The position numbers and the translations under genes are program-made. The notes beneath the pieces were generated by a model. It worked only from the letters and a program-made list of their open reading frames with translations. It had not been told where the DNA came from and made no database searches. From contig NZ_BMNR01000001.1 of assembly GCF_014646655.1 (NCBI RefSeq), forward strand, positions 252,077 through 316,076: a DNA stretch of 64,000 nucleotides. Direction: 5' to 3'. Source of the DNA: Yeosuana aromativorans. Lineage in GTDB: Bacteria; Bacteroidota; Bacteroidia; Flavobacteriales; Flavobacteriaceae. Below, piece after piece: positions 1-64,000 of the stretch (position 1 is its first letter; each line of letters begins with the position of its first letter).

Positions 1-1495
1 TCGCGCTTATTTCAATTTTGACACTAAGGCTAATGAGAAAATTCAAATAAAAATGGCTTTATCCTCTGTAAGTTCAGCGGGAGCATTAAAAAATTTACAG
101 ACTGAAATCCCTGGATGGAACTTTGAAAAAACTAAATCCAAAACCAAAGAAAAATGGAACAAGGAGCTTTCAAAAATTGAAATCAAAACCATTGCAGAAT
201 CTGACAAAACAACCTTTTACACAGCCTTGTACCATACTATGTTAAGCCCAATAATCTATGAGGATGTTGATGGCCAATATCGAGGATTGGACCAAAACAT
301 ACATGTTTCTGATGATTTTACAAATTATACCGTATTTTCACTTTGGGACACTTATCGTGCCTTGCACCCGTTGTTCAATATCATTCAGCCTAAACGAAAT
401 AATGATATGGTAAAGAGCATGTTAGCACATTATGATCAAAGTGTACACCACATGTTGCCCATTTGGAGTCATTATGCCAATGAAAACTGGTGCATGATTG
501 GTTATCATGCCACATCAGTAATTGCGGACGCTTTAGTAAAACATGTTGGTGATTTTGACAAAGAACATGCTTTGCAGGCTTCTTTTAACACCTCAAATGT
601 TGATTATTATGATGGTATTGGAGACTATAAAAAATATCATTTTGTGCCAGAAGACAAAAACAGCTCATCTGTTTCCAAAACATTGGAATATGCTTATGAT
701 GATTGGTGTATTGCACAAATAGCAAAACAAGTTGCAAAGCCTGAAATAGAATCTGAATACTTAAAACGATCTGAATATTACAAGAATGTTTATGACGTAA
801 GTATTGGTTTTATGCGTCCTAAATTATCTAATGGTACCTTCAAAAAAGAATTTGACCCACTGGATACAGAGGGACAAGGTTTCATAGAAGGGAATGCCTG
901 GAATTATGGATTATATGTACCACAAGACATTGACAATATGATTGCTATGATGGGAGGAAAAGAGCGCTTTAGCCAACATTTAGATTCTCTGTTTACGATG
1001 AATTTGGATGATAAGTATATTGAAAAAAACGAAGATATCACTCGTGATGGTTTAATAGGCAATTATGTACATGGCAACGAACCCTCACACCATATTCCAT
1101 ATTTATATAATTGGACAGGTCATCCAGAAAAAACCCAAGCAGTTGTTCGTATGATTATGAATACCATGTATGGTCCAACAGTTGATGGTTTATGTGGCAA
1201 TGACGATGCCGGCCAAATGAGTGCTTGGTATGTATTTAGTAGTTTAGGGTTTTACCCTGTAACTCCTGGTTCACCAAATTATGCTTTAGGAAGTCCGTTG
1301 GTTAAAGAAGCCAAAATCCACTTAGATAACGGAAAGACACTAATGATAAGGGCTGAAAATCAAAGTAAGGATCATGTGTACGTAAAACGTGTGATGTTAA
1401 ATGGCATACCAATTACCAATAATCAAATTTCACATCATAATATTGAAAATGGAGGCCACCTTGTTTTTGAAATGAGTGGCCATCCTAACAAGTAA
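1..1495 (+). CDS. GH92 family alpha-mannosidase, 3' part (5' truncated by window edge)
   Basis: The frame is open from base 2, so the Met at base 53 is internal and the real start lies upstream of the window. About 497 residues are present, and GH92 enzymes usually have 700-800, so the N-terminal third is missing. Diagnostic segments are FSLWDTYRALHPLF, GFIEGNAWNYGLYVPQD, GNEPSHHIPYLYNWTG and GNDDAGQMSAWYVFSSLGF; the last carries the Asp pair linked to the catalytic base in characterised family members. These are calcium-dependent exo-mannosidases that trim alpha-mannosides, usually in the periplasm or on the cell surface. Any signal peptide is outside the window. The gene converges with the outer-membrane protein gene 11 nt downstream. 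The family is certain; linkage specificity (alpha-1,2, 1,3, 1,6) cannot be read here. Confidence 0.95.
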   Translation, partial: RAYFNFDTKANEKIQIKMALSSVSSAGALKNLQTEIPGWNFEKTKSKTKEKWNKELSKIEIKTIAESDKTTFYTALYHTMLSPIIYEDVDGQYRGLDQNIHVSDDFTNYTVFSLWDTYRALHPLFNIIQPKRNNDMVKSMLAHYDQSVHHMLPIWSHYANENWCMIGYHATSVIADALVKHVGDFDKEHALQASFNTSNVDYYDGIGDYKKYHFVPEDKNSSSVSKTLEYAYDDWCIAQIAKQVAKPEIESEYLKRSEYYKNVYDVSIGFMRPKLSNGTFKKEFDPLDTEGQGFIEGNAWNYGLYVPQDIDNMIAMMGGKERFSQHLDSLFTMNLDDKYIEKNEDITRDGLIGNYVHGNEPSHHIPYLYNWTGHPEKTQAVVRMIMNTMYGPTVDGLCGNDDAGQMSAWYVFSSLGFYPVTPGSPNYALGSPLVKEAKIHLDNGKTLMIRAENQSKDHVYVKRVMLNGIPITNNQISHHNIENGGHLVFEMSGHPNK

Positions 1496-1506
1496 TTTTA
1501 AAATGA

Positions 1507-2586
1507 CTAATCCATATCAAACCTTACACCAATAGAAATATTGTGCTGGTCAACGGCCTGGTTATTAAAAATAGGTGACAGATCATATTTAACGTACAAA
1601 GCTGTGTCATCAAAAGCAATATATCCGCTTAAACCGTACACCAAGTTTGTGGTATTAAAACCGCGCTTTTGTTTGTCCTTAACACGCTCGCCATCCAACA
1701 TATATTTTAGTTTTTGACGGGTACCTATATTAAAACCGGCATAACCTCCCAGTCCTATTTTAAACTGATTGTTAGTGGAATATCTGAAATAGGTGTCTCG
1801 GTCAATTTTTTTGGATGGACCAAATTCAAAATGTACTGGAAATACCAAATTTGAAATGGACAACTTAGATTTTTTCAGGTCAATAGGATATTCCTCTAAA
1901 TATGTTGTATTGTTATCTTGAACAAAATAACGATTGTCTGTCGGCTTTAAACCATTAATTTGTACTGATACGCCATACTTTAAGCGCATAAAATTGGTGT
2001 TTTCAAATACACGTGTTTTCCAAGCCCAACCAATTTCAAAAAAACGTGAGCCTCCAAATTTATAAGGCGATTCGTTTAGGTTTTGCCCATCAATAATGGC
2101 ATTGTTAAATCCAAAGGCCAAAACCATATCACTAGTGGTTTTTCGGTCATACTTTTTGGGTTTGTTTTTAGCATTAATTCTAAAACCTCCAAAACTACCA
2201 TCTTCCCCGCCAATACTAATTCCAATAGCTGAATTATCTAGATTGTCATTGTTGTTATAATCGTCATCATTGCGCTGCAACAATGCGATTTTATTATCAA
2301 CTATGGCCAATCTGTTTTCAATGTTAAGCGCTCGTTTTTTGGCAGCTTCCATTTTTAAATTCTCTGCTTCTTTAGCTGTAATGTCGCCTTTCTCCAAACG
2401 CATATTGATAGCTTCAACCTCAGCTTTTAAAAAGTCTCGTTCTTCTGTCTTGATGCGTTCTTTGAGATTTCTTAAAGACTCAATCTTAGCTTGGTTTTTA
2501 ATATTTTGAATGGTGTCTTGTGCCGTGATGAGTTGCACATTTAAGGTAAGCACAATGAGTGCTACATACTTTGTAATGGTTTGCAT
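1507..2586 (-). CDS. Predicted outer-membrane beta-barrel protein with N-terminal coiled coil
   Basis: 359 residues. A signal peptide covers about residues 1-22 (hydrophobic VALIVLTLNVQLITAQ, cleavage likely before the Asp). Residues about 25-110 are rich in Lys, Glu, Arg and Leu and look like a periplasmic coiled coil. The remainder alternates polar and aromatic residues, with Gly turns and a C-terminal strand ending ISIGVRFDMD, as in small outer-membrane barrels. It is the third gene of a sigma / anti-sigma-like / barrel operon, 51 nt after the anti-sigma-like gene, so it may be a target or sensor of that pair. I do not recognise a named family; the function is unknown. Confidence 0.75.
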   Translation of the reverse strand: MQTITKYVALIVLTLNVQLITAQDTIQNIKNQAKIESLRNLKERIKTEERDFLKAEVEAINMRLEKGDITAKEAENLKMEAAKKRALNIENRLAIVDNKIALLQRNDDDYNNNDNLDNSAIGISIGGEDGSFGGFRINAKNKPKKYDRKTTSDMVLAFGFNNAIIDGQNLNESPYKFGGSRFFEIGWAWKTRVFENTNFMRLKYGVSVQINGLKPTDNRYFVQDNNTTYLEEYPIDLKKSKLSISNLVFPVHFEFGPSKKIDRDTYFRYSTNNQFKIGLGGYAGFNIGTRQKLKYMLDGERVKDKQKRGFNTTNLVYGLSGYIAFDDTALYVKYDLSPIFNNQAVDQHNISIGVRFDMD

Positions 2587-2637
2587 AACTGTTCGTTTTT
2601 TGATTTTAAAATAATATTGATTAATTGATGATTTATG

Positions 2638-3411
2638 TTAATCATTGCGCTTAGCAACGGCTGTTTTTATAAAATTGAAATTGGCTTTTAAAGCCTCAAA
2701 GGCTTTCTCTCTAAAGGATTGATCCAAATCGGTTTCAACATCTTCTAGCAATAATTGAGCATCAACAACCCCTGAGTTTTCATCATACATTTGTTGTTGC
2801 CTGATGTCCTTTTGGGCTTGTTGCAATAACAATTCAATCTCGTTATCTGTTACCGTATGGTTTCGGTCTTTTAACGATTGAACCTGTGCGATTACATCCT
2901 GTATTTTTTCGTCTTCTAAACTTAACTTGTTTTGCTTTATTTCAACATGGTTTATTATTGGATTTTCTGGAACAATATCTTTATCTGAAACCACTGGCTC
3001 AGACAATGCTATTGGCTCCTGCTCTTTAGGATGTATTTTAAGCACCGGAGTTTTTGTAATTATAGCTGGCTTTATTTTATAATCTGATTTTTCAGATACT
3101 TTATTCTGCTTGTTGTCATCCATTTTTTCAACTGCTATTTGTGTGGGTTCATCTTGTGTTTCAATTTTTGGATTGTTAACGATAACTGGTTCAATGTTAT
3201 CCATTTGATTGTCATTGAAAAATTGCGATACCACCAATAATATCCCCACAATACTGGCCGCTATGCCTATCCACATAAAATAGTTGCTTTTTTGGTGGTT
3301 TTCTGAAGCATTCAGCTTGTCTTCCAATTTATTCCAAGCATCTTTTGATGGCTGAATAGTTCGCTTTTCAAGCGTATTCTTTATGTGTTTTTCAAATTTA
3401 TTTGGTTCCAT
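2638..3411 (-). CDS. Anti-sigma-factor-like single-pass membrane protein
   Basis: 257 residues. A short cytoplasmic N-terminus (about 1-43, KHIKNTLEKRTIQPSKDAW-type segment) is followed by one membrane helix at about 44-65 and a long Lys/Glu-rich periplasmic region with a helical C-terminus (about 165-250). This layout is common among Bacteroidetes proteins encoded directly after ECF sigma factors. The start overlaps the 3' end of the sigma gene by 14 nt, which implies translational coupling. I see no zinc-binding anti-sigma motif, so the anti-sigma role is inferred from context and topology rather than from a recognised domain. Confidence 0.7.
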   Translation of the reverse strand: MEPNKFEKHIKNTLEKRTIQPSKDAWNKLEDKLNASENHQKSNYFMWIGIAASIVGILLVVSQFFNDNQMDNIEPVIVNNPKIETQDEPTQIAVEKMDDNKQNKVSEKSDYKIKPAIITKTPVLKIHPKEQEPIALSEPVVSDKDIVPENPIINHVEIKQNKLSLEDEKIQDVIAQVQSLKDRNHTVTDNEIELLLQQAQKDIRQQQMYDENSGVVDAQLLLEDVETDLDQSFREKAFEALKANFNFIKTAVAKRND

Positions 3412-3973
3412 AGCTTGTCTTGTTTAAGTCCTTTATTTTTTGTTGCAACAGATTCCTTGCTTTAAATAATTGTGATTTTGAGGTACCTTCCGTTATATTA
3501 AGCATCTGTGCAATTTCATGATGTTTATAGCCTTCAATGGCATACATGACAAACACCATTTTGTACCCTTCGGGAAGTTCATCTATAAGCTGTTGTATTT
3601 CGGCTACTTCAATTTCAGTGTTGATAATATTAGTAAAATCGTTTTTGAAACCAAGCTCTTCCATTGGAAATTCAATCTGTTTTTGTTGCCTCAAAAACGA
3701 AATACTTTCCCGCACCATAATGCGCCGTATCCAACCTTCAAAACTCCCTTCTCCCCTAAAATTTTTTAAATTGGAAAACACTTTAAAAAATCCATTTAAC
3801 ATTGCTTCCTCAGCGTGCTGTAAATCCTTTATGTAATATCTGCAAACACTTAGCATTTTGGGAGCGTACATTTCAAACAATACGTGCTGTGCGTCACGAT
3901 TATTTTTAATAGCCTTTGCTATAAGGTTTGTTTCATTTTTATACAGTTGAATGACTTTCAAAAGTGATTTCAT
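3398..3973 (-). CDS. ECF-type RNA polymerase sigma factor (sigma-70 family)
   Basis: 191 residues with the two ECF regions. Region 2 runs from about FEMYAPKMLSVCRYY through NLKNFRGEGSFEGWIRRI (about residues 33-90). Region 4 is around ELPEGYKMVFVMYAIEGYKH and the helix-turn-helix HEIAQMLNITEGTSKSQLF (about 133-175). It directs RNA polymerase to a small regulon in the cytoplasm. It is first in a three-gene operon with a membrane anti-sigma-like protein (14-nt overlap) and an outer-membrane barrel, and it is divergent from the ATP-grasp operon across about 325 bases. The regulon and stimulus cannot be read from the sequence. Confidence 0.93.
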   Translation of the reverse strand: MKSLLKVIQLYKNETNLIAKAIKNNRDAQHVLFEMYAPKMLSVCRYYIKDLQHAEEAMLNGFFKVFSNLKNFRGEGSFEGWIRRIMVRESISFLRQQKQIEFPMEELGFKNDFTNIINTEIEVAEIQQLIDELPEGYKMVFVMYAIEGYKHHEIAQMLNITEGTSKSQLFKARNLLQQKIKDLNKTSYGTK

Positions 3974-4298
3974 TTTGTCTTCTGTTTGTATAGACGCAAA
4001 TAGTGTACAAATGGTTGCCTAAAGGTGAAAAAAAATTGATTATGCTTTATTTTCTGGGCATAAATAATTAACTTACGATTCACACCCCTATATGTAAATT
4101 CATATTTATCAAACACTTAGCTTGCCTGCATTTTTAAAATACCGAAAATCATAATTTTAAATTTTTATTAATATTTTTTCTTAATATGTAAATTATTTTT
4201 ACAAAAAAAATGAAATTGATAATTTATTATTTGTAAATAGTTTAATTTATTGAATATTATTTAACAATCGTTATATTTGATACATACACACCTGTTAT
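3974..4298. other. Divergent intergenic region, sigma operon / ATP-grasp operon
   Basis: 325 very AT-rich bases between two divergent operons. The right end holds the promoter listed separately at 4250-4279. On the left, no clear TAnnTTTG element precedes the sigma gene; TATTTG-like pieces occur near 3999-4012 but do not match well. I see no ORF of note, no strong hairpin and no repeat. Confidence 0.5.
4250..4279 (+). promoter_or_regulatory. Flavobacterial sigma-A type promoter of the ATP-grasp operon
   Basis: TTG at 4250-4252, a spacer of exactly 19 nt, then TATATTTG at 4272-4279. This fits the Flavobacterium consensus TTG-N17-23-TAnnTTTG. Transcription would start near 4285, giving a leader of only about 14 nt before the ATG at 4299. 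Confidence 0.7.
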
Positions 4299-5741
4299 AT
4301 GAGCAAAGATCAATTATTTTCATCCTACGACCAACTCTCTAGCACTTGGGATGAAATGTTCAATACCAATGCTGAGATTAGAGGTCAATATGAAACGATT
4401 ATAGCGTTTTTAAAAAACACGTCAAAAGAAACCCTTAGCAAAAAAGAAGAACTATCCAAACAGCTTTTTATGAGCCAAGGTGTGACATTTACTGTATACA
4501 ACGACAATGAGGGTATTGAAAAAATATTCCCTTTTGATATTGTGCCAAGAATCATCACAGGTTCTGAATGGGATAAAATTGAACGGGGTATCAAACAACG
4601 CATTAAAGCTTTAAATTTATTTATAAAAGATATTTACAATGAACAATTCATCATTAAAGATGGCATTGTACCAGCCGATTTAATCTATTCCTGTCCCAAT
4701 TACATGCGGGAAATGAAAGGTATTAAAGTGCCCCATGATGTGTATGTTCACATTGCAGGTGTAGACTTGATACGCAATAACGATGGAGAATTTTATGTTT
4801 TGGAAGATAATTTAAGAACACCGTCTGGGGTAAGTTACATGCTAGAAAACAGGGAAATTTCCAAACGTCTTTACCCAGGCATATTGCCAAAAAACAATGT
4901 CCGTTCTGTATCAAACTACCCAAACATGTTGTATAAAAAGCTACAAGAACTTTCCTATAACAGCAATCCAAATATTGTACTATTAACACCTGGAATTTAC
5001 AATTCGGCCTATTATGAGCACACCACATTGGCTCGTCTTATGGGCATTGAGTTGGTTGAAGGCTCTGACTTAGTTGTAAAAAATCATTTTGTTTATATGA
5101 AAACCACCAATGGCCTAAAACAGGTAGATGTAATATACAGACGTGTTGACGATGATTTTTTAGACCCACTTGAATTTAATGCCACAAGCGTTTTGGGTGT
5201 TGCCGGCATCATGGCAGCCTACCGAAAAGGCAACGTCAATATCATCAATGCCCCTGGAACGGGTGTTGCAGACGATAAAGCCACATATGTTTATGTGCCA
5301 GATATGATTTCATACTACTTAGGCGAAGAGCCTATATTAAAAAACATTGAAACATATCAATTAGGAAGACCTGATGAGCTGGAATATGTTATAAAAAACA
5401 TTAAAACCATGGTCATTAAAAAAACAGATGGCAGTGGTGGTTATGGCATGCTTATGGGCCATGAGGCATCTGAAGAAGAGATTAAGGATTATTTAGACAA
5501 CCTTAAAAAAAAGCCTGAAAACTTTATTGCACAACCCATTTTAAAACTATCAACAGCTCCTTGCTATATTGATGGCCAGTTATCACCACGTTGTATTGAC
5601 CTTAGGCCATTTGCTTTATCAGGAAAAGACGGCATTGATATTTGTCCGGGTGGTTTAACCCGTGTAGCCCTTAAAAAAGGTTCCTTGGTGGTCAACAGCT
5701 CACAAGGAGGAGGCAGCAAAGATACGTGGGTCATCAATTAA
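4299..5741 (+). CDS. Circularly permuted ATP-grasp type 2 protein (DUF404/DUF407 family)
   Basis: 480 residues, normal for the family. Family segments include VLEDNLRTPSGVSYMLENRE (about residues 168-187), the glycine-rich nucleotide loop KKTDGSGGYGMLMGHEA, and SPRCIDLRPFAL near the C-terminus. ATP-grasp enzymes couple ATP hydrolysis to ligation of a carboxylate with an amine or thiol. Comparative-genomics work on amidoligases has predicted that this group, with alpha-E and transglutaminase partners, makes or modifies a peptide; no product is known to me. It is first of three plus-strand genes with gaps of 16 and 8 nt, behind a good promoter. There is no signal peptide, so it acts in the cytoplasm. 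Confidence 0.9.
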   Translation: MSKDQLFSSYDQLSSTWDEMFNTNAEIRGQYETIIAFLKNTSKETLSKKEELSKQLFMSQGVTFTVYNDNEGIEKIFPFDIVPRIITGSEWDKIERGIKQRIKALNLFIKDIYNEQFIIKDGIVPADLIYSCPNYMREMKGIKVPHDVYVHIAGVDLIRNNDGEFYVLEDNLRTPSGVSYMLENREISKRLYPGILPKNNVRSVSNYPNMLYKKLQELSYNSNPNIVLLTPGIYNSAYYEHTTLARLMGIELVEGSDLVVKNHFVYMKTTNGLKQVDVIYRRVDDDFLDPLEFNATSVLGVAGIMAAYRKGNVNIINAPGTGVADDKATYVYVPDMISYYLGEEPILKNIETYQLGRPDELEYVIKNIKTMVIKKTDGSGGYGMLMGHEASEEEIKDYLDNLKKKPENFIAQPILKLSTAPCYIDGQLSPRCIDLRPFALSGKDGIDICPGGLTRVALKKGSLVVNSSQGGGSKDTWVIN

Positions 5742-5757
5742 ATTTAGACTATAATAT

Positions 5758-6684
5758 ATGTTAAGTAGAGTTGCAAACAATCTTATTTGGTTAGAACGGT
5801 ATATGGAGCGTGGAAATGGCATCTTAAGCTTGCTTAAGGTAAACTTTTATGCTAACCAAGATTCCCCGGAACTGTTCTCTTGGACCCCAATTATTCAAAA
5901 TTACAATGCTTCAGGAGAAGATTTTTATACGGAAGATGCTATTAAATGTATTGAGTTTATGGTTTTTAATTTAAACAACCCTAACTCCATTCTAAATTTA
6001 GTCACCAAAGCAAGGGAAAATGCTCGCAGCGTTCAAGAACACATCTCAAGAGAGCTATGGCTTTGTATCAATAATTATTACTTGTACTTAACCAAAAAAA
6101 ATTTAGTTGAAAAACTATTGGAGGAAGATCCTATTGTCTTTTTGGACGAGTTAAAAAAATACCATTTAATGTATAATGGAACTATGGATATGACTCAAGA
6201 AAGAGGGCCTTCCTATTACTTTATGAATGTGGGTAAATTTTTGGAGCGTGTCATACAGATTTCAGATTTTACCGCTATGAAACTCATGGAAATTGCAAAA
6301 ACATCAGATAGTTTAGAACAAAGTTTCTATTGGAAAAATCTCCTGTTATCTGTTGGTGGATATCAGCTGTATTTAAAAACACATAAATCATCATTCCAGG
6401 AAAACCATGTAATTAGGATGATCTTTCAGGATAAGTTATTTCCCAGATCCATGTATTATTGTGTAAATAAATTAAGCAGGCACATCAACCAGCTTATAGA
6501 AAGCAATGAACTGGAACGAAACAATACAGAATTTTTATTGGGAAAACTTGAAAGCACCATAAAATACACTACTATTGAGGGGATCAATGAACTCGGCCTT
6601 AATAATTTTATTTTAGGCATTAAAGAGGACATTAAAAACATCTCGCTAAGTATTAACACGGTTTATTTTTCCCATTCCAATTAA
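5758..6684 (+). CDS. Alpha-E domain protein (DUF403)
   Basis: 308 residues, all-helical in appearance, beginning with the family hallmark MLSRVANNLIWLERYMERG and continuing with ENARSVQEHISRELW. The alpha-E domain is named for its helical content and conserved Glu; it nearly always occurs next to or fused to a circularly permuted ATP-grasp domain, as here (16 nt downstream of it). Its biochemical role is unknown; a partner or acceptor-binding function for the ligase is the usual speculation. The gene lies 8 nt upstream of the transglutaminase-like gene, so all three are probably one transcript. Confidence 0.9.
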   Translation: MLSRVANNLIWLERYMERGNGILSLLKVNFYANQDSPELFSWTPIIQNYNASGEDFYTEDAIKCIEFMVFNLNNPNSILNLVTKARENARSVQEHISRELWLCINNYYLYLTKKNLVEKLLEEDPIVFLDELKKYHLMYNGTMDMTQERGPSYYFMNVGKFLERVIQISDFTAMKLMEIAKTSDSLEQSFYWKNLLLSVGGYQLYLKTHKSSFQENHVIRMIFQDKLFPRSMYYCVNKLSRHINQLIESNELERNNTEFLLGKLESTIKYTTIEGINELGLNNFILGIKEDIKNISLSINTVYFSHSN

Positions 6685-6692
6685 AACAGATA

Positions 6693-7646
6693 ATGGCAAC
6701 ATTTTATATAAAACATCTTACTCAATACAACTATAGTGATACCGTTATTGATGCGGCCAATCAAATCAAGCTATATCCTATTGCAGACAATTTTCAGAAA
6801 TTAATATATCAAAAGGTAACGGTAAATACCAATCCATTTATTGACACATATCTCGATTTTTATAACAATGTGGTCGGTACATTCATGATTATTGAGCCTC
6901 ATGACCTCTTATCGATAGAATCTGAGACGGAAGTAACAACCTTTGCAAAACCATTTCCAGAAGACACCAAAAAGGCTGCTTTGCAGTGGGAGGAATTAAA
7001 ACTGTTACGTCATCATATCAATTATATAGATTTTTTAAAGCACAGACCTTTTAATGGCTCCCAAGATATTACCGATTGGATTGAAAGCAAAGATTTTAAC
7101 AAAATAACACCTTATAAAATCCTTCAAGAGCTTTGTGACTATATTTACAATAATTTTAAATATACCAAAGGAATTACCACCATACAAACCACTCTAGATG
7201 AAATTTGGGATTTAAAAGCAGGCGTTTGCCAAGATTTTACCAATGTAATGTTACAAATGAGCAGAATGCTTGGCATTCCAGCTCGTTATGTGAGCGGTTA
7301 TATTTTTGCCAATGATGAATTCACTCGTGGAGAGGGTGCCACACATGCTTGGATAGAAGCTTACATTCCATTTTATGGCTGGTTGGGTTTTGACCCTACC
7401 AATAATATTATAGCCAATGAAAACCATGTACGACTCGCAGTTGGAAGAAATTATAATGACTGCTCACCTGTAAAAGGTGTTTTTAAAGGAAATGTTGATG
7501 ACCAACTAGTGGTAAAAGTAACTGTTAGTACTTCTAAAGATACTTCAAGTATAAATCAATTCACAGCTCAGACTGAAAAATCGGAAGATGTTAACAGTTA
7601 TCGCAAAAATCAGGAAATCGTTCAGCAACAACAGCAACAGCAGTAG
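6693..7646 (+). CDS. Transglutaminase-like cysteine protease/amidase family protein
   Basis: 317 residues. A bacterial transglutaminase N-terminal beta domain covers about 3-80 and the papain-like transglutaminase core about 140-240. The triad is visible: Cys179 in KAGVCQDFTN, His218 in GATHAWIEAY and Asp234 in WLGFDPTNN. No signal peptide is evident, so it is probably cytoplasmic with its two operon partners. The C-terminus ends in seven consecutive Gln from a CAG/CAA tract at about 7622-7643, which is outside the folded core. Whether it cleaves, transfers or exchanges amides is unknown. The proteasome-like Anbu gene that often accompanies this trio elsewhere is not adjacent here. Confidence 0.9.
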   Translation: MATFYIKHLTQYNYSDTVIDAANQIKLYPIADNFQKLIYQKVTVNTNPFIDTYLDFYNNVVGTFMIIEPHDLLSIESETEVTTFAKPFPEDTKKAALQWEELKLLRHHINYIDFLKHRPFNGSQDITDWIESKDFNKITPYKILQELCDYIYNNFKYTKGITTIQTTLDEIWDLKAGVCQDFTNVMLQMSRMLGIPARYVSGYIFANDEFTRGEGATHAWIEAYIPFYGWLGFDPTNNIIANENHVRLAVGRNYNDCSPVKGVFKGNVDDQLVVKVTVSTSKDTSSINQFTAQTEKSEDVNSYRKNQEIVQQQQQQQ

Positions 7647-7658
7647 TTTTTAAAAGAA

Positions 7659-8636
7659 TTATTTTTTTCTGTCAATCACATAATTCACCATCAATTCCAG
7701 TGAATTTCTGTACTCTGAAGTAGGGTATGTTTGTAAAATATTCAAAGCCTCTAATTGAAATTGCTTCATTTTTTTTATGGCATATTCCAAACCACCATTC
7801 TCCTTGACAAATGCAATCACTTCCTTGACACGATTTTTATCCTTATTATGGTTTTTTATGGAGTTAATCAACCAGTTTTTATCTTTTTTAGAAGCTTGGT
7901 TCAACACATATATTAAAGGCAATGTCATTTTTTGTTCCTTAATGTCAATACCTGTTGGTTTTCCGATTTTATCTTCGGTATAATCAAACAAGTCGTCTTT
8001 AATTTGAAAAGCCATCCCAATCAATTCTCCAAACTTACGCATGGTCTCTACATGCTGTGACTCTGGCTTTACTGATGCAGCTCCCAAACTGCAACAGGCC
8101 GCAATGAGGGTTGCCGTTTTTTGGCGAATGATTTCATAATAAACGTCTTCTGTAATATCAAGTTTACGTGCTTTTTCTATTTGAAGCAACTCCCCTTCAC
8201 TCATCTCCCTAACCGCAATGGATATGATTTTAAGTAAATCAAAATCGTTATTGTCAATGGACAATAACAATCCCTTTGAAAGCAAATAATCGCCTATTAA
8301 TACGGCAATTTTATTTTTCCAAAGTGCATTAATGGAAAAAAAACCACGCCTGCGATTGCTGTCATCAACCACATCGTCATGTACCAAGGTAGCCGTATGG
8401 ATCAGTTCAATAACCGAGGCCCCTCGATAGGTGCGTTCACTAATTTCCCCATTGGACACCATTTTTGAAACCAAAAACACAAACATAGGGCGCATTTGTT
8501 TTCCCTTACGGTTGACAATGTAATGGGTGATTCTATTGAGCAAGGCTACTTTACTGGACATGGAGAGTTGAAACTTTTGTTCAAAAAGTTCCATCTCAAA
8601 AGCGATTGGTTGTTTTATTTGCTCTACAATCTTCAT
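7659..8636 (-). CDS. All-trans polyprenyl diphosphate synthase
   Basis: About 325 residues from the Met at 8636 (an upstream Met at 8648 is possible, but MKIVEQIKQPIAFEMELFE looks like the natural start). It condenses isopentenyl diphosphate with allylic diphosphates to make the quinone side chain. The first Asp-rich motif is HDDVVDDSNRRR and the second is QIKDDLFDYTED, both binding Mg-diphosphate. The residue five positions before the first motif is a small Ala, which is typical of medium or long-chain enzymes. Flavobacteria characteristically contain MK-6, so a hexaprenyl product is plausible. It converges with the transglutaminase gene 12 nt away. Confidence 0.92.
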   Translation of the reverse strand: MKIVEQIKQPIAFEMELFEQKFQLSMSSKVALLNRITHYIVNRKGKQMRPMFVFLVSKMVSNGEISERTYRGASVIELIHTATLVHDDVVDDSNRRRGFFSINALWKNKIAVLIGDYLLSKGLLLSIDNNDFDLLKIISIAVREMSEGELLQIEKARKLDITEDVYYEIIRQKTATLIAACCSLGAASVKPESQHVETMRKFGELIGMAFQIKDDLFDYTEDKIGKPTGIDIKEQKMTLPLIYVLNQASKKDKNWLINSIKNHNKDKNRVKEVIAFVKENGGLEYAIKKMKQFQLEALNILQTYPTSEYRNSLELMVNYVIDRKK

Positions 8637-8707
8637 GCGTAAGCCCAAAGATACTATTTACATTGAAATTTATGATGATTGTTTTGCAATCCTTGAAAAA
8701 TTGCTAA

Positions 8708-9748
8708 TTACGACTTATTTGCAAGTTGTCCACAGGCCGCATCAATATCTTTTCCCCGGCTATGGCGCACATTAACCACAATCCTATTTTTTTCTAAAGT
8801 CTCAATATATTGCTCTAAAGCAGCATTGGATGCTTGTTGAAACTGCCCATCATCTATGGGATTGTATTCAATGATATTGACTTTACAGGGCACATACTTG
8901 CAAAACTTTACAAAGGCATCGATATCCTTTTGAGTATCATTAATCCCTTTCCAAACGACATATTCATAACTGATTTTCCGTTTGGTTTTGGCATACCAAT
9001 ATTCTAAAGCTTCTTTTAAATCTTCCAAAGGAAACGTTTCATTAAAGGGCATAATGGACGTTCTAACCTCATCAATAGCTGAGTGTAATGAGACGGCCAA
9101 ATTAAATTTAACGTCATCATCTGTCATTTTTTTAATCATTTTTGGCACACCAGACGTAGAGACCGTGATACGTTTTGGCGACATGCCCAATCCTTCTGGA
9201 GAGGTGATTTTGTCAATGGCCTTAATGACATTGTTGTAGTTCATAAGCGGTTCTCCCATACCCATAAATACAATATTGCTTAAGGGTCGATTGAAATACA
9301 ATTTGCTTTCTTTATCAATGGCAACTACTTGGTCATAGATTTCATCCGGATTTAAATTACGCATGCGTTTTAAACGGGCCGTAGCACAAAATTTACAGTC
9401 TAAACTGCAACCCACTTGACTGGACACACAGGCTGTTGTACGTGTTGGTGTGGGTATTAAAACCGACTCCACAATTAAACCATCATGCAATCTTACAGCA
9501 TTTTTTATCGTGCCATCATTACTGCGCTGCATGGTACTGACTTCGATATTATTGATAACAAAACGATCATCCAACATTTGCCTGGTTTCCTTTGATAAGT
9601 TGGTCATATCATCAAAGCTATAGGCTGCCTTTTGCCAAAGCCATTCATACACCTGGTTGCCACGAAAGGCCTTATCTCCTTGTTTTGCAAAGAAATCCCT
9701 TAATTGCTCTTTGGTTAAAGCACGTATGTCTTTTTTTACTGTTGCCAT
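8708..9748 (-). CDS. rlmN: Dual-specificity 23S rRNA A2503 / tRNA A37 C2-methyltransferase
   Basis: 346 residues. Radical-SAM cluster cysteines are C114, C118 and C121 (CSLDCKFC); GMGEPLMNY follows as the SAM-binding segment. The C-terminal Cys339 (AACGQLANKS) corresponds to the cysteine that carries the transient methylene intermediate, and Cys107 lies just before the cluster. It methylates A2503 in the peptidyl transferase centre. It sits between queA and the polyprenyl synthase on the same strand, but a terminator follows queA, so rlmN is probably transcribed from its own promoter. Confidence 0.96.
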   Translation of the reverse strand: MATVKKDIRALTKEQLRDFFAKQGDKAFRGNQVYEWLWQKAAYSFDDMTNLSKETRQMLDDRFVINNIEVSTMQRSNDGTIKNAVRLHDGLIVESVLIPTPTRTTACVSSQVGCSLDCKFCATARLKRMRNLNPDEIYDQVVAIDKESKLYFNRPLSNIVFMGMGEPLMNYNNVIKAIDKITSPEGLGMSPKRITVSTSGVPKMIKKMTDDDVKFNLAVSLHSAIDEVRTSIMPFNETFPLEDLKEALEYWYAKTKRKISYEYVVWKGINDTQKDIDAFVKFCKYVPCKVNIIEYNPIDDGQFQQASNAALEQYIETLEKNRIVVNVRHSRGKDIDAACGQLANKS

Positions 9749-9837
9749 ATGCTTTGCAAAAATAGTGAAAGGAATTTCGATTTACGGTTTTTGGTATGAA
9801 AGATTACTGAAAGCACTAGTCTTTAAATAATGTCCTA

Positions 9838-9869
9838 TAAAAGAAAAGCCTTGTTTTCACAAGGCTTTT
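9838..9869 (-). terminator. Rho-independent terminator after queA
   Basis: Perfect 10-bp inverted repeat, AAAAGCCTTG at 9844-9853 and CAAGGCTTTT at 9860-9869 with a 6-nt loop. On the minus strand it is followed by a T-rich run. It lies 8 nt past the queA stop. Confidence 0.85.
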
Positions 9870-9876
9870 GATAAGG

Positions 9877-10926
9877 TTATAGAATTAACATGGCATCGCC
9901 ATAACTGTAAAACTTATACTTTTCCTTGACTGCTTCGGCATAGGCCTTTTTAATAAAATCATGACCTGCAAATGCAGACACCATCATTAACAGTGTTGAT
10001 TTTGGAGTATGGAAATTGGTAATCATGCAATTGGCAATACTGAAATCATATGGTGGAAAAATAAACTTATTGGTCCAACCTTCCATTTCATTTAGCATAC
10101 CGCTTGATGACACAGCGCTCTCTATGGCACGCATGGCAGTAGTACCAACAGCACAAACGCGTTTTTTATTTTTGATACCTGTATTTACAATCTCCACAGC
10201 TTTGGAATCAATACGCAATTCCTCACTGTCCATTTTATGTTTAGACAAGTCTTCAACTTCAACTGGATTGAAAGTTCCAAGTCCTACATGAAGGGTCACC
10301 TCAGCAAAATTAACGCCTTTTATTTCCAAGCGTTTCAATAAATGTTTTGAAAAGTGCAATCCTGCAGTTGGAGCTGCCACGGCACCTTCATTTTTCGCAA
10401 AAATGGTTTGGTAGCGTTCTTCATCTTCAGGCTCTACTTTTCTTTTTATGTATTTTGGGAGCGGTGTTTCTCCTAATTCATTTAATTTCTTGCGGAACTC
10501 TTTATAAGAGCCATCAAATAAAAACCGAAGGGTACGTCCTCTAGAGGTTGTATTGTCAATAACTTCAGCCACCAAGGTGTCATCATCACCAAAATATAGC
10601 TTATTACCTATACGTATTTTACGTGCTGGATCTACCAATACATCCCAAAGGCGTTGTTCTTCATTTAGTTCTCGTAATAAAAACACTTCAATTCTAGCGC
10701 CTGTTTTTTCCTTATTTCCATATAAACGCGCCGGGAACACCTTTGTGTTATTAATAATCATGACATCATCTTCATCGAAATATTCAATAAGATCCTTAAA
10801 CAATTTGTGCTCAATGGTTTGTTCTTTTCTGTTTAAGACCATCAGGCGAGATTCATCTCTGTTTTCTGATGGGTATTCTGCTAATAGTTCGTCTGGTAAA
10901 TTGAATCCAAAATGCGATAATTTCAT
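9877..10926 (-). CDS. queA: S-adenosylmethionine:tRNA ribosyltransferase-isomerase
   Basis: 349 residues, normal length. It transfers and isomerises the ribosyl group of SAM to form epoxyqueuosine on tRNA. Recognisable segments are [20 protein letters not shown] at the N-terminus, [33 protein letters not shown]-like [11 protein letters not shown] and [17 protein letters not shown] near the C-terminus. It follows aroA by 79 nt on the same strand and ends at a strong terminator. Other queuosine genes are not in the window. Confidence 0.97.
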
Positions 10927-11005
10927 GTGTTGTATTTTAGTGTTTTTTTGAAAGGCTGCAAATATACAATCTGAAAGTAGGCTTTGTCAAGTATTTGGGT
11001 GATTA

Positions 11006-12229
11006 TTATTGGGTTATTTCAAAACCAATGGATATGAGGTCATCCCAGAAGGTTGGATATGACTTTGAAACCACATACGCGTGTTCAATAATGATATCAT
11101 TTTTTAAAGCCAAAGGCGCAAAGGCCATAGCCATTCTGTGATCATTATAGGTTGCAATAGGAACACTCTTTTTTATTGATTTAGATTCATGAAGATGTAA
11201 TGATTTATCAGTAATATCAATGTTTCCACCCAACTTTTCAATTTCTGTTTTTAAGGCAACCAATCTATCAGTTTCTTTGATTTTAAGTGTATGAAGCCCA
11301 GTTAAATTACAAGAAATACCTAAACCAAAACATGTTACCGCAATAGTTTGCGCAATGTCTGGAGCATTTTGCAAGTTCAAGCTCAACGGTTGCAATATTG
11401 AGGATTCTTTAATTAAAGTAACCGTGTTATTGTTGAATGTTGAAGTTACTCCAAAATGCTCATAAATATCAACCAAAACCGAATCACCTTGCAGTGAATT
11501 GTTTTTATAAGACGACAGTGCTATTTCTGTTCCAACTGGAGACAAGGCCACAATGCTATAATAATAAGATGCTGAAGACCAATCAGATTCTACCGTTAAG
11601 GTTTTATTTGATTGAATATCAGATATTGGTTTTACAGTTATTACATTATCATTAAAGGAAGATTCCACACCTATTTCATCCAATAAGCTGAGAGTCATAT
11701 TAATATATGGAACTGAGGTAATCTCGCCTTCAAGGGTTAGTTTCAATCCGTTTTCAAGTTTTGTGGCAATAAGCAGTAATGCAGAAATATATTGACTGCT
11801 CACATTAGCTTGAAGTGACACTTTATTGTTACTTAATTTTTTTCCCTTGATTTTCAATGGCGGAAATCCCTCATTTTCTAAATACTCAATATGAGCTCCT
11901 AAAGATTGCAAAGCTTCAACCAAAATTTTAATAGGGCGTTCCTTCATACGGTCAGACCCAGTGAGAATAACCTCTCTTCCCTCTTGAATGGAAAAATAGG
12001 CAGTCAAAAACCGCATGGCAGTACCGGCATGATGAATATCAATCACAACTGACTCAGTTTTTAATGCTTTGGCCATTAATTGGCTGTCATCAGAATTGGA
12101 GATATTTTCAATAGTCAGATTTGGGAACAAGGCTTGTAAAAGTAACAACCTATTAGATTCGCTTTTTGACCCAGTAATGTTAACAACTGATTGCTTTTGA
12201 ATGGTTGATTTTTGAAGTGTAAGATTCAT
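11006..12229 (-). CDS. aroA: 3-phosphoshikimate 1-carboxyvinyltransferase (EPSP synthase)
   Basis: 407 residues, slightly shorter than the 427 of enteric AroA, as is usual in Flavobacteriaceae. It joins phosphoenolpyruvate to shikimate 3-phosphate in the shikimate pathway. Motifs are GSKSESNRLLLLQALF (substrate loop), GTAMRFLTAYF, KERPIKILVEALQSLG, the catalytic-region KETDRLVALKTEIEKLGG, and NDHRMAMAFAPLAL near the C-terminus. It starts 14 nt after the terminator of the preceding DUF3857/MazG operon, so it needs its own promoter. It links functionally to the Phe/Tyr operon at 19-23 kb. Confidence 0.96.
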   Translation of the reverse strand: MNLTLQKSTIQKQSVVNITGSKSESNRLLLLQALFPNLTIENISNSDDSQLMAKALKTESVVIDIHHAGTAMRFLTAYFSIQEGREVILTGSDRMKERPIKILVEALQSLGAHIEYLENEGFPPLKIKGKKLSNNKVSLQANVSSQYISALLLIATKLENGLKLTLEGEITSVPYINMTLSLLDEIGVESSFNDNVITVKPISDIQSNKTLTVESDWSSASYYYSIVALSPVGTEIALSSYKNNSLQGDSVLVDIYEHFGVTSTFNNNTVTLIKESSILQPLSLNLQNAPDIAQTIAVTCFGLGISCNLTGLHTLKIKETDRLVALKTEIEKLGGNIDITDKSLHLHESKSIKKSVPIATYNDHRMAMAFAPLALKNDIIIEHAYVVSKSYPTFWDDLISIGFEITQ

Positions 12230-12237
12230 ATAACAAA

Positions 12238-12264
12238 TTAAAAACGCTTCTTAAAAGAAGCGTT
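12238..12264 (-). terminator. Rho-independent terminator after the DUF3857/MazG operon
   Basis: Inverted repeat AACGCTTC (12243-12250) and GAAGCGTT (12257-12264), loop of 6 nt, followed on the minus strand by TTTTAATTTG. It separates the upstream operon from aroA. Confidence 0.8.
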
Positions 12265-12280
12265 CAAAGATACTTATAAT

Positions 12281-12607
12281 TTATTTTAATTTTTTGTTAT
12301 TATGATGCCTATCATGGTCTCTTTTGCCTTTTTTGTCCATGCGCTTATCAAAAGCGTCTTGCAAATCAACCCCGGTTTGATTGGCTAAACATAACAGCAC
12401 AAACAGCACATCGGCCAGTTCTTCTCCAAGGTCTTTGTCTTTATCGCTGTCTTTTTCGCTTTGTTCGCCATAACGGCGAGCGATAATTCGTGCCACTTCA
12501 CCTACTTCTTCAGTGAGTTGCGCCATATTGGTCAGCTCATTAAAATACCGAACGCCATGTTCGTTAATCCAATTATCAACTACTTGCTGTGCGTTTTGAA
12601 TGTTCAT
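12281..12607 (-). CDS. MazG-like nucleotide pyrophosphohydrolase
   Basis: 108 residues, a single small MazG-type helical domain. The metal-binding acidic motifs are visible: LTEEVGEVARII (EExxE) and DLGEELADVLFVL (ExxD). Such enzymes hydrolyse (d)NTPs to monophosphate and pyrophosphate, often as house-cleaning enzymes. The start overlaps the preceding DUF3857 gene by 4 nt, which implies one transcript. A Lys/His/Asp-rich tail (KRDHDRHHNNKKLK) follows the domain. Substrate is not deducible. Confidence 0.88.
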   Translation of the reverse strand: MNIQNAQQVVDNWINEHGVRYFNELTNMAQLTEEVGEVARIIARRYGEQSEKDSDKDKDLGEELADVLFVLLCLANQTGVDLQDAFDKRMDKKGKRDHDRHHNNKKLK

Positions 12608-14610
12608 AATGTTTTTGTTAAAACTATTTGTTCGTTTTCCTTTTCAATTAATTGCTTGAAATACTCTTTTAAAGTTTCATAGTAAAACGGCAATATAATT
12701 GCTTGGTTTATTTTATACTCAACTGTTAATTGAATTGATGTTTTTTGCGACGCAATTATATATTTAAAGGATCCTAAGTCATCAGGCAATGCTATAATTT
12801 TTGGTTCAGGCAATGTCTCAACTTGGTATCCTTCTGGCAAATTTACTGAAACTCTGTAAACACTTGAGGACGGATAACCAAAATCAACCGGGAACTCTCT
12901 TTTTTCCAACTTGAAAGGATTGACAGTAGTTTTGAGGTGGAACAACGGTGAAAAATAGATTTTGTTACCAATAATATCGGCTTGGCTTTCTTCAAAAAGT
13001 TTGTAAGATTCCATAATTGGTTTAGACAACTCATCCGTATTCACTACTTTAAATTCTGAAACCTCTAACCCATCATATTTATTTTCAAGCTTTTCCAAAA
13101 AATCAGCTTGGTCAACATCATCATAACGCTGTCTGAACAACATAGCGTCATGATTGGTTTTTATACTTCTGAAACCACCTTCAATATCTCCATTTTCGTG
13201 TAAATCTACCATCATGGTAATTTGATCTTTAGAATCAATTTTGGGATACAGATCAATTAATTCTGAATTACCATGTTCTGTAATAATTCTGCCTTGCCAG
13301 TTCAACGCTCTAAAGGGCAAAACATTAGGCATGCTAAATTTATTTGTGGCATCTAGCAACATACCGCCTTGAGGAAACTTAACATAGGTAATTACGTAAT
13401 TGTAACCATCTCTAGTTGGAAATAATGGAATGCCATTATCTCTAGTGCTCACTAAGACAGGATAAGCATTTAAACCTGCATAGCGTAACATAGATGTTAG
13501 CATTAAGTTAATTTCGGCAACATTCCCCACATGGTCTTTAAACGCTTTTCTAACACCATCATTTGTGTATTTACCATTATAGCCATTCCATTTTACCTGA
13601 GATTTAACAAAATTAAATATTAATCCTGTACGACTCAAAGGATCAGATACCGAAGCAATGAGAGCGTCTACTTCATCGTCATAATAACCTGTTTTATCTA
13701 ACTCTCCTCCAAAATTTGGACTTTCATAAATAGTCTTGACAACATCCTCCCAAGTGGTAGAAAAATATTTTAAAGGTGCCTGAGGAAACTTAGTATAAGA
13801 CAACTCATATTTTACTGCAGAACGATAATTATCTATATTGTTTACATATGGCTCTTCTTTTAAGGCAGGAATGTTTGATAAATCATAAGATGACACATAT
13901 TTTACAAAATCTAAATCTGAAGAACTAAATGTTGTCCCACCTCCCATAGAGGTATTTCTTTCTTTATAATTAAACGTTATTTTATCATTTTTGGTTTCAT
14001 TTTTAGGAACTACACTCAAAAAGCCCTTAGTATTGGATTTAAAATTAAAATATTCTGGTGCTTCAAAATAAGCTTCTAATTTTTTAACCGGAATATCATG
14101 CTGAAAAACAAATTCATCTACATTCCAATAAAATGGCGATTCTATACTATATTTATATTCAATAACCGAACCCTCTTTAATATTGGGCATGGTAAATTTT
14201 GTTTGTTCATAATACTCATTGTACTTAGTTTTAAAAATACCATCGTTTTTTAGCTTATCTTCTTCAACCTTTCCATCAATCAAATTATAAGTATATGCCT
14301 TAAATCCCGATATTTTTTCGCTATCCCCTGCATAATCATATAACAAAATGGCTTTGGTAGCTTTATCAAAACCTTCTTGATTATAAATTTTAATTCTTTC
14401 TTGGACGTCTGTTACTAAAGAAAATCCTTCTTCTTGTCTATACACAAAATAGGTTCTTCTATTCTTATATAAATAAGTGGCGTTAGCTGATGAATCTAAG
14501 GGATTAAATTTTTCTTGTAATTCTTCTTTTGATACTTTTCCAAAACCATAATCTTGTGCAGATATGGTTAAAGAAAAACTTAAGCTTAATAAAATTGCTA
14601 AAATTCTCAT
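12604..14610 (-). CDS. DUF3857 / degenerate transglutaminase-like secreted protein
   Basis: 668 residues with a signal peptide (about 1-19, ending SAQ). A DUF3857 beta domain is followed by a transglutaminase-like core at about 325-425. The catalytic positions are lost: where the paralogue upstream has GDCK, this protein has GNVAE (Val364 at the Cys position), and Tyr405 replaces the active His; the Asp in LLDATN remains. It is therefore probably a non-enzymatic binding or structural protein in the periplasm or envelope. It follows its paralogue by 4 nt and overlaps the MazG gene by 4 nt. Confidence 0.88.
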   Translation of the reverse strand: MRILAILLSLSFSLTISAQDYGFGKVSKEELQEKFNPLDSSANATYLYKNRRTYFVYRQEEGFSLVTDVQERIKIYNQEGFDKATKAILLYDYAGDSEKISGFKAYTYNLIDGKVEEDKLKNDGIFKTKYNEYYEQTKFTMPNIKEGSVIEYKYSIESPFYWNVDEFVFQHDIPVKKLEAYFEAPEYFNFKSNTKGFLSVVPKNETKNDKITFNYKERNTSMGGGTTFSSSDLDFVKYVSSYDLSNIPALKEEPYVNNIDNYRSAVKYELSYTKFPQAPLKYFSTTWEDVVKTIYESPNFGGELDKTGYYDDEVDALIASVSDPLSRTGLIFNFVKSQVKWNGYNGKYTNDGVRKAFKDHVGNVAEINLMLTSMLRYAGLNAYPVLVSTRDNGIPLFPTRDGYNYVITYVKFPQGGMLLDATNKFSMPNVLPFRALNWQGRIITEHGNSELIDLYPKIDSKDQITMMVDLHENGDIEGGFRSIKTNHDAMLFRQRYDDVDQADFLEKLENKYDGLEVSEFKVVNTDELSKPIMESYKLFEESQADIIGNKIYFSPLFHLKTTVNPFKLEKREFPVDFGYPSSSVYRVSVNLPEGYQVETLPEPKIIALPDDLGSFKYIIASQKTSIQLTVEYKINQAIILPFYYETLKEYFKQLIEKENEQIVLTKTL

Positions 14611-14614
14611 ATGT

Positions 14615-16528
14615 TTATGTTTTAATTAATGCCACTTTAGCGTTGTCATGTTTAGACACCTCTTTATAAAAATCCCTGAAAGCTTCATAATCTTCTTTGG
14701 GAAAGTCCCCTTCATTAACCTTAAACTCTCTTTTATAAACCAATGTTTTATCATCTTTGGTAATCAATTCGGTTTTATAGCTTCCAAATTTATTTTCAAT
14801 AGCCACGCCCTTGGGCAAGAATTCAACCTTGTAATCTTGTGGCAGCCTCACTTCAACTTCATCAATATCTTTAAAGCCTCTGTTAATTTTAAGCGGTAGT
14901 TTTCTGTCTTTATAGTGATCGGGAATACTTAAATTCCTGTTTAGTGCATTGATGCTCAAAAGCATTCTGTTACCAGCTTTTTTTGTATAATTTGTTGCTT
15001 TAAAACTGATGTCTTCTATAAATTCTACAGCTGATTTATCATTGGTAATATGCAAATCAGTTATGCTCATACCATTTATGTACCGCCATCGCTTTTTATA
15101 ATAGGTATCTAAATCCCTTTCTGTTTTTCCATCCAGGAAAAACTTATTATCATACTGAATGCCCTTTGAAGTTTCACTTACTTTAACTTCAATATTACCC
15201 TCATTTGATACTGTATATCTTCCTTTTATATACTGAACATTTTCATTAGCAGTATATTTTTTGGTATGCTCAATTTTACCGCCCTCTGGTGTTACTACAA
15301 GCACGTCTCTATCATCTGTAAAATCACCTATAAACCCAAAAGGAATTTGTTGATTGGTACATTCTAGCCAAATGGTGTCTTTTTCAGTTGGAATATTGAG
15401 TATAACATGATTGCCTTGCATGGCAGTAAAATCGGTTTCTAAACTTCTTTGAGAGCTGCCAGCATAAACAACCGTATAATTTGACTTGATTCCTGCTGCT
15501 TTTAAAAGTGACAAGGTATAATTTGTCAACGCTTTACAGTCTCCATATCCTAATTTATCAACTTCAGACGCATTAAAGGGTTTCCAGCCTCCAATGCCAA
15601 CCTGCACACTGATATAACGGGTTTTATCTTGCACGTATTCGTATATTTTTTTTGCTTTTGCAATATCGTCTGTTTCATCTTTAACAAGGTTTTGAATATG
15701 AGCAATTGTACTGGCAGGCAAATCATAAGTATCTTTCAACAAATCGTTGTACATCCATTTGCCAAAATCAGCCCAATCGGTAACTTCTGTTTGAACGCCT
15801 TCTAATGTAAATTTATTTGAAGACACCAATACTCTTGGAGCGACATCAATCAATGACGGACTATATTCTTCTGGTTTTATAGCTATCAAATTTTTGGCCG
15901 TATAACCAATTTTATTGGGAAGCTCTTCTTTTGTTATAGTGGCACCATTGAGGTTTTTCTCTTTTGTCCTGATAACAATATCACTTGGAAAATTGATATT
16001 ATAATTACTGTTTTCAACACTTACAAAATAATCATCAATAGGACTAAAAGATTCAATAAATGCTGTGTTCTCAGTATTTATTTCACAATTAAACTCTATA
16101 GTGTACGGATATGAAATGGGCGTATATTCTAAATACTTGACTCTGGAATCTGAGTATAAGGTCCCTCCATCAACAGCGCTAACATCTCTAAAATCCTTTT
16201 TTCGAACTTTTTTTATTAATGCACCAAACTTATTGAAAACCAAAGCCTCCAATGCTACAATTTTCACATTGTTATCATAATGCACGTAGGCATCAACATT
16301 ATCATTACCCTCCTTATTTAGCACCGTAACAATCCTTCTTTCTTTAATTGACATATCACTTGAAGAGTTCAATGAAATATCAATATCATGTAACCTAATG
16401 ACGGTGTTGGCATTCTTTTTAAGGTCTTCAGGAATGGTTGAAGTTAAATATAAACTGTCTTGGGAAAAAACCGCTAAACTTAAGAAAAGCAGTAAAATGC
16501 TAAATGTATTTTTAATATTCATGCTCAC
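14615..16528 (-). CDS. DUF3857 / transglutaminase-like secreted protein, catalytic Cys and His present
   Basis: 637 residues with a signal peptide (about 1-23, ending FSQ; Met3 is an alternative start). DUF3857 covers about 55-220 and a transglutaminase core about 265-395. Cys331 (GYGDCKALTNY) and His374 (GNHVIL) are present; the third position appears to be Glu389 in WLECTNQ rather than Asp, which is usual for this subfamily as I recall it. Substrate and role are unknown. It is first in a three-gene operon with a degenerate paralogue and a MazG-like enzyme. Confidence 0.88.
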   Translation of the reverse strand: MSMNIKNTFSILLLFLSLAVFSQDSLYLTSTIPEDLKKNANTVIRLHDIDISLNSSSDMSIKERRIVTVLNKEGNDNVDAYVHYDNNVKIVALEALVFNKFGALIKKVRKKDFRDVSAVDGGTLYSDSRVKYLEYTPISYPYTIEFNCEINTENTAFIESFSPIDDYFVSVENSNYNINFPSDIVIRTKEKNLNGATITKEELPNKIGYTAKNLIAIKPEEYSPSLIDVAPRVLVSSNKFTLEGVQTEVTDWADFGKWMYNDLLKDTYDLPASTIAHIQNLVKDETDDIAKAKKIYEYVQDKTRYISVQVGIGGWKPFNASEVDKLGYGDCKALTNYTLSLLKAAGIKSNYTVVYAGSSQRSLETDFTAMQGNHVILNIPTEKDTIWLECTNQQIPFGFIGDFTDDRDVLVVTPEGGKIEHTKKYTANENVQYIKGRYTVSNEGNIEVKVSETSKGIQYDNKFFLDGKTERDLDTYYKKRWRYINGMSITDLHITNDKSAVEFIEDISFKATNYTKKAGNRMLLSINALNRNLSIPDHYKDRKLPLKINRGFKDIDEVEVRLPQDYKVEFLPKGVAIENKFGSYKTELITKDDKTLVYKREFKVNEGDFPKEDYEAFRDFYKEVSKHDNAKVALIKT

Positions 16529-16598
16529 TATATATGTTTAATATAAACATCTAAATTATAATTTGTGAGAGACGCAATTGACAGAATTTTAAAAACCT

Positions 16599-17117
16599 TT
16601 AGCTCGTTTTATGGCGTAATAAAAATCTTATAACAAATATAATAAAACATGGTAAAACAATAAACTTAAATTCACTAAAAATGACCTGCAAGCCCCATTC
16701 CGAAAAAAAACGCTCAAAACCCAGCGGAGATACCTTAATTACCCGTAACGGAAAGAAAAAGCGCTCATTATCAAATGGAATAAAAAACCCGACACCTCGC
16801 CCTCCTGTGGTCATAGCATCTAATATACCATGTGAAACCGTGCAAAGAAAGATAACAAAAAACCAAAGTTTTTTGCTTTTTTTACCTAATGTGAATGTTA
16901 ACAATAACGCCCACAGCAGGGCAAATAAAATAGAGTGTGTAAAGCCTCTGTGACCCAATGGATGCGAATATGGAATTCCTAATTTAAAACCTATTACATC
17001 AAAATCTGGTAGAACAGTTGAAACAATTGCTGCCAACAATAACCACTTGGTGTTCTTGTTATCAATAATTTTGGTTAGCGTATAACCAACCACACTATGT
17101 CCAAATATGGATGCCAT
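16599..17117 (-). CDS. Membrane-bound metal-dependent hydrolase (YdjM/DUF457 family)
   Basis: 172 residues with several hydrophobic helices (about 25-42, 60-78, 82-96 and 145-166). Family features are FGHSVVGYTL at the N-terminus, PDFDVIGF, GHRGFTHSILFALLW and SHGILDAMTTGG, whose His and Asp residues are the supposed metal ligands. The family is called LexA-binding inner-membrane-associated hydrolase in databases, but its reaction is not established. Its ATG overlaps the dtd stop codon (TAATG), so it is co-transcribed with dtd and probably rsgA. Confidence 0.88.
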   Translation of the reverse strand: MASIFGHSVVGYTLTKIIDNKNTKWLLLAAIVSTVLPDFDVIGFKLGIPYSHPLGHRGFTHSILFALLWALLLTFTLGKKSKKLWFFVIFLCTVSHGILDAMTTGGRGVGFFIPFDNERFFFPLRVIKVSPLGFERFFSEWGLQVIFSEFKFIVLPCFIIFVIRFLLRHKTS

Positions 17118-17569
17118 TATTCTTTGTTTTTTGAATCAATGATTATGGTCACCGGGCCATCATTAATCAATTCAACCTTCATATCAGCCCCAAACTCGCC
17201 AGTTTGCACATGTTTGCCTAAATCTATTTCTAACTGTTTTACAAATGTTTTATAAAGCGGAATGGCAATATCGGGTTTAGCGGCTTTTATGTAGCTGGGT
17301 CTGTTTCCTTTTTTTGTTAAGGCATGCAAGGTAAACTGGCTTACTACAATGGCGTCTCCTTCAATGTCTTTTAACGATTTGTTCATCACATTGTTTTCGT
17401 CATTAAAAATGCGAAGATTCACAATTTTGTTTGACAACCAATCAATATCATCTTGAAGGTCGTCTTCAACAATGCCTAGAAGGATTAAAAGGCCGTTTTG
17501 AATAGAAGCCACTTGATTAGCTTCAATAGTGACACTCGCCGAAGACACTCTTTGTATAACTACTTTCAT
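17117..17569 (-). CDS. dtd: D-aminoacyl-tRNA deacylase
   Basis: 150 residues, the full usual length. It removes D-amino acids (and misacylated glycine) from tRNA in the cytoplasm. The start MKVVIQRVSSASV is canonical; the two active-site motifs are SQFTLHA and NDGPVTI (family NxGPVT with the cross-subunit GP pair). It lies 89 nt after rsgA and overlaps the next gene by 1 nt. Confidence 0.97.
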   Translation of the reverse strand: MKVVIQRVSSASVTIEANQVASIQNGLLILLGIVEDDLQDDIDWLSNKIVNLRIFNDENNVMNKSLKDIEGDAIVVSQFTLHALTKKGNRPSYIKAAKPDIAIPLYKTFVKQLEIDLGKHVQTGEFGADMKVELINDGPVTIIIDSKNKE

Positions 17570-17658
17570 CAGTTAACACGTATTTGTTATAGCGGTCTGA
17601 TGTAACATCCAAATTGTCATTGTGTTATATGTGACTATTTTATTCATTGATGTTTCAT

Positions 17659-18609
17659 CTATTCTTTTTCCCAGTTATCAGTTCTGTAATGCTCATCCTC
17701 TCCTTCCAGAATTTGTAAATAACTGCGATATCGTGAAAAGGCTATTTCATCATTATCCAAAGCCTTTTTTACGGCACAATGTGGCTCTTGAACATGCAGA
17801 CAGTTGTTAAATTTACAATCTTGTTTTAGTTTAAAAAATTCAGGAAAATAATCGCCCACTTCTTCCTTGTCCATATCAACCACTCCAAACCCCTTTATTC
17901 CGGGCGTATCAATAATTTTAGCCCCAAAGCTCAAATCAAACATTTCAGCAAATGTTGTGGTATGTTGCCCCTGCATATGCAAGGTTGAAATCTCCTTGGT
18001 TTTGATATTCAGGCCAGGCTCAATGGCATTAATTAAAGTAGATTTTCCAACGCCTGAATGCCCAGAAAACATATTGACCTTATCATGCATTAAGGACTTT
18101 ACTTTATCAATATTCTTTCCCGTTTTTGCTGATACAGCAATACACTCATAACCTATCTTTCTGTATACATGGGCTAAATATTTTACTTCAGAAAGTATCT
18201 CCTCATCATAGGTATCAATTTTATTAAAAAGCAAAATGGTTTTTATGGAATACGCGTTGGTTGTTACCAAAAACCGATCAATAAAACTGGTCAACGTAGG
18301 TGGGTTATTGATGGTAATCATTAAAAATACCTGATCAATATTGGCAGCAATGATATGGGTTTGTTTAGAAAGATTAACCGATTTTCGTACAATATAATTG
18401 GTTCTTTCATGGATGTTATGAATAATTCCGGAGACTTGATTGTTATCAGTTTCCAATTCAAAATCAACATAATCACCTACTGCTATGGGGTTTGTACTTT
18501 TGATGTCCTTAATACGGAACTTACCTTTTATACGGCATTCATACGTTTCACCCAAATCGGTTTTAACGGTGTACCAACTTCCAGTAGATTTATAAACCAA
18601 TCCTGTCAT
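17659..18609 (-). CDS. rsgA: Ribosome small-subunit biogenesis GTPase RsgA
   Basis: 316 residues with the circularly permuted GTPase order: N-terminal OB fold (about 1-75), G4 NKID at 129-132, SAK G5 at 160-162, Walker A GHSGVGKST at 183-191, DTPG G3 at 234-237, then a zinc-binding site C265, C270, H272, C278 and a helical tail. It checks 30S maturation in the cytoplasm. It is divergent from the small secreted protein gene to its right. Head of the rsgA-dtd-hydrolase group. Confidence 0.97.
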   Translation of the reverse strand: MTGLVYKSTGSWYTVKTDLGETYECRIKGKFRIKDIKSTNPIAVGDYVDFELETDNNQVSGIIHNIHERTNYIVRKSVNLSKQTHIIAANIDQVFLMITINNPPTLTSFIDRFLVTTNAYSIKTILLFNKIDTYDEEILSEVKYLAHVYRKIGYECIAVSAKTGKNIDKVKSLMHDKVNMFSGHSGVGKSTLINAIEPGLNIKTKEISTLHMQGQHTTTFAEMFDLSFGAKIIDTPGIKGFGVVDMDKEEVGDYFPEFFKLKQDCKFNNCLHVQEPHCAVKKALDNDEIAFSRYRSYLQILEGEDEHYRTDNWEKE

Positions 18610-18697
18610 TCAATGATTAATTTGTTTTTTACAAATTAACAACTTTTCAAATTAACAAAAAGTGTATATTGTGGACTTAATCTAAAAACTCAACAAC

Positions 18698-19150
18698 ATG
18701 AAAAAATTAGTATTGGTCATTGCATTATTGACTTTATCATTTATTGACACCAAAGCACAAGTAGAATACAAAGTTATTACCAGCGTAGAATCAATTGTAC
18801 CAAATGGCTTAGGTCGCTCCAGAATTATCAGCGCCAATGAAGACAAAAATTACAAAGATTTTACTTCTACCCAAACCGAAGATGATAATACCCGTAATAA
18901 ATCTGACAGAAGCGAAATACGCGTAAAGGATTTTGATGAAACCAAACTATTGAATTTCTACAATATTGGTGGTATTCGTTTTCAAAACATTGCTGCCAAT
19001 GATGCGGTCATTACTTCAAAAATTAATACTATGATAGAGGAAGGCTGGGAATTGGCTTTTGTGAACAGTGCCGTTGAAAGTGAATGTGGCAAAGGTGATG
19101 GACAAGGCATTTTTATTACCCGTTATATCTTTAAAAGACCTAAACAATAA
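18698..19150 (+). CDS. Small secreted protein of unknown function, DUF4177-like
   Basis: 150 residues with a signal peptide (about 1-20, LVIALLTLSFIDTKAQ). The mature part has a central charged stretch and a C-terminal half, INTMIEEGWELAFVNSAVES then IFITRYIFKRP, resembling the short alpha/beta fold of DUF4177 proteins (helix with GWEL followed by a strand). I do not recognise a function. It stands alone between rsgA (divergent) and the Phe/Tyr operon (convergent, sharing a terminator). Confidence 0.75.
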   Translation: MKKLVLVIALLTLSFIDTKAQVEYKVITSVESIVPNGLGRSRIISANEDKNYKDFTSTQTEDDNTRNKSDRSEIRVKDFDETKLLNFYNIGGIRFQNIAANDAVITSKINTMIEEGWELAFVNSAVESECGKGDGQGIFITRYIFKRPKQ

Positions 19151-19164
19151 TTATAGTCATATTT

Positions 19165-19192
19165 AAAAAGCCCCGCAGATGCGGGGCTTTTT
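19165..19192. terminator. Bidirectional Rho-independent terminator
   Basis: Perfect palindrome AAAAAGCCCCGC (19165-19176), loop AGAT, GCGGGGCTTTTT (19181-19192). GC-rich stem with T runs in both directions, placed between convergent genes, so it serves both the plus-strand small secreted gene and the Phe/Tyr operon. Confidence 0.95.
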
Positions 19193-19196
19193 GTTG

Positions 19197-20279
19197 TTAT
19201 CCATTAATAATCTTTTCTTGATGGTTGATGGATTCTTGATGAATGGCCTTAAACATTTTTAAGATAAATTCTTCACTTAATCCATGATCTTGTCCTTCTA
19301 AAACCATACGCCCTAAAATTTCATTCCAACGTTTCGATTGCAATACGGCCACATTCTTTTGTTTTTTCAAGGATCCAATGCCATCAGCTGCTTTCATACG
19401 TTTTCCAAGCAAACTGATAATTTGATTATCCACCACATCTATTTGCGCTCTCAAATTATCCAAAGACCTGTTATATTCTGCCTCTGCATCAGTTTCTTTT
19501 CTGATTTTTAAATCTTTCATGATTTGTACTAACGTTTGTGGCGTTACTTGCTGTGCAGCATCACTCCATGCGTTATCTGGGTCAAAATGAGTTTCAATCA
19601 TCAAGCCGTCAAAATTCAAATCCAATGCAGTTTGCGATACGTCAAAAATCATATCTCGTCTACCTGTAATATGTGACGGGTCATTAATGATTGGCAAATC
19701 AGGGAACTTGGTTTGTAGCTCAATGGCCATTTGCCACTCTGGGTTATTTCTGTATTTGGTTTTTTCATAAGTTGAAAACCCTCTATGAATAACACCAAGC
19801 TTTTTAATATCGGCCGTTGCCAAACGCTCAATGGCACCTAACCATAATGCCAAATCAGGATTTACAGGGTTTTTAACCAACACAATTTTATCGGTTCCTT
19901 TTAAAGCGTCTGCAATTTCTTGAACAATAAACGGACTTACCGTTGAACGTGCACCTATCCATAATAAATCAACATCGTGTTCCAATGCCAATTTTACATG
20001 GGCTGCATTGGCAACCTCGGTTGCTGTTTTTAATCCGGTTTCTGCCTTAACTTTTTGCAACCATTTTAATCCTAGTGCACCAACACCTTCAAACATGCCT
20101 GGGCGTGTTCTAGGTTTCCAAATACCAGCTCTAAAGTAACTAACATCTGTATCTTTTAATTGGTTTGCAATTTTTAAAACTTGTTCTTCTGTTTCTGCGC
20201 TGCATGGGCCTGCAATTACTAATGGATGTTCTAGTTTTAAATCATCTAACCAGGCTCTTAACTCTTTTTTGTTTTCCAT
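19197..20279 (-). CDS. Bifunctional 3-deoxy-7-phosphoheptulonate synthase / chorismate mutase
   Basis: 360 residues. Residues about 1-262 form a KDO8P-synthase-like DAHP synthase (LVIAGPCSAETEEQ, YFRAGIWKPRTRPG, LVKNPVNPDL, DPSHITGRRD), which makes the first shikimate-pathway intermediate. Residues about 268-355 form an AroQ-type chorismate mutase (NLRAQIDVVDNQIISLLGKR). In characterised fusions of this type the mutase domain gives feedback control by prephenate or tyrosine. It is the last gene of the Phe/Tyr operon, 11 nt after tyrA, and ends at a strong terminator. Confidence 0.95.
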   Translation of the reverse strand: MENKKELRAWLDDLKLEHPLVIAGPCSAETEEQVLKIANQLKDTDVSYFRAGIWKPRTRPGMFEGVGALGLKWLQKVKAETGLKTATEVANAAHVKLALEHDVDLLWIGARSTVSPFIVQEIADALKGTDKIVLVKNPVNPDLALWLGAIERLATADIKKLGVIHRGFSTYEKTKYRNNPEWQMAIELQTKFPDLPIINDPSHITGRRDMIFDVSQTALDLNFDGLMIETHFDPDNAWSDAAQQVTPQTLVQIMKDLKIRKETDAEAEYNRSLDNLRAQIDVVDNQIISLLGKRMKAADGIGSLKKQKNVAVLQSKRWNEILGRMVLEGQDHGLSEEFILKMFKAIHQESINHQEKIING

Positions 20280-20290
20280 AATCTTACTTC

Positions 20291-21142
20291 TTAAGCAATT
20301 CCGTTTAAAATATCTTTTATGTGGTTTGTGTTTTTCATCTCATTGAAAATAGCTTCAAAATCATCTTGTTTCATCAGCTCTTTAAATTGAGTGAGGTTGT
20401 TTATATATTCTTCCAATGTTTCAATAACATTCTCTTTGTTCTGTTTGAAAATGGGTGTCCACATTTCCGGTGAACTTTTTGCCAATCGTACTGTTGATGC
20501 AAATCCACTACCGGCCATGTCAAAAATATCACGTTCATTTTTCTCTTTGTCTATAACTGTCTTACCAAGCATGAATGAACTGATGTGTGATAAATGCGAC
20601 ACATAAGCAATATGTTTGTCATGTGCCTCAGGATTCATATACCTAATACGCATACCAATCTTTTCAAATATCTTCAAAGCTTTTTCCTGAAGCTTGAACG
20701 TTGTTTTCTCTACTTCACAAATAATATTTGTTTTGCCCACAAACAATCCGCTTATAGCAGCACTTGGCCCAGAATATTCGGTTCCGGCTATGGGATGCAT
20801 AGCTAAAAAGTTTCTTCGTTTGGGATGGTTTTCAACCACTTTGCATATTTCCGATTTTGTAGAACCTGCATCTATCACTAAAGCGGAATCCTGTATTTTA
20901 TCTAAAACTGTTGGTAACAACTTAACGGTGGCATCAACAGGAATGGATATGATTACCAAATCAGCTTTATCAACATCATCCAATGTGGCCTTTTTATCAA
21001 TTAAATTAAGCGCTAATGCTTCGTTGAGGGTGGTCTCTTTTCTGCTGATGCCATGAATGACCACATTCGGATCATTCTTTTTAATGTCTATGGCAAGGCT
21101 TCCACCTATCAAACCAACTCCTATGATGTATATATTCTTCAT
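20291..21142 (-). CDS. tyrA: Prephenate dehydrogenase
   Basis: 283 residues. It oxidatively decarboxylates prephenate to 4-hydroxyphenylpyruvate for tyrosine. The Rossmann motif is GVGLIGGSLA at 8-17; AMHPIAGTEYSGPSAA and HDKHIAYVSHLSH are the substrate-binding segments with conserved His. No C-terminal ACT domain is present. Its ATG overlaps the upstream aminotransferase stop by 4 nt. Confidence 0.95.
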   Translation of the reverse strand: MKNIYIIGVGLIGGSLAIDIKKNDPNVVIHGISRKETTLNEALALNLIDKKATLDDVDKADLVIISIPVDATVKLLPTVLDKIQDSALVIDAGSTKSEICKVVENHPKRRNFLAMHPIAGTEYSGPSAAISGLFVGKTNIICEVEKTTFKLQEKALKIFEKIGMRIRYMNPEAHDKHIAYVSHLSHISSFMLGKTVIDKEKNERDIFDMAGSGFASTVRLAKSSPEMWTPIFKQNKENVIETLEEYINNLTQFKELMKQDDFEAIFNEMKNTNHIKDILNGIA

Positions 21143-22284
21143 ATAACTCTAGATAATGCTTCCTCTAAAACATCGGTTGATGCACACAAGGAAAACCTAA
21201 TATAACCCTCACCTTTACTTCCAAAAATAGTTCCAGGCGTAATGAAAATATGATTGTTTTTGAGCACTGAATCTATAAATTCCTCTGATTTTAAATGTGC
21301 CGGCAATTTTGCCCAAACAAACAAACCAGTTGCTTCTTTATCATAACTGCAACCCAAGGCTTCTGCTAATTTCCATACCAAATCCCTTCGTTGTTGATAC
21401 ACGCTATTTAAGGTGCTAAACCACATGCTTGAGCACTTGAGCGCTTCAATAGCACCTTTTTGAATGCCATAAAACATTCCGGAATCCATATTACTTTTTA
21501 CTTTTAAAATATTGCTAATATGTTTGCTATCACCCACAACCATGCCCACTCGCCAACCTGCCATATTAAACGTTTTGCTCAAGGAATTAAGCTCTAGGCA
21601 AACATCTTTGGCTCCTTTTACGCTTAAGATGCTTTTTGGTGAATTGTTCAATATAAAACTGTAAGGATTATCATTTACCACCAATATGTTATGCTTTTTG
21701 GCAAAGGCCACTAATTCTTCAAACAAAAATTTACTGGGCTGTGCACCTGTTGGCATATGCGGATAATTTACCCACATGAGTTTCACCTTGCGTAAGTCCA
21801 TTTTAGACAATGCTTTTAAATCCGGTGCCCAGTTATTGGCTTCATCCAATTCGTAAAAAACAGATTTTGCTCCTACTAATTTGGTGACCGATTCGTAGGT
21901 TGGATATCCAGGATTCGGAATTAACACCGCATCGCCTTCATTTAAGTATGCCATGGAAATATGCATAATACCTTCTTTACTTCCCATTAATGGCAAAATT
22001 TCAGAAGTAGGACTTAAAGGCACTTTAAAATGCTCTTTATAAAATGCTGCCATAGCATCCCTTAGTTCTGGCAAGCCTTGATAGCTCTGGTATTTATGCG
22101 CATTAGGATTTGAAAAACTATTGGCAATGGCATCAATTACCTTTTGCGGCGGTTGCATATCAGGACTTCCAATTCCTAAGTTGATAATGGGTTTCCCGTT
22201 TGCAATAAGCAAATTAACTTCTCGTAATTTTTTCGAGAAATAGTATTCTTCTACCGTATGCAATCTATTAGCTACTTCAATCAT
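21139..22284 (-). CDS. PLP-dependent aminotransferase, probably aromatic amino acid
   Basis: 381 residues, class I/II fold type I aminotransferase. The PLP lysine is in SLSKTFNMAGWRVG; VNYPHMPTGAQ and VVNDNPYSFI carry the cofactor-binding Asn and Asp. Its place between pheA and tyrA, with 4-nt overlaps on both sides, argues that it transaminates phenylpyruvate and 4-hydroxyphenylpyruvate, completing Phe and Tyr synthesis. Relatives are often annotated as aspartate or methionine aminotransferases, so specificity is an inference from context. Confidence 0.9.
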   Translation of the reverse strand: MIEVANRLHTVEEYYFSKKLREVNLLIANGKPIINLGIGSPDMQPPQKVIDAIANSFSNPNAHKYQSYQGLPELRDAMAAFYKEHFKVPLSPTSEILPLMGSKEGIMHISMAYLNEGDAVLIPNPGYPTYESVTKLVGAKSVFYELDEANNWAPDLKALSKMDLRKVKLMWVNYPHMPTGAQPSKFLFEELVAFAKKHNILVVNDNPYSFILNNSPKSILSVKGAKDVCLELNSLSKTFNMAGWRVGMVVGDSKHISNILKVKSNMDSGMFYGIQKGAIEALKCSSMWFSTLNSVYQQRRDLVWKLAEALGCSYDKEATGLFVWAKLPAHLKSEEFIDSVLKNNHIFITPGTIFGSKGEGYIRFSLCASTDVLEEALSRVI

Positions 22285-23108
22285 AACTTTGCATTTTTGT
22301 ATTCGCCTAAAATTTTCAAACCTTGGGTCATAATATTTAAAATAGACTTTGCCTTGGCAAAATCTTGATACGTTTCAAAAGTCACATCCACAAAAAAGGC
22401 ATATTTCCAAGGTGTCTCAATGATTGGCAACGATTGTATTTTGGTTAAATTCAATTTGCAATCACTCATTACATTCAGCACCGTTGCTAAACTTCCCCGT
22501 TTGTGATCGGCTACAAATTTCAATGACGCCTTATTGATCTCTGCTTCTGGATATTCTGAATTGGTGCGCTTTACAACCACAAACCGTGTTTCGTTGTGTT
22601 TGATGGATTGAATACTATGGGCTAGAATATCCAACTCAAAGATTTCAGCTGCATAGGCACTGGCTATGGCACCAATATGTTTTAATTGATTGTTGTGAAT
22701 ACGCTCAGCAACCTCTGCAGTATCTTTATCCTCAACCAATTTAATATGTGGATAGTCTTTAAAAAACTCCTTACATTGCAACAAGGCCATCGGGTGCGAA
22801 TACACTTCTTGGATATCTTCAATGGTCTGGTTTGGCAAGGCCATCAAACAATGTTGGATATCTAAATAATGTTCTCCAACAATATGCAAATTATGGTTGT
22901 CTATCAAGGCATAATTTGGAATGATAGAGCCTGCAATGGAGTTTTCCAAGGCCATAATTACGGCATCACTTTCTTTGCTTATTAAGGATTCAACCACTCT
23001 GTCAAATGTCAAACATTCTATGACATCAACAGGTTTTTCAAAAAATTGCTGCGACACAATATGATGAAACGATCCTTTTATTCCTTGTATGGCTACTGTA
23101 TGTATCAT
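22281..23108 (-). CDS. pheA: Prephenate dehydratase
   Basis: 275 residues. It converts prephenate to phenylpyruvate. The dehydratase domain (about 1-180) begins VAIQGIKGSFHH and contains the catalytic-region NETRFVVV; an ACT domain (about 190-270, SLKFVADHKRGSLATVLNVM and IQSLPI) suggests feedback inhibition by phenylalanine. There is no fused chorismate mutase; that activity is on the DAHP synthase. It is the first structural gene of the operon and starts only 2 nt after the T-tract of an attenuator terminator, downstream of an aromatic leader peptide. Confidence 0.95.
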   Translation of the reverse strand: MIHTVAIQGIKGSFHHIVSQQFFEKPVDVIECLTFDRVVESLISKESDAVIMALENSIAGSIIPNYALIDNHNLHIVGEHYLDIQHCLMALPNQTIEDIQEVYSHPMALLQCKEFFKDYPHIKLVEDKDTAEVAERIHNNQLKHIGAIASAYAAEIFELDILAHSIQSIKHNETRFVVVKRTNSEYPEAEINKASLKFVADHKRGSLATVLNVMSDCKLNLTKIQSLPIIETPWKYAFFVDVTFETYQDFAKAKSILNIMTQGLKILGEYKNAKL

Positions 23109-23110
23109 AT

Positions 23111-23139
23111 AAAAAAAGTCCCGATTTCCATCGAGACTT
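23111..23139 (-). terminator. Attenuator terminator of the Phe/Tyr operon
   Basis: In the minus-strand RNA, AGUCUCGAU (23138 to 23130) pairs with AUCGGGACU (23125 to 23117) over 9 bp with one G-U pair and a 4-nt loop, followed by a run of U ending at 23111. It stands between the leader peptide and pheA. Its 5' arm is also complementary to 23184-23177 inside the leader-peptide coding region, giving an alternative antiterminator. Confidence 0.85.
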
Positions 23140-23163
23140 ATACTTAAATTTATTTTCTATAAA

Positions 23164-23247
23164 TTACACATACAACGTCTCGATCTCTTTGCTAAAAAAG
23201 AAATAAAACCAGTTGCTAAAATATGTGTAACCTACTGTTGTCTTCAT
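23164..23247 (-). CDS. Aromatic leader peptide of the Phe/Tyr operon (27 aa)
   Basis: An ATG-to-TAA frame of 27 codons. Ten residues are aromatic: Phe at 10, 14, 16, 17 and 18, Tyr at 7, 9, 15 and 26, Trp at 13; the core is YTYFSNWFYFFF. The stop is 24 nt before the terminator 5' arm. Codons 22-24 hold an 8-nt segment (23184-23177) perfectly complementary to that arm (23137-23130). This is the classical attenuation layout: ribosome stalling at Phe/Tyr codons would leave the segment free to form the antiterminator, and free passage would allow the terminator. A near-consensus promoter lies just upstream. The peptide itself is presumably only a sensor. Confidence 0.85.
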   Translation of the reverse strand: MKTTVGYTYFSNWFYFFFSKEIETLYV

Positions 23248-23257
23248 AATTATGCGG

Positions 23258-23286
23258 CTAAAGTAATTATTATTTTCTCAAATCAA
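23258..23286 (-). promoter_or_regulatory. Probable promoter of the Phe/Tyr operon leader
   Basis: On the minus strand, TTG at 23286-23284, an 18-nt spacer, then TACTTTAG at 23265-23258 (one mismatch to TAnnTTTG). Start of transcription would fall about 10 nt before the leader-peptide ATG at 23247. Confidence 0.5.
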
Positions 23287-23312
23287 AATTGTAAAAACAT
23301 TTTTTTACAATT
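23287..23312. repeat. Perfect AT-rich palindrome in the pheA-gldA divergent region
   Basis: Arms AATTGTAAAAA (23287-23297) and TTTTTACAATT (23302-23312), 4-nt loop. It abuts the -33 element of the Phe/Tyr promoter and lies about 55 nt upstream of the gldA -7 candidate. It could be an operator or an early terminator-like hairpin; no protein can be named. Confidence 0.5.
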
Positions 23313-23367
23313 TATTTAAAAGTTTTAAAGATTTTAACGCAAAGCTTCAAATAAATTATATAATCAT

Positions 23368-23375
23368 TATTTTTG
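23368..23375 (+). promoter_or_regulatory. Candidate -7 element of the gldA promoter
   Basis: TATTTTTG fits TAnnTTTG and stands 17 nt before the gldA ATG. At the right -33 distance there is TTC instead of TTG, so the match is partial. Confidence 0.4.
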
Positions 23376-23391
23376 AACAAAGAATTTTAAT

Positions 23392-24288
23392 ATGTCAATA
23401 GAGGTAACAGGCGTTTCAAAATTTTACGGAACACAAAAAGCGCTCAACAAGGTGTCTTTTCATGTTTCAAAACCAGAAATTGTTGGGTTTTTAGGTCCTA
23501 ACGGAGCGGGAAAATCAACTATGATGAAAATTTTGACCACTTATATTGCTGCTTCTGAAGGAGTTATTAAAGTCAATACATTTGATGTTAATGAAGACCC
23601 CATAAACGTTCAAAAAAGTGTAGGGTATTTACCAGAGAACAATCCGTTATATTTAGAGATGTACGTTAAAGAATATTTAAGCTTTAACGCCCAAATATTC
23701 AAAATAGGCAAACAACGCATTGATGAAGTAATTGAGCTTACGGGATTAACCCCCGAAGCTCATAAAAAAATAGGCCAGCTCTCAAAAGGATACAGACAAC
23801 GTGTAGGATTGGCCAATGCGTTATTGCATGACCCAGACGTGTTGATTCTTGACGAACCCACAACAGGTTTAGACCCCAACCAATTGGTTGATATTAGGAA
23901 CTTGATAAAAACCATTGGACAGACAAAAACGGTGTTTTTATCCACACACATTATGCAAGAGGTTGAGGCTATGTGCGACCGTGTTATTGTAATCAATAAA
24001 GGTGAAATTGTGGCCGACAAAAAACTGGAAGAACTAAGAGACGGTAAGGAACAAACGGTTATTGTTGAATTTGATTATCGCGTTGAAGATGCCTTTTTAA
24101 AGGATTTACCTAAAGTTAGTACCGTGGTAAACACACATGGTTTTGTATATGAAATCACGTTTAAAACCTCTGAAGATATGCGCCCTAAGGTTTTTGATTT
24201 TGCCTATGATAACCAACTTAAGATTTTGCAATTAAACCAAAAGAATGCAAGTTTGGAAAGTTTGTTTAGGGAGTTGACCAGTAATTAA
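23392..24288 (+). CDS. gldA: Gliding-motility ABC transporter ATP-binding subunit GldA
   Basis: 298 residues. Walker A GPNGAGKST at 35-43, ABC signature LSKGYRQR at 131-138, Walker B VLILDEP at 151-157, H-loop in FLSTHIMQEV. The start MSIEVTGVSKFYGTQKAL and the C-terminal extension match flavobacterial GldA. In Flavobacterium, GldA works with membrane subunits GldF and GldG in an exporter required for gliding in F. johnsoniae; those genes are not here. Its 3' end overlaps the convergent GIN-domain gene by 4 nt. A generic ABC-2 exporter ATPase is the alternative. Confidence 0.88.
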   Translation: MSIEVTGVSKFYGTQKALNKVSFHVSKPEIVGFLGPNGAGKSTMMKILTTYIAASEGVIKVNTFDVNEDPINVQKSVGYLPENNPLYLEMYVKEYLSFNAQIFKIGKQRIDEVIELTGLTPEAHKKIGQLSKGYRQRVGLANALLHDPDVLILDEPTTGLDPNQLVDIRNLIKTIGQTKTVFLSTHIMQEVEAMCDRVIVINKGEIVADKKLEELRDGKEQTVIVEFDYRVEDAFLKDLPKVSTVVNTHGFVYEITFKTSEDMRPKVFDFAYDNQLKILQLNQKNASLESLFRELTSN

Positions 24289-25034
24289 TTCTCAAAAATA
24301 AGGCGTCCTTTGTATTGTTGTTCAACATTAACAATTGGTGGATGGTTGACACAAATCACATTGCCTGTGCCAGAAATTTTACCGGTTATTTCTTGAATGG
24401 GATTGAGTATCATATCGTTTGAACTTCTGTTCCAAATAGTCACTTTTTGGGCAACCAAATTTCTGCCTTCAAACCTGGAATCGCCAGATGCAAATGTAAC
24501 ATTTAAGTTTGTTGTACTTCCAGAAACATAACAATTGGATAGATTGTTAAACACAACCCTAAAACTTGTGTTATTAATCTGAAGCCTAAAATTTCCAACG
24601 GAAAAGGTATCTGGTGCGTTATAATCTTCCGATAAAATGGTCAAACTTGGATAGGTCAATACCCCATCGGAACTGATATCATATTGTGTAGAACTTCGTA
24701 TTTCCGTAATATTTGGCGAAGTGACATAGACTTTGGTAACGCCATAATCACGCACAAAATTACAGTTGTTGTTATCGCTTAAAATCAATTTACCATCAAG
24801 CACAACGGCTTCCACATCATTCAATAAGTTTTTACCAGTTTCAATGACCACTTTTTGCTCTGCCCCTTCTTTAACTATCAACTCCACATCACGATTGACC
24901 AATATTTTATCAAAGGCATCCAAAGAAACTTCTTCTTGCACAACAGCCCCTGTTGTTTGAAAACAATCACTGGCGTTTTCACTGTTACAGGAAGCCAGCA
25001 AAACCATACATACAATGTAAATTAATTTTCTCAT
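24285..25034 (-). CDS. Head GIN domain (DUF2807) lipoprotein
   Basis: 249 residues. Lipoprotein signal with lipobox VLLASC near residues 11-16. The mature region is a repetitive right-handed beta structure typical of DUF2807/head-GIN proteins: FDKILVNRDVELIVKEG, VVIETGKNLL, KLILSDNN and later short strands. Such proteins are common in Bacteroidetes envelopes, function unknown. Its start overlaps the stop of the upstream PagL-like gene by 4 nt, so the two are co-expressed. Confidence 0.85.
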   Translation of the reverse strand: MRKLIYIVCMVLLASCNSENASDCFQTTGAVVQEEVSLDAFDKILVNRDVELIVKEGAEQKVVIETGKNLLNDVEAVVLDGKLILSDNNNCNFVRDYGVTKVYVTSPNITEIRSSTQYDISSDGVLTYPSLTILSEDYNAPDTFSVGNFRLQINNTSFRVVFNNLSNCYVSGSTTNLNVTFASGDSRFEGRNLVAQKVTIWNRSSNDMILNPIQEITGKISGTGNVICVNHPPIVNVEQQYKGRLIFEN

Positions 25035-26131
25035 AACCTCACTCCTATTCCAAATTCAACCGCTTCGGCCTTGGCTGCATGTGCTTTTAAAGTCAACGCA
25101 CCAAACCATTTTGTTCCAAAATAACGTTTCAATCCAACTCTTATATAGGTTCGTCCTTCAAAATCAAACGGATAATATACATAATACCCTAATTGGGTTA
25201 CCAATGACAATCTATTGACAAACAACTCATGTCCCACAAACATTCCAACACGTTTATAGTCTTCATCCCCAGTAACAGGTTCTTCAGGAAATGCAACCGA
25301 ACGATAATAAATATATTCCTTTAAAAAGTTTGAGAAAAACACATCGGCTCCAAACTGCAAGGCACTTTTTTGATTGATGCGCTTATCGGCATAGGCCGAC
25401 ACAATATAAAACGGAAACTGGCCGCTGCCTATCACGTCACTTTCATTGATACCACTTCTAAAAACAAGATTATATTTAATAGGTTCTGTGAATTTTGTGT
25501 TCAGTTCCGTGCTATCTGGCACCATATAATTGGGTGCTTCAGCATCTAAATTGTAGTTAACACCAATATTTAAGGTTATGGAATTAATGCTGGTATTAGG
25601 GGCCTTAACATTGGCATTGGAATAATGAATCATTGAAAGACCGGCCTGTAGCCCAAATTGGTCAATAATGCGTTCCTTTTTATAATTTAGCATCACGAAG
25701 GTACTGCTCATAATTCTGGAACCAAAGGCATTGTTCCGGTAGTTGGTTTCCTTGTCATACGGATTGGTAGTTAAGGCCAAACCCTGACCAATACGAAACA
25801 TGAGATTGCGTTTTAAAAAGTAAAAGTTATAATGGGCATACAAGGAATAATTGTTGCCCAACACATCATTTTTTAAATTTTGGTAAATAAATAAAAACCC
25901 ATAATCTGGATAATTATAGCGTTGTTCCCAATCTTCCAGTCCATAGGTTTTGTTGTTCCAACTTAAAATAACACCTTCGGGATGTCCCTTTATCAAGTGA
26001 AGAATATCATTGTTGTGTAAGGCGATGTTTCCTTTAAAATAGTTGACATCTATATAAGAAGACCGTTTGTTTTCCTGAGAAAATATTAGACTGTAACAAA
26101 CACAAAAAAGAACACTAAAAAATAATCTCAT
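25031..26131 (-). CDS. Acyloxyacyl hydrolase / PagL-like lipid A deacylase family outer-membrane protein
   Basis: 366 residues with a signal peptide (about 1-18, ending IFSQ) and alternating beta-barrel strands. The segment IHYSNANVKAPNTSINS resembles the active-site region of PagL lipid A 3-O-deacylases, in which a His-x-Ser pair is catalytic, and NNAFGSRI-like and GLQAGLSM strands surround it. It probably removes an acyl chain from lipid A in the outer membrane. Two rounds of barrel (the protein is about twice PagL size) make the C-terminal half unexplained. Followed by the GIN-domain lipoprotein with a 4-nt overlap. Confidence 0.75.
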   Translation of the reverse strand: MRLFFSVLFCVCYSLIFSQENKRSSYIDVNYFKGNIALHNNDILHLIKGHPEGVILSWNNKTYGLEDWEQRYNYPDYGFLFIYQNLKNDVLGNNYSLYAHYNFYFLKRNLMFRIGQGLALTTNPYDKETNYRNNAFGSRIMSSTFVMLNYKKERIIDQFGLQAGLSMIHYSNANVKAPNTSINSITLNIGVNYNLDAEAPNYMVPDSTELNTKFTEPIKYNLVFRSGINESDVIGSGQFPFYIVSAYADKRINQKSALQFGADVFFSNFLKEYIYYRSVAFPEEPVTGDEDYKRVGMFVGHELFVNRLSLVTQLGYYVYYPFDFEGRTYIRVGLKRYFGTKWFGALTLKAHAAKAEAVEFGIGVRL

Positions 26132-26165
26132 TTATAGATTTTATGCCACAAAAATAACAGAATAT

Positions 26166-27122
26166 TTAAAACAACTGTGATGCAATGGCCTTTATATTAT
26201 CACTCTTGCCCATAGAATAGTAATGCAAGACCGGAACACCTGCGGCTTTTAGTTCTTTTGATTGCTGAACGGCAAACTCAATGCCTACTTGTCTTACAGC
26301 GTTATTATCCTTACAAGCTTCAACAGCATCAACCAGCTCTTGGGGTAAATCTATTTTAAATACCTGTGGCAAGATTTGCAAATGGCGCTTAACGGCAATG
26401 GGCTTGATACCCGGTATTATTGGTACCGTAATGCCCATTTCCCTAGCTTTGTCAACAAATTCAAAATATTTTTTATTATCAAAAAACATCTGTGTTACCA
26501 CATAGTCTGCGCCAGCGTCCACTTTATCTTTTAAGCGTTTTAAATCACTTGCCAAAGAAGGCGCTTCCATGTGTTTTTCAGGATAGCCGGCCACACCAAT
26601 ACAAAAATCAGCGTTTTGTTCTACCAAAACATTATCATGAAGGTATTTTCCCTTGTTTAAATCAGTTATCTGGGCCACCAATTCACTGGCAAAGGCATTA
26701 CCACCTTCGGCCGGTTTAAAATAGGGTTCATCTTTCATGGAATCGCCACGCAAGGCCATCACGTTATCAATGCCCAAATAATGGCAATCCACCAGAACAT
26801 ATTCAGTTTCTTCTCTTGTAAAGCCGCCACATAGTAAATGCGGAATAGCATCAACACCATACTTATGCATAATTGAGGCACAAATACCAACTGTTCCAGG
26901 ACGCATTCTTGTCATACGTTTTTCCAAAAGGCCATTACCTTTATCAATATACACATATTCCTCTCTTGAGGTTGTCACATCAATAAAGGGAGGATTAAAC
27001 TCCATTAATGGGTCTATATTGTTGTATAAGTCCTGAATGCTTTTTCCCTTTTGCGGTGGAATGACCTCAAAAGAAAATAACGTGTTTCCGTTAGCTTTTT
27101 TTATGTGTTCTGTTACTTTCAT
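26166..27122 (-). CDS. metF: 5,10-methylenetetrahydrofolate reductase
   Basis: 318 residues. It reduces methylene-THF to methyl-THF for MetH. Segments: LFSFEVIPPQKGKS (with the catalytic Glu), DVTTSRE, LRGDSMKDEP, CIGVAGYPEKH, VTQMFFDNKKYF and PIIPGIKPI, all typical of the FAD TIM barrel. It lies downstream of metH on the same strand, separated by a small hypothetical gene and a 40-codon membrane ORF; it may be in the same SAM-controlled transcript or have its own promoter. Confidence 0.95.
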   Translation of the reverse strand: MKVTEHIKKANGNTLFSFEVIPPQKGKSIQDLYNNIDPLMEFNPPFIDVTTSREEYVYIDKGNGLLEKRMTRMRPGTVGICASIMHKYGVDAIPHLLCGGFTREETEYVLVDCHYLGIDNVMALRGDSMKDEPYFKPAEGGNAFASELVAQITDLNKGKYLHDNVLVEQNADFCIGVAGYPEKHMEAPSLASDLKRLKDKVDAGADYVVTQMFFDNKKYFEFVDKAREMGITVPIIPGIKPIAVKRHLQILPQVFKIDLPQELVDAVEACKDNNAVRQVGIEFAVQQSKELKAAGVPVLHYYSMGKSDNIKAIASQLF

Positions 27123-27152
27123 TTATGCTTAATTTCTCTGCACACTCTTATT

Positions 27153-27275
27153 TTAAACGAAATTAGCAATTATCAGCGCAATAATACCAAGCATTAAAAG
27201 CTGGATGAAAAACACTATCTCTGTTCTAAGTTTTTTCATTGTTATTTTTTGCTGCAAAACTGCTATTTCCTTCAT
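27153..27275 (-). CDS. Possible small single-pass membrane protein (40 aa, or 28 aa from Met13)
   Basis: An ATG-to-TAA frame with a charged N-terminus (KKLRTE) and one clear hydrophobic helix, FFIQLLMLGIIALIIANFV, ending at the stop. It fills much of the 282-nt gap between the 78-residue hypothetical gene and metF. The positive-inside layout resembles genuine bacterial micro-membrane proteins. No homologue is recalled; it could be chance in AT-rich DNA. Confidence 0.45.
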   Translation of the reverse strand: MKEIAVLQQKITMKKLRTEIVFFIQLLMLGIIALIIANFV

Positions 27276-27404
27276 CTTTAATTGTTATATAAAAGAGAAC
27301 AAATTGTTACCTTTTTACTGTTTGATTTTATAATATTTACTTAGAAAACACTCACATTCTAGAGGTAATTCTTCAATTAAAAAAATTTGACCAATAAACG
27401 CAAA

Positions 27405-27641
27405 TTAAAGCAATAACTTTTTAACATCATTATAGTCTTCTTCATATTCCCAGTAAATCCATCTACCATCCACATAATCGGTTAAAATATATTTTTCGCT
27501 AACCGATTTAATTCTGGAAACAGGAATGATTTTCTTTGAAAACGTATCCGATGTTATGGGCTCCATCATTTCTTTATTTTTGCTATAACCGTGCGAAATA
27601 ATGTAACTTCCTAATGTTAATTCTATAAATTTTGGTTTCAT
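27405..27641 (-). CDS. Hypothetical protein (78 aa) in the metH operon
   Basis: 78 residues, no signal peptide or membrane helix, acidic C-terminus (YWEYEEDYNDVKKLLL). It begins 11 nt after the metH C-terminal gene on the same strand, so it is probably on the SAM-riboswitch transcript. The pattern of short strands (FIELTLGSYIISHGY, IIPVSRIKSVSEKYILT, RWIYWEYEE) suggests a small beta-rich fold. I do not recognise it. Confidence 0.65.
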   Translation of the reverse strand: MKPKFIELTLGSYIISHGYSKNKEMMEPITSDTFSKKIIPVSRIKSVSEKYILTDYVDGRWIYWEYEEDYNDVKKLLL

Positions 27642-27652
27642 CTTCTTATTTG

Positions 27653-30331
27653 TTATTCCTCAGCAATACTAGGGTGCAACCACTTTCTAGCTTTGTCTTT
27701 GCTAATGCCTTTTCTTACTGCATAATCGGTTACTTGGTCATCAGTAATTTTTCCCAAGCCAAAATACTTAGCTTCCGGATTGGCAAAATAGTATCCCGAA
27801 ACCGCGGCAGATGGCCACATAGCCAAGCTTTCGGTTAGGGTTACCCCTATTTGTTTTTCAACATCCAACAAGCTCCAAATGGTTTCTTTCTCTAAATGGT
27901 CAGGACAAGCGGGATAGCCTGGTGCGGGACGAATGCCTTTATACTTTTCTTGAATTAAATCGTCGTTAGAAAGGCTTTCGTTGGTTGCATAACCCCAATG
28001 TTTGGCTCGCACTTGTTTGTGCAAATATTCGGCAAAAGCTTCGGCAAACCTATCGGCAATGGCCTGAACCATAATGGCGTTGTAATCATCACCCTTAGCA
28101 CGGTAACTTTCAGCTAGTTCTTGTGCTCCAAAAATACCCACACAAAAAGCTCCCATATAATCGGTTAATCCACTGTCCTTTGGTGCAATGAAATCAGCTA
28201 AAGCCAAATTGGGTATCCCTTCGCGCTTTTGTAATTGCTGGCGTAAGGTTCTAAACACGGCAATTTCTTTTCCTTTTTTCTGAATGGAAATATCATCGTC
28301 ATGTATTGTGTTTGCTTCAAACAAACCAAAAATGGCCTTCGGCTTTAATAATTGCTTGGCTATAATGCCTTCAATCATTTTTTTGGCTTCTTCATACATA
28401 ATCGTTGCTTGCTCGCCAACAACCTCATCAGTTAAAATATCAGGAAATTTTCCATGTAAATCCCAACTTCTAAAAAACGGACTCCAATCTATAAAAGGCT
28501 CCAATTCTTTTAAACTCAATTGTTCTAAAGTCTGGATTCCCAAAGCTTTTGGTTTGAAAATCTCTGCTTGTTCCCAATCGATTTTAAATTTCCTTTGACG
28601 CGCTTCATGTATTGAAATGTATGATTTCTCCTTACCTCGTTTTAAAAACTTGGTACGGAACTCGTCATAATCTTTCTTCATGGCCGCAACATATTCTTTT
28701 GTTGTTTTTTTATTCAGTAAATCACCAACAACAGTAACAGCTCTTGAGGCATCATTAACATGAACCACCGCATTTTTATATTGCGTATCTATCTTAACAG
28801 CTGTATGGGCTTTTGAGGTTGTTGCGCCACCTATTAACAACGGAATGGTGAACTTTTGACGCTGCATTTCTTTTGCCAGATACACCATTTCATCTAGCGA
28901 TGGTGTTATTAAACCCGATAAACCAATTACATCAACCCTTTCCTTTATGGCCGTTTCAATAATTCTTTCAGGTGGTACCATAACCCCTAAATCCACTATT
29001 TCATAATTGTTACATGCCAATACTACACTTACAATATTTTTACCAATATCATGCACATCGCCTTTTACGGTAGCCATCAATACTTTTCCAACGGGCTCTT
29101 GCAAATCTCCTTTTTCTGCTTCTATAAATGGGTTTAGATATGCCACTGCTTTTTTCATGACTCTAGCCGATTTCACTACTTGAGGCAAAAACATTTTGCC
29201 TGCTCCAAATAAATCGCCCACAACGTTCATCCCAATCATTAAATGGCCTTCAATGACATCAATTGGTTTTTCGGCTTCCAATCTGGCAGCTTCAACATCT
29301 TCAATAATAAAGGCATCAATACCTTTTACCAGTGCATGGGTAATACGCTCTTGAAGCGACCCTTCACGCCAGGATAAATCAACACCCTTTTCAACTTTAG
29401 AGCCTTTTACGGTTTCGGCAAAATCCAATAAACGCTCGGTAGCATCGTCACGCCTGTCCAAAATCACATCTTCAACATGTTCCAATAAATCCTTTGGAAT
29501 ATCATCATAGACCTCTAAAAGCGCGGGATTAACAATTCCCATATTCATCCCCGCTTGAATGGCATGGTATAAAAACACCGAATGCATGGCTTCACGAACG
29601 CCATCATTTCCCCTAAATGAAAATGACACGTTACTCACACCACCACTCACACTTACATTTGGTAAATTTTGGCGCACCCAACGCGTGGCTTCAATAAAAT
29701 CGATAGCATTACGGCGGTGTTCTTCCATACCTGTGGCTACGGGGAATATGTTTAAATCAAAAATAATGTCTTCGGAAGGGAAATGGACCTCGTTCACCAA
29801 TATATCATACGAACGCTTAGCTATCTCTATTCGTCTTTCATAGTTATCCGCTTGGCCAACCTCATCAAACGCCATGACAATCACGGCGGCTCCATATCTC
29901 TTAATTTGTTTGGCTTCCCAGATAAATTTCTCTTCGCCTTCTTTTAAGGAAATGGAATTAACCACGCACTTTCCTTGTACCACTTGCAAGCCAGCTTCAA
30001 TGATTTCCCATTTGGAACTGTCAATCATGATTGGCACTCTAGAGATATCCGGTTCGGCAGCAATGAGATTTAAGAACTTAACCATGGACTCTTTTCCATC
30101 AATTAATCCATCGTCAAAATTAACATCGATAATCTGTGCGCCACCATCAACTTGATGACGGGCTATATCAAGCGCTTCATCAAATTTTTCTTCTTTAATC
30201 AGTCTTAAAAACTTTCTTGAACCCGCCACATTGGTACGTTCACCAATATTGATGAAATTACTGTTTTCATTAAGTACCAAGGGCTCTAGCCCAGAAAGTT
30301 TCATGTATTTTGTTTGCTTAATTTTCATCAA
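27653..30331 (-). CDS. metH: Methionine synthase, C-terminal subunit (pterin, cobalamin and activation domains)
   Basis: 892 residues. Pterin-binding domain about 20-280 ([15 protein letters not shown]), cobalamin cap and Rossmann domains about 310-545 with the B12 ligand motif DVHDIG at 425-430 (His427), [10 protein letters not shown] and [11 protein letters not shown], then the SAM-binding reactivation domain about 560-890 ([12 protein letters not shown]). The homocysteine-binding module is a separate gene 6 nt upstream, so the holoenzyme must be assembled from two chains. This split is usual in Flavobacteriaceae rather than a frameshift. Likely repressed by the upstream SAM-I riboswitch. 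Confidence 0.96.
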
Positions 30332-30337
30332 AAAATT

Positions 30338-31351
30338 TTAATGTGACGCTGAAACTGGTTCAGAATAACGACGGGGTTTATATTTGGCAGCTATTTGGGC
30401 AATAACTTTAATATGCTCCGGTGTGGTTCCGCAACAACCCCCTATAATATTGATTAAATTCTTTTTTAAATACTCCTCAATTTGTTCGCCCATATCTTCT
30501 GGAGACTCATCGTACTCACCAAAGGCATTGGGCAAGCCTGCATTAGGATGTGCTGAAATGGCAAAATCTGTTTTATTGGCAATGGCCTCTAAATGGGGCT
30601 GCAACAAACTAGCTCCTAAAGCACAATTAAATCCGATGGATAACAACGGAATATGTGATACGGATATTAAAAACGCTTCGGCCGTTTGCCCTGATAAGGT
30701 TCTGCCAGACGCATCTGTAATTGTACCACTTAACATAATAGGAATGTCAATATTTCTCGCTTCTTTCACTTCTTCAATAGCGAACAAGGCTGCTTTGGCA
30801 TTTAAGGTATCAAACACGGTTTCTACCAACAGCAAATCAACACCGCCATCAATCAAGGCTTCAACCTGTTGTTTGTAGGCTATTCGCAATTCATCAAACG
30901 TAACGGCTCTGTAACCTGGATCATTGACATCGGGCGACATACTGGCCGTACGATTGGTCGGACCAATAGAACCCGCCACAAAACGTGGTTTATGTGGTTC
31001 TTTAGCTGTAAACTCATTGGCAACCTCCTTTGATATTTTTGCCGATTGATAATTGAGTTCATAAACCAAATCTTCCATTTGGTAGTCGGCCATAGCTATG
31101 GTAGTACCAGAAAATGTATTGGTTTCTATAATATCGGCACCAGCTTCCAAGTATTTAGCGTGTATGGTTTTTATGGCTTGGGGTTGTGTAATGGACAACA
31201 AATCGTTATTGCCTTGCAAGGGTGTAGGATAGTCCTTAAAACGTTCCCCTCTATAATCTTCCTCAGAAAATTTATAGCGCTGAATCATGGTACCCATGGC
31301 ACCATCGAGTACTAAAATACGATCCTGTAAAGCTTGTTTTATGTTTGACAT
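30338..31351 (-). CDS. metH: Methionine synthase, homocysteine-binding subunit
   Basis: 337 residues, homocysteine S-methyltransferase domain. LDGAMGTMIQRYK at the N-terminus; zinc cysteines Cys243 (GFNCALGA) and Cys306/Cys307 (GGCCGTTPEHI) activate the homocysteine thiol. It corresponds to the first module of E. coli MetH and ends cleanly, with an intergenic gap of 6 nt before the second gene. First gene after the SAM-I riboswitch at 31406-31515. Confidence 0.95.
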   Translation of the reverse strand: MSNIKQALQDRILVLDGAMGTMIQRYKFSEEDYRGERFKDYPTPLQGNNDLLSITQPQAIKTIHAKYLEAGADIIETNTFSGTTIAMADYQMEDLVYELNYQSAKISKEVANEFTAKEPHKPRFVAGSIGPTNRTASMSPDVNDPGYRAVTFDELRIAYKQQVEALIDGGVDLLLVETVFDTLNAKAALFAIEEVKEARNIDIPIMLSGTITDASGRTLSGQTAEAFLISVSHIPLLSIGFNCALGASLLQPHLEAIANKTDFAISAHPNAGLPNAFGEYDESPEDMGEQIEEYLKKNLINIIGGCCGTTPEHIKVIAQIAAKYKPRRYSEPVSASH

Positions 31352-31373
31352 GTTGATTTTTTTTATATCTGTA

Positions 31374-31388
31374 TGTCATCAAGAAAAG
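31374..31388 (-). promoter_or_regulatory. Anti-P1 element downstream of the metH SAM riboswitch
   Basis: The RNA segment CUUUUCUUGAUGACA (31388 to 31374) can pair over 15 consecutive positions (two G-U) with the 5' end of the aptamer, UGUUAUCAAGAAAGG (31516 to 31502). It would compete with P1 of the SAM-bound aptamer, and lies 22 nt before the ATG. No U-tract follows, so the output may be on translation or RNA stability. Confidence 0.55.
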
Positions 31389-31405
31389 TAAGGGAAACAC
31401 TTTTC

Positions 31406-31515
31406 GTTATCTTTCCAATATTCATTGAAATATTAGTAGAACGTAGCACCTTCTTTACTAGATAAAGGGTTGCCAAGGCTTCAACGGGTCTATTCCCTCT
31501 ACCTTTCTTGATAAC
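31406..31515 (-). promoter_or_regulatory. SAM-I (S-box) riboswitch upstream of metH
   Basis: The minus-strand RNA has P1 strands GUUAUC (31515 to 31510) and GAUAAC (31411 to 31406), the core AAGAAAGG then GAGGGA, UGAAGCCUUGGCAACCC and AAGGUGCUACGUUCUAC. These are the conserved S-box blocks. It binds SAM and would repress methionine synthase when SAM is plentiful. A TATTTTTG -7-like motif lies upstream at 31551-31544, without a good -33 partner. Confidence 0.92.
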
Positions 31516-31598
31516 ATTATTTTTATGTTTATGAACTGGTGAGCAAAAATACTATATATATTGTTTTTATTGGTAATAAATTGAAAAAAATCCCTGAT

Positions 31599-32489
31599 TT
31601 ATTCAAATAAGGAAGACGATAAATACCGGTCACCTCTATCACAAATAATTGCTACAATGACACCTTTATCAATGGTCTCGGCAATTTTTAATGCACTAAA
31701 TACGGAACCACCACTGCTCATTCCCGCAAAAACCCCTTCTTCCCTGGCCAAACGTTGTGTTGTTTGTTTGGCATCTAATTCACTGACATCTACAACAACA
31801 TCAACTTTAGAACGGTTAAAAAACTTAGGCACATAATCTGGCGACCATTTTCTGATGCCTGGTATTTTGGCCTCATCTTCTGGTTGGGCACCTACAATAG
31901 TGATGTTTTTATTTTTCTCCTTTAAATAGGTTGAAACGCCCATAATGGTTCCGGTAGTTCCCATGGCAGACACAAAATGGGTTACTTCTCCATTGGTGTC
32001 ATTCCATATTTCAGGCCCTGTGGTTTTATAATGTGCTTTCCAGTTGTCTTCATTTTCAAATTGATTGAGTAAGGTATAGCCTTTTTCATCACGTAGCTGA
32101 AATGCCAAATCCCGTGACCCTTCAATGCCTTCATCAGCAGGTGTTAAAATTACCTCGGCTCCATAAGCACGCATGGTCTTAACACGCTCTTCAGTGGAGT
32201 TTTCAGGCATAATCAACACCATGTTCAAACCCAACAATTGGGCAATAAACGCCAATGCAATACCCGTATTCCCACTGGTTGCTTCAACCAAAAAATCTCC
32301 TCTTTTGATATCACCCCGTTTTAAAGCTTCATTAATCATATTGAAAGCAGGGCGGTCTTTAACGCTTCCTCCAGGATTATTACCTTCCAGCTTTAAATAC
32401 AACTTGACATCTTTATTTGAAATAAGATGTGTCGCTTCAACAAGTGGTGTATTACCGATTTGATCTATGATACCTTTAATGGATGCCAT
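31599..32489 (-). CDS. cysM: Cysteine synthase (O-acetylserine sulfhydrylase)
   Basis: 296 residues, the CysM-like shorter form. PLP lysine in GGSVKDRPAFNMI, substrate loop ATSGNTGIALAF, phosphate-binding GTTGTIMGV and SSGGSVFSA. It makes cysteine from O-acetylserine and sulfide. Its start overlaps the serine acetyltransferase stop by 14 nt, so both final steps of cysteine synthesis are coupled. The transcript probably continues from the sulfate-assimilation genes upstream. Confidence 0.95.
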   Translation of the reverse strand: MASIKGIIDQIGNTPLVEATHLISNKDVKLYLKLEGNNPGGSVKDRPAFNMINEALKRGDIKRGDFLVEATSGNTGIALAFIAQLLGLNMVLIMPENSTEERVKTMRAYGAEVILTPADEGIEGSRDLAFQLRDEKGYTLLNQFENEDNWKAHYKTTGPEIWNDTNGEVTHFVSAMGTTGTIMGVSTYLKEKNKNITIVGAQPEDEAKIPGIRKWSPDYVPKFFNRSKVDVVVDVSELDAKQTTQRLAREEGVFAGMSSGGSVFSALKIAETIDKGVIVAIICDRGDRYLSSSLFE

Positions 32490-33210
32490 TTTTTTTAGGT
32501 CTGATTTTGATTTCTGTTTGATAGGTTACCAATGAGTTTTCAGGAACTGACTGAGTGATCCAAACGTTAGCTCCAATGGTTGTATTGGCACCAATGACTA
32601 TGTCCCCGCCCAATATGGTGGCATTGGCATAAATAGTAACGTTATCCTCAATAGTTGGGTGCCGTTTGGTGGACTGCATATCCTTTTTTACCTGAAGTCC
32701 TCCAAGGGTAACACCTTGAAATATTTTTACATTACTTTTTATAACTGAAGTTTCACCAATGACAATTCCCGTTCCATGATCCAGAAAAAACGAATCGCCT
32801 ATAGTTGCTCCTGGGTGGATATCAATACCTGTAATGCCGTGCACATACTCACTCATCATTCTGGGCATAATAGGAACCTTTAAAAGATGTAATTGATGGC
32901 TCAATCTGTAAATTGATATGGCATAAAAACCGGGATAAGCCAAATACACTTCTTGTATGCAAGTAGAAGCTGGGTCGTTTTTTAAAAACGAGGCAGCATC
33001 TAAATCCAGTTTTTTCCTGATGGTTAAAAACGTTCCTTGAAACTCATTCCAAATACCCGCTCCGTTTTCGATATTAAGATTTGATGTGATTTCCAGAAAC
33101 GTATCTTTTAAATAAAGCGTTTCAGATTCTTGCTCATCAAACAAATTATAAAACAATCGTTTTGTAAACGGTTTTATAAGCTCTTTTAAACGGATATTAT
33201 ATTTCTTCAT
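32476..33210 (-). CDS. cysE: Serine O-acetyltransferase
   Basis: 244 residues. A helical N-terminal half is followed by a left-handed beta-helix (HGITGIDIHPGATIGDSFFL, DHGTGIVIGETSVI, VKIFQGVTLGGL, ATILGGDIVIGANTTIGAN). The acetyltransferase Asp/His pair is in DHGTGIVIGE. It makes O-acetylserine for CysM, directly downstream and overlapping. The N-terminus is of the EpsC-like type rather than enteric CysE. Gap of 45 nt from the flavoprotein gene upstream. Confidence 0.93.
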   Translation of the reverse strand: MKKYNIRLKELIKPFTKRLFYNLFDEQESETLYLKDTFLEITSNLNIENGAGIWNEFQGTFLTIRKKLDLDAASFLKNDPASTCIQEVYLAYPGFYAISIYRLSHQLHLLKVPIMPRMMSEYVHGITGIDIHPGATIGDSFFLDHGTGIVIGETSVIKSNVKIFQGVTLGGLQVKKDMQSTKRHPTIEDNVTIYANATILGGDIVIGANTTIGANVWITQSVPENSLVTYQTEIKIRPKKNGIH

Positions 33211-33255
33211 GGTTAAGTGTGCTATAGGAACGTAAAATTACACAATAAAAAAATA

Positions 33256-34308
33256 TTATTGTATAGATTGTACCACAGCTTTTGGGGCTTCTTTACGGGT
33301 TCCGTCAAAACCATCCACGCCACTAACCGTTGTATATTTTAAAACATACTTCTTACCAGGATTGATGATTCTATAGGCAGCTTGGCACATCAATGTGGCT
33401 TCATGAAATCCGCACAAAATCAATTTAAGCTTTTCCGGATAGGTATTTACATCGCCAATGGCAAAAATCCCTGGAATATTGGTTTCGTAGTTTCTGGTAT
33501 GATCTACCTTAATGGCGTTCTTTTCAATTTCCAGCCCCCAATCTCCGATTGGCCCCAGTTTTGGTGACAATCCAAACAATGGAATAAAGTAATCCGCGGC
33601 TAGTAATATTTTTTCATCTCCTTTAGTAACAGTTACGCCTTCTAACTGTTTGTTACCATACAAAGCCGTTACCTCGGCAGGAGTAATGAGGTTTATTTTA
33701 CCCAAATCTTTTAATTCCTTGACTTTTTCTACTGAATCCAATGCGCCTCTAAATTCATTTCGTCTATGAATCAAGGTTACTTCTGAAGCTACATTTGCCA
33801 AAAAGATACTCCAATCCAAAGCTGAATCTCCCCCTCCTGAAATGACTACTTTTTTATTTCTGAAAACTTCAGGATCCTTAATAAAATACTCTACACCATT
33901 ATCTTCAAAGTAAGCAATATTATCAATCAACGGTTTTCTCGGCTCAAAAGACCCTAAACCTCCTGCAATGGCCACAACAGGCGCGTGATGTTGTGTGCCT
34001 TTATTGGTTGTTACAATAAAAGAGCCGTCTTCTTGCTTTTCAATGGTTTCTGCACGCTCTCCCAATGTAAAACCTGGCTCAAACTGTTTACCTTGTTCCA
34101 ATAAGTTTTTTGTTAAATCGCCCGCCAAGATTTCAGGAAAACCAGGAATATCATAAATTGGCTTTTTTGGATATATTTCAGAGCATTGCCCACCAGGTTG
34201 TGGCAAGGCATCAATTAAATGGCATTTCAACTTTAATAATCCTGCTTCAAAAACCGTGAACAAACCTGTTGGTCCTGCACCTATAATCAGTATGTCTGTT
34301 TTAATCAT
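33256..34308 (-). CDS. Thioredoxin-reductase-like ferredoxin/flavodoxin-NADP reductase
   Basis: About 350 residues from the Met at 34308, chosen because MIKTDILIIGAGPTGLF is canonical and removes an overlap with the upstream gene (a Met at 34329 would overlap it). FAD motif GAGPTG, NADPH motif ISGGGDSALDW, and FAIGDVNTYPEKLK near the end. No redox-active CxxC is present, so it is of the ferredoxin-NADP reductase type rather than a true thioredoxin reductase. Its place at the end of the sulfite reductase block suggests that it feeds electrons to sulfite reductase through ferredoxin. Confidence 0.9.
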   Translation of the reverse strand: MIKTDILIIGAGPTGLFTVFEAGLLKLKCHLIDALPQPGGQCSEIYPKKPIYDIPGFPEILAGDLTKNLLEQGKQFEPGFTLGERAETIEKQEDGSFIVTTNKGTQHHAPVVAIAGGLGSFEPRKPLIDNIAYFEDNGVEYFIKDPEVFRNKKVVISGGGDSALDWSIFLANVASEVTLIHRRNEFRGALDSVEKVKELKDLGKINLITPAEVTALYGNKQLEGVTVTKGDEKILLAADYFIPLFGLSPKLGPIGDWGLEIEKNAIKVDHTRNYETNIPGIFAIGDVNTYPEKLKLILCGFHEATLMCQAAYRIINPGKKYVLKYTTVSGVDGFDGTRKEAPKAVVQSIQ

Positions 34309-34309
34309 T

Positions 34310-34894
34310 TTAATCTTCTTTTTTAGCAATTAATCCTTTAGTAAATTCGTTTAAAGTCTCTACTTTTTGTTCAAAATCACCTTGTATTGTTTTTCTATAT
34401 TCATTTAAATTTTTAACCAAATCATCTACATTTTCAGGGATAACGTCCTCAAAAAACTGGCGCAATCGCTTAGCCGTAGTAGGTGACTTTCCATTAGTCG
34501 AAATGGCAACCTTAACATTACCTTTTGTAACGATTCCGCCCATGTAAAAATCACAATATGGTGGATTGTCAGCCACATTTACTAATTTTCTTTTTTTTCT
34601 ACAATGCTTATAAACCTTGAAGTTTACTTCTGGTATATCTGTTGTTGCAATAACAATTTGACTGCCTTTTAAATATCTTTTATGGTAACGGTCTTCAATC
34701 AAAGTTACATTGCCTGTTTTTGCCAGTTCTTTAGTACCTTCCCTAAACATTGGCGACACCATAATTACATGAGCATCTGGACTGGATTTCAACAGAAATT
34801 TTAATTTCTCTTCAGCAACAAATCCTCCTCCTACAATAAGTACATTTAGCTTATTAAGCTTTAAGAAAACAGGATATAGATTGTTACGTTCCAT
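34310..34894 (-). CDS. Precorrin-2 dehydrogenase / sirohydrochlorin ferrochelatase
   Basis: 194 residues, equivalent to the N-terminal half of enteric CysG or yeast Met8. NAD-binding GGGFVAEEKLKFLL, conserved NVADNPPYCDFYMGG with the catalytic-region Asp, and ISTNGKSPTTAKRLR. It oxidises precorrin-2 and inserts iron to give siroheme, the cofactor of the sulfite reductase two genes upstream. It stands alone rather than being fused to the SUMT domain, which is the separate cobA 6 nt upstream. Confidence 0.93.
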   Translation of the reverse strand: MERNNLYPVFLKLNKLNVLIVGGGFVAEEKLKFLLKSSPDAHVIMVSPMFREGTKELAKTGNVTLIEDRYHKRYLKGSQIVIATTDIPEVNFKVYKHCRKKRKLVNVADNPPYCDFYMGGIVTKGNVKVAISTNGKSPTTAKRLRQFFEDVIPENVDDLVKNLNEYRKTIQGDFEQKVETLNEFTKGLIAKKED

Positions 34895-34900
34895 TAAAAA

Positions 34901-35683
34901 TTAAATGTTTTTAAGCTCTTTTACTTCGGTTAATACTGATGTTAAAACTACGCGCTCTTTTACCACATCGCCAATAACAATGATTGCTGGCGATGATAAT
35001 TGATTTTTCTCAACAACATTTACAATGGTATCAATCGTTCCAAAACCAACTTTTTCTTGTTCAGTAGTTCCATTTTGAATAACAGCAACTGCCATATTAT
35101 GCTTGCTTTGTGCTTTAAAAACCTCTACAATTTCAGCTAATTTACCCATTCCCATTAAGATGACAACCGTAGCCGTAGACTGTGCCGCTAAGATAACATC
35201 GGTTGATAATTGATGTGATTTTGTAGTACCGGTAATTACCCAAAAACTTTCGGAAGCTCCACGTTTTGTTAATGGGATGCCTTGATAGGCTGGTACTGCA
35301 AATGATGAGGAAATTCCTGGAACCACATACGTTTCTATATCAAATTGTCTAACATAATCAATCTCTTCGGCGCCTCTTCCAAAAATAAACGGATCGCCAC
35401 CTTTTAATCGTACCACATGCCCATGACTGTATGCCCTACTCACAATTAGTTCATTGATTTGTTCTTGCTGATAGGCATAGCAACCTTTACGTTTACCCAC
35501 AAAAATAAGTTCAGCTTCTGGAGATGCATACCCCAGCAATGCTTCATTTATTAAAGCATCATATAAAATAACATTTGCAGACTCAATGGCTTTTATAGCC
35601 TTGAGCGTTATCAAATCCGGATCGCCAGGACCAGCACCTACAACTGTCAGTTTCGGATTTTTATGGTTTAGTTCCATGGACAA
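34901..35683 (-). CDS. cobA: Uroporphyrinogen-III C-methyltransferase (SUMT)
   Basis: 260 residues. It methylates uroporphyrinogen III twice to precorrin-2. LTVVGAGPGDPDLITLKA at the N-terminus, VGKRKGCY, VRLKGGDPFIFGRGAEE and PGISSSFAVPAYQGIPLTKR are the hallmark segments. The start overlaps the sulfite reductase 3' end by 23 nt (Met3 is an alternative start). With the following gene it supplies siroheme. Confidence 0.96.
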   Translation of the reverse strand: MSMELNHKNPKLTVVGAGPGDPDLITLKAIKAIESANVILYDALINEALLGYASPEAELIFVGKRKGCYAYQQEQINELIVSRAYSHGHVVRLKGGDPFIFGRGAEEIDYVRQFDIETYVVPGISSSFAVPAYQGIPLTKRGASESFWVITGTTKSHQLSTDVILAAQSTATVVILMGMGKLAEIVEVFKAQSKHNMAVAVIQNGTTEQEKVGFGTIDTIVNVVEKNQLSSPAIIVIGDVVKERVVLTSVLTEVKELKNI

Positions 35684-37802
35684 TTAGATTTAATACTGCT
35701 TGGTTTTTAATCCTATTCGATTCGTTTTCTGATTCTCTGTATGTTTTAACTTTCTCTAAAAACAAAACAGCATTATCAATATAACTTGAAGCAAATTCCT
35801 GCGTAGGTGCAAATTCTTTAATTTGGTAAATCAATTCAGAAAACGTAGTCCCTAAATCCAGTTTTCCATTTGAAATAAAGGTTTCATCAAACTGGCTAAT
35901 AATGCCTGCTTGTGTATTGGTACTTATATTTTCTGCCAATAATAAGGCTTTGGCTGAATTTACCATAGAGCTATAGGCATGATAAATAGCACTTGAGTAG
36001 ACCTTATCTTCAAAAGAAGTTTTTGCATTTTCTATTTTCTCTTCACTTTCCAAAAACAAGGTTGAAATTAAATCAATGACCACGCCGGCACATTCACCAA
36101 CACCAATGGCTTTTTTGTATACTTCATCCGTTCCCCAATCAATAAAATCGGCTTGGGTTAAATTGGTTACATCCTGAAGATCATTCAACAAATCATAGAA
36201 ATAGCGTTCCCCTGTAACTTTATAATATTCAACAAAAGTTTTGCCTTGGGCATTGGCTTCAAAATCATTCAATATTCTACGCAATGCTTCTGGGCCTCTT
36301 CTACTAGGAATTTTCACCACTTTATCAGCAAAAAGACCATTACCATCACCTAAATTACCGCCACCTAAAAGGACTTGTAACGCTGGTGCCACCAATTTAT
36401 CTGGTGTACGGACTGACATCCCTTGAAAACCAATATTGGCCATATTGTGTTGTCCGCAGGCATTCATGCACCCGCTTATTTTAATGACCAAATCATTGTT
36501 ATCTAAATATTGTGGGTACTCGGTTTTTATAACACGCTCCAATTCTGCAGCAATACCAGTACTACTAGCAATACCCAAGTTACAAGTATCAGTTCCTGGA
36601 CATGCCGTAATGTCAACCGCCTTATTGTATCCTGCTTCTGCAAACCCAAGCTTATCCAATTCGGTGTAGAAAAATGGTACCAAATCTTCTTTTACAAATG
36701 GAATCAATATATTTTGACGAAGTGTTAAACGGATTTCCCCTGCAGCATATTTTTCAACCAAATTAGCCAATAACCTGGCTTTATCAGTATAAAAATCACC
36801 TAACAACACTTTAATACCAATGGCCACATAACCCTCTTGTTTTTGAGGGATGAGATTTGTTGACTTCCAAGTTTCAAAAGCCTTTTGGTCTTTAATTTCA
36901 GTTTGAGGAACCTCAACATTCACTGGCTTTGATGCCACATAAGATTCATGGTCAATTGGCACCGATTTGAATTCAATAGCATTTTGTTCGGCATCAACCA
37001 GTTCCTTAAAAGCGTCTAGCCCAATATCCTTGATTAAGAATTTCATTCGTGCTTTGGCTCTGCTTCTGCGTTCGCCATAGCGATCAAAAACCCTAAGCAC
37101 ACCTTCCATAACGGGTATAATTTTATCAGAAGGCAAAAAGCTGTACAACTCATCCGCATGACGTGGTTGCGAACCCAATCCGCCACCAAGCATCACTTTA
37201 AAACCTCGAACACCATCTTTAATTTTTGCAATAAATCCTAAATCGTGCATGTAAGCAAGTCCGGTATCTTCATCAGATGATGAAAACGACACCTTGAACT
37301 TTCGTCCCATTTCTTGACAAATAGGATTTCTTAAAAAGAATTTAAAAACCGCATCGGCATAAGGTGATACATCAAATGGTTCATTAACGTCAATCCCAGC
37401 CGTTTCAGAAGCTGTTACGTTTCTTACCGTATTACCACAGGCTTCGCGTAGGGTCACATCATCTTTTTCCAAATCGGCCCATAATTCTGGCGTTCTGTTT
37501 AGATCAACATGATGAATTTGAATATCCTGACGGGTTGTGATGTGCAACCGTCCACGTGAATATTCATCCGACACATCGGCAATTCTTAATAGTTGATTGC
37601 TCAATACTTTTCCAAAAGGTAATTTGATTCGAATCATTTGCACACCTTCCTGACGCTGACCGTAAACACCACGTGCCAACCGAAGACTTCTAAATTTTTC
37701 TTCATCAATTTTACCTGTATTGAATAGCTCAATTTTTTTAGCTAATTCAATGATGTCCTTTTCGACAATAGGATTTTCTATTTCCGTTCTAAAACTTTGC
37801 AT
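35661..37802 (-). CDS. Sulfite reductase hemoprotein fused to a C-terminal HEPN domain
   Basis: 713 residues. Residues about 1-540 are a ferredoxin-type nitrite/sulfite reductase with two-fold ferredoxin-like and siroheme domains; Cys401, Cys407 (ACPGTDTCNLG) and Cys445, Cys449 (SGCMNACGQ) bind the 4Fe-4S/siroheme pair. Residues about 580-695 are a helical HEPN-like region (VYSSAIYHAYSSMVNSAKALL). The context (cysDNH, siroheme genes, reductase) fixes the role as assimilatory sulfite reductase. The HEPN extension is not part of classic CysI; its role is unknown and it lacks an obvious RNase RxxxxH motif. Confidence 0.92.
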   Translation of the reverse strand: MQSFRTEIENPIVEKDIIELAKKIELFNTGKIDEEKFRSLRLARGVYGQRQEGVQMIRIKLPFGKVLSNQLLRIADVSDEYSRGRLHITTRQDIQIHHVDLNRTPELWADLEKDDVTLREACGNTVRNVTASETAGIDVNEPFDVSPYADAVFKFFLRNPICQEMGRKFKVSFSSSDEDTGLAYMHDLGFIAKIKDGVRGFKVMLGGGLGSQPRHADELYSFLPSDKIIPVMEGVLRVFDRYGERRSRAKARMKFLIKDIGLDAFKELVDAEQNAIEFKSVPIDHESYVASKPVNVEVPQTEIKDQKAFETWKSTNLIPQKQEGYVAIGIKVLLGDFYTDKARLLANLVEKYAAGEIRLTLRQNILIPFVKEDLVPFFYTELDKLGFAEAGYNKAVDITACPGTDTCNLGIASSTGIAAELERVIKTEYPQYLDNNDLVIKISGCMNACGQHNMANIGFQGMSVRTPDKLVAPALQVLLGGGNLGDGNGLFADKVVKIPSRRGPEALRRILNDFEANAQGKTFVEYYKVTGERYFYDLLNDLQDVTNLTQADFIDWGTDEVYKKAIGVGECAGVVIDLISTLFLESEEKIENAKTSFEDKVYSSAIYHAYSSMVNSAKALLLAENISTNTQAGIISQFDETFISNGKLDLGTTFSELIYQIKEFAPTQEFASSYIDNAVLFLEKVKTYRESENESNRIKNQAVLNLIVHGTKP

Positions 37803-37846
37803 CTCGTACCTGACCTTACTTTATAGCAAGAATTTTTTAATTATTT

Positions 37847-39094
37847 TTATTGAATAAATCCTGCTCCAACAGTATTATTCGTTTGTGTGTCTATTAAAAT
37901 AAACGACCCGTTTGTTCTATGGTTTTTAAATTGATCATAAAACACAGGTTTGTTTAATTTGAATGTGACTTGTGCAATATCATTGACTTTTAATCCTGTA
38001 ACATCTGTTTCAATACCAGAATAATCGGGATGGATTTTATGATGGATTTTATCAACCTTAGCCAATACTTTGTTCACACCATGCTGAACAACATATTTTG
38101 CCCCTGGTGTTAATTGTGTGGAATCCATCCAACAAATATTAGCTGTAAATTGCTTATCTATTGTTGGCAAATCCCCTTCCTTAACAATCATATCGCCTCG
38201 GCTTACATTGATGTCATCTTCCAAAGTAATGGTGACCGATGAGCGTCTTGAAGCTGTTTGATATTTTTCATTATAGAAATAAATATCCTTTATTTTGGAT
38301 TTTGTTTGTGATGGTAACACTACAACATCATCACCAACGCTTAATTCACCGCCATATACTTTTCCGGCATAGCCCCTGAAATCATGGAACTCCTCCGTTT
38401 TTGGACGAATAACATATTGCACAGGAAATCTTGGAGTCCCAACATTAAAAATGTCTTTTTTATCCAATGCTTCTAAATGCTCCAATAAACTTTGCCCTGT
38501 GTACCAAGACATGTTTTCGGACCTGTTTACCACATTATCACCTTTTAATGCACTCACCGGAATGAAGGTTATTTTTTGATCTTGATAATCTCTTTTGCTC
38601 ATCAACTCAGAAAAATCCGCTTTGATTTTATTGTAAACATCCTCAGAATAATCAACCAAATCCATTTTGTTGATGGCAACCACCACGTCTTTTATGCGCA
38701 ATAAGTTATTGATAAAGAAATGACGATTGGTTTGCTCAATCACTCCTTTTCTGGCATCGATTAAAATAATGGACGCCTGTGAGGTTGAAGCTCCGGTAAC
38801 CATGTTACGTGTATACTCCACATGACCTGGTGTATCGGCTATGATGTAGCTTTTTTTAGCGGTTGAAAAATAAATATGAGCCACATCAATGGTGATGCCT
38901 TGTTCTCTTTCGGCCACTAAACCATCGGTTGCCAAAGAAAAATCCAAGTAATCATATCCTTTTTGCTTACTGGTTTTCTCAATCGCTGCTAATTTATCGG
39001 TGGTCAATGATTTTGTGTCGTAAAGTATTCTACCTATCAGGGTACTTTTTCCGTCATCTACACTTCCTGCTGTTGCAATTTTTAATACTTCCAT
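37847..39094 (-). CDS. cysN: Sulfate adenylyltransferase GTPase subunit
   Basis: 415 residues, an EF-Tu-like GTPase: G1 GSVDDGKST, G3 DTPGH, G4 NKMD. With CysD it activates sulfate to APS. The length corresponds to the GTPase part only; there is no fused APS kinase (CysC) domain as found in some bacteria. It lies 130 nt after cysD, across a palindromic repeat, and 44 nt before the sulfite reductase gene. Confidence 0.96.
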   Translation of the reverse strand: MEVLKIATAGSVDDGKSTLIGRILYDTKSLTTDKLAAIEKTSKQKGYDYLDFSLATDGLVAEREQGITIDVAHIYFSTAKKSYIIADTPGHVEYTRNMVTGASTSQASIILIDARKGVIEQTNRHFFINNLLRIKDVVVAINKMDLVDYSEDVYNKIKADFSELMSKRDYQDQKITFIPVSALKGDNVVNRSENMSWYTGQSLLEHLEALDKKDIFNVGTPRFPVQYVIRPKTEEFHDFRGYAGKVYGGELSVGDDVVVLPSQTKSKIKDIYFYNEKYQTASRRSSVTITLEDDINVSRGDMIVKEGDLPTIDKQFTANICWMDSTQLTPGAKYVVQHGVNKVLAKVDKIHHKIHPDYSGIETDVTGLKVNDIAQVTFKLNKPVFYDQFKNHRTNGSFILIDTQTNNTVGAGFIQ

Positions 39095-39100
39095 CTTTAT

Positions 39101-39203
39101 TGCTGTTGGCCGTAAGCTTTTAGCTGTTAGCTATCCACTTATGACAATTTTATTATTAAATTTTAACTTGCGCTAAAGGCTAAAAGCCAATAGCTAATGG
39201 CGA
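39101..39203. repeat. Imperfect inverted repeat between cysD and cysN
   Basis: Left arm about 39101-39133 (GCTGTTGGCCGTAAGCTTTT then AGCTGTTAGC) and right arm about 39171-39203 are imperfect inverted copies built of short GCTTTTAGC and TTAGC words. It fills the 130-nt gap inside the operon. This resembles dispersed intergenic palindromes seen in Bacteroidetes genomes; copy number needs a genome scan. Confidence 0.65.
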
Positions 39204-39224
39204 AAATTTACTTAAGTAAATTTT

Positions 39225-40127
39225 CTAAAAATATCCTTGTTGTTTACGTTTTTCCATTGCGGCTTCAGAACGTTTATCGTCAATACGCGCGCCACGTTCT
39301 GAAATGGTGGAATCCCTAATTTCCTGAACCACGCTAGCAATATCAGTAGCTTCTGAAAATACGGCCGCTGTACAGCTCATATCACCAACCGTTCTAAACC
39401 TTACCATACGTTCCAAAACTTCCTCATCATCTTCTTGATACACAAATTCTGAATGCGACCAAATCAACCCATCTCGTAAAAACACTTTACGTTTGTGGGC
39501 GAAATATATGGATGGTATTTCAATATTCTCTTTTTCTATATAAGACCAAACATCTAATTCTGTCCAGTTTGAAATAGGAAAAACACGTACATTTTGGCCA
39601 TGGTCAATTTGACCGTTTAGCATATCGAACAATTCTGGGCGTTGGTTTTTTTCATCCCATTGGCCAAAATCATCACGAACTGAAAAAATACGTTCTTTGG
39701 CTCTTGCTTTTTCTTCGTCACGTCTGGCACCACCAATACAGGCATCAAACTTAAATTCTTCAATAGCATCCAGTAATGTGGTGGTTTGCAAGGAATTTCT
39801 ACTTGAATATTTACCAGATTCTTCCTTAACTTTTCCTTCATCAATAGAATCCTGTACGTGTCTTACTATCAATTCCAATCCAAGTTCTTTAACCAGCTTA
39901 TCCCTAAACTCAATGGTTTCAGGAAAATTATGACCGGTATCTATATGCATTAAGGGAAATGGTATTTTAGCTGGATAGAATGCCTTAACAGCCAATCTAA
40001 CCAAGGTTATTGAATCCTTTCCGCCAGAAAACAACAACACAGGTTTTTCAAATTGTGCCGCTACTTCCCTCATAATATAAATGGCCTCGTTTTCAAGCGA
40101 ATTTATATGTGATGTGTCTTTTTTCAT
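39225..40127 (-). CDS. cysD: Sulfate adenylyltransferase small subunit
   Basis: About 300 residues from the Met at 40127. An upstream Met at 40166 would add 13 residues and overlap cysH; MKKDTSHINSLENEAIYIM is the typical start. The PP-loop SGGKDSITL binds ATP; the C-terminus EAAMEKRKQQGYF is a family signature. It catalyses the adenylylation of sulfate, driven by CysN. Segments ARRDEEKARAKERIFS and SIYFAHKRKVFLRDG also match. Confidence 0.96.
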   Translation of the reverse strand: MKKDTSHINSLENEAIYIMREVAAQFEKPVLLFSGGKDSITLVRLAVKAFYPAKIPFPLMHIDTGHNFPETIEFRDKLVKELGLELIVRHVQDSIDEGKVKEESGKYSSRNSLQTTTLLDAIEEFKFDACIGGARRDEEKARAKERIFSVRDDFGQWDEKNQRPELFDMLNGQIDHGQNVRVFPISNWTELDVWSYIEKENIEIPSIYFAHKRKVFLRDGLIWSHSEFVYQEDDEEVLERMVRFRTVGDMSCTAAVFSEATDIASVVQEIRDSTISERGARIDDKRSEAAMEKRKQQGYF

Positions 40128-40149
40128 TATTGTCATGTTATCAATTATC

Positions 40150-40770
40150 CTAAGCGTGCAAACCACACTCTCTGTTTTCTAATGCTTTTGTTGGATCAAA
40201 ATATTTAAATTCATTTGGCAATTTATGTTCTTCTAAATACACATCCAAATCTGTGTCTGACCAATGGTAAAACGGACTTACTTTTAAAACCCCATCTTTA
40301 CTAACACTAAAAATATCAATACTGTCCCTAAATGCTGTTTGTCCTTTGCGCAGGTTGGTAAACCAAACTTTTGGTTGGTGCTCTTCCATGGCGCGTCTAA
40401 ATGGCTCTAGCTTAACCTGCTCAGTAAACAAGGCATGTTTAGGATCATCAATACTAGGAATTCCCATCACAACATCTCTATGGGCTGCCGTTTGTTTAGG
40501 AACGTACAAAAACACGTTTAAGTTTAAATCTTTAATTACGGTTTCTGCATGTCGGTACGTTTGTGGCGTATTATATCCCGTATCACACCAAACCACAGGA
40601 ATATTGGGTTGAACCGAATTAACAGCGTGTAAAATAGCTGCTTCGTAAGGCCTGAAGTTTGTTGTTACCACCGCTTTTTGACTAAGTTCAAAAGCTTTTT
40701 GAATAATCTCAGCTGGTTTTGCACTTTCAAAACGTGCATTTAATTCTTTTATTTGATCTTGTGCTATCAT
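40150..40770 (-). CDS. cysH: Phosphoadenylyl/adenylyl-sulfate reductase
   Basis: 206 residues with an adenine nucleotide alpha-hydrolase-like fold. WCDTGYNTPQTYRHAE, WFTNLRKGQTAFRDS, and the C-terminal ECGLHA with the catalytic Cys (Cys203) are typical. The paired cysteines (CC and CxxC) that bind a 4Fe-4S cluster in bacterial APS reductases are absent, so it is of the PAPS-reductase type. No APS kinase gene is present in this block, so either PAPS is made elsewhere or this enzyme accepts APS. It precedes cysD and follows the DUF2061 gene by 4 nt. Confidence 0.93.
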   Translation of the reverse strand: MIAQDQIKELNARFESAKPAEIIQKAFELSQKAVVTTNFRPYEAAILHAVNSVQPNIPVVWCDTGYNTPQTYRHAETVIKDLNLNVFLYVPKQTAAHRDVVMGIPSIDDPKHALFTEQVKLEPFRRAMEEHQPKVWFTNLRKGQTAFRDSIDIFSVSKDGVLKVSPFYHWSDTDLDVYLEEHKLPNEFKYFDPTKALENRECGLHA

Positions 40771-40774
40771 ACTA

Positions 40775-41038
40775 TTACCTCCCCCATTTTATTGAATTCC
40801 AAATACGCTCATGGAAAAAATACAACACCATTTTTGTTACTAACTCAATAGAGCCTATTGAAAAGGCCAAATCCAGTTTCCCTGTTATTAACCAAGAAAT
40901 GATTATTGTATCTATGGTTCCTACAATTCTCCAACTAATTGATTTTGCCACACTGCGTAAGGGCTTTTCAGTTGTTATATCTGTTTTGTAGGATGTTTTT
41001 TCTTTTTCTGCTGAATTTGTTAATACTTGTCCAATCAT
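40775..41038 (-). CDS. DUF2061 small membrane protein
   Basis: 87 residues. A charged N-terminus is followed by KSISWRIVGTIDTIIISWLI and TGKLDLAFSIGSIELVTKMV, the two hydrophobic segments of DUF2061, and the C-terminal FFHERIWNSIKWG. It is the first gene of the sulfate-assimilation operon, 4 nt before cysH, and so probably inner-membrane and co-expressed. The function is unknown; the window has no recognisable sulfate transporter, which makes a link to uptake an attractive but unsupported idea. Confidence 0.88.
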   Translation of the reverse strand: MIGQVLTNSAEKEKTSYKTDITTEKPLRSVAKSISWRIVGTIDTIIISWLITGKLDLAFSIGSIELVTKMVLYFFHERIWNSIKWGR

Positions 41039-41058
41039 TTTAAATTGTATTATATTAA

Positions 41059-41089
41059 TCCTATCGATTTAATAGGAATTACAAAAATA
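41059..41089 (-). promoter_or_regulatory. Sulfate operon promoter with an overlapping palindromic operator
   Basis: On the minus strand a TATTTTTG -7 element at 41089-41082 is followed by the inverted repeat TCCTAT-N7-ATAGGA (41077 to 41059), which would cover the transcription start. A palindrome of this kind resembles Rrf2/CymR-type sites (CC..N..GG with flanking A/T). The four-cysteine Rrf2 gene lies about 115 nt away on the same strand. No good -33 TTG is seen. The regulator assignment is inference. Confidence 0.5.
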
Positions 41090-41203
41090 AAACTTTTTGT
41101 TAGATAAAAAAGAATATTACAAAGTTTTTATAAAATTGAGTTTAATAGGGACAAAACCAAAGAATAAAAACAAAAAGAGCGGTTTATTTTAAGAAATTGA
41201 CAA

Positions 41204-41620
41204 TTATGATTTAGCTGATAAATCTTCTAAAGTGGTATTTCTAAGAACTTTAAGGGTACTATCCCGCACCTGAATCATCAATTTATTGACAGTGCATTGG
41301 TCTTCATTTGGACAATCTTCGCACTTCTCATAAAAATTCAAGCTGACACATGGAACCATGGCAATGGGACCTTCAAGGATACGCATCACATCGGCCATAA
41401 TAATTTCAGACGGTTGCTTTCTTAAATAATATCCGCCATGTTTGCCTTTTTTGGAACCTAAAAAACCGGCTTTTCTCAAAGTGAGTAATATGCTCTCCAA
41501 AAATTTTTGGGGAATTTGTTCGCTTTTGGCAATTTCACCAACCTGAACGGGCATGTCATCTTCAGACCTAGCAATATAGGTGAGTGCCTTTAAACCGTAT
41601 TTTGTTTTTTTGGATAGCAT
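41204..41620 (-). CDS. Rrf2-family transcriptional regulator with four C-terminal cysteines
   Basis: 138 residues. Winged helix-turn-helix about 1-65 (MLSKKTKYGLKALTYIAR, IPQKFLESILLTLRKAGFL, GKHGGYYL). Cysteines at 91, 100, 103 and 109 (pattern C-x8-C-x2-C-x5-C) lie in the loop where IscR and NsrR bind Fe-S clusters, but the spacing differs from both. Neighbouring cysteine and methionine genes suggest a sulfur or Fe-S sensing regulator, as CymR in Firmicutes. It follows the PhzF gene by 32 nt and precedes the cys operon by 165 nt. Confidence 0.9.
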   Translation of the reverse strand: MLSKKTKYGLKALTYIARSEDDMPVQVGEIAKSEQIPQKFLESILLTLRKAGFLGSKKGKHGGYYLRKQPSEIIMADVMRILEGPIAMVPCVSLNFYEKCEDCPNEDQCTVNKLMIQVRDSTLKVLRNTTLEDLSAKS

Positions 41621-41652
41621 GCTGCTAATATAGATAATTTAAGGCTATTATC

Positions 41653-42444
41653 TCAATCCCACTCAATCAAAAGCTCACTCATAATCACGCAATCCCCTCT
41701 TAAGAGGACCCTCTCATTACCAATAACCTCACAGGCAATTAACCCGCCTCGCTTAGAGGCTTGATAACCAACCAAGTTATTTTTTGATAGTTTTTCACTC
41801 CAATAATGTGCCAAATAACAATGTGCAGAACCCGTAACAGGATCTTCATTGATACCAAAATCAGGCACAAATACCCTTGACATAAAATCGAAGGCCTTGT
41901 CAGAAGACTTTGCTGTTACAATAAACTTCTTTTTTCTATGTTCCAACAATAAATTGAAATTGGGAATTAAATCCCTGACAGAATCACTCGATTCAATTTC
42001 AATGAGGCACCAATCACCACTGGTATGCACAGCAATAGGCTTTTCGTTTAGGAATTCCTCCAATAGCTTATCATGTTGATTATCAGCAACGGTCCTGCCC
42101 AATGGAAAATTCATCTCCAAAAGATTCCATGCCCTTTTTACCTTTAAAATACCACTTCTGGTATTGAATTCAAGAACATCATTGGTTACATTAAACTTTT
42201 CAAAAAGAATTTTAGCCGTGGCCAATGTAGCATGCCCACATAAATCAATTTCACTCGTTGGGGTAAACCATCGAAGTTGGTATATTCCATCATCTTTGTA
42301 AACAAAAGCCGTCTCCGAAAGGTTCATCTCTTGGGCAATATCTTTATATTCTTCTTCTGAAAGGGGGTGATCCAGCACACAAACTGCCGCAGGATTTCCC
42401 TTAAAAGGTACACTTGTAAACGAATCAACAGTAAATAGTCTCAT
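41653..42444 (-). CDS. PhzF-family isomerase/epimerase-like protein
   Basis: 263 residues. PhzF fold: FTVDSFTSVPFKGNPAAVC at the N-terminus, catalytic-region Glu44 in NLSETAFV, EIDLCGHATLA and NEDPVTGSAHCYLAHYW. Enzymes of this family isomerise small metabolites (PhzF in phenazine synthesis), but most members, including this one, have no known substrate; no phenazine genes are present. It lies 2 nt after a trans-sulfuration enzyme, so it is in the methionine transcript. Confidence 0.9.
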   Translation of the reverse strand: MRLFTVDSFTSVPFKGNPAAVCVLDHPLSEEEYKDIAQEMNLSETAFVYKDDGIYQLRWFTPTSEIDLCGHATLATAKILFEKFNVTNDVLEFNTRSGILKVKRAWNLLEMNFPLGRTVADNQHDKLLEEFLNEKPIAVHTSGDWCLIEIESSDSVRDLIPNFNLLLEHRKKKFIVTAKSSDKAFDFMSRVFVPDFGINEDPVTGSAHCYLAHYWSEKLSKNNLVGYQASKRGGLIACEVIGNERVLLRGDCVIMSELLIEWD

Positions 42445-42446
42445 GG

Positions 42447-43622
42447 TTATTGTTCTAAGGCTTGCTTTAAATCTTGAATAATATCGTCAACATGTTCCAA
42501 TCCAACCGAAATTCTAACCAAACCATCTGTAATGCTTACTTCCAATCTATCCGCTTCAGTCAATTTACTGTGCGTTGTAGAAGCTGGGTGGGTTACAATG
42601 CTTCTCGTATCACCTAAATTTGCTGACAGTGAACAAAGTTTGATTGCATTTAAAAATTTTCGGCCAGCTTCAATACCACCCTTGACTTCAAATGCCACAA
42701 TATTGCCGCCCAATTTCATTTGCTTTTTTGCTACTTGGTACTGTGGATGTGATTTTAAAAACGGATATTTCACCCAATTCACGTTAGGATGTCCTTCTAA
42801 AAATTCGGCTACTTTTAATGCATTTTCACAATGCTTATCAACCCTCACCGCTAAGGTCTCCAAACTCTTGGATAATACCCAAGCATTAAACGGCGATAAC
42901 GCTGGCCCAGTATTTCTGGAGAACAAGTAGATTTCCCTTAACAAATCGGCTTGACCAACCGTAACGCCTCCCAATACACGTCCTTGACCATCAATAAGCT
43001 TCGTAGCAGAATGTATGACCAAATGCGCTCCAAACTTAATGGGTTGCTGCAAATATGGTGTAGCAAAACAATTATCAATGATTAGAATTAAATTATGCTT
43101 CTTGGCTATATTACCCAGCAATTCCAAATCCAGAACATCCACCGCCGGATTGGTTGGCGATTCTGCATATAAAATTTTTGTTTTAGGTGTTATTAAGCTT
43201 TCAATACGATCAACCTCTTCCACTTTAAAGTAACTCGTTGTGATATTCCACTTAGGCAAATATTTAGTGAACAAGGTGTGTGTGGAGCCGAACACAGAAC
43301 GCGAGGATACAATATGGTCACCGCTGTCCAACAACGCAGCAAAAGTTGAGAACACAGCAGCCATTCCCGTAGCAAATGCATACCCTGCTTCTGCCCCTTC
43401 CATGTTGCAAATTTTTTCAACAAATTCCGATGTATTTGGATTGGTAAAGCGACTGTAAATATTGCGTTCCTTTTCTTCGGAAAATGATGCACGCATATCT
43501 TCGGCATCTTCAAATACAAAACTGGATGTTAAGTACAGTGGAGTGGAATGTTCTAAAAAATCGCTACGCTCCAACTGCGTTCGAATGGCCTCTGTTTCAA
43601 ATTGTTTTCTTTCCTCGCTCAT
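42447..43622 (-). CDS. Cys/Met metabolism PLP enzyme, O-acyl-homoserine sulfhydrylase (MetZ)-like
   Basis: 391 residues. The PLP lysine is in HSATKLIDGQGRVLGG; YSRFTNPNTSEFVEKI and VTHPASTTHSKLTE are family segments. The GQGRVLGG context is typical of MetZ-like sulfhydrylases, which make homocysteine directly from an acyl-homoserine and sulfide; cystathionine gamma-synthase is the alternative. A different member of the same superfamily (47163-48437) is encoded upstream on the same strand. Separated from the fusion gene by 122 nt of repeat-like sequence. Confidence 0.9.
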   Translation of the reverse strand: MSEERKQFETEAIRTQLERSDFLEHSTPLYLTSSFVFEDAEDMRASFSEEKERNIYSRFTNPNTSEFVEKICNMEGAEAGYAFATGMAAVFSTFAALLDSGDHIVSSRSVFGSTHTLFTKYLPKWNITTSYFKVEEVDRIESLITPKTKILYAESPTNPAVDVLDLELLGNIAKKHNLILIIDNCFATPYLQQPIKFGAHLVIHSATKLIDGQGRVLGGVTVGQADLLREIYLFSRNTGPALSPFNAWVLSKSLETLAVRVDKHCENALKVAEFLEGHPNVNWVKYPFLKSHPQYQVAKKQMKLGGNIVAFEVKGGIEAGRKFLNAIKLCSLSANLGDTRSIVTHPASTTHSKLTEADRLEVSITDGLVRISVGLEHVDDIIQDLKQALEQ

Positions 43623-43642
43623 TGTTTATTATTTTTCTAAGC

Positions 43643-43739
43643 CACGAATTCACTAATTATTTATAACTAATACAATTCGTGTATTTGTGACTGAATTTAT
43701 TTTGTTTCAAACTGAAAAGGTCTTGACTGCGCTAGACCT
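43643..43739. repeat. Two palindromic elements between the metX fusion and the MetZ-like gene
   Basis: First: CACGAATT (43643-43650) and AATTCGTG (43674-43681), 23-nt spacing, with further TTAGT/ACTAA pairing inside. Second: AGGTCT (43718-43723) and AGACCT (43734-43739) around TGACTGCGCT. Both resemble dispersed intergenic palindromes of flavobacterial genomes. No gene is seen in this gap. Confidence 0.65.
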
Positions 43740-43744
43740 AACAA

Positions 43745-46700
43745 TTAATTTATATGTTTTGACAATCTTAGAATATCTCCAAAAACACCTCTAGCCGTTA
43801 CTTCGGCGCCGGCGCCGGCACCTTGAATAACAATGGGCTGCTCCCCGTAAGATTCTGTAAATATTTCAAAAATAGCATCAGATCCTTTTATTTGACCCAA
43901 GGTACTATCTCCCGGAATGGATACTAACTTGACTTCAAGATTTCCTTTATCCTGTGACAAATCGCCTGACAAGTCGCCTACATACCGCAACACATACCCA
44001 GGTTTTTGATTGTCTTTTATATTTTGGAATTCTGCATCCAAAACATTTAATTGTTTTAAAAATTCAGTCACGGCAATATTCTGATACTGTTTTGGAATTA
44101 AATTTTGAATAGATACATCTTCAAATTCATTTTGTAAATCCAATTCCCTAGCCAAAATTAATAATTTTCTGGCCACATCATTACCTGAAAAATCTTCTCT
44201 TGGATCTGGCTCAGTAAAGCCTTTATCAATGGTTTCCTGCACAATGGCACTAAACGGTTTATTCTGTACCGAAAAATTATTGAACAAATAACTTAAAGTG
44301 CCAGAGAACACCCCTCTAATTCTTGTGATATTCTCACCAGACTCATGTAACAATTTAATGGTGTCTATTAACGGCAATCCTGCTCCAACAGTGGTTTCGT
44401 ATAAATATTGTTTTTTGTGTTCCTGTAAATGGATTCGTAAATCCTTGTAAAAAGTATGCGAAATGGTGTTCGCTATTTTGTTAGATGATACCAAATCAAA
44501 ACCAGCCTCTACCAAAGGTTTGTAATTTTTGTAAAACGTTGAACTGGCGGTATTATCCACAGCTATTAAATTTTCCAAATGATTGGATTTGGCAAAATCA
44601 ATAATGGCTTCAATGTCACTTTCTTGATTGGTAGATTGTATGGCTTGTTTCCAGTTAGCATCAACCCCTTTTTTATTTAATAATAGTTTTTTGGAATTGG
44701 CAATAGCAAACACGTTTAGATTGATGCCCTTGCGTTTTTCAATATCATCTTTAGATTTTAATATCTGATTGATTAAAGCGCCTCCAACACCTCCGTGTCC
44801 AAAAATAGCAATATTGATTTTTTTGGAAATTCCGAAAATCTCACCGTGAATGACGTTTAAGGCTTTGTGCAATTGATTTTTCTTTAAAACCAAACTCACA
44901 TTTCTGCCCGTAACCGTATTGTTGAACAACAACGGCGTAATCTGGTTTTTAATTAGGGCGTTGAACGGTTTGTGGAAAGAACTGAGTTCTATCCCAATAA
45001 TGGAAATAACAGATACATCATCAACCACACTGATCTTATTGACGTCTTGCGAATAAAAATCATTTTCAAACTCACGCTCTAAAGCAATCACCGCTTGGGT
45101 AGCATGTTTAGCATCGATAACCAACCCGATACCACGTTCTGATGACCCTTGGGAAATGATGCTCACACTAATGCCGTGATTACCCAAAGCCCTGAATATT
45201 CTGGCATCAACACCCACTTTACCCAAAAGTCCGCGCCCTTCTAAATTCAATAAAGCCACGTTATCCAAAGTCGATAAAGAGGTAACCTCTTTTGAACTTG
45301 GCTTGGAGGTGATTAATGTACCTTCATCATCCGCATTAAACGTGTTTAAAATACGAAGGTTGATGTTTTTTTCAACCAATGGAATAATGGTCTTGGCATG
45401 CAACACCGTGGTGCCAAAATTGGCCAACTCATTGGCTTCACTAAAGGATAGTTCCCTTATTTTTTGGGCATCCTCAACCAAATCGGGGTTAGCGGTGTAA
45501 ATACCATTGACGTGCGTATAATTTTGTAATTCTTCGGCATCCAAAAAGTTTGCCAATAACGCCGCTGTGTAATTACTGCCATTTCTGCCTAGCGTGGTGG
45601 TTTCATTTTTTAAATTGGAGGCAATAAATCCGGTTACAATATGAACTGCATCAGCCTTTTGATTTTTGTAATAATTAATCACATTGTCTTTTGAGACTTG
45701 TGCAATAGGTTGTGCGTTACCAAACACATCATCTGTTTTTAATAATAGTCTGGAATCGGTGGCAAGCGCGTTCACACCTCGTTTTTTCAATAAGCTGGCT
45801 AACAACTTTACCGATAACAACTCCCCTTGCGCTAAAATCTCGTCCTTGGTTTTCTGGCTGTAATCCCGTAACAAGCTAACGCCTTCAAATAGTTTGTCCA
45901 AAACCGAAAATTCCTCTGAGAAATCTATGGATGGTAATGGTTCTTTTTGATAGGCTTTAAAAGCTTCTAGATCCTCTTTATAAGACAATCCTTTTGAAGC
46001 TTTTACAAGAATGTTCTCCAACTCATCTGTGGCGGAATTTCTTGCAGAAGCAACGACTGTCATTTTTTCTCCGTTTTTAACTTTTGTTTCAATGATATTT
46101 AAAACGGTATTAAGTCCCACACCATTTGCCAACGATTTGCCACCAAACTTTAATACTTTCATTCTTTTCTTTTTTGAATCTGGCACAAAAATGCCTTCTA
46201 TAATTTTTTCCAATTGTTCATATTCCATTAAAAAGGCATCATGCCCATGTACTGAATGTATCTCATTATATGTTACATTAGGATTGCTTACCGCTAATTG
46301 TTTATGGGTTTGCCTGTTTTCCTCAGCCGTGAAAAACAAATCAGAATCTACCCCAACAATATGGATATTGGCATGAATGTTTTCCAGTACATTAAAATCG
46401 GTTGGCCTGTTCTTGGTTACATCAATCGTTTTTAACAGTTGATTCATTAATTTATAAGCTGACAACTGAAAGCGCTCCTGCAACTTTTTGCCATGATGCA
46501 TTAACCAGCTCTCCACATTGAAAATCTCCAATTCTTCATTTTTTGATCGCTGAAACCGTTCTTTAAAAGATTCTGGTGTGCGGTAACACAACATAGCATG
46601 CATTCTGGCATCATGCACCGGATTTTTGGAATTGGTCAAAAAGGCTTCCTGAATTTGACAATTAGCTATGAGCCAGTCCGTCGATTTCCAATCGGTGGCC

Positions 46701-47146
46701 ACCGGTATCAAGTGCTCGGTAATATCCGGACTCAAAACGGCCATTTCCCAAGCAATGCCTCCGCCTAAAGACCCCCCAATAATCGCAAAGACCTTATCTA
46801 TATTCAATTCTTTTAGACCAATCAAAAACAACTTAGCTATATCTCTGGCCACAAAATCTTTGTAGTTATCTATAACAAAACCATCAAATCCATTCCCAGG
46901 GATATTAAAGGCCAAAACGGTATATAACTTGGTGTCTATAACTTTATCATCACCAACCAAATCTTTCCACCAACCATCTTTGCCAGCCACATTGCTGTTG
47001 CCTGTTAAAGCATGGTTAACCAAAACCACAGGAGCCGTGCCTAAAGGCTTACCAAATACTTGATAGCTGAGTTTTATTTCAGGATTGTTAACGTTACTTT
47101 CCGTAAGAAAATCACTGATGATAATATGTTGTAATGGCTCTTTCAA
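43745..47146 (-). CDS. thrA: Homoserine O-acetyltransferase / aspartokinase / homoserine dehydrogenase fusion
   Basis: 1133 residues in one open frame. Residues 1-320 are a MetX alpha/beta hydrolase: nucleophile Ser126 in GGSLGGGIAWEM, acidic residue in GVDSDLFF (Asp267 or Asp269), His302 in HGHDAFL. A short linker leads to aspartokinase at about 329-620 (MKVLKFGGKSLAN, GRNGSNYTAAL), ACT repeats about 625-770, and homoserine dehydrogenase about 777-1133 (NIAIFGHGGVGGALI, TVGAGLPLIDTI). It phosphorylates aspartate, makes homoserine and then acetylates it, so one chain carries the committed step, the branch intermediate and the methionine-branch step. It follows the sulfhydrylase gene by 16 nt behind a SAM-I riboswitch. 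Confidence 0.95.
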   Translation of the reverse strand: MKEPLQHIIISDFLTESNVNNPEIKLSYQVFGKPLGTAPVVLVNHALTGNSNVAGKDGWWKDLVGDDKVIDTKLYTVLAFNIPGNGFDGFVIDNYKDFVARDIAKLFLIGLKELNIDKVFAIIGGSLGGGIAWEMAVLSPDITEHLIPVATDWKSTDWLIANCQIQEAFLTNSKNPVHDARMHAMLCYRTPESFKERFQRSKNEELEIFNVESWLMHHGKKLQERFQLSAYKLMNQLLKTIDVTKNRPTDFNVLENIHANIHIVGVDSDLFFTAEENRQTHKQLAVSNPNVTYNEIHSVHGHDAFLMEYEQLEKIIEGIFVPDSKKKRMKVLKFGGKSLANGVGLNTVLNIIETKVKNGEKMTVVASARNSATDELENILVKASKGLSYKEDLEAFKAYQKEPLPSIDFSEEFSVLDKLFEGVSLLRDYSQKTKDEILAQGELLSVKLLASLLKKRGVNALATDSRLLLKTDDVFGNAQPIAQVSKDNVINYYKNQKADAVHIVTGFIASNLKNETTTLGRNGSNYTAALLANFLDAEELQNYTHVNGIYTANPDLVEDAQKIRELSFSEANELANFGTTVLHAKTIIPLVEKNINLRILNTFNADDEGTLITSKPSSKEVTSLSTLDNVALLNLEGRGLLGKVGVDARIFRALGNHGISVSIISQGSSERGIGLVIDAKHATQAVIALEREFENDFYSQDVNKISVVDDVSVISIIGIELSSFHKPFNALIKNQITPLLFNNTVTGRNVSLVLKKNQLHKALNVIHGEIFGISKKINIAIFGHGGVGGALINQILKSKDDIEKRKGINLNVFAIANSKKLLLNKKGVDANWKQAIQSTNQESDIEAIIDFAKSNHLENLIAVDNTASSTFYKNYKPLVEAGFDLVSSNKIANTISHTFYKDLRIHLQEHKKQYLYETTVGAGLPLIDTIKLLHESGENITRIRGVFSGTLSYLFNNFSVQNKPFSAIVQETIDKGFTEPDPREDFSGNDVARKLLILARELDLQNEFEDVSIQNLIPKQYQNIAVTEFLKQLNVLDAEFQNIKDNQKPGYVLRYVGDLSGDLSQDKGNLEVKLVSIPGDSTLGQIKGSDAIFEIFTESYGEQPIVIQGAGAGAEVTARGVFGDILRLSKHIN

Positions 47147-47162
47147 GGTTAAATTATTATTT

Positions 47163-48437
47163 TTAAATTTTACTGAATGCCTCTTTTAAATCGGCCTTCA
47201 AATCGTCAATATCTTCAATTCCTACAGACAAACGTATCAAATCTTTCGGAACACCTGCCGATTCTTGTTCGTCGTCGGTTAATTGTTGATGTGTTGTACT
47301 TGCTGGATGAATAATAAGTGATTTTGTATCACCTATATTTGCCAACAATGAAAATAGCTTGGAATTATCTGCAATTGCCTTAGCTGCATCAAAACCTCCT
47401 TTCGCCCCAAAGGTAACAATTCCACTTTGACCTTTAGGTAAATACGTATCAGCCAAAGAATTATATTTACTGGATTCCAGTCCTGGATAATTTACCCAAG
47501 CAACCTCATCTTGCTTTTCAAGCCATTTGGCCAACTCCAACGCATTTTGGCTATGCTGTTTTATTCTAACTGGCAATGTTTCTAAACCTTGAATAATATT
47601 GAAAGCGTTGGTCGGGCTCAACGCACCACCAAAATCCCTTAAACCTTCTAAAATTAATTTGAAGGTGTAAGCCGCTGCACCAAGAGCCTCATGATATACC
47701 AAACCATGGTACCCATCTGAAGGTTCTGTAAATTCAGGGAATTTCCCATTGGCCCAATCAAAGGTACCAGCATCAATAATGGCGCCTCCTAACGATGTTC
47801 CTTGTCCGCCAATATACTTGGTTAATGAGTGTATGACAATGTTGGCTCCGTGTTCAATAGGATTCAACAAAAATGGTGTTGCCACGGTATTATCTACAAT
47901 AAAAGGGACACCGGCTGCTTTAGCATGCACCGAAATAGACTTTAAATCCAACACATCTAATTTTGGATTTCCTAAAGACTCCACAAAAAATGCTCTGGTA
48001 TTATCTTGAACAGCCGCTGCAAAATTGTCTGGATTATCAGCATCTACAAACGTGGTTGTAATCCCTAATCTAGGCAAGGTGACTTTTAGCAAGTTATAGG
48101 TTCCGCCGTATAAACTACTGGATGCCACAATATGGTCACCTGCTTTTAATAAGGTTAACAACCCTGTTGAAATAGCTGCTGTTCCTGAAGCAAAAACAAC
48201 CGCTCCAATACCACCTTCAACAGCTGCCAAACGATCCTGTAAAATTTGGTTTGTTGGATTGTTTAACCGCGTATAAATAAAGCCAAGCTCCTTTAATGAA
48301 AATAGGTTTGCCGCATGATCTGAATCATTAAAAACATAAGATGTTGTTTGGTAAATTGGAACGGCTCTGGTTCCTCCATTAGCAGCAACATTATGTCCTG
48401 CGTGTAATGCTTGTGTTGCAATTTTTTGTGTGCTCAT
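47163..48437 (-). CDS. metY: O-acetylhomoserine aminocarboxypropyltransferase (sulfhydrylase)
   Basis: 424 residues. QKIATQALHAGHNVAANGGT at the N-terminus, YTRLNNPTNQILQDRLAA, PLP lysine in HSLTKYIGGQGTSLGG, and IHPASTTHQQLTDDEQ. It converts O-acetylhomoserine and sulfide to homocysteine. The gene begins about 120 nt after a SAM-I aptamer and is followed by the MetX fusion that makes its substrate, so pathway and regulation agree. Confidence 0.95.
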   Translation of the reverse strand: MSTQKIATQALHAGHNVAANGGTRAVPIYQTTSYVFNDSDHAANLFSLKELGFIYTRLNNPTNQILQDRLAAVEGGIGAVVFASGTAAISTGLLTLLKAGDHIVASSSLYGGTYNLLKVTLPRLGITTTFVDADNPDNFAAAVQDNTRAFFVESLGNPKLDVLDLKSISVHAKAAGVPFIVDNTVATPFLLNPIEHGANIVIHSLTKYIGGQGTSLGGAIIDAGTFDWANGKFPEFTEPSDGYHGLVYHEALGAAAYTFKLILEGLRDFGGALSPTNAFNIIQGLETLPVRIKQHSQNALELAKWLEKQDEVAWVNYPGLESSKYNSLADTYLPKGQSGIVTFGAKGGFDAAKAIADNSKLFSLLANIGDTKSLIIHPASTTHQQLTDDEQESAGVPKDLIRLSVGIEDIDDLKADLKEAFSKI

Positions 48438-48557
48438 TTTTCTAATTTTTTGAATTAATACATAATTAAACCAAAAGCCAAATGCATCAAAATTTGATGT
48501 ACTTAATAGAAAAATGTTAAAAAGAATTTTTAAAACTACAGAAAGTAATTTCGTTTG
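48438..48557 (-). promoter_or_regulatory. Expression platform region of the metY riboswitch
   Basis: It contains an anti-P1 segment (48526 to 48515) complementary to the aptamer 5' end in two blocks of 5 bp, an AT-only hairpin TTAAAAA-TTC-TTTTTAA followed by CATTTTT, and a palindrome CATCAAAATTTGATG at 48484-48498. None is a convincing GC-rich terminator. No ORF is seen. Confidence 0.4.
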
Positions 48558-48668
48558 GTTATCTATCTAAAACCAATAAATTGATTTAAGTAGAATTTAG
48601 CACCTTCTCTACGAATAAAGGGTTGCTAAGGCTTCATTGGGTCTAATCCCTCCGCCTTTCTTGATAAC
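48558..48668 (-). promoter_or_regulatory. SAM-I (S-box) riboswitch upstream of the metY operon
   Basis: P1 strands GUUAUC (48668 to 48663) and GAUAAC (48563 to 48558); core AAGAAAGGCGGAGGGAUUAG, UGAAGCCUUAGCAACCC, and AGAAGGUGCUAAAUUCUAC. The conserved blocks match the metH copy at 31406-31515 closely. It would lower expression of metY, the MetX-ThrA fusion and probably the following genes when SAM is high. Confidence 0.93.
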
Positions 48669-48749
48669 ATTTCAATAAGTTTTTGAACTTTGTGAGTGCA
48701 AATATTCAGTTAGAAAAATTTAAAAACCTAATTTTTTTAGCAAAAATTT

Positions 48750-50300
48750 TTATTTCCTCACTAAATTATCATGAAACTTGTTTTTAATTACCAAGTCTAT
48801 CGGTCTATTTTGAATTTTAGATTCCAACCATGAAATGATATCTAAATACAAAAAGGCCCTGCTTTGATAAGGATCATTTTCATACTGTTTTAGTTTTTCA
48901 TGAAGTTTTATAAACTCCCCTTTTACTTCATGTGGATAAATATCTCCCAGCCCTCTTAAAAACTTGATCATTTCTTTTTGTACCTCATATAAATCTTCCA
49001 TTTTTATTAAAAACTTATAGGTACTCTTAATAAGTGCTTCCAAATTATAATCCAAACCAGCCTCATAATGTGCAACCAAATTTAAAACCCTGGCAAAACA
49101 CAATAAATCCTCTCGCATTTCCAGAGATTTATTATCAATAATTTTTTCTAAAAAGAAAATACATTTTTTGTTTTCACCGGCACCAAAATACAAACTGGCT
49201 ATTTTGTAGTAAAACACCATAATGTGGTGCTCATCAATCCTGTCTTGGTATTTTTTAAGTTTATTCAAAACCTGTTCTACCATTGGCAAGCCTTCATGAA
49301 AACTGCCTTCAATAAAATGAAGGTTGAATTTATTGTTATAGACATACAAAAAAGTCAAGCCTTCAACATTGTCATCTATAGGAAACCAATCTTCTTGGGT
49401 GATGGTTTCCAATTCTTTTAACGTTGATTTGAATTTCTGATAGTGTCTTAAATAAAACAAAGATTCCAACAAATAATGGTTTCCTTTCAAGAAAAACACC
49501 GGATTTAAAACAATTTGGTCTCTGTTATCATAAAACAGGGTGACCCATTTTGATGAATATTTATAGCATGCCAAAAAATCCTGAGTCAAAAAACTATACC
49601 ACAAATGCGCTTTATACAACCACAATTTTTCTCTAAAGCCTAAAGTACTGATATCGTACTTAGGCAATCTATCATTGAAGTATTTGGTAATTCTTTTATT
49701 TTCTTTATCGTTTTTTACATAGCCTGTTTTTAAAAACAAGCCATACAATTGCAGTGACAAATTTGACAGTTTGCTAGCCAATACATTTTGTTGGCTCAAT
49801 TCTTTGGCTTGTATGGTTAACTCGTCGGCTCTATTACTGATACTTCTGGTGATGTATTGCGATTCTATTACTTTTTCAAGCTCTACAATCTCATAGGCAA
49901 TGTTTTTTTCTTCATGTGAAATGGCCAAACTTTTGGCTTTATCCAATATTTTAAGACTCTGCCTGTAGAGACCCTTGTGGTATAAAATGGTAGCAAAATC
50001 CAATTGCTCCCGTATTTGGATCCGTATGTTTTGATGGGATGGGTTTAATCTTAAACTGATAAGAATTTGCTTGTACAAATGTGCTTTAAGGTTTGAAAGT
50101 TGCTGCTTTTTAACAATGCCCTTTTTTAAAATAGCAGCTTCATCATAACTAGGAAGTTTATCAAGAATATTGAAGAGCAACAAAAACTTGGAGTCTTCAT
50201 TAACACCCAAACGACCCACATAAAGCTTAAATTGTCTCTTTTCAGATTTTGATAATGATTTTACCAAGACAAACAAGTTATCTTTTTGTTCTTTTGTCAT
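48750..50300 (-). CDS. Hypothetical helical-repeat protein (516 aa)
   Basis: 516 residues with no signal peptide or membrane helix. It begins MTKEQKDNLFVLVKSLSKSEKRQF and is almost entirely helical, with regularly spaced Leu, Tyr and Lys pairs as in TPR-like repeats (for example YHKGLYRQSLKILDKAKSLA at about 113-132). Orthologues of this kind are conserved hypothetical proteins in Flavobacteriaceae as far as I recall. It is transcribed divergently from leuA and ends just before the metY riboswitch. Function unknown; a scaffold role is only a guess. Confidence 0.75.
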   Translation of the reverse strand: MTKEQKDNLFVLVKSLSKSEKRQFKLYVGRLGVNEDSKFLLLFNILDKLPSYDEAAILKKGIVKKQQLSNLKAHLYKQILISLRLNPSHQNIRIQIREQLDFATILYHKGLYRQSLKILDKAKSLAISHEEKNIAYEIVELEKVIESQYITRSISNRADELTIQAKELSQQNVLASKLSNLSLQLYGLFLKTGYVKNDKENKRITKYFNDRLPKYDISTLGFREKLWLYKAHLWYSFLTQDFLACYKYSSKWVTLFYDNRDQIVLNPVFFLKGNHYLLESLFYLRHYQKFKSTLKELETITQEDWFPIDDNVEGLTFLYVYNNKFNLHFIEGSFHEGLPMVEQVLNKLKKYQDRIDEHHIMVFYYKIASLYFGAGENKKCIFFLEKIIDNKSLEMREDLLCFARVLNLVAHYEAGLDYNLEALIKSTYKFLIKMEDLYEVQKEMIKFLRGLGDIYPHEVKGEFIKLHEKLKQYENDPYQSRAFLYLDIISWLESKIQNRPIDLVIKNKFHDNLVRK

Positions 50301-50379
50301 AGTTTCAAAAATAGCATTAAGTAATTGAAAAACAAATGTTTAATACTATGTTGATTAGGTTAAACATCGTAAAATAAAC

Positions 50380-50448
50380 ATGATGAATTCTCCATTTTGG
50401 AAACCAAAATATACATTCGTACTACAATACAAAAATTTATTTGAATAA
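50380..50448 (+). CDS. Possible upstream short ORF of leuA (22 aa)
   Basis: ATG ATG start, 22 codons, TAA stop directly abutting the leuA ATG (TAAATG), in the same frame. It contains NSPFWKPKYTFVLQYKNLF. It is not rich in Leu, Ile or Val and no terminator follows, so it is not an ordinary leucine leader; its contact with leuA would allow translational coupling. It may be chance. Confidence 0.3.
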   Translation: MMNSPFWKPKYTFVLQYKNLFE

Positions 50449-51624
50449 ATGTTAGATAAGAACGTACAAATTTTTGACACAACGCTTAGAGATGGAGAAC
50501 AAGTTCCTGGATGTAAATTAAATACAGACCAGAAATTAGTCATTGCAGAACAGCTTGATTTGTTGGGTGTGGATATTATTGAAGCCGGGTTTCCGGTATC
50601 CAGCCCTGGTGATTTCAAGTCGGTTGAAGCCATATCAAAATTGGTTAAGCATGCAACGGTTTGTGGTCTTACAAGATCGGTTGAAAATGACATAAAAGTT
50701 GCCGCAGAAGCTTTGAAATATGCTAAAAAACCCAGAATACATACCGGTATTGGAACATCTGACTCCCACATCAAATTTAAATTCAAATCCAACCAAGAAG
50801 ATATTTTAAAACGGGCTCATGCTGCCGTTGCTTATGCAAAATCTTTTGTTGAAGATGTTGAATTTTATGCCGAAGATGCCGGAAGAACCGATAATGAATT
50901 TTTAGCCAAAGTTTGTGAGGCTGCTATTAAGGCTGGCGCAACGGTTTTAAACATCCCGGACACTACTGGGTATTGTTTGCCACATGAATACGGTGCAAAA
51001 ATCAAATATTTAAGAGAGAACGTAAAAGACATTGATAAAGCTGTTTTATCTTGTCATTGCCATAATGATTTGGGATTGGCCACGGCCAACTCCATTGAAG
51101 GTGTTATCAATGGTGCCAGACAAATTGAGTGTACCATTAACGGTATTGGTGAGCGGGCAGGAAACACGGCACTTGAGGAGGTTGTAATGATCTTAAAACA
51201 ACATCCATACTTAAATTTAGATACCAACATTAACACGTCTATGCTATATGGAATCAGTCAATTGGTATCAGAAAGCATGGGTATTTATACGCAACCTAAC
51301 AAAGCCATTGTGGGCGCTAATGCATTTGCGCATAGCTCTGGAATCCATCAAGATGGTGTGATTAAAAACAGAGAGACCTATGAGATCATTGATCCAAAAG
51401 ATGTTGGCGTTACAGAATCATCCATCGTGCTAACAGCACGCAGCGGACGGGCAGCTTTAGCTTATAGAGCTAAAAATATAGGGTATGAATTAACAAAATT
51501 GCAATTGGATGAAATTTATGCTAACTTCTTGGATTTTGCAGATAAAAAGAAAGAAGTTGACGATTCAGATATTCATCAAATTATAGAAACCAGTAAAGTT
51601 TATAGAGATATAATTTCTGCTTAA
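50449..51624 (+). CDS. leuA: 2-isopropylmalate synthase, short form without the regulatory domain
   Basis: 391 residues. [15 protein letters not shown] (metal-binding Asp), [15 protein letters not shown] with the metal His residues, [19 protein letters not shown] and [14 protein letters not shown] are typical. It condenses acetyl-CoA with 2-oxoisovalerate. The frame stops after the subdomain region, so the C-terminal LeuA allosteric domain (about 120 residues in 510-residue enzymes) is absent and leucine inhibition through that domain is not expected. A homocitrate-synthase-like activity is less likely given leuB 13 nt downstream. Confidence 0.93.
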
Positions 51625-51637
51625 TATTACATAGTAA

Positions 51638-52756
51638 ATGAAACTACATATTGCCGTTTTACCAGGTGATGGCATAGGGCCAGAAGTGATTGCCCAGGGC
51701 GTAAAAGCCTTGAAAGCCATTGCTATGGAATTTGGCCATGTATTTACTTTTGAATATGGCTTGGTTGGAGGAACCGCCATTGATGCTGTTGGCAATCCAT
51801 TGCCAGAAAGCACACTTGAACTGTGCAAAAAAGCTGACACAATTTTGTTTGGTGCCATTGGTGACCCTAAATACAATATGGATCCCGATTCAAAAATAAG
51901 ACCAGAGCAAGGCCTTTTAAATTTGCGCAAATCATTGGATTTATTTGCCAATATCAGACCGGTTATTGCCTATGAGGATCTCTTAAACAAATCATCCTTA
52001 AAAAAGAAATTTATCAAGGATGCCGATTTTGTCATTTATCGTGAACTTACGGGCGGTATTTATTTTGGAGATAAAATAATAAGTGAGGATGGCAATTATG
52101 CCTCTGATAGTTGCGGATACCATCGTTTTGAAATAGAACGGATTGCACATTTGGCCTTTAAAGCAGCTCAATCCAGAAAGCACAAATTAACCTTGGTTGA
52201 TAAAGCCAACGTATTGGAAAGTTCCAGACTTTGGCGCAAAGTGCTAATGGAACTAGCACCTCAATATCCGGATGTTAACTTAGACTTTTTATTTATTGAC
52301 AATGCGGCCAAGCAGCTCGTGATGAACCCAAAACAGTTTGATGTTATTTTAACAGAAAATATGTTTGGAGATATCCTCTCTGAAGAAGCTAGCGTTATTG
52401 TCGGTTCTGTAGGATTATTGGCCTCAGCATCCATAGGTCCTAAATACGCCATGTTTGAGCCTATTCACGGCGCCTATTCCAAAGCTACCGATAAAGGTAT
52501 TGCCAACCCAATTGCATCCATTTTATCAGCCGCTATGCTGTTGGATCATTTTGCTTTATTTGAAGAAGCTGCCTTAATACGAAAAGCCATTGATAAATCC
52601 ATAAAACTTCATATCACCACACCCGATTTAAACATGAAATACGATAATATTTCAACAAGTAAAGTGGGTGATTTTATTGAAGATTTTATAAACAATCCAG
52701 AAGAAACAAACTTAAACTTTACAAACATACATCTAGGACAGTCCACAATTATTTAA
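51638..52756 (+). CDS. leuB: 3-isopropylmalate dehydrogenase
   Basis: 372 residues. LHIAVLPGDGIGPEVIAQG, FANIRPV, VIYRELTGGIYFG, LTENMFGDILSEEASVIVG and EPIHGAYSKATDKGIANP are diagnostic. It oxidises and decarboxylates 3-isopropylmalate. It is in a two-gene operon with leuA; leuC and leuD are not in the window and must be elsewhere. It is followed by a clear terminator. Confidence 0.97.
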   Translation: MKLHIAVLPGDGIGPEVIAQGVKALKAIAMEFGHVFTFEYGLVGGTAIDAVGNPLPESTLELCKKADTILFGAIGDPKYNMDPDSKIRPEQGLLNLRKSLDLFANIRPVIAYEDLLNKSSLKKKFIKDADFVIYRELTGGIYFGDKIISEDGNYASDSCGYHRFEIERIAHLAFKAAQSRKHKLTLVDKANVLESSRLWRKVLMELAPQYPDVNLDFLFIDNAAKQLVMNPKQFDVILTENMFGDILSEEASVIVGSVGLLASASIGPKYAMFEPIHGAYSKATDKGIANPIASILSAAMLLDHFALFEEAALIRKAIDKSIKLHITTPDLNMKYDNISTSKVGDFIEDFINNPEETNLNFTNIHLGQSTII

Positions 52757-52796
52757 TTATTTTGAGTTAGTCACCAACAAATTAAACGTATTGGGA

Positions 52797-52828
52797 TTTA
52801 AAGAGCATCGTAACGGTGCTCTTTTTTA
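52797..52828 (+). terminator. Rho-independent terminator after leuB
   Basis: AAGAGCATCG (52801-52810), loop TAA, CGGTGCTCTT (52814-52823) with one G-T pair, followed by six T. It lies between convergent leuB and the acyltransferase gene. Confidence 0.88.
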
Positions 52829-52857
52829 TGGTTGAAAACTATGTAAGAAAAAAAACA

Positions 52858-53940
52858 CTATGATCCAACAATCATTCTTGAGTATTTACCAAACACTTTC
52901 CTAAAGACAAAAACAACCGCCATACTAACAGAAATTGAAAATACAATCAAAAAAATGGAGCCAAAAACAATATTAAGAGGAGCAATGGTTTTATTTTCAA
53001 TGACGAACCTAAATAAATAACTTGATGCATATAAAATAGAGCCATGCATAAAATATATGGAAAATGAATCCCTAGCAATAGGCTTTAACCATCTTGGTTG
53101 GGCATCTCCAAGTCTCTTTAAAAGCATCATAAAAATAATGGCAAATGCAATTTTCTGAATGTAAAAAACCGATTCTCTTACTGATATCGCCCCAACCATA
53201 TCCATTTTTACAATATACAGATAAAATAACAGTCCTGTGCTTGCAAAAGCAGTAACAACTATAGCTATCTTGCACTTTTTAATTGATTGGAATTTAGCTT
53301 CTAAATCCGTTCCTAAATACATTCCAAGCGCATAAGCTCCCATAAAATAAATAACGGTTTCAAATTTGAATATATAATCACCAACCATTTGAATGCGAGA
53401 AACCACTAAAGGAATGAACATGACAGCAAAGAACAGCATTCTGGTCCACTTACTTGTTTTATGAAGACTCTGTAAAACCGGTGTGGCCAAGTACAGAACA
53501 ATCAAAACCGGTATATACCACAGGGCAAAATTGGCTTTTCCATATATGAGATTTCTAAATACTTTTGAAAAATAATAAACCAACCCTTCTTGAAAACTTT
53601 TGGTATCATGGAATCTTACGGTAATAAATGTAAGTACCAAAGTAAAAAACAGATAAGGCAGTAAAATGTTCTTTACTTTGCTTGAAAAAAATTTATAATA
53701 TCCTTTGGGCTCTAAAACCCGCGTAAATAATAAGCCCGAAATAATGGCGAAATAAAGTGTACTATCATGATAAAATATTTCACTTGCCATAATAAGTGGA
53801 TGTGATTCATCAAAAGCACCATAAGCAGCTATAAATGCCGCCGCCACTGCATGTCCCAAAACAATTTTAATAATAGCCAGTCCTCTAAAGCTATGAAGGT
53901 AACCTAAAAAATTAGGTGGATTAATAGTGGCTTCTTTCAA
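52858..53940 (-). CDS. Membrane acyltransferase family 3 protein
   Basis: 360 residues with about ten hydrophobic helices. The N-terminus NFLGYLHSFRGLAIIKIVLGH carries the family FRGLAI and His. FALWYIPVLIVLYLATPV and DSFSIYFMHGSILYA are later family segments. Such proteins transfer acetyl or succinyl groups to sugars or glycans at the membrane. No sugar or polysaccharide genes adjoin it, so the substrate is unknown. Confidence 0.9.
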   Translation of the reverse strand: MKEATINPPNFLGYLHSFRGLAIIKIVLGHAVAAAFIAAYGAFDESHPLIMASEIFYHDSTLYFAIISGLLFTRVLEPKGYYKFFSSKVKNILLPYLFFTLVLTFITVRFHDTKSFQEGLVYYFSKVFRNLIYGKANFALWYIPVLIVLYLATPVLQSLHKTSKWTRMLFFAVMFIPLVVSRIQMVGDYIFKFETVIYFMGAYALGMYLGTDLEAKFQSIKKCKIAIVVTAFASTGLLFYLYIVKMDMVGAISVRESVFYIQKIAFAIIFMMLLKRLGDAQPRWLKPIARDSFSIYFMHGSILYASSYLFRFVIENKTIAPLNIVFGSIFLIVFSISVSMAVVFVFRKVFGKYSRMIVGS

Positions 53941-53983
53941 TATGCAAAGTATAAGACATCATTGTCATAAACGGAATTAGCTA

Positions 53984-54427
53984 TCACTTTTTGCCAGATA
54001 TCAAGTAATCGACAGAGTATTTACCGCTTCCCACCACCAATAAAATCAAATAGATTAATAGATATAATATTGGAAACTCCTTTTTGGAAATAGGTGCTGA
54101 GGCAAAAACCACAAATGCAGCCACAGACATATTAATTATTAACGGTATGGATGCTAATCTAGTAGCAAAACCAATGCCTATTAAAATAGAACAGAAAAAT
54201 TCTGCAAAAATCACTAGCACAAAAGAAAGTCCTTGTCCCAAACCAATTGGATCTGCAAATTGTATCTCTCCCCCTTCCAGCAATTTCATTAATTTGGGGT
54301 AGCCATGGGTTAACATCAACATGGCCACAGACACTCTGACAACCAGTAACACAAGGTGAATGTATTTGCTGTTGGTTTCTGTATTTAAATACGATTTCAT
54401 CTCATTCTGTTTAAAGTTATAAAACAT
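53984..54427 (-). CDS. DoxX-family membrane protein
   Basis: 147 residues, four hydrophobic helices. RVSVAMLMLTHGYPKLMKLL and FAEFFCSILIGIGFATRLA are the characteristic DoxX segments. Members are small inner-membrane proteins linked to oxidoreductase or stress functions, generally uncharacterised. Its start could be Met1 or Met9 (MKSYLNTETN). Lies between the acyltransferase and esterase genes on the same strand with gaps of 43 and 81 nt. Confidence 0.88.
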   Translation of the reverse strand: MFYNFKQNEMKSYLNTETNSKYIHLVLLVVRVSVAMLMLTHGYPKLMKLLEGGEIQFADPIGLGQGLSFVLVIFAEFFCSILIGIGFATRLASIPLIINMSVAAFVVFASAPISKKEFPILYLLIYLILLVVGSGKYSVDYLISGKK

Positions 54428-54508
54428 GAAACTAAACCATTTTTAATAAAAAAACAAAATATTCTAACCTAGCTGGAAAAATCGAAACCATTTTTTACCG
54501 ATAGATAG

Positions 54509-55426
54509 TTAGAGGCTTTGTAACCAATCATACAGTCTATCAGTCCATTTTTCTAAGCGTCCTTTTCCCAAAGCCAATCCAAATCCATGGCCGCCGTGGG
54601 GATATATATGCAGTTCTGCTTCTATCCCTTTGTTCTTTAGTGCTTGGTATAATTGCAAACTGTTTTCAACAGGTACTGAATGATCGTCTTCAGCATGTAC
54701 AATAAATGTTGGCGGTGTGTTTTTGGTCATCTGTAATTCATTGGAAAACTGATTAACCAAATCCTCACTTGGGTTTTCTCCCAACAAATTATTACGCGAA
54801 CCTTTGTGGGTATAATCCATTTTCATGGTCACTACCGGATAGATCAACGCCATAAAATCGGGTCGTGCAGAAATGATATCAATAGCTGTTTCCTTAAACG
54901 TATTTGGTTTGTCAAATTGGGTCCCTAAAGTTGAGGCCAAATGCCCGCCCGCCGAGAAGCCAATTACGCCAATTTTATTAGGGTTTACATGCCACTTTTT
55001 AGCTTGTGAACGAACGATACGCATGGCACGCTGTGCATCTTGTAAAGGTGCTTGATAAGATACTTTTACAGATTTTGAACCGGGCAATCGGTATTTTAAA
55101 ACAAAAGCAGTGATCCCTTTGGAATTAAACCATTTTGCAATATCTGTCCCTTCAAAATCATAGGTTAAATAATGATAGCCCCCTCCTGGACAAATAATAA
55201 CGGCTTGACCTGTTGCATTTCGTTTGGTTGGTAAATACACTTCCAACGTTGGTGTTTGAACCGTATAAATTCTCTTGCTATCAGTGCTTTCAACAAGTTC
55301 TTGCTCATCAGACTTTTGACTGTTGGGAATATCTCCATTCCATAAAGGAATAATATCATATTGTGCAAAAGTGTTTAACATAACAAAAAACAAACCAATA
55401 AATGAAACCGTTTTTTTTAATGACAT
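54509..55426 (-). CDS. Secreted alpha/beta hydrolase (esterase/acetyl-xylan-esterase-like)
   Basis: 305 residues. Signal peptide about 1-21 (GLFFVMLNTFAQ). Oxyanion segment ICPGGGYHYLTYDFEG, nucleophile Ser158 in GFSAGGHLAS, Asp247 or Asp248 in HAEDDHSVPVENS and His280 in PHGGHGFGL complete the triad. The HGGG-like motif places it with secreted carbohydrate or lipid esterases; substrate unknown. It starts 15 nt after argH on the same strand, so it may be carried on the arginine transcript, though functionally unrelated. Confidence 0.9.
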   Translation of the reverse strand: MSLKKTVSFIGLFFVMLNTFAQYDIIPLWNGDIPNSQKSDEQELVESTDSKRIYTVQTPTLEVYLPTKRNATGQAVIICPGGGYHYLTYDFEGTDIAKWFNSKGITAFVLKYRLPGSKSVKVSYQAPLQDAQRAMRIVRSQAKKWHVNPNKIGVIGFSAGGHLASTLGTQFDKPNTFKETAIDIISARPDFMALIYPVVTMKMDYTHKGSRNNLLGENPSEDLVNQFSNELQMTKNTPPTFIVHAEDDHSVPVENSLQLYQALKNKGIEAELHIYPHGGHGFGLALGKGRLEKWTDRLYDWLQSL

Positions 55427-55441
55427 TGTTTAAAATTTAAA

Positions 55442-56716
55442 TTACTTTGGAAACTTAGCTTTTATTTTATCCAAGCATAAATTATGCATACTACCAACAT
55501 GGCTGTGCTTTTTTGATGTTTCAGGTACATAAGTACCTTCTTGAACTTGTCCGCCAATTTTTTGATACGCTTCCCTAAACGTTTGCCCCTCCATTACTAA
55601 CGTATTGATATTATCTACCGTAAACAAGTATTTATACAAATCGCTATGGATGTCAATATCCTTGACAATAATTTCTTTAATGGCGTAATTAAAAATGTCC
55701 AGTATGTCTTTTACCTCTTCAAAAGCGGTAATCATATGTTCTTTTAACAACTGGAAATCCCTGTGATAACCACTTGGCAAATTATTGGTTATTAAAATCA
55801 TTTCCGTTTGAAGAGATTGTATTTTGTTACACTTACCGCGAATCAATTCAAATACATCCGGATTCTTTTTATGGGGCATGATACTGCTGCCTGTGGTCAA
55901 CTCATCAGGAAAGGAGACAAACCCAAAGTTTTGGCTCATGTAGAGGCAAATATCCATAGCAAATCGCGACATGGTATTACACAAACCGCCCAAAGCTGCT
56001 GCAATGGTTCGTTCACTTTTACCACGACTCATTTGTGCGGCTACCACATTGTATTTAAGTGTAGCAAAGTCCATGTCCTTGGTCGTGAATTCCCTGTCTA
56101 TTGGGAATGAACTTCCGTAACCAGCCGCTGAACCCAATGGGTTTTGATCGACGATTTGAATGGCCGCATTCAGCAAGTATACATCGTCAATCATCAATTC
56201 AGCATATGCAGAAAACCACAATCCAAACGATGATGGCATAGCCACTTGTAAATGTGTATACCCAGGTAACACCTTATCTTTATGGGCTTCTGCTAAATCT
56301 AAAAGTGTTTCAAAAAAGGTCCTGGTTTTTTGCTTAACCAAGCCTAAATTCTCTTTGTAATATAAATGAAGTGCTACTAAAACCTGGTCATTTCTAGAGC
56401 GGGCCGTGTGGATTTTTTTACCCACATCTCCCAAGGTTGTAGTTAATTCATACTCTATTTTAGAATGCACATCTTCAAATTGATAATCTATCACAAATTC
56501 ACCAGCTTCAATTTCATTTTCCAATACTTGTAAACCACCCAATAATTGCTCTAATTCAATAGTTGAAAGAATCCCTATTTTTTGAAGCATTTTAGCATGT
56601 GCCCTTGATGCGATGACATCATATTTAGCAATGTGAATATCAATTTCACGGTCGTTACCAACAGTGAATTGTTCTATTTTTTTATCGATTGATATACCTT
56701 TGTCCCAGAGTTTCAT
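55442..56716 (-). CDS. argH: Argininosuccinate lyase
   Basis: 424 residues (enteric enzymes have about 457; this shorter form is common in Bacteroidetes). Fumarase-superfamily signature TTGSSIMPHKKNPDVFEL, HTARSRNDQVLVALHL with the substrate-binding Arg and Asn, and YTHLQVAMPSSFGLW. It splits argininosuccinate to arginine and fumarate. It is the last recognisable arg gene, separated from the deacylase gene by 112 nt containing two small palindromes. Confidence 0.96.
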   Translation of the reverse strand: MKLWDKGISIDKKIEQFTVGNDREIDIHIAKYDVIASRAHAKMLQKIGILSTIELEQLLGGLQVLENEIEAGEFVIDYQFEDVHSKIEYELTTTLGDVGKKIHTARSRNDQVLVALHLYYKENLGLVKQKTRTFFETLLDLAEAHKDKVLPGYTHLQVAMPSSFGLWFSAYAELMIDDVYLLNAAIQIVDQNPLGSAAGYGSSFPIDREFTTKDMDFATLKYNVVAAQMSRGKSERTIAAALGGLCNTMSRFAMDICLYMSQNFGFVSFPDELTTGSSIMPHKKNPDVFELIRGKCNKIQSLQTEMILITNNLPSGYHRDFQLLKEHMITAFEEVKDILDIFNYAIKEIIVKDIDIHSDLYKYLFTVDNINTLVMEGQTFREAYQKIGGQVQEGTYVPETSKKHSHVGSMHNLCLDKIKAKFPK

Positions 56717-56718
56717 AA

Positions 56719-56738
56719 ATTTCTGCGAAAGCAGAAAT
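56719..56738. repeat. Small palindrome between argE-like gene and argH
   Basis: ATTTCTGC (56719-56726), GAAA, GCAGAAAT (56731-56738): perfect 8-bp arms. Part of TTCTGCGAAAGCAGAAATCC-type intergenic repeats of flavobacteria. Confidence 0.6.
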
Positions 56739-56820
56739 CCCTGCTTTCAATTTTAATTAAACTTTATTTTCAAACCCACCATCCAGTTATAAAACCCAGA
56801 TGGATGTTTTTTCTTATAAG

Positions 56821-56840
56821 ATTCCTGTCTACACAGGAAT
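56821..56840. repeat. Small palindrome overlapping the argE-like stop codon
   Basis: ATTCCTGT (56821-56828), CTAC, ACAGGAAT (56833-56840): perfect 8-bp arms. The stop codon of the deacylase gene (56829-56831) lies in its loop and its right arm encodes the last residues. It resembles the element at 63654-63673. Confidence 0.65.
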
Positions 56841-57902
56841 TAGTACCCGATTTAACAATTCAACATATATGTTGATGCCTTCTTCAATTTCATTCAAATA
56901 AATAAATTCATCTGCCGAATGCGAACGTGTACTGTCACCAGGACCCAATTTTAAAGACGGACAGGTTAGCACCGCTTGATCTGACAATGTTGGTGACCCA
57001 TACGTTGTGCGTCCTATGGCAATTCCTGCTTTTACCAACTCGTGGTCTGCCGGAATGGATGATGAATTTAATCGTAAACTTCTTGGTGTGATACTGTAAC
57101 AAGGCGCCTGTTTTTGTAAGATATCTGCAATTTCAGCATTGGTGTATTTGTCATTAACACGCACATCAATAACCAAATCCACATCAGCTGGCACTACATT
57201 GTGCTGTTTGCCGCCATTAATCTGCGTGACCGTTAGTTTTACATCTCCCAAAACTTTAGACGTTTTTTCAAACTTAAAATCCTTAAACCATTGCAATGCC
57301 TTAATGGTATTATAAATGGCGTTATCATCATTGGGGTGCGCCGCATGACTAGGAGTGCCTTTTACTTTGGCATCGAAGACCACCAATCCTTTTTCTGCAA
57401 TGGCCAAATTCATTAAGGTTGGTTCACCCACAATGGCCACATCTACCTTTGGAATAATTGATAACATACTGTTTAACCCATCGGGTCCACTGCTTTCTTC
57501 TTCCGCAGAAGCAACCAAAACCAAATTATATTTTAAATGCTCTTGACTATAAAAATAAGTAAACGTTGCCATTAATGACACCAAACATCCACCAGCATCA
57601 TTACTACCTAGGCCGAATAATTTTCCGTCTTCAACAATCGCCTTAAACGGATCTTTGGTATAGGCCGAATTTGGCTTAACCGTATCATGATGCGAGTTGA
57701 GCAATAATGTTGGTTTATTCTTGTCAAAGTGCCTGTTGATGGCCCAAACATTGTTTTTAGTTCGATTATAGTCCATGTTATAACGCTTAAACCAAGCTTC
57801 TATAAGCTGGGCTGTCTGATCTTCCTCAGATGAAAACGACTGGGTCTCTATCAACTGTTTTAGCAGTGATATGGCATCGTTGGTTAATTGGTCTAGCGTC
57901 AT
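56829..57902 (-). CDS. argE: M20-family acyl-ornithine/acyl-citrulline deacylase
   Basis: 357 residues. Metal ligands in LLNSHHDTVKP and GSNDAGGCLVSL, catalytic Glu region ASAEEESSGPDGL, dimerisation lid about 175-285, and RSHSADEFI at the C-terminus. In Bacteroidetes arginine synthesis the acyl group is removed after carbamoylation, so the substrate is likely N-acyl-citrulline rather than N-acetylornithine; with the ArgF' residue reported here it may be N-succinylcitrulline. The final residues come from within a palindromic repeat. Gap of one nt to argB. Confidence 0.9.
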   Translation of the reverse strand: MTLDQLTNDAISLLKQLIETQSFSSEEDQTAQLIEAWFKRYNMDYNRTKNNVWAINRHFDKNKPTLLLNSHHDTVKPNSAYTKDPFKAIVEDGKLFGLGSNDAGGCLVSLMATFTYFYSQEHLKYNLVLVASAEEESSGPDGLNSMLSIIPKVDVAIVGEPTLMNLAIAEKGLVVFDAKVKGTPSHAAHPNDDNAIYNTIKALQWFKDFKFEKTSKVLGDVKLTVTQINGGKQHNVVPADVDLVIDVRVNDKYTNAEIADILQKQAPCYSITPRSLRLNSSSIPADHELVKAGIAIGRTTYGSPTLSDQAVLTCPSLKLGPGDSTRSHSADEFIYLNEIEEGINIYVELLNRVLIPV

Positions 57903-57903
57903 A

Positions 57904-58680
57904 TTATAAGGTTATTCTTGTAAAATTATCATTTTCTTTTGTGAGCATGGATATATTTCCCATGTTAATTGTTGTCACGCCATGTTGCAAAGCATTAAAA
58001 CAGTTTTCCAACTTTGGTAGCATGCCGTCTGCAATAATTCCCTCATTCAACAAATCCTTGTAAATCTTGGAATCGATATGCTTTATCACTGAATTTTTAT
58101 CGTTAATATCTTTTAAAACACCATCTAGTTCAAAACAATAATAAATGGATGTTTCATATAAATGACTCATTCCAATAGCCAATTGCGAGGTAATGGTATC
58201 TGCATTGGTGTTTAACAGTTGTCCGTTTCCATCATGCGTAATGGCGCAAAACACAGGAACAAAACCTGCTTGCATTAAAGCGTCAACTGACTTGAAATTA
58301 ACTTGCTTTACATCACCTACAAAACCGTAATCTATATCTTTGACCGGGCGTTTTTCTGAAACTATACTGTTCACATCAGCCCCTGTTAATCCTATGGCAT
58401 TGGTGTTAAAAGCTTGCAATTGGGCTACCATGTTTTTGTTGACCAAGCCACCATACACCATGGTTATGACTTCTAAGGTCTCGGCATCGGTAATACGCCT
58501 GCCATTAACCATTTTAGATTCTATGCCTAATTTTGAAGCCATGCTTGTTGCTCGTTTTCCGCCACCGTGAACCAAAATCTTTTTGCCTTCTATGCTTGAG
58601 AATAGTTTTAAAAACGCTTTTAAAGAAGACTGATCTTCAATGATATTACCTCCAATTTTTACTATGGATAGTTTTTCCAT
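57904..58680 (-). CDS. argB: N-acylglutamate kinase
   Basis: 258 residues. KIGGNIIEDQ, ILVHGGGKRATSMASKLG and VNGRRITDAETLEVITMV are the substrate and ATP loops. It phosphorylates N-acetylglutamate (or the succinyl analogue). The arginine-binding N-terminal helix of regulated enzymes is not visible at this length. A palindromic element of about 78 nt separates it from argF'. Confidence 0.95.
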   Translation of the reverse strand: MEKLSIVKIGGNIIEDQSSLKAFLKLFSSIEGKKILVHGGGKRATSMASKLGIESKMVNGRRITDAETLEVITMVYGGLVNKNMVAQLQAFNTNAIGLTGADVNSIVSEKRPVKDIDYGFVGDVKQVNFKSVDALMQAGFVPVFCAITHDGNGQLLNTNADTITSQLAIGMSHLYETSIYYCFELDGVLKDINDKNSVIKHIDSKIYKDLLNEGIIADGMLPKLENCFNALQHGVTTINMGNISMLTKENDNFTRITL

Positions 58681-58694
58681 TTATAATTTAATTT

Positions 58695-58772
58695 GTCATT
58701 ACGAGGAGTTTCCGACGAAGTAATCTATTTCTATTGAGAGATTGCTTCAATCGTTCCTCTTTCGCAATGACG
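58695..58772. repeat. Long imperfect palindrome between argB and argF'
   Basis: Left arm about 58696-58726 (TCATTACGAGGAG then CGACGAAGTAATCT) and right arm about 58739-58770 (AGATTGCTTCAATCG then TTCGCAATGA) are inverted copies. It resembles the widespread Bacteroidetes intergenic element built from TCATTGCGAGGA and GAAGCAATCT words. It fills the whole gap and would form a long hairpin in the arg mRNA. Confidence 0.8.
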
Positions 58773-59720
58773 TTATCTAATTTCTTTAGTTTCCAATATT
58801 TTTTTCAACACCAATTGTGCAGCATACGTTCTGTTATTGGCTTGCTGAATGACAATGGAACTGTCACTATCCAAAACGGCATCTTCCACTATAAGATTTC
58901 GTCTTACGGGCAAACAATGCATAAATTTAGCATTTCCTATTTTTTCTTTGGTAATCATCCAATTAGGGTCTGTGTTCAATATTTTCCCATAATCACTGTA
59001 GCTACTCCAGTTTTTGACATATATAAAATCAGCATCTTTAAAAGCCTCTTCTTGATTATGGATAATTGGCGTGTTACCTGTTATATCTGGATTCAAATCA
59101 TAACCTTCTGGATTGGTAATCACCAAATCTACCTCCATTTTTTGCATGGCTTGCGTAAAACTATTGGCTACGGCATGAGGCAAAGCCTTCACATGAGGCG
59201 CCCAACTTAAAACCACTTTTGGTTTTGTTTTCTTAGAATATTCTGAAATGGTAATAGCATCGGTAAAGCCTTGTAACGGGTGCTCAGTGGCACTTTCCAT
59301 ATTCACAATAGGAACAGATGCGTATTTAACAAAAGATCTCAAGACATATTCACTTTCGTCCTTGGCTTTATCAGTCAATGTTGGAAAGGCTCTAACAGCA
59401 ATAATATCGCAATACTGCGATACCACAGCAGCAGCTTCTTTTATGTGTTCTGCCGTAACTCCGTTCATGATGGTTCCGTCACCAAATTCAATGCCCCAAG
59501 CGTCACCAGACACGTTCATCACAATAGGATTCATGCCTAAATTTAAAGCCGCTTTTTGGGTGCTTAATCGCGTTCGCAAACTAGAGTTAAAAAACAACAA
59601 TCCAATGGTCTTGTTCTTTCCTAAATCAATATTCTTTAATGGATTGGCTTTTATGGCCTTGGCCTCCTCTATCCAAGCATGGATGTTATCTATATCATGT
59701 ATGGAGGTGTAATGTTTCAT
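58773..59720 (-). CDS. argF': N-acylornithine carbamoyltransferase (argF'), probably succinyl-specific
   Basis: 315 residues. Carbamoyl-phosphate loop FFNSSLRTRLS at 43-53, SATEHPLQGFTD and HCLPVRRN. The overall sequence is of the Bacteroides/Xanthomonas acylornithine type and not an anabolic OTCase. The residue that decides acyl choice (Glu92 in X. campestris acetylornithine enzyme, Pro90 in B. fragilis succinylornithine enzyme) is Ala90 here, in GVTAEHIKE. Published swaps of Glu92 to Ala gave succinylornithine activity, so a succinyl substrate is predicted. It lies 6 nt after proB. Confidence 0.93.
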   Translation of the reverse strand: MKHYTSIHDIDNIHAWIEEAKAIKANPLKNIDLGKNKTIGLLFFNSSLRTRLSTQKAALNLGMNPIVMNVSGDAWGIEFGDGTIMNGVTAEHIKEAAAVVSQYCDIIAVRAFPTLTDKAKDESEYVLRSFVKYASVPIVNMESATEHPLQGFTDAITISEYSKKTKPKVVLSWAPHVKALPHAVANSFTQAMQKMEVDLVITNPEGYDLNPDITGNTPIIHNQEEAFKDADFIYVKNWSSYSDYGKILNTDPNWMITKEKIGNAKFMHCLPVRRNLIVEDAVLDSDSSIVIQQANNRTYAAQLVLKKILETKEIR

Positions 59721-59726
59721 CTTGTA

Positions 59727-60488
59727 TTATTTTATTTTGGTAAATGGCACTGTACTGTTCATGGCATTGATCATAAAATGATCTTCCAATCCATTTACAA
59801 TCCACGTTTCAATATTTGCTTTTTTTGCAACTGATGCCGCATCAATTTTTGATTGCATACCCCCGCTTCCGTGGGATGATTTTGAGCTTACAACCTCAGC
59901 TTGCAATTGTTTGAAATCCTCAACCTCTTCAATGGTTTTCAAGGTTTTAGATTCTATGGATTCCTTCGTGTAAATCCCATTGGTGTTGGTTGCAATTACA
60001 AACAAATCCACTTTTAAAAGAGCCGCTGTAAGAGCGGCCAATTTATCATTATCACCAAATTTAATCTCATCGGTTGCTACGGTATCATTTTCGTTGATAA
60101 TAGGAATATAATTATTGCTAACCAGCACATTAATGGTATTGACAATATTGGTCTTACTTTCCTGTCTTTCAAAATCCGAATAGGATAATAAACACTGGGA
60201 AGTCAACAACCCAGCTTCCCTGAATATTTCCTGATAAATACGAATTAAATGGGGTTGACCAATAGATGCCAAGGCTTGCTTGACGTTAATATCCCTTCCC
60301 TTGCTCTCTAGCTTTACAAATTGTTTCGCTACGGCAATAGCACCAGAACTCACAATAATAAACTCACAGGTATCTTGTAACAAGGCTATTTGATTGGCGA
60401 TATCCTCAATTTTACCTCTTGAAATATTATCGGTTTCCTTGGTAAGCGTATTGGAGCCAACCTTTAATAAAATGCGCTTTTTTTTCAC
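59727..60488 (-). CDS. proB: Glutamate 5-kinase without PUA domain
   Basis: 253 residues, the kinase domain only; E. coli ProB has 367 with a C-terminal PUA domain that is missing here. ILLKVGSNTLTKETD, VSSGAIAVAKQFV, NENDTVATDEIKFGDNDKL and SSHGSGGMQSKIDAA match. It makes glutamyl-phosphate for proline. It sits 3 nt after proA. Loss of PUA is known in several lineages. Confidence 0.95.
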   Translation of the reverse strand: MKKKRILLKVGSNTLTKETDNISRGKIEDIANQIALLQDTCEFIIVSSGAIAVAKQFVKLESKGRDINVKQALASIGQPHLIRIYQEIFREAGLLTSQCLLSYSDFERQESKTNIVNTINVLVSNNYIPIINENDTVATDEIKFGDNDKLAALTAALLKVDLFVIATNTNGIYTKESIESKTLKTIEEVEDFKQLQAEVVSSKSSHGSGGMQSKIDAASVAKKANIETWIVNGLEDHFMINAMNSTVPFTKIK

Positions 60489-60491
60489 TTA

Positions 60492-61688
60492 TTATCGTAT
60501 TTGTCCGTTCCCATAAATGTACCATTTGTTGGTTACCAAATGTTGCAACCCAATCGGGCCTCTTTGGTGTAATTTATCGGTGCTAATGGCCAGCTCACCA
60601 CCTAATCCTAATTGGCTACCATCGGTAAATCGGGTTGAGGCATTGTGGTAAACGGCAGCATTATCCACATTCTCCATAAATGCTTTAGCTACCGTGTCAT
60701 TTTTAGTAATGATTGATGATGAATGCCCACCTGAATATTTGTTTATCTTGGCAATGGCATCTTCGTTGGAACTGATTTCAGCAATAACAATTTTAAAGTC
60801 CAAAAATTCTTGATACCAAATATCTTCGGATTCAAAAGCGTCAACACTTTCATGTTTTGAAAGCGCTTCATCCCCCAAAATTTCAACGTCAAATGCTTTA
60901 AGCTTAGAAATCAGTGTTTTTATAAACGCTTCCTTATTCGGAAGATTTTCATCAATCAACACTTTATCCAAGGCATTACAAGCTGATATCTTAGCCGTTT
61001 TGGCATTAATGATCACATCCAATGCAATATCCAAATCGGCTTCCTTATGCACATACACAAAATTGTTTCCACGCCCACTGATAATGACAGGACAGGTAGC
61101 GTGTTGTTTTACAAAAGCAATTAAACGCTCACCACCCCTTGGCACAATTAAATCAACTTGTTGTGTTGGATTTTCTAAAAATGCTTGGGTTTCGGTTCTG
61201 TTGAATTGTAAATATTCTACCCAATCTGTTGAAATGCCGTTATCTTGTAATGCCTGATGCCAAAGGTCAACAATTTTTAAATTGGATTTTGTTGATTCCT
61301 TTCCGCCCTTAAGCAAAATTTTGTTTCCGGATTTAAAAGCAATACCGGCCGCTTCAACCGTTACATCTGGTCGGGATTCGTAAATGATTAAAACCGTTCC
61401 AAACGAGGCGGTTTTGTTATAAACCTGCATACCGTTTTCATGTTTAAATCTAAAACGTTCTACACCTACTGGGTCATCCTGTGAGGCCAAATGCATGACC
61501 GATTTTATCATCTCATCCACTTTGGAATCGTCAACTTTTAAACGATCATACATAGAGATGTCCTCACCTTTATAGTTTTCTAAATCTGTTTTATTGATAC
61601 TTATTATCGCATCCCTTTCTTGTTCTAACAATGTTGCCATTTTAAGCAACACTTTATTTCTCCATTCAATTGATAGTAATGTATTCAT
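60492..61688 (-). CDS. proA: Glutamate-5-semialdehyde dehydrogenase
   Basis: 398 residues. YDRLKVDD, TASFGTVLIIYESRPDVTVE, ALKGGKES-like ILLKGGKESTKSN, the catalytic Cys in KISACNALDKVLID and GGHSSSIIT fit ProA. It reduces glutamyl-phosphate to the semialdehyde. It lies 25 nt after argD in the combined operon. Confidence 0.96.
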   Translation of the reverse strand: MNTLLSIEWRNKVLLKMATLLEQERDAIISINKTDLENYKGEDISMYDRLKVDDSKVDEMIKSVMHLASQDDPVGVERFRFKHENGMQVYNKTASFGTVLIIYESRPDVTVEAAGIAFKSGNKILLKGGKESTKSNLKIVDLWHQALQDNGISTDWVEYLQFNRTETQAFLENPTQQVDLIVPRGGERLIAFVKQHATCPVIISGRGNNFVYVHKEADLDIALDVIINAKTAKISACNALDKVLIDENLPNKEAFIKTLISKLKAFDVEILGDEALSKHESVDAFESEDIWYQEFLDFKIVIAEISSNEDAIAKINKYSGGHSSSIITKNDTVAKAFMENVDNAAVYHNASTRFTDGSQLGLGGELAISTDKLHQRGPIGLQHLVTNKWYIYGNGQIR

Positions 61689-61713
61689 TTGTTGATTTTT
61701 ATTTTTTAAATTT

Positions 61714-62838
61714 TTATAATGCCTGTCTTAGCGCTTCAAAAAACTGGTCAACATGCGTTTTTTTAATACTAAGAGGTGGCAATATTCGTATTAACTTTTT
61801 GTTTGATGCACCCCCTGTAAATATGTGATGCTCATAAATTAGTTTTTTTCTGAGTTCAGCTACTTCAAAATCAAATTCCAAACCAAGCATTAAACCTTTT
61901 CCTTTAATGTTTTTGATTTCTGGAATTGTTGACGCTTTTGAAATAAAATAGTCTGATATCTCATTCACGTTGTCTATTAAATTGTCTGTTTCCAACGTGT
62001 TTAATACCGCTAGTCCGGCGGCACATGCCAAATGATTGCCTCCAAACGTGGTACCCAATAAACCGTATTTAGCCTCAATACTTGGATGTATTAAAACCCC
62101 TCCTATTGGAAACCCATTGCCCATACCTTTTGCAATGGATATGATTTCTGGTGTTACCTTATAGTGCTGAAAAGCAAAAAACTTTCCAGAACGTCCGTAA
62201 CCAGATTGCACTTCATCGGCTATTAAAAACGTGTTGTTAGCTTTACAAAGTGTATCAACTTGTTCAAAAAACTCAGCGGTTCCTTGGTCCAATCCGCCAA
62301 CACCTTGAATAAACTCCACGATAACGGCACATACATCGCCTTTTTCCAATTCTCTCTTAACACCTTCAATGTCATTCAATGCCAAAAAAGTAACTTGCTG
62401 TTGGGCATTTATGGGCGCAATGATTGATGGATTGTCAGTAGCCGCAACTGCAGCCGATGTTCGTCCGTGAAAGCTATTGTTAAAAGCAATAACCCGTGCT
62501 TTATTGGTTTTAAAGGAAGCTAGTTTTAGGGCATTTTCATTAGCTTCAGCACCAGAATTGCACAAAAATAATTGATAATCTTTACAATCCGAAATTTCTT
62601 CCAATCTTTTGGCCAATTCAACCTGCAATGGGTTTTGTATGGCATTGGAATAAAATCCCAAATTAGCTACTTGATTGCTGACTGCATTGACATAATTTGG
62701 ATGCGAATGCCCAATGGAAATAACGGCATGGCCTCCATAAAGGTCTAAATATTCTGTTCCCTTGTCGTCATAAACATGAACATCGTTGCCCTTAACGGGT
62801 GTTACATTATATAGTGGATAAACGTCAAATAATGGCAT
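61714..62838 (-). CDS. argD: N-acylornithine aminotransferase
   Basis: About 374 residues from the Met at 62838, which begins MPLFDVYPLYNVTPVKG just past the proC stop; a further upstream Met (62871) would overlap proC by 32 nt and is less likely. PLP lysine in SIAKGMGNGFPIGG, substrate segments CNSGAEANENALKLA, AFNNSFHGRTSAA and LIADEVQSGYGRSG. It aminates N-acylglutamate semialdehyde. Often annotated as generic class-III aminotransferase; context fixes arginine synthesis. Confidence 0.94.
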   Translation of the reverse strand: MPLFDVYPLYNVTPVKGNDVHVYDDKGTEYLDLYGGHAVISIGHSHPNYVNAVSNQVANLGFYSNAIQNPLQVELAKRLEEISDCKDYQLFLCNSGAEANENALKLASFKTNKARVIAFNNSFHGRTSAAVAATDNPSIIAPINAQQQVTFLALNDIEGVKRELEKGDVCAVIVEFIQGVGGLDQGTAEFFEQVDTLCKANNTFLIADEVQSGYGRSGKFFAFQHYKVTPEIISIAKGMGNGFPIGGVLIHPSIEAKYGLLGTTFGGNHLACAAGLAVLNTLETDNLIDNVNEISDYFISKASTIPEIKNIKGKGLMLGLEFDFEVAELRKKLIYEHHIFTGGASNKKLIRILPPLSIKKTHVDQFFEALRQAL

Positions 62839-62839
62839 C

Positions 62840-63634
62840 TTAATTCTTTTTAATTTGATTGATTTTTTCAAACGAAGCCACGATACCTTGTATCAAAGCC
62901 GAACTTAAACCTTGGTGTTCCATAGCATTTAACCCTTCAATAGTACAACCACTTGGCGTGGTTACACGGTCAATTTCCTGCTCTGGGTGTTTACCCGATT
63001 CAATTAACAAACTGGCCGCTCCAAAACAGGTTTGTGTAGCCAACTCATGCGCTTGCTCGGCCTCAAAACCTAACTGAATAGCGCCTTGGGTAGTGGCCCG
63101 TACCAAGCGCATCCAAAAGGCAATACCACTGGCACAAATAACCGTTGCTGCCTGTACCAAATCTTCAGGAATGGCCATGGTAGTTCCTAATTGATTGAAA
63201 ATATTTTCGGCTAAAATCACTTTATCCTGAGCTTGTTTATTGGCTGCAATGCAGGTCATGGATTTCCCAATTGAGATAGCCGTATTGGGCATCACCCTGA
63301 TGATGTTTTTATCACTTCCTATAATGCTTTCAATCCTGGCGATATCAACACCTGCAGCCACCGAAATAACCACATGGTCTTTAGTAATGATATCAGCAAC
63401 ACTCTCTAATACTCCGTTTATATGTTTTGGTTGTAGCGCAAAAATGACCATCTCAGACTCTGCAACAGCTAACAAATTATCATTGGTTACCGTTACATTT
63501 TTTAAGGTCTTGTAATCATTTACGTTTGCCGTATTTTTATCACTTAAATACAACGAGGTAAACGTGTTGTTTTTAATGAGCCCTTTGGCTATTGAGCTTC
63601 CTAAATTACCGGTTCCTATAATGGCTATTTTCAT
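62840..63634 (-). CDS. proC: Pyrroline-5-carboxylate reductase
   Basis: 264 residues. NAD(P) motif IIGTGNLGSSIAKGLI, FALQPKHI, SVAAGVDIARIE, RVMPNTAISIG and the C-terminal VTTPSGCTIEGLNAME. It makes proline from pyrroline-5-carboxylate. Placing proC between argC and argD joins proline and arginine synthesis from glutamate in one transcript. Confidence 0.96.
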   Translation of the reverse strand: MKIAIIGTGNLGSSIAKGLIKNNTFTSLYLSDKNTANVNDYKTLKNVTVTNDNLLAVAESEMVIFALQPKHINGVLESVADIITKDHVVISVAAGVDIARIESIIGSDKNIIRVMPNTAISIGKSMTCIAANKQAQDKVILAENIFNQLGTTMAIPEDLVQAATVICASGIAFWMRLVRATTQGAIQLGFEAEQAHELATQTCFGAASLLIESGKHPEQEIDRVTTPSGCTIEGLNAMEHQGLSSALIQGIVASFEKINQIKKN

Positions 63635-63653
63635 GTTATATTTTTTTAAATGG

Positions 63654-63673
63654 ATTCCTGCCTGCGCAGGAAT
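63654..63673. repeat. Small palindrome between argC and proC
   Basis: ATTCCTGC (63654-63661), CTGC, GCAGGAAT (63666-63673): perfect 8-bp arms within TGGATTCCTGCCTGCGCAGG, a common flavobacterial intergenic repeat type. Confidence 0.7.
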
Positions 63674-63683
63674 GACAAATAGT

Positions 63684-64000
63684 TTAAAAATAATTGGCCT
63701 TTAACTGTAATCCTTCAGTTTCATCAAATCCAAACAGCAAATTCATATTTTGAATGGCTTGACCAGAGGCACCTTTTAATAAATTATCAATGATACTTGT
63801 TATGAGCAATTTATTGTTGTGTTTGTGCAAATGAATCAAACAGTTATTGGTGTTGACCACTTGTTTTAAATGCAAGTCTTCATCAGACACAAAGGTGAAT
63901 TTGGCATCTTTATAAAATGACTTATACAGTTTCTTCGCTTCTTCTAAAGATCCATCAAAATCCGTATAAACGGTTGCAAAAATTCCTCTGGAGAAATTAC
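63684..64000 (-). CDS. argC: N-acyl-gamma-glutamyl-phosphate reductase, 3' part (truncated by window edge)
   Basis: The frame is open to the window end; 104 codons before the stop are present, and full-length ArgC has about 320 residues. The visible part includes NFSRGIFATVYTDF, LYKSFYKDAKFTFV, VVNTNNCLIHLH, LLITSIIDNLLKGASGQAIQ and NMNLLFGFDETEGL, the well-conserved C-terminal dimerisation segment of ArgC. It reduces acylglutamyl-phosphate. A shorter frame starting at 63890 (GTG) is not the true start. Confidence 0.93.
   Translation of the reverse strand, partial: NFSRGIFATVYTDFDGSLEEAKKLYKSFYKDAKFTFVSDEDLHLKQVVNTNNCLIHLHKHNNKLLITSIIDNLLKGASGQAIQNMNLLFGFDETEGLQLKANYF

Follow-up and report, generated by a model that had tools for sequence, protein, structure and literature searches.

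The pheA gene of Yeosuana aromativorans is very probably preceded by a ribosome-mediated transcription attenuator. The window, i.e. the whole stretch of 64,000 nucleotides analysed here, contains in front of pheA a short open reading frame (ORF) rich in aromatic codons, an antiterminator strand within this ORF and an intrinsic terminator. A sequence-only reading of the window had proposed an attenuator at this place, an interpretation which is supported by the sequence comparisons described below. They provide a laid-out, testable regulatory model for aromatic amino acid synthesis in a major phylum.

Leader anatomy, target operon and proposed mechanism

The leader is located on the minus strand of a divergent intergenic region, with gldA (23392-24288, plus strand) on one side and pheA on the other. 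Its features and the genes behind it are listed with the evidence used for each.

23258-23286, minus: promoter-like element, TTG (23286-23284), 18 nucleotides and TACTTTAG (23265-23258); sequence reading and relatives
23164-23247, minus: leader ORF with ATG start, 27 codons plus stop, encoding MKTTVGYTYFSNWFYFFFSKEIETLYV; sequence and ORF list, kept in relatives
23194-23211, minus: predicted main stalling cluster, codons 13-18 (Trp Phe Tyr Phe Phe Phe); sequence and codon conservation
23159-23235, minus: hairpin 1:2; folding and comparison of relatives
23177-23184, minus: segment A, 5' strand of the antiterminator, ATCGAGAC / AUCGAGAC; sequence and comparison
23130-23137, minus: segment B, GTCTCGAT / GUCUCGAU, common to antiterminator (A:B) and terminator (B:C); sequence and swap test
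23111-23139, minus: intrinsic terminator B:C with U-run at 23117-23111 (U7); sequence, folding and relatives
22281-23108, minus: pheA, prephenate dehydratase; PF00800, 188.5 bits
21139-22284, minus: class I/II aminotransferase; PF00155
20291-21142, minus: tyrA, prephenate dehydrogenase; NF006307, 387.5 bits (cut-off 295)
19197-20279, minus: DAHP synthase fused to chorismate mutase; PF00793 and PF01817

Ten of the 27 codons of the leader ORF are aromatic (5 Phe, 4 Tyr and 1 Trp). The ORF had been claimed in the sequence-only reading, was recovered base by base and is present in the ORF list. Re-reading of the coordinates likewise bore out the terminator claimed there, whose U-run stops 2 nt short of the pheA ATG at 23108, and the 8-nt complement between ORF and terminator, segment A being the exact reverse complement of the terminator 5' arm with A:B perfect over 8 bp. 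The proposed likeness of segment A to the terminator 3' arm, of which it is almost a copy, and the promoter-like element about 10 nt upstream of the ORF were found in the sequence as well; the distance from TACTTTAG to the leader ATG is 10 nt. The TTG-N18-TACTTTAG layout presumably represents the promoter type of the Bacteroidota. For the terminator hairpin, with arms AAGTCTCGAT / ATCGGGACTT and a GGAA loop, -12.5 kcal/mol were calculated. The A:B duplex of the window (locus L001) reached -14.6 kcal/mol, a value attained by none of 100 dinucleotide shuffles, and an equally good fold of the leader region was obtained with 2 of 200 shuffles (z -2.69).

A further hairpin, 1:2, is formed by the ORF itself and had been overlooked in the sequence-only reading. 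In the calculated fold the end of the ORF was paired with codons 5-9, and a purine-rich stretch overlapping segment A was paired with the aromatic codons. Classical attenuators follow a scheme of 1:2, 2:3 and 3:4 arms, in which this hairpin would by analogy take the place of the 1:2 arm.

The four genes listed above lie on one strand, with a 4-nt overlap at each of the first two junctions, and pheA gave the sole PF00800 match found in the genome. Family matches confirmed the operon content previously read from the sequence (pheA, aminotransferase, tyrA, DAHP synthase), and the gene order was identical in 79 of 80 named relatives; in the one exception the DAHP synthase gene was not found within the stretch compared. 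Divergent gldA was directly upstream in 47 of the 80. Judged by its genes, the operon thus serves the synthesis of both Phe and Tyr and contributes to chorismate supply as well.

The following mechanism is proposed. RNA polymerase would initiate a few bases upstream of the leader ATG, followed by loading of a ribosome on the leader ORF. At scarce charged tRNA-Phe, and probably also tRNA-Tyr, the ribosome would stall on the aromatic cluster and open hairpin 1:2, the first strand of which includes the aromatic codons. Segment A, set free in this way, would capture B once B is made, the terminator would not form and pheA, aminotransferase, tyrA and DAHP synthase genes would be transcribed. At good supply the ribosome would stand one to two codons further on or at the stop codon, its front edge would mask A, B would pair with C and transcription would end 2 nt before pheA. 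When the ORF is not translated, hairpin 1:2 may favour termination, which is a weak point for the window's own sequence. Production of Phe and Tyr appears to be governed jointly by a single terminator, which makes leader alleles and the cross-talk of Phe, Tyr and Trp supply directly testable.

Conservation in relatives and spread over the class

A total of 125 pheA loci were compared, 45 from 60 genomes (the window's own included) and 80 from a scan of named genomes. At least two contigs occur twice in this set (L005/L057 and L016/L081), a second, partial match in G005 was omitted, and some other families of the order are included. Using a strict criterion for the ORF (12-45 codons, at least 7 aromatic residues, at least 25% aromatic, at least 4 aromatic within 6 residues), 118 of the 125 loci, counting the window's own, had an aromatic ORF upstream of pheA. 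Such an ORF was present in 9 of 556 control regions, taken upstream of other ORFs of some 200 codons and longer at the 80 named loci, and in 45 of 2500 base shuffles of the regions upstream of pheA. The search for a conserved aromatic ORF and conserved hairpins in relatives, suggested in the sequence-only reading, was thus positive, with the pairings kept as detailed below. The strict criterion failed at seven loci (L012, L025, L028, L036, L044, L045 and L076). At L028 the terminator is present and the ORF weaker. L012 does not represent a loss, because the covariance model R1 located the leader of this genome (G019) at C21:149102-149235, some 500 nt ahead of pheA (149748) and thus outside the 260 nt inspected; leader and pheA are separated by something in this genome.

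An ORF with at least 7 aromatic residues together with a terminator of -9 kcal/mol or better was found at 113 of the 125 loci, which reduce to 60 nonredundant sequences (<88% identity). At 89 of these 113 loci the A:B duplex was better than at least 95 of 100 dinucleotide shuffles; at 24 it was not. Of the 60 nonredundant leaders, 55 had a promoter element of the TAnnTT(T/A/C)G type in the 60 nt preceding their ATG, versus 13.5% of base-shuffled regions. In 51 of these 55 it starts 17-30 nt upstream of the ORF. The leader RNA thus probably begins some 5-15 nt ahead of the ATG, which would leave hardly any space for a Shine-Dalgarno site.

The model R1 and alignment A2 were made from 31 sequences of the window's terminator type (L027 and L033 omitted). 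With R1, matches at E <= 0.001 were obtained in 136 of the 199 family genomes, three of these 136 having two matches, and the position relative to pheA was compared by eye for some of these genomes. In the window's own genome the pheA leader was the only significant match (3.9e-18), and no further significant leader copies were found with R1, the next two matches having E values of 0.17 and 0.20, of which one lay at nearly the same place but on the opposite strand.

Pairing was counted in 33 nonredundant sequences that share the terminator type of the window. The 1:2 pairs hold in 721 of 951 cells (75.8%), compared to 41-57% when the partners were slid by 1-3 columns, the A:B pairs in 88.6% (18-40% slid) and the B:C pairs in 326 of 330 (98.8%; 21-55% slid). 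For 1:2, 34 two-sided changes distributed over 13 of 31 pairs were observed; two 1:2 pairs hold in just 5 and 6 of the 33 sequences. Covariation in both terminator and antiterminator had been put forward as a check of the attenuator, and the outcome was divided. Within the clade of the 33 sequences there were 2 two-sided changes in A:B and none in B:C. Between clades the B arms vary (GTCTCGAT, GTCCCG, AATCCTGAT, ATCCCGCT and others), and segment A varies along with them. When the B arms were swapped among 67 distinct ones, the own A:B pairing had a mean of -11.68 kcal/mol versus -7.87 (sd 0.27) for permuted pairs, and 0 of 20,000 permutations were as low, which has to be taken as a guide and not as a probability because the sequences are related. 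The own B was best or tied best in 13 of 67 cases with a median rank of 7, many B arms being alike; arms without a shared 6-mer bind equally well in 9.5% of cases. Together, the 8-bp A:B pairing and the swap test demonstrate that the antiterminator has one strand in common with the terminator.

At the level of the class, a pheA profile matched 69 of 257 genomes. Since about three quarters of the sampled class genomes had no match to this profile, class-wide here means among genomes with this type of pheA. Of the 69, 64 pheA starts were examined, leaving out G000, G040 and the partial or weak matches G081, G186 and G300; seven of the 64 loci belong to the window's own family. An ORF with aromatic cluster plus terminator was found at 43 of the 64 loci in 16 families, and outside the window's family at 36 of 57. 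The strict ORF criterion alone was satisfied at 38 of the 64 loci. The spread of the leader well beyond the family, as judged from these sequences, adds to the earlier reading. At 21 of the 64 loci the pair of ORF and terminator was absent. These include all eight pheA loci of family f27 (L152, L153, L161, L162, L163, L167, L173 and L176), where neither leader nor terminator was found, perhaps due to a lineage-specific loss or replacement by another control. Tentatively, and with somewhat less than even confidence, we propose a class-ancestral attenuator in which one leader integrates the charging of tRNA-Phe and tRNA-Tyr (and of tRNA-Trp where coded, as in 41 of the 60 nearer leaders), the sensing codons form the strand pairing with the antiterminator region, and ribosomes start about 5-15 nt from the RNA 5' end.

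The carrier families include f47, the family of G131, which is probably Bacteroidaceae, judging from the fact that G131 alone reached the Rfam gathering score for the Bacteroides sRNA BTnc231. This sRNA is also the best, though weak, Rfam match of the pheA leader (24.6 bits, gathering 80.4). Together with the leader's own promoter-like element and terminator, this match would fit a separate gene at this place, for a small RNA or a small protein, whose short transcript ends at its own terminator and has no part in the control of pheA. We consider such a gene extremely improbable. Against it speak the position of the terminator, only 2 nt ahead of pheA, the retention of the element in front of pheA in many families, the co-variation of the mutually exclusive A:B pairing and, in G131 itself, the long distance between the BTnc231 match (C1:260591) and pheA (C1:508925). 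BTnc231 as a hidden pheA leader was rejected as a chance match, given its low score, this distance in G131 and the lack of an ORF of pheA length downstream on that strand in L047.

Modelled ribosome position, evidence for translation and the amino acids probably sensed

The spacing was analysed in 103 leaders that passed the ORF and terminator filters, 60 from the nonredundant nearer set and 43 from the class-level loci. Among them the distance from the last codon of the aromatic cluster to the start of segment A had a median of 10 nt (5-95%: 6-13). Segment A lies ahead of the stop codon in 91 of them and past it in 12 (L071 and L089 are examples of the layouts). The 6-13 nt range set against this 91/12 split indicates that the distance of A to the cluster is better kept than its place relative to the stop codon.

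The consequences of this spacing were calculated for the 103 leaders with a footprint model, in which the ribosome masks 17 nt upstream and 12 nt downstream of the first base of the A-site codon. These values are E. coli-like and may differ from those of this organism. A first ribosome model, in which pairing of B with anything upstream was counted, was dropped as it blurred the states and gave the expected order in 58 of 103 leaders; in its replacement A:B and B:C were counted separately. The mean probability of A:B forming before C is made was 0.77 when the A-site was still 2-4 codons short of the last aromatic codon, 0.64 when it had reached that codon, 0.27 one codon on and 0.05 two codons on. 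It was 0.50 without ribosome and 0.08 with a ribosome at the stop codon. In this calculation, based on an E. coli-like footprint, A is mostly free when the ribosome stands on the key codons and masked when it has moved past them. A stall on the cluster gave more A:B than a ribosome at the stop codon in 97 of the 103 leaders (no more in 6) and more than no ribosome in 81 (no more in 22). In terms of the model, this step partly follows from the location of A, and its informative part is that A is found there in nearly all lineages.

For the window's leader the corresponding probabilities were 0.97 at codons 14-17, 0.85 at codon 18, and 0.00 both at codons 19-22 and at the stop codon. Without ribosome it was still 0.87; a protecting role of hairpin 1:2 is therefore not borne out in the window's own leader. 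At equilibrium of the full transcript with the ribosome on the cluster, the terminator reached a mean of 0.87 versus 0.08 for A:B in the 103 leaders, and 0.98-0.99 in the window's leader with the ribosome on codons 15-18. As the terminator wins at equilibrium, the proposed switch must be kinetic, with A:B forming first.

Several observations point to translation of the leader ORF. Over the 103 leaders 365 TAY codons are in phase, versus 55 and 80 in the other two frames. The ORF frame is open in all 103 (by selection) versus 17 and 15 of 103 for the other frames, and alignment gaps within the ORF are multiples of three. Aromatic identity is kept in 16 families despite differing surroundings and hairpins, and the trp, his and ilv operons of the same genome also have ORFs of the corresponding types upstream (WWW, HHHH and Ile/Val-rich). 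These findings speak against an untranslated ORF whose U-rich stretch is merely one strand of a structured leader read by a protein or ligand through the same terminator switch. This reading, which we judge to be very unlikely, could draw on a hairpin that is stable without ribosome and on the codons of the cluster. The sequence TAT TTC TTT TTT (23194-23205) is near-invariant in 41 distinct sequences, more than the amino acids require, and when changes were counted by codon position in 41 distinct C-terminal halves, third positions showed no clear excess at the cluster codons and after them. A dN/dS-like proof of translation was dropped because of this missing excess and the near fixation of the cluster nucleotides, and the case for translation therefore rests on phase and conservation. 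With a translated ORF, the fixity of third positions can be explained by these bases serving both as codons and as a hairpin strand. Pairing with the purine strand may account for the codon invariance, and the T-run of these codons may have a role in slippage.

With regard to the amino acids sensed, the 103 leaders contain 507 Phe, 365 Tyr and 59 Trp residues. The composition fits an operon making Phe and Tyr, and from the codons we regard it as fairly likely that Tyr is sensed as well as Phe. As a sub-case of the attenuator, essentially Phe alone might be sensed, with Tyr and Trp codons arising by drift or because UAY and UGG suit the U-rich strand of the hairpin. Phe is the most frequent residue, each of the last three cluster codons is Phe in 40 of the 41 sequences of the window's clade, and UUU and UAU are both able to pair with the purine-rich strand. 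However, Tyr codons are in phase and frequent across the class, one cluster Tyr codon is present in all 41 sequences, alternations such as FYFYFY or FYYFYF occur in other lineages, and the operon makes both amino acids, so that sensing of Phe alone appears possible but rather unlikely. For Trp the case is weaker, because trpE has its own WWW leader. Trp is present in 57 of the 103 leaders (41 of 60 in the nearer set), and the head of the cluster in the window's clade is Trp in 27, Phe in 8, Asn in 5 and Leu in 1 of 41 sequences.

Comparison with known leaders and other elements of the genome

Leaders of pheA and pheST in enteric bacteria work with a leader ORF, a protector, an antiterminator and a terminator. 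They read Phe alone, and enteric Tyr genes use TyrR. The pheA leader described here would share working and target gene with this system (Rfam RF01859, Phe_leader). It missed the RF01859 threshold with 22.3 bits (gathering 55), a result from which no kinship is shown, and unlike the enteric leader it unites Phe, Tyr and often Trp codons. The thr and ilv leaders of enteric bacteria combine codons for several end products of their operon in one leader; the pheA leader would resemble them in this respect, with different amino acids. The nearest relative in kind is Bacteroid-trp (RF01692) of the same phylum, by its Rfam name a tryptophan peptide leader RNA. It differs in reading Trp codons and sitting before trpE, and gave no match at the pheA leader even up to E 10. 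For T-boxes there was no match at gathering level in the window and none up to E 10 in 23000-23400. The pheA leader did not reach the threshold of any family in the present Rfam release, and the alignments obtained here could seed a new one.

Whether this attenuator was described in flavobacteria had been left open by the sequence-only reading. In part it was: the accessible text of PMC9723704 reports, for Flavobacterium psychrophilum, a structured 5' element in front of pheA that is conserved in other genera of the Flavobacteriaceae and lacks an Rfam hit, along with clues for leader-peptide attenuation upstream of amino acid operons. This element concerns the same gene in the same bacterial family. 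The accessible text gives no leader sequence, hairpin model or spread beyond the family for pheA; the supplement may hold more. For Bacteroides thetaiotaomicron, the available part of PMC7366714 mentions long 5' UTRs containing short ORFs that recall leader peptides. The authors of PMC2965389 (2010), according to the part available, knew no leader-peptide system outside Proteobacteria and Actinobacteria except for their own finding. A laid-out pheA leader peptide of Bacteroidota was not found in the literature as far as these partial texts go, and the supplement of PMC9723704 or a comparative attenuation paper of 2010 (Lopatovskaya et al.) may hold one. Given the trp, his and ilv leaders of the genome, Bacteroid-trp in Rfam and the pheA element in the accessible text of PMC9723704, the novelty is modest. 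The device is of a known kind, and its spread over the class and mixed aromatic code were not found laid out in the source parts available.

Elements of the leader-peptide type also precede trp, his and ilv genes in the same genome. No clear thr leader was found upstream of the homoserine dehydrogenase genes, where several loci had too little upstream sequence. The trpE leader (L222, contig C4) encodes MNTILNNTWWWSFRNVIS, is followed by a terminator and matched Bacteroid-trp with 65.3 bits (49 required). The hisG leader (L207, contig C5) encodes MNFIQLHHHHFQICPQAK and has its terminator 44-73 nt before the hisG start; HHHH-type his leaders were also seen in the relatives L202-L206 and L208. 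The ilvD leader (L211, contig C1) encodes the Ile/Val-rich MKEQILNIISIIVIVVLSQG, and its terminator lies 202-226 nt before ilvD with a long stretch between. In the ilvD flank a SAM-II long-loop riboswitch was matched at L211:2990-3091 (plus strand) with 48 bits (gathering 44). Finally, two SAM (S-box) riboswitches were detected above the Rfam gathering score in the window, at 31404-31517 and 48556-48670, both on the minus strand.
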